In this document: positions 1-33,247 of the stretch, piece by piece
How the letters are laid out: each line of letters begins with the position of its first letter
How positions within the stretch are numbered: the first letter of the stretch is position 1
Assembly: GCA_014729675.1 (NCBI GenBank)
Contig: WJJM01000014.1
Span: 1 to 33,247 of the forward strand
Source: Candidatus Woesearchaeota archaeon
GTDB taxonomy: Archaea; Nanobdellota; Nanobdellia; Woesearchaeales; WJKL01
Reading direction: 5' to 3'
DNA length: 33,247 nt
Translations under genes and position numbers: made by a program
The notes under the pieces: generated by a model
Told to the model about the DNA's origin: nothing
The model's input: only the letters and a program-made list of their open reading frames with translations
The model's database searches: none

Positions 1-4
1 AATA

Positions 5-24
5 TGGCTCTAAACTAAGAGCCA
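5..24. repeat. short inverted repeat (7-bp stem tggctct/agagcca, 6-nt loop)
   Basis: TGGCTCT-aaacta-AGAGCCA read directly; may be the tail of an upstream unit. Confidence 0.4.
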
Positions 25-154
25 GAAAATATAAAACCCAGAAAATAGAACTATTGTTTAAAATATTATCATACAATATCGAAAGATCAATAAGAATTGT
101 TATTACTTTGGTGATTCACCATCTGTATTTCTACAGAGCCCAATTGACAGAAAG

Positions 155-162
155 ATTTAAAT
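155..162 (+). promoter_or_regulatory. candidate TATA box (tttaaata) for the FKBP gene
   Basis: TTTAAATA ~25-30 bp upstream of ATG 186, typical archaeal spacing for a near-leaderless transcript. Confidence 0.45.
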
Positions 163-185
163 AATGCCTGTAGATTATCTGTTTT

Positions 186-911
186 ATGGCTGAGATGAAA
201 AAGAAAGATTTTGTAGAACTTGAATATACGGGCAGGATCAAAGACAATGATCTTGTGTTTGACACTACAGATGAAAAACTTGCTAAAGAGACTGGTTTGC
301 ATCAAGAAGGCATGGAATACGGGCCTGTAACTGTCTGCATTGGAGAAGGACAGATTCTTCCTGGACTGGAAGAGGAACTTATAGGAAAGGAAACAGGAAA
401 AAAGTATACTGTTGAGATTCCTCCTGAAAAGGCTTTTGGAAAAAAGGATGCAAAACTCATCAGGATGATACCTATGTCTGCTTTCAGGAAGCAGCAGATA
501 ATGCCTGAGATAGGGATGCAGGTAAATATAGATGGTTCTATCGGGATAATAAAGACTGCTTCCGGCGGAAGATGCCTTGTGGATTTCAACCATCCATTGG
601 CGAGCAAAGAGCTTGTCTATGATGTTAAAGTAGGAAATATTGTAACAGATGACAAGAAAAAGCTGGAGTCATATCTAAAGCTTGCGTTCGGCCTGAAAGA
701 TGTTAAAGTTGAGATGCAGGATAAGAAAGCAAAGATCAATATCAAGAGAGAAGCTCCGGAAGGCCTGGAAGAACAGTTAAACAAAAAAATAAAGGAAGTT
801 ATCCCAGGCATAGAAAATGTTGAACTTGTTCTTGAAAAAAAAGAAGATAAGGAAAAAAAGTCTGCTGAAGTAAAGCAAGAAAAGTCTGAAGAAAAACCTG
901 AGAAAAAATAG
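186..911 (+). CDS. FKBP-type peptidyl-prolyl cis-trans isomerase (archaeal SlyD-like)
   Basis: VELEYTGRIKDNDLVFDTT...GEGQILPGLEEELIGKETGKKYTVEIPPEKAFGKKD is characteristic of SlyD-like FKBP with IF domain; Lys/Glu-rich C-terminus. Confidence 0.92.
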   Translation: MAEMKKKDFVELEYTGRIKDNDLVFDTTDEKLAKETGLHQEGMEYGPVTVCIGEGQILPGLEEELIGKETGKKYTVEIPPEKAFGKKDAKLIRMIPMSAFRKQQIMPEIGMQVNIDGSIGIIKTASGGRCLVDFNHPLASKELVYDVKVGNIVTDDKKKLESYLKLAFGLKDVKVEMQDKKAKINIKREAPEGLEEQLNKKIKEVIPGIENVELVLEKKEDKEKKSAEVKQEKSEEKPEKK

Positions 912-942
912 ATTTTTTATTATTAACTATTGCAGAATAATA

Positions 943-952
943 ATATTTAAAT
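943..952 (+). promoter_or_regulatory. candidate TATA box (tatttaaata) for ftsZ
   Basis: TATTTAAATA ~40 bp upstream of GTG 990. Confidence 0.4.
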
Positions 953-989
953 ATCAGAGTGCTTTTTATTGTTTTAGTCAAGGTGTGAG

Positions 990-2198
990 GTGGAGAAATT
1001 GGATTTTAATGTTAATCAGGGAAATAATGAAAATTCTGGACAGGATGAAAATGAGGCAAGGGAGACCTACCAGCCTGAAGAGAACAAAGAAGACATAAAA
1101 GTAGAAGCTGCTTCTGTAGATAAAGAGGAGCCTAAGCAGGAAGATTCCAGACCTAGTGATATAGATGCTGAACTTGAGAACATGCTAAGCCAGCAGAAAG
1201 CAAAGATAAAGGTTATCGGTGCAGGGGGAGGGGGAAACAACACCATCAACCGTATAACTGAGGTTGGAATACAGGGAGCTGAAAGTATAGCTGTAAATAC
1301 AGATGCACAGGACCTCCTTTACACTACTGCTGATAAAAAGATACTGATAGGAAGAGATGTTACAAAAGGCATGGGTGCAGGAAGCAATCCCAAGATGGGT
1401 GAAGAAGCTGCAAAAGAAAATGAAGTTGAGCTGAAGAAATCCATGCAGGGTTCTGATATGGTATTTATCACATGCGGTCTAGGAGGAGGAACCGGAACAG
1501 GATCTGCTCCAGTAATCGCTGAGATGAGCAAGAAGATGGGAGCTTTGACTGTAGGGATAGTCACTATACCTTTCCAGATGGAAGGCCATACAAGATATGA
1601 GAATGCAGTTATTGGCCTTGAGAAGATGGAGCAGATAGTGGATACACTGATAGTCATACCCAATGATAAGCTGTTGGACCTTGCTCCAGACCTGCCATTG
1701 CATACTGCTTTCAAGGTTGCAGATGAGATACTCACAAATGCTGTGAAGGGCATAGCTGAACTTGTTACAAAAGCAGGATTAGTGAACCTGGACTTTGCAG
1801 ACATCAAAGCTGTAATGAAGAACGGAGGGGTTGCTCTTATAGGTGTTGGAGAGTCTGACACTGAGAACAGGGCGACAGAAGCTGTTGAAAAAGCTATAAA
1901 CAATCCTCTGCTTGAAGTGGATGTTGCAGGAGCTACAGGAGCCCTTATAAATGTTGCTGGCGGAGAAGACATGACTCTTGATGAGGCAAGGAATGTTGTC
2001 GAGGCTATAAGCGAGAAGCTTGATGACGATGCAAAGATAATCTGGGGAGCACAGATATACAAGGATCTTGACAAGACTATCAGGACTATGCTTGTTATTA
2101 CAGGAGTCAAGTCAGGACAGATATTCGGTCCTGAAAGAAAAGTCAGCGATAAGAAGAAAGCTGAAATCAGCAACGAATTGGGCATAGAGTTTGTATAA
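990..2198 (+). CDS. ftsZ: cell division protein FtsZ
   Basis: Tubulin/FtsZ GTPase signatures VIGAGGGGNNTINR, GGGTGTGSAPVIAE, NTDAQDL; GTG start; acidic N-terminal extension ~70 aa; C-terminus LGIEFV. Confidence 0.97.
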   Translation: MEKLDFNVNQGNNENSGQDENEARETYQPEENKEDIKVEAASVDKEEPKQEDSRPSDIDAELENMLSQQKAKIKVIGAGGGGNNTINRITEVGIQGAESIAVNTDAQDLLYTTADKKILIGRDVTKGMGAGSNPKMGEEAAKENEVELKKSMQGSDMVFITCGLGGGTGTGSAPVIAEMSKKMGALTVGIVTIPFQMEGHTRYENAVIGLEKMEQIVDTLIVIPNDKLLDLAPDLPLHTAFKVADEILTNAVKGIAELVTKAGLVNLDFADIKAVMKNGGVALIGVGESDTENRATEAVEKAINNPLLEVDVAGATGALINVAGGEDMTLDEARNVVEAISEKLDDDAKIIWGAQIYKDLDKTIRTMLVITGVKSGQIFGPERKVSDKKKAEISNELGIEFV

Positions 2199-2199
2199 T

Positions 2200-2216
2200 T
2201 TTTTCTTTTTATATCT
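2200..2216 (+). terminator. possible T-rich archaeal terminator after ftsZ
   Basis: T-rich run attttttctttttatat directly after the stop codon. Confidence 0.3.
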
Positions 2217-2443
2217 TATTTATAATTTAGTAAATTGGCTTGCGATGAAGTTAATCTAAAAAGAATAAAATTCAATAATTTTCTTCTAGGTAAGTATAGT
2301 TGACTTGTGATAATTATTTCTATGTCAACAGAGTTGCCCTGCAATAATTATTTAACAATAATTATTCATAACGCTCGCTTTGCTCGCTACTATAGCGCTG
2401 AAGCAGAGGCGATGTATTCTAAGTTCTATTTGAGGCTGAATTA

Positions 2444-2479
2444 CTAAGTTGATTAACCTGAAACCAAAAATCAACTTAG
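2444..2479. repeat. inverted repeat / hairpin, 11-bp arms
   Basis: CTAAGTTGATT ... AATCAACTTAG with 14-nt loop. Confidence 0.6.
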
Positions 2480-2522
2480 ATGATAATGCATGCCTTGCAC
2501 GAACAGCGAAGCTGTGAGTGCT

Positions 2523-2536
2523 ATAGATTGGATTTT
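2523..2536 (+). repeat. left arm of 14-bp perfect inverted repeat
   Basis: ATAGATTGGATTTT; reverse complement AAAATCCAATCTAT at 2720-2733. Confidence 0.6.
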
Positions 2537-2563
2537 ATTTTGCTTTTTGGAAATATTAAAAAA
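2533..2563 (+). repeat. 31-bp direct repeat, copy 1
   Basis: TTTTATTTTGCTTTTTGGAAATATTAAAAAA, identical at 2621-2651. Confidence 0.75.
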
Positions 2564-2620
2564 TAGGCGGGCTTTCAATTATATAGATCAAAGTCTGACT
2601 TAAAGAAGGGATTGAAAAAT

Positions 2621-2651
2621 TTTTATTTTGCTTTTTGGAAATATTAAAAAA
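2621..2651 (+). repeat. 31-bp direct repeat, copy 2
   Basis: Identical to 2533-2563. Confidence 0.75.
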
Positions 2652-2719
2652 ACAAAGTGCAATGGATATGATAAAATTTTAATTTTCTAGAAAAGATAGA
2701 TAATGATCAAAATATTGCC

Positions 2720-2733
2720 AAAATCCAATCTAT
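2720..2733 (-). repeat. right arm of 14-bp perfect inverted repeat
   Basis: AAAATCCAATCTAT, complement of 2523-2536. Confidence 0.6.
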
Positions 2734-2805
2734 TTCCGATAGCTTTATAAATAAGCTATGCAATCTTATTTTTATCTGCTTCTGAGAAGTTGAAAAAGAA
2801 GTAGT

Positions 2806-3024
2806 GTGAGAATCGATATGGATTACAAACAATTTGAAGAGAAACAAGGCATTGTTTTCAAGCTGAAAAGGTTTGGAAAAGAGTGTATGAGAGTATTAAA
2901 AGTTACTAAGAAGCCTGGCAAGGAAGAATACAAAACAATAGTCAAAGTGAGTGGGCTTGGAATACTTATCATAGGGCTTGTGGGCTTTTTGATAACAATG
3001 GCAAAACAACTTTTATTTGGATAA
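2806..3024 (+). CDS. secE: protein translocase subunit SecE / Sec61 gamma
   Basis: Short protein with RVLKVTKKPGKEEY... and a single C-terminal TM, directly before Spt5. GTG 2806 or ATG 2818 start. Confidence 0.9.
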   Translation: MRIDMDYKQFEEKQGIVFKLKRFGKECMRVLKVTKKPGKEEYKTIVKVSGLGILIIGLVGFLITMAKQLLFG

Positions 3025-3643
3025 GATGGCTGAAGAAGAAAATAATACTGAAACAGAAGAGATTGAAACCCATATATTTGCATTAAGGACTACTGCAAAC
3101 AGGGAAGACCAGGTAATGGACTTTGTTACGTCTAATGTAAAGAACAAAAAGCTTAATGTTTATAGCGTGATAAGGGCGCATGGTATGAGGGGCTATATCT
3201 TTGTTGAGGCTGAAAATAGAGTGGAAGCAGAGCAGGCAGCATTTAATGTCCCTTATGCAAGAGGAATACTTCCAAAAGAGGTTGATTACAGCGAGATAGA
3301 GCATCTTCTTGAGCAGGTTAAGGTTGAGATGAACATCCAGAAGAACGATATAGTGGAGATAATCTCGGGGCCTTTCAAGAGAGAGAAGGCAAAAGTCACA
3401 AGGATAGACAAAGCAAAGGAAGAAGTTGTTGTTGAATTGCTTGAAGCTGCAGTACCTATCCCAATAACAGTCAGGATGGATGCAGTCAAGGTTATCAGAA
3501 GGGAGTCAGAAGAAGGAGAAAAAGAAGAAGAGCCTGAATTCAGGATTCCTGGAGCAAAAAAGCCTGAAAATAAAGAAGAGCCTGCTGAGGAAGAGGAGCC
3601 TGAACAGCCGCAGGAATTTAAGATGCCTGATGCAGACAAATAA
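3017..3643 (+). CDS. spt5: transcription elongation factor Spt5 (NGN + KOW), acidic C-terminal tail
   Basis: IFALRTTANREDQVMDFV...GYIFVEAENRVEAEQA and KOW NDIVEIISGPFKREKAKVTRID; TTG 3017 or ATG 3026 start. Confidence 0.93.
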   Translation: MDKMAEEENNTETEEIETHIFALRTTANREDQVMDFVTSNVKNKKLNVYSVIRAHGMRGYIFVEAENRVEAEQAAFNVPYARGILPKEVDYSEIEHLLEQVKVEMNIQKNDIVEIISGPFKREKAKVTRIDKAKEEVVVELLEAAVPIPITVRMDAVKVIRRESEEGEKEEEPEFRIPGAKKPENKEEPAEEEEPEQPQEFKMPDADK

Positions 3644-3654
3644 TTTTTCACAAT

Positions 3655-3666
3655 CTTTTTAAATAA
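3655..3666 (+). promoter_or_regulatory. candidate TATA box for the L11 transcript
   Basis: TTTTTAAATAAA ~170 bp upstream of the L11 start, leaving a long leader. Confidence 0.4.
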
Positions 3667-3704
3667 ACACTTAACTGTTTAATAAAACAATCAAAAAACA
3701 ATAG

Positions 3705-3737
3705 AAAATGTCAAAATCCCATGGGTTTTGAGATTTT
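3705..3737 (+). promoter_or_regulatory. L11 leader hairpin 1 containing micro-ORF 3708-3731 (MSKSHGF*)
   Basis: Near-palindrome AAAATgTCAAAAtCCC-at-GGGTTTTGAgATTTT; ATG at 3708 in a context like the L11 start. Confidence 0.6.
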
Positions 3738-3740
3738 AAA

Positions 3741-3770
3741 CAAAAAAATAGATTATTAAAATGTCAAAAG
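3741..3770 (+). repeat. 30-bp direct repeat, copy 1 (includes micro-ORF2 start codon)
   Basis: CAAAAAAATAGATTATTAAAATGTCAAAAG; 28/30 identical to 3813-3842. Confidence 0.8.
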
Positions 3771-3802
3771 TGTCAAAAACAAAGTTTTTGGACTTTTAAC
3801 AT
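3761..3802 (+). promoter_or_regulatory. L11 leader hairpin 2 containing micro-ORF 3761-3799 (MSKVSKTKFLDF*)
   Basis: ATGTCAAAAGTGTCAAAAAC-aaa-GTTTTTGGACTTTTAACAT long imperfect stem. Confidence 0.65.
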
Positions 3803-3812
3803 TTAAGATCAT

Positions 3813-3842
3813 CAAAAAAATAAATCATTAAAATGTCAAAAG
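3813..3842 (+). repeat. 30-bp direct repeat, copy 2 (includes L11 start codon)
   Basis: CAAAAAAATAAATCATTAAAATGTCAAAAG. Confidence 0.8.
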
Positions 3843-4606
3843 AAACCATTGAATCGCTTATTGAAGGAGGAAAAGCAACAGCTGCACCGCCATTAGGGCC
3901 TGCATTAGGACCTATGGGCGTGAATATAGGAGAGGTTGTAGCTGAGATCAACAAGAAGACAGAAGCTTTTAAAGGAATGCAGGTTCCTGTAAAGGTAAAT
4001 ATTGATACAGATACAAAAGAATTTGACATAGAGGTAGGAACACCTCCTGCATCTGCACTGGTAAAGAAGGAAGCTGGTGTTGAAAAAGGTTCTGGAAACC
4101 CTAAACAGGACAAGGTCGCTGATATTCTTATAGAACAGATAATCAAGATAGCAAAGATGAAAGAAGGCAACCTTCTTGGAAAGACATTAAAAGAGAAGGT
4201 AAAGGAAGTTATGGGTACATGCAATTCCATGGGCATATTGGTTGAGGGAGTTGATGCCACTGAAGCCATAAAAAATGTGAATGAAGGCAAGTTTGACAAG
4301 GAGATCAAAGAAGAGAAAACAGAGCTTACAGCAGAAGAGAAGAAAAAACTGGAAGAAGAGAAGAAGAAGCTTGCTGCAGAGATGGAAAAGAGAAGGTCCC
4401 AGTACGAGAAGCTGGCAAAGGAGATTATCTCATCTATGGCTGGAAAAGAGAAAGGGGAGATCCGTGGAAAGCTAAAAGAGGCCAAGATACCTGTAGAGAT
4501 AATAGAAGAGCTTATGCCTGCTGAAGGTGCTGCAGAGGCTGTAGCTGAAGGTGCTGCAGAGGGTGCTCCTGCTGGAGAAGGAGCAAAAGAAGAGAAGAAA
4601 GAGTAA
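3833..4606 (+). CDS. rpl11: large ribosomal subunit protein uL11 with ~95-aa charged/Ala-Glu-rich C-terminal extension
   Basis: IEGGKATAAPPLGPALGPMGVNIGEVVAEINKKT...GMQVPVKV...PPASALVKKEAG...GTCNSMGI are L11 signatures; extra coiled-coil plus AEGAAEAVAEGAAEGAPAGEG tail. Confidence 0.95.
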   Translation: MSKETIESLIEGGKATAAPPLGPALGPMGVNIGEVVAEINKKTEAFKGMQVPVKVNIDTDTKEFDIEVGTPPASALVKKEAGVEKGSGNPKQDKVADILIEQIIKIAKMKEGNLLGKTLKEKVKEVMGTCNSMGILVEGVDATEAIKNVNEGKFDKEIKEEKTELTAEEKKKLEEEKKKLAAEMEKRRSQYEKLAKEIISSMAGKEKGEIRGKLKEAKIPVEIIEELMPAEGAAEAVAEGAAEGAPAGEGAKEEKKE

Positions 4607-4644
4607 ACTGATCTATTTTATAACGCAATAAACTTTAATAATAT

Positions 4645-5193
4645 CTATAATCTATAGAGACTTTTTTGGAGTTTGGTCAACTGTGTTTTTTCTTTTTCTA
4701 TATTGTTTAAGATATCCTGTTTTTTAAATTCACTGGCATATATGATACCAGGATATTTTCCGATGTTATCAGAATGGTTGAAGCATAAGACCTCAAATCC
4801 TTTTTCTTCAAGCTTTTTTGAGACGCCTACGACAGCAGTCTTTTCAAATCTCATCACAGGAGTTTCATATTCAGCTATCGCGCTTGGCGATGAAGGCAGT
4901 ATACTGAATTCAGACATGTTTTTATACTTTTCAAAATCACCATTTATCCTGAAGTCTTCTTTGTATCTGGTCAGTATATTTAATCTTTCCCATTTATGAG
5001 GCAGTTTTATATCTTCAAGAAGTGCTTTTGTTTCAGATGCTTCTGATTTTCCATGCCAAATATAGAATGTTGCGCTTCCTGGATATGACTCATAGAATTG
5101 GATGATACTGCCGGGTTTTCTGTCCTGTTCTTTGCAGGCAATCCTCTGCAATCTTTCTATCTTTGAATCTAGTCTTTTTTTTGAAGATGGCAT
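4645..5193 (-). CDS. hypothetical protein (182 aa)
   Basis: Full-length ORF, convergent to L11; TATA-like ATTTATAAAT at ~5217-5226 upstream. No family recognised. Confidence 0.75.
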   Translation of the reverse strand: MPSSKKRLDSKIERLQRIACKEQDRKPGSIIQFYESYPGSATFYIWHGKSEASETKALLEDIKLPHKWERLNILTRYKEDFRINGDFEKYKNMSEFSILPSSPSAIAEYETPVMRFEKTAVVGVSKKLEEKGFEVLCFNHSDNIGKYPGIIYASEFKKQDILNNIEKEKTQLTKLQKSLYRL

Positions 5194-5243
5194 ATTGGAT
5201 TAAAGAAAGAAAATAATTTATAAATATTTCTCAAAATTGTGCA

Positions 5244-6287
5244 CTATTGGTTTGTCTTTTTTAGTTTTTCTTCCTGCTGTTCAAGTTTTTCAAGAGTCTG
5301 GAGAAGTTTCTGCTCTTGTTTTTGCTTGGCTTTTTCAGCGGAATTCAGCTTATTCTTCAAAGAGATGACCTTTGCTTTTTTCTTTTCTAGCTCTTCCTCT
5401 TTTGCCTTGAGATTGTAAATCTTTTGGGAAACTTCAGGAATCTCTTTTTTCAGCCTATCCAAAGTCATTTTTTTCTTTTCTTTTTCCCTTTTTTTTGCAT
5501 TGAGTTTTTTTATCTTTTCCTTAAGAGGAGCCAGTTTAGACTGCTTTATGTCTGATAATGACTCAGAGTACCTCTTTATAGATATTACAAGTGCCTTTAT
5601 CTCTTTTTCCAATTGATCGTGCATCTTATTTTTAGATGACTTTTTGCTCTTTAAAGAGGAAATGTTCTCTCTTATCGGAGGTATCTGGTTCTTGAGCCTG
5701 TCAAGAGAGTTTTCTACTGTCGACAGCCTTAACTTGAGTTTTTTGAGTTCTTCTTTAAGCTGTTTTTCTGCTTCTTTTTTCTGTCTTTTCTTTTCAAGAA
5801 GGCCTCTTATCTTTTTTTGAAGAGGTTCAAGCTGTTTTTTTACCTGCTTAAGCTCGTTCTCTTTTCTTGTCAGGGCAGATTTCTTTATACGGGATTCGAA
5901 TTTTTTCTTAGTGAGAAGAGACTCTTTTTTGAATTTTTTCTTCTTTAAGGAGTCCAGCTCTTTCTTCAGAGTAGGTATCTCTTTTTCAACTCCATCGAGA
6001 AGATTTATGCTGCTCTTCAGTTCAGAAAGCTTTTCTTTTTTCTGCCTTCTCATTTCCCTTAGGCTTTTTATTTTACTGGTTATTTCTTCTGACTGCTTTT
6101 CTATACTTTCAAGAGAATTCTTGATATTCTTGGACCTGTCTTCTATAGACCTAAGATCTTTCTCAATATCATTTATCCTGTTTTCTTTCTTATCTTCAAT
6201 GCTTTTTATCGCCCTAAGTGCGTGTTCTTTCTCTTTGTCAAGCTCATCATTGATAATCTGTATAAATTTATCTATATTTTCATCCAT
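5244..6287 (-). CDS. coiled-coil protein (347 aa), cytoplasmic
   Basis: Long Lys/Glu/Leu heptad-like sequence, no TM; GAGGTGAA Shine-Dalgarno before ATG; TATA-like gtataaaatt upstream. Confidence 0.85.
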   Translation of the reverse strand: MDENIDKFIQIINDELDKEKEHALRAIKSIEDKKENRINDIEKDLRSIEDRSKNIKNSLESIEKQSEEITSKIKSLREMRRQKKEKLSELKSSINLLDGVEKEIPTLKKELDSLKKKKFKKESLLTKKKFESRIKKSALTRKENELKQVKKQLEPLQKKIRGLLEKKRQKKEAEKQLKEELKKLKLRLSTVENSLDRLKNQIPPIRENISSLKSKKSSKNKMHDQLEKEIKALVISIKRYSESLSDIKQSKLAPLKEKIKKLNAKKREKEKKKMTLDRLKKEIPEVSQKIYNLKAKEEELEKKKAKVISLKNKLNSAEKAKQKQEQKLLQTLEKLEQQEEKLKKTNQ

Positions 6288-6354
6288 CTTTGTTCACCTC
6301 ATAAACTGATCACTTAAAGAACAATTTTATACGCATTTAGGCAGAGAATTACGA

Positions 6355-6651
6355 TCATCTGCTCTTTTTTGATCGCTTTTTCTTCTTGCTCTTTTTTGAT
6401 CTTGGATCGCTTTTTGACTTTCTCAGACCAGCCAGCTTATCCAGCTCTTTAAGTTCCTTGTCTTCAAGCTTCAACAAGGTCTTGGTAAGATTATTTATCT
6501 CTGCTTCAAGTTTTTTTGAGTTTCTCATCTGGTAAGTTATCAAAATAAGAACAACTGTTATCTCTAATAGGATAAGTATACTGAATATGCCTAATGCAAA
6601 TAAAAGTTCAACAAGGGGTATATCCACGCCAAATACGTACATCAGTTTCAC
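6355..6651 (-). CDS. small membrane protein, N-terminal TM + short coiled coil + polybasic C-tail (98 aa)
   Basis: IPLVELLFALGIFSILILLEITVVLILITYQMRNSKKLEAEINNLTKTLLKLEDKELKELD...KSKKKKRSKKSR; GAGGTGAA SD. Confidence 0.8.
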   Translation of the reverse strand: MKLMYVFGVDIPLVELLFALGIFSILILLEITVVLILITYQMRNSKKLEAEINNLTKTLLKLEDKELKELDKLAGLRKSKSDPRSKKSKKKKRSKKSR

Positions 6652-6705
6652 CTCTTTTATTGTTTTTTATTATCTTATTTTTTTATAAACCTTTCGAAAA
6701 TGCAT

Positions 6706-9700
6706 TCATACATCTTCAAGGCTGTGTGCTGTATGGTATCCTGATACAAGATTAAGGTCTCCTGAAGATGTTCTTATTATCTTATCTTCTTTGTACAGCC
6801 TGTATCTGATATAATAATCTCCTGCAAAATCATCTGTATATTCATAAGTGAATGCAAACAGTTCTGTCTTTTTCGGGCCTATTTTGTAAGGGCCGTAGAT
6901 TTCAGATGCTAATGTATTTGGGCCTCCAAACATGGACATGAATAGTCCTGACAATGATGATGAAGGCCTATAAGATACTTCTGGCTCTGAGTTTATGTCA
7001 AATTCTACAGAATAATCTCCTTCTTCATCTTCCTGGTTAGATATAAGGATATAGACATCTGCAGTCCTTGTATTATTGTGCACATCAACCAGCACCAGGA
7101 ATTCTGAGGTGTTTATCCTTATAGGTACCGTCTCCTCATATATTGTCTGGCCGTAGGATTGGAGTTTGAAAGTGAGACCGATCATCCTTTCAGTCCTTAC
7201 TAATGGAGTCTTTAAGTTTATGTCAAAGTCTATAGACTCTCCAGGCCTTAGTGAATCGTAGCCTTTTGAATCTGAAACACCCCATCTCAAAAGTGCAGGC
7301 TCTCTTATGAAATCCTTCAGTATCCAGCCTGTAAGTCTTATGAAATCCCAGCCAAGGATCTTTCTTGGATGCAATATTACAGGGGGCTTTTCTTCTGTCT
7401 CAGCCCTGTCAACAGCTACACTTATATTTGAAATGGTTGAATTTCCCCTGTTCGTGAACCTTACTGAAAGTTTTTTATCCTCTCCTGAAAATGCAGAATC
7501 AGGAGCCTTATATTCATATCTTGTTATCTTCCTTATCTGGTCAAGCTGCCTGTCTGAATAACGAGGAACAACCCTCTCTTCTCCTGTTTCAGGATCTATT
7601 ATCACTTCTTCTTCCTCAGGCTCTATCACTTCAGGAGGTGGCATCTCTGGAGGTATTATCTCTGGTAATTCCGGCTCTTCAGGAGGTATTACTATATCAG
7701 GGGTTCTTGTTCCACCGCCTCCTCCGCCAGTATCATCTGAACCTCCAAATCCTTCATCTATGCTTCCATCGCAATCATCATCAACACCATTCTCTATCTC
7801 TGCAGCTCCAGGATTTATAGAAGCGTTAGAATCATTGCAGTCAACTGGTCCGCAAAGGCCGCCTTCTATCGCATAGCTGTCATTGTCTGCGTCTGTACAA
7901 GATATGATATTCAGGGTATTGCTGCAAAGCTCTGCTCCGTCCTGAAATCCGTCATTTGGGGTTATGCATGCCTGCCAGATATCTCCTGCAGAAGTCTCTT
8001 GAGAGGAGATCTTGTCTGTCCTGTTATCATACAGGAATTCTATCTGTTCAGGAGACAAGGCTGTTGAATATATCCTTATATCATCAATGGTTCCGTTGAA
8101 TCCTCTGTCTGTAAACTGATCATCATAACCTATTGTCCAGTTTGCAGGGACAGGCATTATCTCGTTCCACTGGCTTAGGTTTCCGCCACATATCGGCCTT
8201 TCAATGCCGTTTATATACATGCTAACGTTATTGTTGCCTGCAGAAAAGTATTTCCATGTCACTGCTATGTGTGCCCACTGACCTTTTGATGAGACTGCTG
8301 CAAAATCCACTGCTGCAAATGACTGATAATTGGTTGTGCCTTTTTCAGGCCAGAAGAAAAATGAATTATTGCTTCCGCAGTCGCTTGAGAATGCTATCTC
8401 TATGCCTCTTGCACCTGTTCCGTTGGAAGGTTCAAGTATGTTCTTATTTGTTCCGTCATCGTTCTCAAACTCTTCAGGCTTGACCCATGCTGTGAATGTT
8501 CCTTCTGAAAGGTTGAAATCAAGCTTTCCCTGTCCCTGCACGATTATACTGTCTGAGTCTGGTCCTCTGTCTTCTCCGTCAAATGAGTATGCGCCTTTTC
8601 CATCATAGCCGGCTGTTAATGAATATGCTGCCTTATGGACTCTTGCATCATTGTCCTCTGAATATTCTTTGGCAAAGGTGGAATTTGAAGATTCAAAAGG
8701 AAGTATGAGCTCTTCAAAACTGCTGCTGTTTCTTTTCCATGATATAATATTCTTTACAGGATTTGAATCTGAAGTTGACTGATTATAGACTGTAATGTTC
8801 TCCTGAGTAAGGTTGGTACCTAAAGACGAATTAAGTATTGGTTTTAATTGTGTCGGAGGATTTGAATCAAGATAGAATATTCTTGTCTCTGATGTATTTG
8901 AATTACCTGAATCATCAGAGCAAGTTATATTCCATTGATATGTTCCGTCTGCAAAAGATACTGAATGGGCTGCAGGTGTTGCATTTGGCGATGAAACTGA
9001 TGCATTTACAGTTCCATCTATAGTCAGATTGCAGTCAAGACTGCTGTCCAGATCGTCTGTAGCTGTCCAGTTGAAAGTTATGCTTGATGATGTTGTATAG
9101 TATTCATCATCAGGAGCATTTAGCTGAACAGAAGGAGGAACAGTATCATTGGCACTAGTAAGATTTACAATAAATGTCCTGTTTTCAGTCTGGTTAGAGT
9201 TTTCTAAGCTGTCATTGCACCAAACCCAATAGAGGTATTCATCTTCTGTCAAATTGACAACTGTATAATATGCAAAAGTATCTGCATCATTGTTGTTTAT
9301 GCTCATAGGATATTCTATAACTGCTTTTTCCTCTGGGCCATAGGATATCAGAGAATCTGAACCTGAAAGATATGATGCATTTATCCATGAATGTGAACGG
9401 GATGTGTTGGATATCCTTGCTTCATCTATAAGTCCTGGGAATCTTCTGTCTGAATGTGCGTCTTCTCCTCTGCCGATGTAAAGATCATCTGTCTGGACAT
9501 TTGTACTCTGGTTGAAGTTCAAAGAATTGTTGTCTTCCTGCCCGTCTATATAGAGCCTTACTTTTCCTTCAGATTTATTATAGACAGCTGCAAGATAATA
9601 CCATGTTTTGGTGGATAATGTTGTGTTTGATATGAGATTAGCATTATTACCTCCATAGGACATGACAAAATCAACAAGATCATCTTTTATCCTAAAACTG

Positions 9701-12039
9701 TATTGATCATCTCCTGCCCAATTATCATCTCCTTTATCTATTATCTTTTCTTGAGTAGAACCAAGAGAACTTTCTCTGTAGACCCATGCTTCAAAACTTT
9801 TACTGCCCAGGATATTCAACGAAGCGTGATTTGAGACTACTATCCTGTCTGAATTGCTGTCAAAATCATAAGAACCATCTATCTTACCTGATGAGTTGAA
9901 TGATGCATCTGTATTAGTGCCGTTATTGATGCCTGTTGAATCATTTATCTGGCCTGACTGCTCTTCGAGATGATGGACCATAACATACTTGCTGCTCCAG
10001 ACATCTGATGCATCTTCTGATGCATTGTTTGAGCAGTTATAGTAAAGATATATATAATCTGACAAAGATGGGTCTATCTGAGGGACTTTTACCCAGACAA
10101 ATGAATCTCCTGAACTATCCCATGACTCCATCTCATGAGACAATAATGTTGAATCATCTGCATCGTAAAATCTTATGCCTTCTTTTCTTGCTTTTGAATA
10201 GTTTATATTAGTGGAGTCAAGCTTTATCAATCCAGGGAAATCTACAAGAGCTTCAGAACCCCATGGTGTATTAAATGTGAGTTTTTTTCTATGGGAACAG
10301 TTATAATCTGCCCAAGGATCCCAGTTAAGTATGCATGATGACAGATTTTTATCTGCAGTTATGTTTATAGTTGCATAGGTCTTGTTTATGGTAGATCCAT
10401 TTGAAGGAGTTGGAGCTGTAAAAGTCATATTGATTTCTGAAGGCTGTATCTCCTGGCTGCTTATGCTAATAAATCCTTCAGGATCTATGATGTTCTGATA
10501 TGTAGTGTTTATCCAGTTGCTGTCCAAAGAAAAGTTCATTATCCTGACTTCATCTATCTGGCCATCGAAATAATCTGTAAGGCCTCTTCCATCAGTCCTT
10601 CTAACGCCAATATCAACAGCGCTTGATGTTGAGGCATTTCCAGCTGTTGTGCCTGCCTGAGTTCCATTAAGTTTTCCATCTACGTAGATCTCAAGATCAG
10701 TATCTTTTCTTATGCCCACTATATGATACCATGTTCCATCAGTCAACACTGCATCTGAAGTTACTGACTGAACATTATTTCCAGCAATTTCATAGCTAAA
10801 AACTCCACTTCCTCCGGCACCTAGAGAAAGCTGATATGTTTCATACTGGCCGTTGTCTTTCTTTTCAATGATAGTCTTGTCTGCAGTTGTTGTCTCTATC
10901 CATGCAGAGACTGCTATATGGGTTCCGTTGCCGTTAAGATGATTGCCTGAAATGTCTGTTATATGATCATCTCCTGAGATATTTAATGATCCATCTAAAA
11001 TGCCTTCTATCTTTTCATCCCCTTCGAAATTTACAGCATTCCCATGGGCAGAATATTTGCTTGAATCATTCCTGTCTAAAGTTCCTGATTCAGAAAGATG
11101 CCAAACTCCAAGGAAATTAGAGTTCCACACTGATGATGGATCCTGATTATCAAGGGCAGCAGGATTTCCATAATATATGTATATGGTATTATTGGCTGTT
11201 GAATTAAGATAAGGCATATTTACCCAGATCTCAGCATTTTCTGATGTAGAGTCCCATCTTTCTAGTTCATAACTTAAGTTGTTGTTTGATTCGTCTGTGA
11301 ATCTTATGTCCTCTCCATCTGATTTGGCATCTGAAAAGTTAAAATTGCTTGAGTTAAGCTTTATGAAAAGAGGAAAATCCTGAAGGTCTGCAGCAATCTT
11401 ATTATCAGATATGACTATCTCTTTTCTGTAATCCCAATCATCATCCCACCAGCTTGATCCTGAGATTGAAGCTCCTGAAGTTTGTGATTGGCCAGAACTG
11501 CCTGATGTGCCCATCAAAGGAAGATTTGATGATGAGCCTGATCCTAAAACTGATATCTCCCGGATGTTAAAGATGTTATCATTGAATTCTGAACTTAGAG
11601 TGTATGTTTTCTGATCTGGAGGAGTTAAGACTGAATAGCTTATCTCTGCTGTGCGGTTTACATCTTCAATAATCCATTCAAGCTTAAAATGATCATCATC
11701 ATAGACAGATACCTCTGCTCCGCCTGAATCTGTTATTGTCCAGTCTGAAGGATATATCTCTGCTATGGTCATATCAGGCATGTATCCTGAGACTGATATG
11801 TCCAATGTGATCGATGCTTCAGTAGATGAAGGTATGGAATTGTCGCTGCATCCTGCACATGATATTGTCATTTCTACAGATATAGGGCCTGATTCCCCTA
11901 TGAAATACCCTGTTAAAGATGGATCAACGATTGTTAAGATCAGTATAGTGGCTGATAAAAATATAAGGAACAGTCTGACAGAATAAGGCAGGCTCTGTAT
12001 ATGCCTATACAATCCATCAATATATCTTTTGAATGTCAT
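6706..12039 (-). CDS. giant surface protein (1777 aa): N-terminal TM, 2x DUF2341, at least 3 LamG/concanavalin A-like domains, MopE-like motif, Pro/Glu stalk
   Basis: WWDDDWDYRKEIVISDN...FPLFIKLNSSNFNFSDAKSDGEDIRFTD (DUF2341); AWVYRESSLG...YYLAAVYNKSEGKVRLYIDGQ and similar (LamG); DCNDSNASINPGAAEIENGVDDDCDGSIDEG (MopE-like). ATGA overlap with 1589-aa gene. Confidence 0.93.
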   Translation of the reverse strand: MTFKRYIDGLYRHIQSLPYSVRLFLIFLSATILILTIVDPSLTGYFIGESGPISVEMTISCAGCSDNSIPSSTEASITLDISVSGYMPDMTIAEIYPSDWTITDSGGAEVSVYDDDHFKLEWIIEDVNRTAEISYSVLTPPDQKTYTLSSEFNDNIFNIREISVLGSGSSSNLPLMGTSGSSGQSQTSGASISGSSWWDDDWDYRKEIVISDNKIAADLQDFPLFIKLNSSNFNFSDAKSDGEDIRFTDESNNNLSYELERWDSTSENAEIWVNMPYLNSTANNTIYIYYGNPAALDNQDPSSVWNSNFLGVWHLSESGTLDRNDSSKYSAHGNAVNFEGDEKIEGILDGSLNISGDDHITDISGNHLNGNGTHIAVSAWIETTTADKTIIEKKDNGQYETYQLSLGAGGSGVFSYEIAGNNVQSVTSDAVLTDGTWYHIVGIRKDTDLEIYVDGKLNGTQAGTTAGNASTSSAVDIGVRRTDGRGLTDYFDGQIDEVRIMNFSLDSNWINTTYQNIIDPEGFISISSQEIQPSEINMTFTAPTPSNGSTINKTYATINITADKNLSSCILNWDPWADYNCSHRKKLTFNTPWGSEALVDFPGLIKLDSTNINYSKARKEGIRFYDADDSTLLSHEMESWDSSGDSFVWVKVPQIDPSLSDYIYLYYNCSNNASEDASDVWSSKYVMVHHLEEQSGQINDSTGINNGTNTDASFNSSGKIDGSYDFDSNSDRIVVSNHASLNILGSKSFEAWVYRESSLGSTQEKIIDKGDDNWAGDDQYSFRIKDDLVDFVMSYGGNNANLISNTTLSTKTWYYLAAVYNKSEGKVRLYIDGQEDNNSLNFNQSTNVQTDDLYIGRGEDAHSDRRFPGLIDEARISNTSRSHSWINASYLSGSDSLISYGPEEKAVIEYPMSINNNDADTFAYYTVVNLTEDEYLYWVWCNDSLENSNQTENRTFIVNLTSANDTVPPSVQLNAPDDEYYTTSSSITFNWTATDDLDSSLDCNLTIDGTVNASVSSPNATPAAHSVSFADGTYQWNITCSDDSGNSNTSETRIFYLDSNPPTQLKPILNSSLGTNLTQENITVYNQSTSDSNPVKNIISWKRNSSSFEELILPFESSNSTFAKEYSEDNDARVHKAAYSLTAGYDGKGAYSFDGEDRGPDSDSIIVQGQGKLDFNLSEGTFTAWVKPEEFENDDGTNKNILEPSNGTGARGIEIAFSSDCGSNNSFFFWPEKGTTNYQSFAAVDFAAVSSKGQWAHIAVTWKYFSAGNNNVSMYINGIERPICGGNLSQWNEIMPVPANWTIGYDDQFTDRGFNGTIDDIRIYSTALSPEQIEFLYDNRTDKISSQETSAGDIWQACITPNDGFQDGAELCSNTLNIISCTDADNDSYAIEGGLCGPVDCNDSNASINPGAAEIENGVDDDCDGSIDEGFGGSDDTGGGGGGTRTPDIVIPPEEPELPEIIPPEMPPPEVIEPEEEEVIIDPETGEERVVPRYSDRQLDQIRKITRYEYKAPDSAFSGEDKKLSVRFTNRGNSTISNISVAVDRAETEEKPPVILHPRKILGWDFIRLTGWILKDFIREPALLRWGVSDSKGYDSLRPGESIDFDINLKTPLVRTERMIGLTFKLQSYGQTIYEETVPIRINTSEFLVLVDVHNNTRTADVYILISNQEDEEGDYSVEFDINSEPEVSYRPSSSLSGLFMSMFGGPNTLASEIYGPYKIGPKKTELFAFTYEYTDDFAGDYYIRYRLYKEDKIIRTSSGDLNLVSGYHTAHSLEDV

Positions 12040-15000
12040 CTTTTGCCTGTTTTTTTCTTAGTTTTTTTAGATCTTTTTTTAGTGGACCTTTTAGTCTTTT
12101 TCTTAAGTTTTTTGGATTTTTTTCTTGCTGATCTTTTCTTTTTTACCTCTGCAAGAGGTGACAACAAGAATATTATGGCTAGAATTATTATCAATATCCA
12201 CCAATAGCTGCATATATACATAAATCTCCCATAATCTTTTCCAAGGAATATGCAATCTGATATATGGGCTCCATTTTCATAATCAACCTGTTTTTCAGTT
12301 TTTTTAGCAGGTTCTGTTTCTATTGGCTCTTCTGTTTCAAGAGTCTCTTCAACAGGGCATTCACCACAATCTTCTGGACAGTTGCTGCAGTCTTCCCCTA
12401 CTGAAGAGGCTGTTGTACATATCCCATCTCCGCAGTAGATGTCTGAACCATAGGATGATCCAGATATTTGGACAGCTTCTCCTTGTTTAGCTGGTGATAT
12501 TGTACCTTTTATTCCAGAGTATGTCAGATTTTCTACTTTTATCCAGTTTCCAAGGTCTGTGCAGGTTATACTTCCTTTTGTATAGCCTGCAGAGTTTCCC
12601 AGGCAGGTTGTAAAGTCTGTCTCATTATTGCCAGTACAATCATTTGTTATCTGCGCTACTTGAGAGATCTCATCATCTTTTACACATAAGCTTATGAAAT
12701 TGTTGTCTTGTATGAACAATGTTTTTGTCTCTCCTGGAAGGAGCTGTGATGAAAGATTTACAGCTATCCCTTGATTAGTTCCTGTGTTTATTATCTCTAT
12801 GGACACTTCAGACAAATATATCTTTGAAGTGTTTGAAAAGTTATGAGTGAAGTTCATGAGAATATTGGCTCCATCATAAAATCCTAATGTATTTGTTCCA
12901 GACCAAGAGTTTCCATCTATGTCTGTATTGTTGTTTACTTTTATATCTAAGTTTATTCCTGACTGGGAAACATCATCTTCATTGAAGATAAGATAATCTT
13001 CATCATCCGCTTTGTTGTCCTGATCTATATCTTCAAAGATATAGAATGATGCTTTTTCAGTATCATTTGTGTTGTTTGATGAATCTTTTGCTATTATCGT
13101 TATGTTGTAATCTGCAATTATAGAGGTATTTGAAAAAGTTCCTGTGTAAAGTCCATTGTTTTTGTTTAAAGTTATAGTCTGGAATGATGTGTTCCAGGTT
13201 ATGTTTGCCTTTACTTCAGTTATGCTGTCATAATAAGGATCTATAACTGTTGCGTTTATGCTTATTGTTGAGTTTTGCGAGAAGTTTTTGTTGTTTGGCT
13301 GGACATTTGTTACACTTGGATTTGAAATATCTAATATATTGAAACTTCCGCTTGTTGTATTGCTGTTTCCTGCATTGTCTGTTGCATTTATAACTATGTT
13401 ATAATTTCTAGGGAGGAGTGTTTCCTGGAAGTTATTTTTGTAATACCATTGTGTTCCATTGAAAATTAACTGGATAGTTGTTTTTGTTGAATTTGGGTAT
13501 GTGATTGTTGCTGTAACTGTTGCATTTTCATTGGTTTCTATATTGAATGGAACTGTATCATTTTGATTATAGTTTCCTGATGGAGTTGTTATTGTTATTG
13601 ATGGCGGAGTTGAATCAATACAGTTGTTATCATTGCTGTCTGTATCTCCATCACAGTCATTATCTAATGTATCTGCGCAAGAGGATTCTGGATCTTCATA
13701 GTTTGCTATTCCTGTGTAATCATTCTGCCATGAGCCTGCTGTGCATGATTTTTTAGAGCCGATGCATACTCCTGCCTGCTTGTCATTGTTTGGAGGAGCT
13801 TCTCCTGAGCCGTCTGCTGTTGTTCCATTGCAATCATCGTCAATACCATTGCAGATATCAGAAGCAGCAGGGTTGATGGATGTATTAGTGTCATTGCAGT
13901 CATTTCCCTGTACTGTTGTACAGTTTATAGGGACGCAGTTGTATGTACTGCAGGAGCCGTCTGATGTAGAGTCTATGTATGTGTCTGTATCATTATCGCA
14001 GTAATATGTTAATGTTGGGCAGACTCCTCCTTCGTCTATGTTAGTATCGCAGTTGTCATCTACATTGTTGCATGTTTCATTTGCTCCTGGGTTGATGGAT
14101 GCATTAGTGTCATTGCAGTCATCTCCATCAAAAGCACATCCATCTGAAATATTGCAATTAGGACATACTCCGTATCCATCTCCATCATCGTCATCACACA
14201 CAGCTGTCTGAAGTGTTGTAAAATTAAAATATCCTGTTGTGTTGCAGTTGTTATCTGAATCACATGAAGTTACATTGTAATAGTATAACGTGTTGTTAGT
14301 TAGTGATGTTAGTTGGATAAAATGGCTGGTTGTTGAGTCATCTAATGGTTCTGTTGTTCCTAAACTTGTTGTTGTTCCATAGTTTACACTTGAATTTGCT
14401 AATTCGTTAGTGTTCCATGTTATGTTTGCTGATTGGTTTGTTATATCTGTTGCGTTTACATTTGTTATTGCTGGAGATGTCATATCAGTTACATTAAAAC
14501 TCTCTGAAGTAGAGTTCTGATTTCCAAAAGTATCGTTTGCTTTCAAATATATATCATATGTTCCTTGAGATGTAAGATTAGATGGATCAAGGGTTATAGA
14601 GCCGGATGATGATGCAGATTCATATAATATTGTCCCGTTTGGATATGTAATGTTGAATAAAGCTGTATCCAGATTTGTATCTGATGCAGTCCAGTTTATG
14701 ACAATAGAATCCACATTAAACTCTAAAACTGATGTATTCTTCCATATGCTTAATGACGGATCTGTGTTGTCTGCTTGGCCTATTGTTCCGCCTGATACAA
14801 AATTGTTCATGTTCATCAGATTGTTATAATCAGCTTTTAGCCATGCGTCAGAACGCTGAACCTCTGAAAATCGTACTTCAGAGTATATGCCATTTGCACA
14901 GCGATTACTCGCACGATTAACGTTGACACGCCATGCATCGAACAGTGAATCACCGCCATTATCATACGTCGTACCGTAAGCAGTACCGTCACGCCAGAAT

Positions 15001-16805
15001 TCCAGAACGTGACTACTGTTTTGCGTCATGGCATAATAATGCCAGTCTGTGTCCTTAAAATTAGTCGATAATTCCCAACCAGTGCCATCATCCTCGGTGC
15101 CCCTATAGGATAATCCGTATGAGTTAAAGCTATTGAGAACTGAATGATCTACCTGCCATGTGTTCCTATTGGTTGACGATCTGCCTGTATTAACAGTCGA
15201 TACATATCCTGCAGCATGAACATTGGCAATTGACGTAACCTTAGTAAGAGCTTCCCACGTTACCTGTGAAAAAGACTCCTCACTTGCAAATTGGTACTCT
15301 GCATACCGCCCCAGAGTTGCATCATCTGTATTGCCATCAAACTGCCAAGCATACCCAACACCACCAGTAACTCTTGTTACACTGCCTGTTCCACCCGCAA
15401 CAATAGCAAGGTCATCACCGTTGCTTGTCCGATCCTCAGCATCCCCAGATGTTGCCTCTTTGAAGATGTACACAGCCCTATGGTCGCTGTCATAAGCATT
15501 ATACTGACCGTAAGTGCTTCCTGCTGAAGGCTGTGAAGCTGTACTGTTTCCCCAGTACATCCATATAACTGTATCTTGTGTACTTGATACATTGGGGACA
15601 AGAACTGCAATCTCCATGTCTGCAGAAGAAGGATCATTGTCTGTAGAAAATGTCCTTATATCTATGGCTAACCTGTTTTCTCCATCATCTGTAAATCTTA
15701 TGTCTCCTCCTCCATTTAATGCAGAAGAGTTTCCATCAGCATCAAGAGGGCTGTTGGATGATTGCAATCCACTTACATTGTGAGTTAAGATCAAAGTCCA
15801 ATTCTTAAGGTCTGAATCTATATAATCATGATCAATAGTAAAGTTCATCCTGTGAGGGAATGATAGGTTCCACCATCCTGATTCTCCAAATCCTGGATCA
15901 TCTGGAGTCAATGTAAAGGTATATTCCTGCCCTTGAACAAGATTGTCTTTAAACAATATCCATTCTCCGAAACAGGATTGTTCTGTAAAATTCCATTCCC
16001 TGCATTTGTATAATTTTGTACCTTTTGCTGTTACTGTAACTGTGGCATTTGTGAAGTTTAGGTTTGTAGGGTCAATAGCATAAAGTTGCAGGTATCCTGG
16101 GTTTTTTTCTGTTTCAGTCAGATCATCAAGATTTATATCCTCAGAAAATGTTTCATAAAACTCCATCTTTTTGAACTCTATCTCTTTTACAGGATGTTCT
16201 GAAGGCTTTACTTTTATATTGTATTCTCCTTCATCGAGTTCTATTGGTTCTTCGCTTTGCTTTACTGCTTTTGTCTCATCTGTCAGGCTGTCTATTATCT
16301 CCATGTCTGCATCAACAGTATTGTTTCCTGCATCTTTTACTGCAGAAGTTATGTTTACTTTCCTTGCCTGACCCAACTCAAAAGCTTCTGTATGTGAGCC
16401 AACTAAGATCCTGAAATATTCATTGTTATAATCACGTATCTTTAATGTTACTCTCTCATGGCCTACAGACATATCTTTATCCAGAGTGTAATTTTTTATC
16501 CTTCCTTTTACAGATATAGGCAGAAGCTTATTGTAATCATGATGGAATATTACTGTCAATATTTTTGTCTGATCATCATAAGAAGTTGAGTCAAGTATAG
16601 CGTCATATCTTGCGTCTTCTTTAATCTTTTTACATAATGTGTAATCTGTACTATTTAATGTATCCTCTTTAGCTATGAAATATCCTGTTATATCTGAAGT
16701 GAAGAGATATACAAAAGATAATACTAAGAATAACGCTAAAACAGCTAAAAAAATATTTTCATTTCTCTTGATAGAGTATTTTTTACGGATTTTAAGATTT
16801 AACAC
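12036..16805 (-). CDS. giant surface protein (1589 aa): N-terminal TM, shared N-terminal module, DUF2341 + LamG-like, FN3, MopE-like repeats, Ig-like, C-terminal TM and polybasic tail
   Basis: WWNLSFPHRMNFTIDHDYIDS (DUF2341), DCNDTNASINPGANETCNNVDDNCDTNIDEG, DCNDTNTSINPAASDICNGIDDDCNGTTADG; WWILIIILAIIFLLSP-LAEVKKKRSARKKSKKLKKKTKRSTKKRSKKTKKKTGKR. Confidence 0.93.
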   Translation of the reverse strand: MLNLKIRKKYSIKRNENIFLAVLALFLVLSFVYLFTSDITGYFIAKEDTLNSTDYTLCKKIKEDARYDAILDSTSYDDQTKILTVIFHHDYNKLLPISVKGRIKNYTLDKDMSVGHERVTLKIRDYNNEYFRILVGSHTEAFELGQARKVNITSAVKDAGNNTVDADMEIIDSLTDETKAVKQSEEPIELDEGEYNIKVKPSEHPVKEIEFKKMEFYETFSEDINLDDLTETEKNPGYLQLYAIDPTNLNFTNATVTVTAKGTKLYKCREWNFTEQSCFGEWILFKDNLVQGQEYTFTLTPDDPGFGESGWWNLSFPHRMNFTIDHDYIDSDLKNWTLILTHNVSGLQSSNSPLDADGNSSALNGGGDIRFTDDGENRLAIDIRTFSTDNDPSSADMEIAVLVPNVSSTQDTVIWMYWGNSTASQPSAGSTYGQYNAYDSDHRAVYIFKEATSGDAEDRTSNGDDLAIVAGGTGSVTRVTGGVGYAWQFDGNTDDATLGRYAEYQFASEESFSQVTWEALTKVTSIANVHAAGYVSTVNTGRSSTNRNTWQVDHSVLNSFNSYGLSYRGTEDDGTGWELSTNFKDTDWHYYAMTQNSSHVLEFWRDGTAYGTTYDNGGDSLFDAWRVNVNRASNRCANGIYSEVRFSEVQRSDAWLKADYNNLMNMNNFVSGGTIGQADNTDPSLSIWKNTSVLEFNVDSIVINWTASDTNLDTALFNITYPNGTILYESASSSGSITLDPSNLTSQGTYDIYLKANDTFGNQNSTSESFNVTDMTSPAITNVNATDITNQSANITWNTNELANSSVNYGTTTSLGTTEPLDDSTTSHFIQLTSLTNNTLYYYNVTSCDSDNNCNTTGYFNFTTLQTAVCDDDDGDGYGVCPNCNISDGCAFDGDDCNDTNASINPGANETCNNVDDNCDTNIDEGGVCPTLTYYCDNDTDTYIDSTSDGSCSTYNCVPINCTTVQGNDCNDTNTSINPAASDICNGIDDDCNGTTADGSGEAPPNNDKQAGVCIGSKKSCTAGSWQNDYTGIANYEDPESSCADTLDNDCDGDTDSNDNNCIDSTPPSITITTPSGNYNQNDTVPFNIETNENATVTATITYPNSTKTTIQLIFNGTQWYYKNNFQETLLPRNYNIVINATDNAGNSNTTSGSFNILDISNPSVTNVQPNNKNFSQNSTISINATVIDPYYDSITEVKANITWNTSFQTITLNKNNGLYTGTFSNTSIIADYNITIIAKDSSNNTNDTEKASFYIFEDIDQDNKADDEDYLIFNEDDVSQSGINLDIKVNNNTDIDGNSWSGTNTLGFYDGANILMNFTHNFSNTSKIYLSEVSIEIINTGTNQGIAVNLSSQLLPGETKTLFIQDNNFISLCVKDDEISQVAQITNDCTGNNETDFTTCLGNSAGYTKGSITCTDLGNWIKVENLTYSGIKGTISPAKQGEAVQISGSSYGSDIYCGDGICTTASSVGEDCSNCPEDCGECPVEETLETEEPIETEPAKKTEKQVDYENGAHISDCIFLGKDYGRFMYICSYWWILIIILAIIFLLSPLAEVKKKRSARKKSKKLKKKTKRSTKKRSKKTKKKTGKR
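13870..14130 (-). repeat. tandem MopE-type repeat region in 1589-aa gene
   Basis: gggttgatggatgTattagtgtcattgcagtcat near 13872 and gggttgatggatgCattagtgtcattgcagtcat near 14091; encode DCNDTN(A/T)SINP. Confidence 0.7.
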
Positions 16806-17077
16806 CTTACAAGCACCTCTTTCTTATCGTATCTGCATCTCCAAATTTTGAGGAACTGTTCTACTTCATCAGCATCTTTTTCAGGAACAAGAAGAACAGC
16901 CCTTCCAAGCTGAGTGATATTAAACTCTTTTACAACTCCTGACTTCCCATCACGCCCCTTAAGAGCATAATAGAATCTTACCTTATCTTTTTTCAAAAGA
17001 TGTTCGGTCGAGTAACTAAATAGAAACATAGGTGAATACTTTTTTCTTTCTAAAATAACCTCTTTTTCCCCGCTCAT
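16799..17077 (-). CDS. small uncharacterised protein (92 aa), first gene of the 1589/1777 operon
   Basis: Complete ORF overlapping the 1589-aa start by 7 nt; promoter with four operator-like repeats. No family recognised. Confidence 0.75.
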   Translation of the reverse strand: MSGEKEVILERKKYSPMFLFSYSTEHLLKKDKVRFYYALKGRDGKSGVVKEFNITQLGRAVLLVPEKDADEVEQFLKIWRCRYDKKEVLVRC

Positions 17078-17084
17078 TTAGATA

Positions 17085-17100
17085 TGTTATACTAGTTAAC
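17085..17100. promoter_or_regulatory. operator-like repeat R1 (TGTTATACTAGTTAAC)
   Basis: 16-bp motif with GTTA-N7-TAAC dyad; near the predicted TSS of the 92-aa gene. Confidence 0.75.
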
Positions 17101-17109
17101 TTAATTCAT

Positions 17110-17119
17110 ATATAAATCT
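17110..17119 (-). promoter_or_regulatory. candidate TATA box for the 92-aa/1589/1777 operon
   Basis: Complement reads gatttatata, ~33-42 bp upstream of ATG 17077, between R1 and R2. Confidence 0.45.
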
Positions 17120-17124
17120 TTCTA

Positions 17125-17140
17125 TGTTATATAGGTTAAC
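17125..17140. promoter_or_regulatory. operator-like repeat R2 (TGTTATATAGGTTAAC)
   Basis: 40 bp from R1. Confidence 0.75.
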
Positions 17141-17174
17141 AATAATATAGAGGAGAAAGAAGTAAAATCCACTT

Positions 17175-17190
17175 TGTTATATTGGTTAAC
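17175..17190. promoter_or_regulatory. operator-like repeat R3 (TGTTATATTGGTTAAC)
   Basis: 50 bp from R2. Confidence 0.75.
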
Positions 17191-17214
17191 CTAAAATTAT
17201 TAAATAGTCTTTAA

Positions 17215-17230
17215 TGTTATATTGGTTAAC
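17215..17230. promoter_or_regulatory. operator-like repeat R4 (TGTTATATTGGTTAAC)
   Basis: 40 bp from R3; identical to R3. Confidence 0.75.
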
Positions 17231-17242
17231 AAAAAAGATATC

Positions 17243-17938
17243 TCACTTTTCAACAGAGTATATTATCTTGTCAAGAAGAAGTATTGTACCTTTTTCAACA
17301 TCAAAAACAAAGTCATAAGTGCAGCCATTCATCCCAAAAAGAGCGCAAGTGTCGATGCATTCGTCTTTGAATTCAAGACCTTCTGTGTTCTTTACAAAAT
17401 CAACAAATACTTCTTTATCCTGTCCATGCTTTTTTTCCTCTTCAAGAAGAGCTGCAAATGCCTGGATATCTTTAGAATATTGATCCTCACATCTCTGGTC
17501 AAATTCAGGAAGAATATCTTCTCCTTTTAATGAAAATATTATGTCATCAGATGCTAAAAATGGATTGCTTTCTGTATCGCCTGTCTCTTTTACAGCAAAC
17601 CCTGTTATAGCAGAAAGGCTTGGCTTTTCCTGTTCATTGGAATATATAAGATATGATTCTTCCTCATGCTTCAGATATATGTTTACAGAGCCTTCTCCGA
17701 CTATCTTTCCAGAGACCATCATGCTTTTAATAGGAAGAGGCTGTGAGTCTTTAGAAGAAAGAGAGTATACCTGATCATCAAGAACGATTACTTCCAGATC
17801 TTCCATTGAGTAGAGTGCAGGAACATGCCCTGTCACTGAAGGCTTTGATACAAACAAGAATGTAAAAGTAAAAGAAAGGAACAAAAAAACAGCTATCACG
17901 CTTGCCTTTTCCCATCTGTTAAGACTATCTAATACCAT
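17243..17938 (-). CDS. membrane-anchored extracytoplasmic protein (231 aa)
   Basis: N-terminal TM SVIAVFLFLSFTFTFLFVSKPSVTGHV; C-terminal CIDTCALFGMNGCTYDFVFDVEKG domain. Confidence 0.82.
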   Translation of the reverse strand: MVLDSLNRWEKASVIAVFLFLSFTFTFLFVSKPSVTGHVPALYSMEDLEVIVLDDQVYSLSSKDSQPLPIKSMMVSGKIVGEGSVNIYLKHEEESYLIYSNEQEKPSLSAITGFAVKETGDTESNPFLASDDIIFSLKGEDILPEFDQRCEDQYSKDIQAFAALLEEEKKHGQDKEVFVDFVKNTEGLEFKDECIDTCALFGMNGCTYDFVFDVEKGTILLLDKIIYSVEK

Positions 17939-17939
17939 C

Positions 17940-18662
17940 TTAAAAAAACCATCTTTTTTTATCTGTATGGGGCTTTATGTTTTTTAATCTTTTGTTTATC
18001 TTATCAATATCTTTTTTCCTTGCAGATTCTTTTAGTTTTTTCTTGAGTTTGTCTATCTCTTTCTGCATAGAATCTATCTCTTTTTGCTTTGCAAAATCCT
18101 CTTTTATAGACTCCATCTCAGAAGAGAATCTTTCAAAAGAAGATTCAAGCTTTTTGCTTAATTCTTTGGATTCCCTGAACTCAACATACTGTTTCTGGAA
18201 CTCATTGAAAAGCTGCTCTGTCTTGACTGAATTTTTTTCTATATCTGCATCCAGTTTTTCCAGCTTTCTCAGCTTATCGTCCATCTTTCTGTCAAGTCTT
18301 GAGACTTTGCTGTAATCAAAATGCTGTATCTTTGATTTCATATGCTTCATCTCCTGGACAAGCGTCTCCTGTATTTTTTTTATAGAATCGAGATTAAGCT
18401 TTATGGAATGTATAGAAAGATCATTGTTCTTGAGCTTCTCTATAAAATCAGGCTTTATCGTCTCAAGAAGGGCATCTTCTTTTTTTGAGGATATCTCAAG
18501 GTCTGTCTCTTTTTTCTGAAGGTCAGAGATTGCCTGCTTAAGCCTGCCTATCTTCTCATTGATGTTGTTAAGGTAAGAGTCCTGATTGTCCTTTGCACTG
18601 TTTAGATATTCATATTTTGATTTCAGTTTTTCTATGTCCTGCAGCATCTCTTTTTTCTTCAT
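17940..18662 (-). CDS. coiled-coil protein (240 aa)
   Basis: Heptad-rich throughout, no TM; start overlaps the ATPase stop (ATGA). Confidence 0.85.
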   Translation of the reverse strand: MKKKEMLQDIEKLKSKYEYLNSAKDNQDSYLNNINEKIGRLKQAISDLQKKETDLEISSKKEDALLETIKPDFIEKLKNNDLSIHSIKLNLDSIKKIQETLVQEMKHMKSKIQHFDYSKVSRLDRKMDDKLRKLEKLDADIEKNSVKTEQLFNEFQKQYVEFRESKELSKKLESSFERFSSEMESIKEDFAKQKEIDSMQKEIDKLKKKLKESARKKDIDKINKRLKNIKPHTDKKRWFF

Positions 18663-21283
18663 GTTTTCTGATTACCTCTCTTTTCTTTGCCATATTCATC
18701 GATTATATCTGCTATATCCTGGTCTGATCTTTTATCAGAGGATGGCTGTTTTTCTGGCCTGTTGTTTTCTTCTTTAATCTTTTGAGTGGACTTGTCTCTG
18801 TCTTTTTTGTTATTTCTTCTGGAGCCTGTAGTTTTTCTTTTCTTTGAGCTGAACTTCCTGTTAACTTTGGGGATAAGGCTTTTTAAGTATATATCAGCAA
18901 CGTCAAACTTGCATTCATCTATCTGTTTTTCTGCAAGTTCAAGCTCTACCTTAAGGTCAAAGAGATTCTTTCTTCTTGAGCTCATAGAGCTGATCTTTGA
19001 CTTCAGTTCAGAGATTATCCTGCTGTAGCGGATGTATCTCTGGAGCTTCTCTTTTTCAAGACCTTCTATTGAATGGCGTACCGGCCTGAAAGCCACGAAG
19101 TAAGGCTTGCCGTTGTTATATGAACTGTTGTTGAACAATCCTGTCCCGGTAGGGGATTTATAGATTGCCCTCAATATCTCCTCTCCATACTTGTCCTTTA
19201 CTCTCTGCATATCTTCTCTGTCGTTTGTTCTCATCTGGACCTCTGTAGATATGTTTGACTCTATAGGGCCAATAAGGTCTTTTGTTACCTGAGATATCAG
19301 AACTATTCCTATGCCCCATTTTCTGAATTCCCTTACAGCCCTTTCAAGCTGAGTGTATGCTGCTTTTGAGCCTCCAAACTTAGGCAGGAGCCTATGGACT
19401 TCGTCAAAGACTAGAAGTGTCTTAAGCTTACTGTGCTCTTTAGGCTGTTTTTTGAATATGTCCTTTATAGTTGCTGAGATGAACCTGTTAAGTTCTTTTG
19501 GCTCCAGCTTGTCAAGAAGGATTATATTCAGGCTGCTGCCAAGGCTACCTATATCAAGGGGTTTTCTTGGATGTTCTATGCGATATATGCTGCTCTTGAA
19601 CTGTTTTGCATCCTGTTTTTTCATTCCAAATTCAGGATATCTCTTAAACATGTCCTTTGAGCTGCATCTTTTTGCAAATCCTGTCCATTGTGATGTAGGG
19701 TCAAACACTATCACCGAGACGCCATTGTCTACAGCTTCTTCCACTATGACCTGTGCTGCTATGGTCTTTCCGCAGCCAGTGGATCCTGATATCAAAGAGT
19801 GTGTCTTGAGATCATCCGGGTAGAGGTATGCATAACGGTCTTTTTCAGCTATCTTTCCGATAGCAAGAGAGTTCTTCCCTTTTTTAGGGAGAGATGAGCT
19901 GTCTATACTCAACGAATATCTTCTTCTCTGGGCAAGCTTGACTCTTGAAAGGATGAACACTATCCAGAGTACAGACAAGAGCAAAGCTAACAATGCAAGT
20001 ATGCCTTTTTCTATGTTAAATATCTTCTGGGCATACCATGGGACATCTACCTTGAATTTTGCAAACAAAGGTATCCTCTTTCCTTTGAATTTTGCATCTA
20101 TATTAAGGACGTATGTTCCTGTCTTAAAATTATCAGGGATGTCCAATTCCTTAGGGATTGAAAGAGCATTCTCAAGGGTTATGTTTTCCTCTTCATAGAT
20201 AACTTCGTTTTTCTGCTGGCTTAGGTTTGTTATGTCTGTAGATGCAGCTCCTGTCAGATAACCCATATAATCTGTGTCTAACCCCATGACAAGATATTTA
20301 AGGAAAACATCTTCTGGATCTTCTGTAACCAAAGGTGCTTTTCTTAGGTTAAGCTTAAATCTTAGTGTATCTCCTGGGTTTATCTTTTGGGTAAGTATAT
20401 CAACATCTATGTCTAAAGTTTCAAGTTCGGGCTTTTCAAGATTTTTTATGACCTTGAATGTAATAGGTATTTCTTTGTAGCTTGTGGAAGATATCAGCAT
20501 CAAGGAGCCATAATATTTGCCTATCGGCTTATTGGCTAATGCAAGAAAATCAAGCTCTTTTTCTCCTGGAGGGACCATTATATATTCAGAATCAAGCAAG
20601 ATAGAATCTTTTAGCTCTTTTGACAGTTCTGCCTTAAGGAATACTGTCTCATCTTCATTGTTGGAGAGGGTTATCTTTATGTTCCTGAACTCGTCCTCCT
20701 GCAGCTCTATGAAGAGGTCTTCGATATCTGCATTGAAATCGTCCTGCTGCTCAGTTATGTTTGTCAATCTTTCAATCTCAGCCTGAAGCTCTCTTATCTT
20801 TCTAGAACTGCCTCCACCTCCTCCCCCGCCTCCTGAAGAAGATGTTGAAGAAGGGCATGTTCCGCAGTCAGACTGACAGTTGGCGCATGACTCTCCTGTG
20901 TTGCAGAGATTATCTCCACAGTAAGGGGACAAGGAGATGGTTACTATTGCTGATGAAGTTGAGCCTCCATCTGAGGCAGTTATGTTTGCATAAGTTATTC
21001 CAGTGTCAGACAGAGTGGAGTTCCACTGGCCTGTTGAATTTAAAGGATGTGTAAAGTTTATTGTTATATTGTCATTGTTAGGGTCTGATACAGAATATGA
21101 TAGGTCTACTATATCTCCTGCATCTCCAGTGTAGTTGGAATATTGTATTATTGGTGCTTGATTTGATATGTTGAATGAGCCGGATGTTTTTATAGCATGG
21201 CCTGTTATCACAGTAAAAGCACTTGCAGTACCAGCCAGTATAATTATAAGTACAATATATAACAGTTTGTTTTTTGTTATCAT
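18659..21283 (-). CDS. membrane-spanning HerA/VirB4-type (DUF87-like) ATPase with N-terminal signal/TM and ~450-aa extracytoplasmic domain
   Basis: Signal LLYIVLIIILAGTASAFTVITGHAIK; Cys motif CGDNLCNTGESCANCQSDCGTC; Gly8 linker; TM GILALLALLLSVLWIVFIL; Walker A GSTGCGKT; Walker B TLLVFDEVHRLL; REFRKWGIGIVLISQVTKDL typical of HerA/VirB4-like ATPases. Confidence 0.93.
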   Translation of the reverse strand: MITKNKLLYIVLIIILAGTASAFTVITGHAIKTSGSFNISNQAPIIQYSNYTGDAGDIVDLSYSVSDPNNDNITINFTHPLNSTGQWNSTLSDTGITYANITASDGGSTSSAIVTISLSPYCGDNLCNTGESCANCQSDCGTCPSSTSSSGGGGGGGGSSRKIRELQAEIERLTNITEQQDDFNADIEDLFIELQEDEFRNIKITLSNNEDETVFLKAELSKELKDSILLDSEYIMVPPGEKELDFLALANKPIGKYYGSLMLISSTSYKEIPITFKVIKNLEKPELETLDIDVDILTQKINPGDTLRFKLNLRKAPLVTEDPEDVFLKYLVMGLDTDYMGYLTGAASTDITNLSQQKNEVIYEEENITLENALSIPKELDIPDNFKTGTYVLNIDAKFKGKRIPLFAKFKVDVPWYAQKIFNIEKGILALLALLLSVLWIVFILSRVKLAQRRRYSLSIDSSSLPKKGKNSLAIGKIAEKDRYAYLYPDDLKTHSLISGSTGCGKTIAAQVIVEEAVDNGVSVIVFDPTSQWTGFAKRCSSKDMFKRYPEFGMKKQDAKQFKSSIYRIEHPRKPLDIGSLGSSLNIILLDKLEPKELNRFISATIKDIFKKQPKEHSKLKTLLVFDEVHRLLPKFGGSKAAYTQLERAVREFRKWGIGIVLISQVTKDLIGPIESNISTEVQMRTNDREDMQRVKDKYGEEILRAIYKSPTGTGLFNNSSYNNGKPYFVAFRPVRHSIEGLEKEKLQRYIRYSRIISELKSKISSMSSRRKNLFDLKVELELAEKQIDECKFDVADIYLKSLIPKVNRKFSSKKRKTTGSRRNNKKDRDKSTQKIKEENNRPEKQPSSDKRSDQDIADIIDEYGKEKRGNQKT

Positions 21284-21426
21284 TTTTTCTTGAATTTCAG
21301 CAAAAATCCTTTTTTATGTTTTTTAAAATCTAGCTCCATGCCTTTTTCTAATTCTTCATATTCGGCAATAAGTTTAGGAATAGTAACTACTAGCTGTCCT
21401 GATGGAAGTTTTTGTATCTTTACCAT
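21280..21426 (-). CDS. AbrB/MazE-like swapped-hairpin protein (48 aa), not in the supplied ORF track
   Basis: Translated by hand: MVKIQKLPSGQLVVTIPKLIAEYEELEKGMELDFKKHKKGFLLKFKKK*; matches the AbrB pattern ...G.l.vtIPk.ia....l.kG..l.f. ; TGA overlaps ATG of the ATPase (ATGA). Confidence 0.75.
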   Translation of the reverse strand: MVKIQKLPSGQLVVTIPKLIAEYEELEKGMELDFKKHKKGFLLKFKKK

Positions 21427-21437
21427 ACTATTATTTT

Positions 21438-21457
21438 AAATATTAAATTTAATATTT
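21438..21457. promoter_or_regulatory. 20-bp perfect palindrome upstream of the AbrB-like gene
   Basis: AAATATTAAATTTAATATTT equals its reverse complement; 11 bp from the ATG. Confidence 0.55.
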
Positions 21458-21516
21458 TATTTATTAATTATTATAATATTTTATTTAATAGTATAAATAT
21501 GTTTCGATTATTGAAT

Positions 21517-21993
21517 CTAATCAAACAAGGTTCTAAAAAATCCAAATAGTCTGCTGATCAGACCTTTGCCTTTGTTGTATGCTATGAATGCTCCTGTGGG
21601 AGTTGATTCCTTCTCAGAATATTCAAATTTTACAGAGTTTTTATCTGATGTCGAGGAATCATATGCTTTGACTTCTGCTGTGTATATCCCATAATCCGAT
21701 AACTCTGTCTTGTATATGTATAATGCTTCTGTTCCAGAAGATGAATCAAGTTCAGCAGGGCTGAATTCTTTTATTATGGAACTATCTTTTGACAGCTGCA
21801 CCTCTACATCTTCTATATCCTTAAAACTGTTCTGATCAGAAACCTTTGCCTTGACTGTCAGAAGATTCCCATTTATGTCTGTTGTTACAAGTTGAACATC
21901 TATAGGAGAATTTTTTATATCTACGCTTGCTGTAGATGATATTGCTGAAACAGAAGGCATAAGCAAGATTAAGATCAAAAAAAACCTGATCAT
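21517..21993 (-). CDS. secreted Ig-like protein (158 aa) with amphipathic C-terminus
   Basis: Signal peptide FFLILILLMPSVSAIS, beta-rich body, C-terminal GLISRLFGFFRTLFD; ATGA overlap with the 197-aa gene. Confidence 0.78.
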   Translation of the reverse strand: MIRFFLILILLMPSVSAISSTASVDIKNSPIDVQLVTTDINGNLLTVKAKVSDQNSFKDIEDVEVQLSKDSSIIKEFSPAELDSSSGTEALYIYKTELSDYGIYTAEVKAYDSSTSDKNSVKFEYSEKESTPTGAFIAYNKGKGLISRLFGFFRTLFD

Positions 21994-22583
21994 TTTTTCT
22001 TTTTGGCTTTTTTAGGAGTTTTCTTTTGTTTAGTATCTATGGTTTTCTTATCAGCACTACCTTTCTTTTTCTTTATGATGTAAAGTATGATATATGCTGC
22101 TGCTATAAATGCAACTGCTATAAGGACTATCATAAAAACTGAGATAGGCTTTTCAGGTTCTACAGTCATATTTTCTCTTTCTCTTTCAAGGACAACATTC
22201 ACTGTTATCGGAAGACCGCATGTATCTTTCTTTACTGAAGTTCCTGCTGCACTTGAAGAAGGCTGGCAGGAAACGCAGAAATTCTGCACATATGTTCCTA
22301 TGTTTTTAGGAGCTGTAACTGTTCCATAAACTTCTTTTATAGAACCTGCAGAGACAATTATAGTATCTTCATCAAACTCAACATCCAAGGCAGTATCTTC
22401 TTCTATAGAAGGAATGCATTCCATATCTTCCTGACTTTCTATCGCCTGGACCTGGAACTTGAAACGCCCTGATTCTCCTTTCAGAAGATTAAGTTCTGAA
22501 GGAAGAGGATTTGTTACACCTGCAAAAGCCAGCTGTGAGAGTATTATAAGTCCTATGATGATATATATTATCTTTGTTTTCAT
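21990..22583 (-). CDS. surface protein with signal peptide, C-terminal TM and Lys-rich tail (197 aa)
   Basis: IIYIIIGLIILSQLAFAGV signal; VFMIVLIAVAFIAAAYIILYII TM; KKKKGSADKK...KKAKKKK tail; GAGGTAA SD. Confidence 0.82.
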   Translation of the reverse strand: MKTKIIYIIIGLIILSQLAFAGVTNPLPSELNLLKGESGRFKFQVQAIESQEDMECIPSIEEDTALDVEFDEDTIIVSAGSIKEVYGTVTAPKNIGTYVQNFCVSCQPSSSAAGTSVKKDTCGLPITVNVVLERERENMTVEPEKPISVFMIVLIAVAFIAAAYIILYIIKKKKGSADKKTIDTKQKKTPKKAKKKK

Positions 22584-22591
22584 CTTTACCT

Positions 22592-25159
22592 CTATGATAT
22601 TGTTATTGTTATTGTTGCATTATAAGTTCCTGCCTGAAGTCCAAAAGGCGGAGCTATATGATAGTAAGTGTCAAGAGTCTCATCTAAAGCAGGGTTATCG
22701 CATGATGATGATGAGCATACCTGAAGGCCTGAAGCAGGCTCAAATGTCCTTTGTGTTGAGTCTAGATAAACAGGAGCGATAGTGCCTGATTCTGATGAAT
22801 ATGAATTGTCATCATCTATCTGCATATCTGTTCCGTTCAATGTCCATGTATCTGTGCCTGAAGTTGGATCAGAGATATTCCATTGTATATTCAGATTGTC
22901 ATTTCCCCAATTGGTCATAGTTGCCAATGAAGTGCCGTCATTCCACTGACCAAGTGAAGGGGATCCATCTCCCAGAGTTATAATTGAAGGATAATCAACT
23001 GCTTTTACAGTTCCAAACTCCCATGAGGAACCGATCTCTGGATCTGCAAGCCTTTGACCTGCCTGGGAGGAAACATTTGCATAAATCTTATAATCTGAGT
23101 TTGGAGACTGGAAAAATTCAGGGCCATCTGTCTTGTTTGCTGAAAAAGTATAAGTACATTCAGAACCTGACCTTTCTATAGAATCAAGCTCCCAGCTGTA
23201 GTCTGCTGTTGAAGGGAAGCAAGAGCCTGTATCAAGACAAAGGTAGATATAAGCTGTGCTTGATGTATCGCAGTCATTATCTGCATCTTCTGCTGTTACT
23301 TTTACAGCGACTGCCGCATTTGAGTGTTCTATAGGTGTTAAAGCACATGAAGAGGAAGTGCAGCTTGAATATGCTCCACCATTGTCTGTCATTGAAATAT
23401 CTGTGATGTCTGGGAGAGAGTCATATAATGTTAATGTTGTGTTGTAATAATCTGAAGTTCCTCCTGTGTTTCCGTCTGTGGTCCAGATGCTTGCATAGAC
23501 TGTGTTGTTTGCATAATCTCCTGAAGGAGTTCCCCAGGGTATTGCAGAATCTACTGTCTCTCCTGCTTTGTCTGCATTGTCATTTGATTCATATGTTCCA
23601 TCTCCATAAGATGTTCCCACTCTTATATGATATGTTAGGGAATCTGCAGGCCAATGATCATCTGTTCCGTCATCTGCATCTGTAGCTGTCCATGACAGGG
23701 TTGGTGTTGGATTATGAGTTGATAAAGGGGATAATGATGAGGGTGTGGATGGGATGCTGTTTATAAGATTAAAGCTTGTATCTAATGGTGTTCCGTTTTC
23801 TGAACCATCATCAGGAGTTAATCTTAGATAATATGTTCTGCTTGTTCCTGAATGAAAAATGCCTGATACTGCACTTACATCATCTGAAGAAGATGTTGAA
23901 GAATATGCATCACAGTTGTTTGAGTCTCTTTTTCCTGAAGATGTTGCTATGCATATATGTGTTGTTACATCATCTCCATCATTGTCAAAGGTTGCCCATC
24001 TTAGATTAGGAGTTGAATCATGAGTATCTGGTGTTCCTGCTGAATCCCAGCTTGAAGCTCCGTCCTGTACTTCAAATCCTGAAATTGATGGGGCAGAATT
24101 TGTTATAGTCACTGAAGAACTGTTTACAGCAGTTCCTGCAAGACCATGCTGATCTTTTGGAGTTATCTCACAGATCCATTCTTCATCTGCAGCAGTGTTT
24201 GAAGAATCTATAGTTACAGTTGTAATGCCTCCCTGCAACACTCCGTCTTTATACCATCTGAATGTTGATGAGCCTTCTGAATCAGTATCTGAGTCAGAGA
24301 AACTATATGTGCATGTAAGATCTTGGGATGAGGATGGGGTTGAAGGTGATATCTCTACAGAGCTTGCTGATGGAGCATGATTTACATAAAATGTATGGGA
24401 ATATGAAGATGAGCATTGTCCTGGGCATGAGTTGTCATCTGGAGGGCAGTCGCAGACAAAGAAATATGCTGTATTTGATGTTGAGTCTGACTGCTGGGCA
24501 GTATATGTGCAGCTAAGAGATGAATCGTCTGAATATGTTGAATTGTGCTCGTTGCAGTATTCATCTGCTGTGCATGTTCCATCTGTATCTATAGAATTTG
24601 TACTGCATACTCTTAAATTATGAGCGTCTTCTGAATCAGTATCTGAATGAGAGGACATTGAGAAAGTTATTGTTTCTCCTACATCTTTGTCTCCGTCATT
24701 AGATGCATCTGATGTCTGGCCTGAGATAGTGGGAAGAGCATCTGTCAGTGTAAAAGAGATTGATGTGTTTGCTGTTCCGTTGGTTGTCCCATCATTTGGA
24801 ACAAGTTTAACATAATAGTTTCTTGAAGCTGTGCCCCATGTATAATCCCAGTTTGATTCTAGTTGAGTAAAAGCATACTGGGGATCTGCATCTGGACCTG
24901 TATTGACAACATCGCAGGAATCATCATCTGTATCTGCTGAGATGCATATATAAGTAGAGATAGGATCTCCGTTTACATCTGAACCTTCTGTCCATGAGAA
25001 TATCTGGGACTTGTTATGGGTTGTTTCTGGAGTCCATGAAGAAGGGGCTGGAGGAGCAGAGTTTCCCACATTAAATGTTCCTACAGGGGATTCTGTCTCA
25101 GCGATAACAATAGGAAGAATAAAAATAAACAATAAAGCTATAGTTATCTCTTTTTTCAT
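22592..25159 (-). CDS. secreted multi-FN3/Ig-like repeat protein (855 aa)
   Basis: Signal peptide ITIALLFIFILPIVIAETES; repeated NSAPxxP...HxxTPxLxW(T)xxDxDGD...YxxRLxPDDGxxNGTxxxTSFxLxNxxP units; no C-terminal TM. Confidence 0.88.
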   Translation of the reverse strand: MKKEITIALLFIFILPIVIAETESPVGTFNVGNSAPPAPSSWTPETTHNKSQIFSWTEGSDVNGDPISTYICISADTDDDSCDVVNTGPDADPQYAFTQLESNWDYTWGTASRNYYVKLVPNDGTTNGTANTSISFTLTDALPTISGQTSDASNDGDKDVGETITFSMSSHSDTDSEDAHNLRVCSTNSIDTDGTCTADEYCNEHNSTYSDDSSLSCTYTAQQSDSTSNTAYFFVCDCPPDDNSCPGQCSSSYSHTFYVNHAPSASSVEISPSTPSSSQDLTCTYSFSDSDTDSEGSSTFRWYKDGVLQGGITTVTIDSSNTAADEEWICEITPKDQHGLAGTAVNSSSVTITNSAPSISGFEVQDGASSWDSAGTPDTHDSTPNLRWATFDNDGDDVTTHICIATSSGKRDSNNCDAYSSTSSSDDVSAVSGIFHSGTSRTYYLRLTPDDGSENGTPLDTSFNLINSIPSTPSSLSPLSTHNPTPTLSWTATDADDGTDDHWPADSLTYHIRVGTSYGDGTYESNDNADKAGETVDSAIPWGTPSGDYANNTVYASIWTTDGNTGGTSDYYNTTLTLYDSLPDITDISMTDNGGAYSSCTSSSCALTPIEHSNAAVAVKVTAEDADNDCDTSSTAYIYLCLDTGSCFPSTADYSWELDSIERSGSECTYTFSANKTDGPEFFQSPNSDYKIYANVSSQAGQRLADPEIGSSWEFGTVKAVDYPSIITLGDGSPSLGQWNDGTSLATMTNWGNDNLNIQWNISDPTSGTDTWTLNGTDMQIDDDNSYSSESGTIAPVYLDSTQRTFEPASGLQVCSSSSCDNPALDETLDTYYHIAPPFGLQAGTYNATITITIS

Positions 25160-25231
25160 AATATACCCTCTTTATTTTTTGTTGATTAGGTTATTTATAT
25201 ACTTTTTGTTTTTTTTTCGGCTGCTTTTTGG

Positions 25232-25762
25232 TTATCCTGCTGTCTTTAGCTTGTTTTTTGCCCTGTTATGGACTGTCCAGATTGTTTTTTCATCTCTTTG
25301 GATAATGTCTCCTATATCATGATATGAAAGATCATAATTATCTTTTAAGTATGTTACTGTTGATTCCAAGATGCTTAAATTGGTATTTAATGCTGATACA
25401 GGGATGTTGTATCTTGTCTCCTCTGCTTTGAGTTTTTCAGGGAGTTTTTTTACAGCATTTTTGTATGCCTGCCATACTGTCTTATCGGATCTTCCCAACA
25501 AAGCAGCAATCTTCTTATAGCTGTAATCAAGATTTTCCTTCATATATTTTACCTCTGTTTCCAAAGGGGAAAGTTTTTTGTTGAATATTGAACAAGGGAT
25601 CGAGATGTCCTGCTTGAGCTTATTTATCAGGTCTGCAGCAGGAAGATGGTATCTTTCCTTAAGCTTGTTAAGCAGAATCCTGAAAAGCTGGAAATCTTCA
25701 TCATCCTGAAGCCTGGCTTTATTAAAATGCTTTGCTGTATCCTGTTCTTCTTGTTTTTTCAT
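25232..25762 (-). CDS. tandem helix-turn-helix protein (sigma-70 region 4-like repeats), putative regulator (176 aa)
   Basis: LSPLETEVKYMKENLDYSYKKIAALLGRSDKTVWQAYKNAVKKL and LSILESTVTYLKDNYDLSYHDIGDIIQRDEKTIWTVHNRAKNKL. Confidence 0.8.
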   Translation of the reverse strand: MKKQEEQDTAKHFNKARLQDDEDFQLFRILLNKLKERYHLPAADLINKLKQDISIPCSIFNKKLSPLETEVKYMKENLDYSYKKIAALLGRSDKTVWQAYKNAVKKLPEKLKAEETRYNIPVSALNTNLSILESTVTYLKDNYDLSYHDIGDIIQRDEKTIWTVHNRAKNKLKTAG

Positions 25763-28700
25763 CTAATCGCTCTTTATATCAATAGTGTTATTGTATGTTT
25801 GCGCTTTTGTTTCAGAAGGTATTGTTCCTCTGAAGTATAATGAAACTGTTTCAGCAGGAGCTAAATTGTTTAATTCCTGGATCTGCAGATATCCCGAGGT
25901 TATAGATGTGAAACTGTCTCCTGTATCTGAGTAAGTTGCGTTGCTGATGCTTATGTTGTATGAAGAATCTGAGACACCTATGAAATCTGTTCCTCTTATG
26001 CTTATGTTTATAGGTGTATTCCCTGTATTTTTTATAGTTAAAGGATAAGCTGTTGAAGAATTGATATTTTGGCCTGGAATTCCAGTGAAATTAATATTGT
26101 ATGAGCTTATCGAGTGGGCTGTTAAATCATTATAATAATAGCTGGAATTTTCATTGTCTGTTGAGCCAGTTGAGTTTATATCGATGCTTATGTTCCAATA
26201 GCCTGGATTCCTGAAGTATTCCATGTCCCACTCTGCTGTGCATTGCGTTATCCCTGCAAGCTGCTGTATCTCTCCGGTTATTATAGATAATGTAGGGACT
26301 GTATATGAACCTGAAGAGTTCCAGATACGGATACTGCATGCATCTATCTCTGATGAATTTGTTATGTTTGCTGCTAAGTTTACAGTTACATTTGAGGATT
26401 CTATAGGGTTTATCTGTGTTCCATCTGTGAATTCATCATCATCAGGAGTTATTGAGATTGAGGTTATGTTTAAGGTTGAAGTTAAATGGCTTCTTTTTGA
26501 TATGGAAAGATCATCTATTTCTAAAGAGCCGAAATTCGCGCTGTTAAGTTCATCAAGATATATCCTTACTGTATCAAGAGAAACATCATTGTCAAAGCCT
26601 ATATCACTTTCCTGCAGCTGCCCATCTATATATACATCATAAGAATAATCGCTTATATCCACTATCACGCTTATAACTGCATCATTATCGCTTACAACTG
26701 CAATCTGATTAACAGAAGCTCCATTTACATAACCAAATCCTTCATGATCATCCATACCATGGTCAGGGCCAGCCCATTTTAGATTAACTCCAACTCCTGC
26801 ATTGTCATCTCCTTCTGAAAACTCGCTGCTTTTTCCAAGCTGCATAAATGCTTCATACCAGCTTTCACTGCCAGTCCTTTCAAAATCAAAGACAAATGTC
26901 CAATTTAATGTTCCTGATGACTGTTCTGTAAATGAGTGAGAAACCAACGGCTGATGGTCATTATCATTGGAATCAAAGCTAAGCCTGTTTGAATCTATCT
27001 TTGCCTCTGCTCCTGACAAGCTGTCTGATTCTGACCAGCTATTTCCGACAGTATTGCTATTATCCCTGTTAAAATCATCTGAGAACAGGCTGCTCCATTC
27101 TGATGGAGTTCCATTTACTGTGTAGTTCATGGTTGGAGAGGAATTATACATGTTATTTGAACCGTTTCCATAAGCACCCCAATAATACTCATATGTCCCG
27201 CTTGAGGGCATATCTACTGACACTGAATATTGGCTTGAGATGATAGAAAAGTTATCAAAGTGAACTTCGCATAATGTTCCTGCATTATGGGATGTTTCTA
27301 TAATGCCTACATCCTGTGCTGCAGCTGCAGAGGATAATTCAACAGTATCTACTGTTGTCCAGCTTATTCCATCTGTAGAGCATTCTCCTGTAAATGTTGT
27401 TCCTTGTTTGGTCAACCTAAGATGCATAGGGTATGTGCCTGAGCATGCTGCATCACTGCTATAATCAAGATATCCATTATCATCTTCATCAGCCTGCAGC
27501 CTTACACTGTTTCCAGGTGTAACTGCTACAACAACATAACCTGCTGAACTTCCACTTTGGGTCATGTCATTTCTTGCAGTTATTCCTGCTTTTGCCCAAT
27601 CATCTGTGTCTTCCTGGGATGCTACAATAACTTCTGCAGTCCAGTCTCCTGAGATATCATCTTTGAATACTGCGCCGTATCCATCATCCCCTGTCCAGAT
27701 ATCTTCTCCGTTTGCGTCTATTATAAGCTCCCCCTCTGATTCTGAAAAGCTTGTTCCGCTGATGCCATCTGCATCATGGGTTTCCCAACTATCATCTATA
27801 CTTCCATCGTCGAAAGTATCTTCTGTATATCCTTCTGCAGAATGGTTTTGTCCATCTATGTAAAGGAAAACAGTGCCGTTTGTAGATTCAACAGTTACAT
27901 TAAATACAGCTATTCCTGAATCTGTTAATGCGCCATTATTGTCTTCATAATTACTAAATTTTGGATAGTTATTGTCAATACAGTCAGATGTTGAACTTGT
28001 ATCTTTTACATCGGTATCATTGATATTTCCGTTAGTGTCTTTAGTATGTATTGTGATATTATAACTTATTCCGCAACTTAGATCAGTATAATTATAATGG
28101 TTGTTTGAAGTATTCTGTATATTAACTCCATCCAAGTATATGATGTTTTCACTGAAGTCTTCATCTGAAGGATTTATCCATGTCCAGTATATCCAGTCAG
28201 TTCCTTTGCTTTGGTTGTTTAGGCCTGTTATTGAATCAGGGAGATTTGAGCATGAACCAGTCTGATAGCTATAATAGGTTGTATTTGATGCTTCTCCGCA
28301 ATTATTTTCATCATATTGTGTCCTGTTTCTTTCCTGGCTTATCGTATCATTCTCATAGCAGACAGATGTGTTATACCAGGGGGTCCAGGATGTGTTTACA
28401 AGGCTTGTAATACATGAGCTTATAGTAAGATCAATACTTGGATCGTAATAATCTGAATAATTATTGCTGCCGTTTAAATCAATTGCTCTGCATTTCAAGT
28501 CAATATTTGATTGTTCTGTGATGTTTGAAATGTCCCATGTATGTGAACTTCCATCTGTATGGTTTCCAAGATTATGCCATGAATAACTGCTTGTTGAAGC
28601 AGGCTCAAATGATGCTATTATTCCTGTTCCTCTGTAATTATCAGTCTCTGAGCCTCTTGCCCTGAACTGCCTGTTTGTCTGAGAAGATGTTGAAGATATC

Positions 28701-31700
28701 CAATAAGCTGTAGCTAGGACTGCAGAGCTTGGGTTGTTGCTGTCAGTGGCCTCTGTCATCTCTATTTCAGGGCTTAATCCATCGTCGCTATCTTCTGTGG
28801 GATTAGTATCCCAATCGTCATCATTATATGAACCTCCCCTGCCGCTTGCTGCTCCAAAAACAACTATGCCATCTTGAGGGATATCTATCACTGCAGGATA
28901 TATCTCTGCCTCTGCAGCACTTGTATCTTCAATTTGGCTGTCATATGGGACGCCATCTTTTACATTATAGAACACCAAAACATCCATTGCCCATCCTGAA
29001 TCACCGCCACTGTAAGATATTGTCTGGCTTCCTGACAGGCTGCCAAGATCAGATTCTGTAAAGTAATGCATTTCCTGGTGATTCCCTGCTCCAACATCAT
29101 TGTCTGCTACTTTTAACTGATTAGCACTATTTCCGCTTATTGACACAGTTCCCTGGAATGAAGATCCTGGAGTAGATTCATCATCAAGAATTGCAACAAC
29201 CAATCTGTTGTTTCCTGGCTCCCCTATATCAATAGTATGAGAAGTTCCTGTACTTCCGCTAGCTCTTTGAAATTCTATTGTAGAAGAGCTTCCTTCTGAT
29301 GAGTTGTATTTACCCCACAAATTATATATTATTGTATCATTATCAGAATCTGTTGATCCAGAACATTGTATTTCAACATCTTCGTAGAAGGTATCATTGC
29401 AAGTTCCGCCATTGCAAGTTATTGAAGTTGGTATTGTAGGGGCTTGATTTACTTTATCAACTATAGTAATATTTACTTTCTCAGTCTGATTACTGATCGA
29501 AAGATCGCTTGTCAAATTTGCATAAACAAAAAATTCATAAGTCGAGTTTGCAGTTCCAGTTGCATTTACCCAAAAAGTTACTAACTCTGATTCATCATCA
29601 CTTAAATTAATTGTATAAGGATTACTTGATTTATTTGTATAAAAAGGATTTCCAGAACCTACAGGAATTATCCCTTTTCCTGAACCACCATCATAAGTCC
29701 ATCTCACATAAAGTTTTGGAGCAAGAGAACTATCATCATTGAAATCCTCAATATCTTCGTGTCTTCCATCTCCAGAAGTTATTCCCCTAATCTCAAAACC
29801 CATGTAATTTCCAATTTCCCAATCTTGCTTGTCAACAATGTGCTGAACTAGATCAGTAATATCAGAAGAGTCTTGCCAACCTTCTGAAAATCCATCTTCA
29901 GGAATACTCCAAGAAACAGTCGTCCCCCAATAACTCCTATCTCTAATGTCATCAGCATCACCATTGAAAGCAGAAACATCATCATTATCCTCAACACTGA
30001 TCCTTGCAGTGTAAGATCCATCATCGCCATAATAGTCGTCTTCACCAATGTATAGAGAAAGATAAGCCTCATCTATAGTGGCTCCCTGAGGAATATCAGG
30101 ATCAAACTGATAACCACCAACATCCCACCAATCTGCATCACCAAAATAATTTGAATTAATGCTTCCAGAATCTCCATCATCCCAAGCATCACGATTATTA
30201 GCATCAATTTGAAATGTGTCAAATTCTTGAGGATCAAGAGTAACATTAATTTCACCACAATCTCTACCAGAGCAAGAAACATTGACCGTAAACTCATTAA
30301 ATTCGTCCTTTGTAAAATTACTATCACCCACTGGATCAACTAACTCAATCCCTATACTTGCATTTATAGAATTCTCTCCAACACAACTAATTTCAACATC
30401 ATCAATATATGTTTCATCATTTGAATAACTCACATAAGCCTCGAATCTCATTGAAAAATCATCTGCTAAATAACCATCTAAATCTATTTCAACATCATGC
30501 CAATTAATATCATCATCTCCATCTTCAACATACCAAATTTCATTATTCCAAGAACCATCATAAATATCTAAAGAAAGTTTATCTTCATCCTCATAACTAG
30601 ATAAATAATAAGAAAAGCTCAAAGTACAGTTAGTTTGACCAGATAAATCTAAACTATTTGTAAGAGTTATAAATGAACCTTCATAATTCCACCATTCAGA
30701 ATCTCCATCAGCATGTGCAGAATAAGAACCATGTCCAGAATCAGGAGCAGGATCTGTTCTCCATTCATTATCTCCAGATTCAGTCCAGTTGCTCAAGCTA
30801 TTGTGCTCAAAATCATCATAGAATAGTACGGTTGAAGATTCTGCTGCTGAATCATATGTTACATTAAAAAATAAAACATCCCATGTGGTTGTTTCTGTTG
30901 AGGGCGGTCCGGGATCTTCTCTTGCATTCTCAGATTTTGCTTTTGCTCTTGTTCCTGAAGCTCCGAAGAAATTCTCACATGACCATGACTCTAATTCGGT
31001 TACATCTGTACAGGTTACTCCTGGATTTGCTGATGTTCCAGGACAGGTTGTTGTTACAGCAGTATAGCTGGAATCTCCATCTGCATCAACACTGATATCA
31101 CAGTCCGTAGGGGCTGTATCAGAAGTCCACCATTCATAACAGATCTCTACATTTGTTATTGATTCGCAGTCAGTTATGCTGCTGTTTACGCTTTCTATCC
31201 TTATACCAGCATATTTATTTTGGTCTTGTTTATTGTAGGTGTGTGTCTCTGTTGTTCCGTCATCCTGCTCAAGACTTGCACCGCCGGCATCATCGCAGCT
31301 GCTTCCAAAACTTCCTTTTGGGTCTTCATCTTCAGCAGAACAGCTGTTTATTGTCTCTCCAAATCCAGGGTCTTGCGGCGTTAAAGTAAAGGTATATTCC
31401 TGTCCAGGGGTGAGATTTGTCTTAATCAAAGTCCAGTTTCCAAAACATGTTTGGGTCGTAAAATTCCAAGATTTACATTTATATAATGAAGTTCCAGTTG
31501 CTGTTACTGTAACTGTTGCATTTGTGAAGTTAAGATTTGTTGGATCAATAGCATATGTTTCTTTATATTGCGTTAGGTTCTTTTCTGTTTCATTTACATC
31601 ATCAATCCTGAAGTCCTCTATAAAATCTTCATAGACTTCCATGTCCCTGAACTCTATCTCTTTTACAGGATGATTCTCTAAATTAACCTTTATATTGTAT

Positions 31701-33247
31701 TCTCCTTCATCTATTGTTTTTTCTGGCTCATTTTTTTGTTTTACTGATCTTGTTTGTTCTGTTAAACTGTCAATGAGTTCGATGCTTGAATTTATTGTTT
31801 GATTTTTGGCATCCCTTACATTAGACTTTAATCTTATCTTCTTTGCCTCCCCAAACTCAAAAGCTTCTGTATGTGAGCCAACTAATATCCTGAAACGTTC
31901 ATTATCGTAGTTGTATACTTTCAATGTGATAATCTCATGCTCTGAAGCTATATCTTTGTCAAGAGTGTAGTTTGTTATCCTTCCTTTTACAAAGATAGGC
32001 AAAGGCTGATAATAATCATGATGGAATATTACTGTCAAAGTTTTTGTCTGGTTGTCATAGGAAGTTGAATCAAGGATAGCATCATATCTTGCGTCTTCCT
32101 TTACTTTCTTGTATGTTATGTTTGTCCTGTTCTCTGTGCCTATTGTTTCCATGAATGCTACTTCCCCCTCTGAAGAGCCTATAAATACAGAATAAAGCCC
32201 ATCTATATCTTTTACATATTCAAATGCAGACCTGCAACCCCTCCATCTGTAGCTCCAATCAGGACATTTATAGAGCCTGGATCCTTTTGAGACAACAGTG
32301 ATGTTAACATCGGAATAAGGCACGTTTGATCTTAAAGCATAACTTTGTACAACATTGTCCATCTCAACCTGATCTTGATCAAGCTCTATGAACTTGTTTG
32401 AATCTTCCTGGATAGAAGCTGAAGTTAAGGTTATACTTTTTAATATGTGCTCATGAGGCGTAATATTGATATCATATTCTCCCTGCATTATCCTTACAGT
32501 GTTGTTGCTTTTTGTTGAATTTACAAACTCATTCTTAGGGGAGATGCTTATATCTGAGATTATCTCTTCATCTTCATGAGACATCACGCTGAACTTGAAC
32601 TGAACTGGGACTTTTGTTGTGTTCTTTAGGGTATAGCCTATGCTGCCTATCTCAAGCATCCCTGAGTCTATCTCAAAGATAATCTTATAATCTGTATGAT
32701 TCAGGCTGGATGGAAGGGAACATGTATCTTTGCAGAGATTTTCAAAGCTAAACTTTTTTACAGATCCTGCTTTTTCAGGGTTAAAAACAGCATTTGCAGA
32801 AGCGATTATCTTTACTTTTTCATCCTTTATCCTTATCCTTGCTGCTCTTTTCTGCTCTCCTGAATAAGAGAAGTGCATAGGAATCTTTATCTTTGAAGTG
32901 CCGATAGGAATGTTTTTTGAAGAAGGCAGTTTTAGGACGTATGTATCCTCATATCCTTCTATATCCAATAATAGGTATCTTAGATCTATAGGCTGTATCT
33001 CATCATTAGTTATATCTAATAAAATCTCTGTTATAGTCCCCCATGAGCCTTTCCAGTCATGGGAAAATGTTGCATTTGTTATGATGACATGCTTATATGC
33101 GGCTATCTCTGTTATGTTCTTAAGTTCTATTGTTTTATTTTCAGGCTCAATAGTTATGTTTTCTTCAGGCTCTGATATGTTTATATCTACATTTTGGGTG
33201 ATGTTTTGGGTGATGTTTTGGGTGATGTTTTGGGTGATGTTTTGGGT
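25763..33247 (-). CDS. giant surface protein, N-terminus beyond window edge (>2,495 aa): multiple lectin-like, MAM-like and DNRLRE-like modules and duplicated N-proximal modules
   Basis: The listed ORF starts at TTG 32968 but the frame stays open to 33247 (TQNITQNITQNITQNITQNVDINISEPEENITIEPENKT...YLLLDIEGYED), so the CDS is partial. Confidence 0.88.
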   Translation of the reverse strand, partial: TQNITQNITQNITQNITQNVDINISEPEENITIEPENKTIELKNITEIAAYKHVIITNATFSHDWKGSWGTITEILLDITNDEIQPIDLRYLLLDIEGYEDTYVLKLPSSKNIPIGTSKIKIPMHFSYSGEQKRAARIRIKDEKVKIIASANAVFNPEKAGSVKKFSFENLCKDTCSLPSSLNHTDYKIIFEIDSGMLEIGSIGYTLKNTTKVPVQFKFSVMSHEDEEIISDISISPKNEFVNSTKSNNTVRIMQGEYDINITPHEHILKSITLTSASIQEDSNKFIELDQDQVEMDNVVQSYALRSNVPYSDVNITVVSKGSRLYKCPDWSYRWRGCRSAFEYVKDIDGLYSVFIGSSEGEVAFMETIGTENRTNITYKKVKEDARYDAILDSTSYDNQTKTLTVIFHHDYYQPLPIFVKGRITNYTLDKDIASEHEIITLKVYNYDNERFRILVGSHTEAFEFGEAKKIRLKSNVRDAKNQTINSSIELIDSLTEQTRSVKQKNEPEKTIDEGEYNIKVNLENHPVKEIEFRDMEVYEDFIEDFRIDDVNETEKNLTQYKETYAIDPTNLNFTNATVTVTATGTSLYKCKSWNFTTQTCFGNWTLIKTNLTPGQEYTFTLTPQDPGFGETINSCSAEDEDPKGSFGSSCDDAGGASLEQDDGTTETHTYNKQDQNKYAGIRIESVNSSITDCESITNVEICYEWWTSDTAPTDCDISVDADGDSSYTAVTTTCPGTSANPGVTCTDVTELESWSCENFFGASGTRAKAKSENAREDPGPPSTETTTWDVLFFNVTYDSAAESSTVLFYDDFEHNSLSNWTESGDNEWRTDPAPDSGHGSYSAHADGDSEWWNYEGSFITLTNSLDLSGQTNCTLSFSYYLSSYEDEDKLSLDIYDGSWNNEIWYVEDGDDDINWHDVEIDLDGYLADDFSMRFEAYVSYSNDETYIDDVEISCVGENSINASIGIELVDPVGDSNFTKDEFNEFTVNVSCSGRDCGEINVTLDPQEFDTFQIDANNRDAWDDGDSGSINSNYFGDADWWDVGGYQFDPDIPQGATIDEAYLSLYIGEDDYYGDDGSYTARISVEDNDDVSAFNGDADDIRDRSYWGTTVSWSIPEDGFSEGWQDSSDITDLVQHIVDKQDWEIGNYMGFEIRGITSGDGRHEDIEDFNDDSSLAPKLYVRWTYDGGSGKGIIPVGSGNPFYTNKSSNPYTINLSDDESELVTFWVNATGTANSTYEFFVYANLTSDLSISNQTEKVNITIVDKVNQAPTIPTSITCNGGTCNDTFYEDVEIQCSGSTDSDNDTIIYNLWGKYNSSEGSSSTIEFQRASGSTGTSHTIDIGEPGNNRLVVAILDDESTPGSSFQGTVSISGNSANQLKVADNDVGAGNHQEMHYFTESDLGSLSGSQTISYSGGDSGWAMDVLVFYNVKDGVPYDSQIEDTSAAEAEIYPAVIDIPQDGIVVFGAASGRGGSYNDDDWDTNPTEDSDDGLSPEIEMTEATDSNNPSSAVLATAYWISSTSSQTNRQFRARGSETDNYRGTGIIASFEPASTSSYSWHNLGNHTDGSSHTWDISNITEQSNIDLKCRAIDLNGSNNYSDYYDPSIDLTISSCITSLVNTSWTPWYNTSVCYENDTISQERNRTQYDENNCGEASNTTYYSYQTGSCSNLPDSITGLNNQSKGTDWIYWTWINPSDEDFSENIIYLDGVNIQNTSNNHYNYTDLSCGISYNITIHTKDTNGNINDTDVKDTSSTSDCIDNNYPKFSNYEDNNGALTDSGIAVFNVTVESTNGTVFLYIDGQNHSAEGYTEDTFDDGSIDDSWETHDADGISGTSFSESEGELIIDANGEDIWTGDDGYGAVFKDDISGDWTAEVIVASQEDTDDWAKAGITARNDMTQSGSSAGYVVVAVTPGNSVRLQADEDDNGYLDYSSDAACSGTYPMHLRLTKQGTTFTGECSTDGISWTTVDTVELSSAAAAQDVGIIETSHNAGTLCEVHFDNFSIISSQYSVSVDMPSSGTYEYYWGAYGNGSNNMYNSSPTMNYTVNGTPSEWSSLFSDDFNRDNSNTVGNSWSESDSLSGAEAKIDSNRLSFDSNDNDHQPLVSHSFTEQSSGTLNWTFVFDFERTGSESWYEAFMQLGKSSEFSEGDDNAGVGVNLKWAGPDHGMDDHEGFGYVNGASVNQIAVVSDNDAVISVIVDISDYSYDVYIDGQLQESDIGFDNDVSLDTVRIYLDELNSANFGSLEIDDLSISKRSHLTSTLNITSISITPDDDEFTDGTQINPIESSNVTVNLAANITNSSEIDACSIRIWNSSGSYTVPTLSIITGEIQQLAGITQCTAEWDMEYFRNPGYWNISIDINSTGSTDNENSSYYYNDLTAHSISSYNINFTGIPGQNINSSTAYPLTIKNTGNTPINISIRGTDFIGVSDSSYNISISNATYSDTGDSFTSITSGYLQIQELNNLAPAETVSLYFRGTIPSETKAQTYNNTIDIKSD
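33193..33247 (-). repeat. 12-bp tandem repeat, ~4.6 copies, reaching the window edge
   Basis: (tttgggtgatgt)n on +; encodes (TQNI)n on -, in frame with the giant gene. Confidence 0.85.

Follow-up and report, generated by a model that had tools for sequence, protein, structure and literature searches.

The window and its giant surface-protein operon

The DNA analyzed here, referred to below as the window, is a stretch of 33,247 nucleotides from a Candidatus Woesearchaeota genome. On its minus strand lie three ORFs whose mutual overlaps of a few bases make them look like one operon. The first (16799..17077) encodes a basic 92-aa protein of net charge +6, our proposed regulator, whose fold is predicted with confidence and matches no known fold; we use the name 'YALKGR domain' for the part that it has in common with its longer relatives. 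The second (12036..16805) encodes a 1589-aa secreted or surface protein with the Pfam domains Cu-binding_MopE, Big_13 and DUF2341, and it begins with a GTG inside the 3' end of the 92-aa gene; the third, a 1777-aa ORF (6706..12039), shares its first 4 bases with the end of the 1589-aa gene. The upstream neighbor, also on the minus strand, is a 231-aa ORF with an N-terminal hydrophobic stretch (17243..17938). Elsewhere in the window, an 874-aa ORF (18659-21283) combines a signal-like N-terminus, an extracellular-type region and a HerA/DUF87-type ATPase domain, and would, to judge from these features, be a membrane-anchored HerA-like ATPase within a surface-protein island; a 176-aa protein with sigma-70 region-4-like helix-turn-helix (HTH) units is encoded at 25232-25762.

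The 165-bp intergenic region between the end of the 231-aa ORF, which stops just short of the array, and the start of the 92-aa ORF (17078-17242) contains four 16-bp repeats, starting at 17085 (TGTTATACTAGTTAAC), 17125 (TGTTATATAGGTTAAC), 17175 and 17215 (TGTTATATTGGTTAAC), exactly where an earlier note on this sequence had placed them and with the spacings of 40, 50 and 40 bp that it gave. All four have the palindromic form GTTA-N7-TAAC. We designate them R1 (17085..17100), R2 (17125..17141, TGTTAWN5WTAACA), R3 (17175..17190) and R4 (17215..17231), none of them being assigned to a strand. The layout is that of two pairs of 40 bp each, R1 with R2 and, distal to the gene, R3 with R4, plus a gap. 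With up to two mismatches allowed, the window contains these four repeats and no further copy, while 100 dinucleotide shuffles of the window gave a mean of 0.48 matches and never reached four: the repeats are real, exactly placed and far in excess of chance. In the genome from which the window comes (1.44 Mb in 72 contigs), exact matches are confined to this array; the next-best place holds TGTTAAATAGGTTAAC twice, each with one mismatch, at a spacing of again exactly 40 bp; this pair immediately precedes the ATG of a gene for a PLD-family lipoprotein (contig C6). Searched for genome-wide and in the orthologous promoters, as the earlier note had proposed, the motif proved to be undispersed in the former and present in the latter.

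The spacings in multiples of 10 bp had been taken to set the sites on one helix face. At 10.5 bp per turn, 40 bp amounts to 3.8 turns and the four sites point to 0, 291, 206 and 137 degrees; we therefore abandoned this reading, which requires DNA at 10.0 bp per turn. A CRISPR-like repeat array was also considered and set aside, as there are four palindromic copies in register with a promoter.

A core promoter between paired palindromes

Between R1 and R2, on the minus strand, lie a BRE-like element, GAAAGA (17117..17122), and a TATA box, TTTATATA (17109..17116). The stretch between the two dyads ranks first among 66,444 window positions when scored with a core-promoter matrix trained on other loci, the window promoter being left out. 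The arrangement is a conserved one: in gene-proximal pairs, the 25 bp between the dyads hold BRE and TATA box in a single register, with the TATA box at a fixed column and a T at column 10 in all 22 loci. R2 adjoins the BRE on its upstream side, and R1 covers the expected transcription start of the operon, the ATG (17077) being 8 nt beyond it on the minus strand, a position that R1 also occupies in orthologs. This bears out the earlier placement of R1 near the predicted start and of R2 by the TATA box (BRE/TATA at 17122-17109). Sites that overlap or flank BRE, TATA box and transcription start are what is expected of an archaeal core-promoter repressor/operator system. In several operons the ATG directly follows the second dyad, as expected for leaderless archaeal mRNAs. 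The stretch between R3 and R4 matches the same matrix weakly (rank 2720 of 66,444), too weakly for us to claim a second promoter, and we therefore take R3/R4 as an auxiliary pair. A scan for bacterial promoters and terminators returned nothing of note.

The same geometry bears on the sign of the regulation. The main alternative to repression is that the bound protein activates, its upstream site by the BRE recruiting TBP/TFB; Ptr2, LysM and Ss-LrpB act as activators when bound immediately upstream of the BRE (PMC2995911). The partner site, however, spans the region just before and at the transcription start, with the ATG directly after it in several operons, where a block to the polymerase would be expected, and we consider activation rather improbable. 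It is more doubtful still that the repeats act in RNA, as leader hairpins: GTTAA-N5-TTAAC could pair as a 5-bp hairpin, and pairs also occur at the 3' end of the operon in some MNT loci, but in each pair one of the dyads is located upstream of the TATA box, outside what that promoter transcribes, the fifth pair in the window is T-T, and no Rfam family scored at a meaningful level. We rejected the hairpin reading.

The YALKGR domain, a family related to antitoxin-like proteins

Sequence searches of Pfam, NCBIfam, PADLOC and PDB gave no match for the 92-aa family. Relatives are nevertheless common, being found in 87 of the 196 genomes of the order and also in other orders of the class. The domain occurs in two forms: it either stands alone, or forms the C-terminal part of minimal nucleotidyltransferase (MNT) proteins of about 190 aa (PF18765/PF01909). 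The gene downstream of a stand-alone copy usually encodes a protein that has a membrane segment at its N-terminus (33 of the 49 cases with enough sequence); the stand-alone products themselves have a mean net charge of +7.6. In the loci of the MNT form that were read, a gene encoding a small helical protein lies ahead of the MNT gene and overlaps it. The YALKGR domain is basic and is the sole part common to the two kinds of loci. We regard it as an undescribed family, apparently akin to the C-terminal domain found in MNT antitoxin-like proteins.

The 92-aa protein itself lacks the MNT nucleotidyltransferase domain for which its longer relatives have PF18765/PF01909 matches; these relatives score below the cut-off of the MntA profile NF047752. 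No HEPN toxin gene lies beside the 92-aa gene, and no HEPN profile is matched by the helical partner of the MNT relatives. Its likeness to HEPN is one of position only, and we refrained from naming its gene HEPN, a name that the profiles do not support. AlphaFold2, run on 30 sequences, gave a model of pLDDT 90.6 and pTM 0.77 with the element order H-E-H-H-E-E-H-E, in which no HTH is evident, and a Foldseek search of this model against PDB returned no significant match (best E 0.054).

The closest parallel that we found in the literature is the type VII HEPN-MNT pair SO_3166/SO_3165 of Shewanella oneidensis, in which the MNT antitoxin, lacking any recognized DNA-binding domain, represses its own promoter by binding to it; this promoter carries two palindromes (PMC4621449). 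In the window, likewise, a protein without a recognized DNA-binding domain, and which would bind, is encoded behind a promoter with palindromes. The palindromes of SO_3166/SO_3165, however, are dissimilar and lie at the -10 and -35 elements of a bacterial promoter, whereas those described here form exact 40-bp pairs around an archaeal TATA box; moreover, the archaeal proteins have an extra C-terminal domain, and the window protein is that domain alone, with neither MNT nor toxin. A second parallel is VapB14 of Sulfolobus acidocaldarius, a stand-alone archaeal antitoxin that acts through transcription on biofilm and surface structures (PMC10127717). Like VapB14, the 92-aa protein would be an antitoxin-type protein, with the toxin missing in some species, that acts as a transcription regulator tied to surface structures; VapB, however, has a known N-terminal DNA-binding domain, while the YALKGR family has neither a known profile nor a known fold match.

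Recurrence of the arrays and the 40-bp rule

GTTA-N7-TAAC dyads precede orthologs of the 92-aa gene in many Woesearchaeota families, and the array design is found again across Woesearchaeota and, less strongly, outside them. Across species the operators lie before the domain's own gene, as expected of an autoregulated gene, whose product would then be the regulator. When the 196 genomes were searched for dyads separated by 22-38 bp, 37 pairs turned up in 20 genomes, against 3 for a reversed control pattern, and nearly all of the 37 had a start-to-start spacing of exactly 40 bp. The gene most often found beside the arrays encodes the YALKGR domain, alone or fused to MNT: it adjoins 19 of 27 array loci. 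The other 8 have no domain gene beside them (they include PLD-family genes, the ribosomal L3 region and others, one being cut by a contig end). The domain is present in 19 of the 20 array genomes versus 87 of 196 overall (Fisher p = 7e-7).

We also examined the surroundings of 122 domain genes, where 131 dyads were found versus 6.75 expected by shuffling; part of these loci had been gathered through the array search itself, which biases the proportions upward. MNT-type loci without a GTTA dyad have palindromes of other sequence, likewise 40 bp apart, namely GTTGTAnnnTACAAC, TGTTKGTAnTACnAACA and TTCTTACnnnGTAAGAA. For the five operator classes taken together, the 122 loci gave 64 locus-class hits at 40 bp and none at 38, 39, 41, 42 or 43 bp, with a lesser peak at 57/58 bp that is due mostly to classes C and D. 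At 31 of the 72 MNT-domain loci and 16 of the 50 stand-alone genes, neither an operator pair nor a dyad of these types was found. Classes A-E were defined after inspection and then applied as fixed patterns to another 40 loci, of which 30 came from outside the order. There, 40 bp was again the top spacing (12 versus at most 3), and it occurred in 11 of the 40 loci (4 of 10 within the order and 7 of 30 outside), which suggests that beyond the order the rule either loses strength or is less easily detected. When these held-out loci were scanned for generic palindromes under strict criteria, 40 bp also came first, with at most 5 loci.

Sites for recombination, inversion or a mobile element could likewise produce paired palindromes at the two ends of a cassette, such as are seen around some MNT genes, but they would hardly keep a fixed register with a TATA box or a spacing exact to the base across five sequence classes, and no invertible segment was seen; we give this explanation very little credence.

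Other spacings were observed as well. Some stand-alone loci (L040, L079 and L139) have a second preferred dyad spacing of about 74 bp, or seven helical turns, and in classes C and D a third site follows at 57/58 bp. Four operons of the helical partner and MNT type (L081, L087, L111/L078 and L112/L093) carry a 40-bp operator pair at each end, of which the 3' one overlaps or closely follows the MNT stop codon, at offsets of 235/275, 238/278, 273/313 and 274/314 from the start of the domain. These 3' pairs may be an auxiliary operator, a downstream promoter or a relic. They too are exactly 40 bp apart, with no clear TATA box between them, which argues that the spacing is probably set by a protein assembly and not by the promoter alone.

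The operator follows the domain, not the organism

On a domain tree built from 57 loci, operator class changes 5 times, against a possible minimum of 4 and a mean of 31.2 after shuffling, while the genus label changes 21 times on the same tree. Moreover, 11 of the 12 genera with several loci contain several operator classes. Operators have thus diverged together with the neighboring domain and irrespective of the organism, which speaks against one global regulator. The agreement falls short of proving that the neighbor is the binder, since a promoter is inherited together with its gene.

These observations bear on the view that a separate HTH regulator encoded elsewhere, for example an Lrp-like protein or the 176-aa HTH protein of the island, binds the repeats, the 92-aa protein being a target or co-factor. 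This view draws on the predicted 92-aa fold, which lacks a recognized DNA-binding motif, on the absence of the domain gene from some targets, on a gene with an HTH-like stretch within one array operon (G096), and on archaeal Lrp-type proteins, which bind regularly spaced palindromes (PMC2995911). The autoregulators Ss-LrpB and Ptr2 bind cooperatively to several regularly spaced sites in their own control regions (PMC2995911); the window array has such a series of sites, and binding to it would likewise be cooperative. The Lrp sites, however, are two or three helical turns apart instead of 40 bp, and the 92-aa protein is not Lrp-like by profile and has no HTH in its model; it was not assigned to Lrp/AsnC (N-terminal winged HTH plus RAM domain), given that it has no Pfam or NCBIfam hit and no significant fold match. 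As for the 176-aa protein, which the earlier note had listed as a candidate ligand, a relative lies near arrays in only one genome (G152, locus L105), and the candidate was dropped. The coexistence of different operator classes in 11 of 12 genera, beside different domain copies, means that no single regulator can serve them all, and the domain gene itself adjoins most array loci. We therefore hold a separate HTH regulator to be unlikely. One dedicated transcription factor per operator class, each encoded elsewhere, would still be compatible with the data.

A model of autoregulation

We consider it probable that the repeats are the operators of an autoregulatory circuit, in which the 92-aa protein binds and represses. 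The product of the first operon gene, a stand-alone copy of the MNT C-terminal domain, would bind the palindromes, probably as a dimer, and dimers would join into a larger, rigid assembly across each 40-bp pair. Its presence on R2, next to the BRE, and on R1, at the transcription start, would bar TBP/TFB and RNA polymerase from the TATA box that the two sites enclose. Expression of the giant-surface-protein operon would thus stay low until titration or release of the regulator, and the auxiliary pair R3/R4 would strengthen occupancy. The earlier proposal of a cooperative repressor array with the 92-aa protein as ligand is in this respect supported by the arrays that precede orthologs in other families, by the promoter sandwiched in a fixed register and by the operator tracking the domain, while its cooperativity we infer from the single-base precision of the 40-bp spacing. 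Several points argue against autoregulation: with no evident HTH and no significant PDB match, the predicted structure lends no support to DNA binding; many domain genes, of both forms, lack operators of these types; array loci without a domain gene may reflect either a wider regulon or another binder; and a position beside the BRE is one used by archaeal Lrp-type activators (PMC2995911). About even, in our estimation, are the chances of a more far-reaching proposal, namely that the domain represents an undescribed, non-HTH group of archaeal transcription factors with kinship to the C-terminus of MNT antitoxin-like proteins. Such factors would assemble, exact to the base, on 40-bp palindrome pairs and clamp the core promoter, and their stand-alone branch would have become dedicated to giant surface-protein operons of Woesearchaeota.

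Transcription control in DPANN archaea is little explored, and our literature search for Woesearchaeota together with toxin-antitoxin and HEPN found no paper. The system described here offers a small, testable regulator-operator pair, with five operator classes on which specificity can be tested, and it links antitoxin-like proteins to the surface proteins by which these archaea may contact other cells. Moreover, the exact 40-bp rule makes such promoters findable from sequence alone.

Further array loci

At one locus (L043, G032:C30), the YALKGR domain lies inside a 1441-aa open frame preceded by two dyads, which is possibly a fusion of regulator and giant protein. Three genomes, belonging to two genera, also have arrays in the region ahead of the L3-L4-L23-L2 ribosomal protein operon (L096, L097 and L104 in G014, G096 and G166), a surprising target for an antitoxin-related regulator. 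In the family to which the window belongs, the operator GTTAAATAGGTTAAC lies before or at the start of PLD-family genes (L101 in G000:C6, L102 in G003:C4 and L247 in G002:C74). With the PLD-family genes and the L3 arrays as further targets, the regulator may in some genomes have a small regulon.
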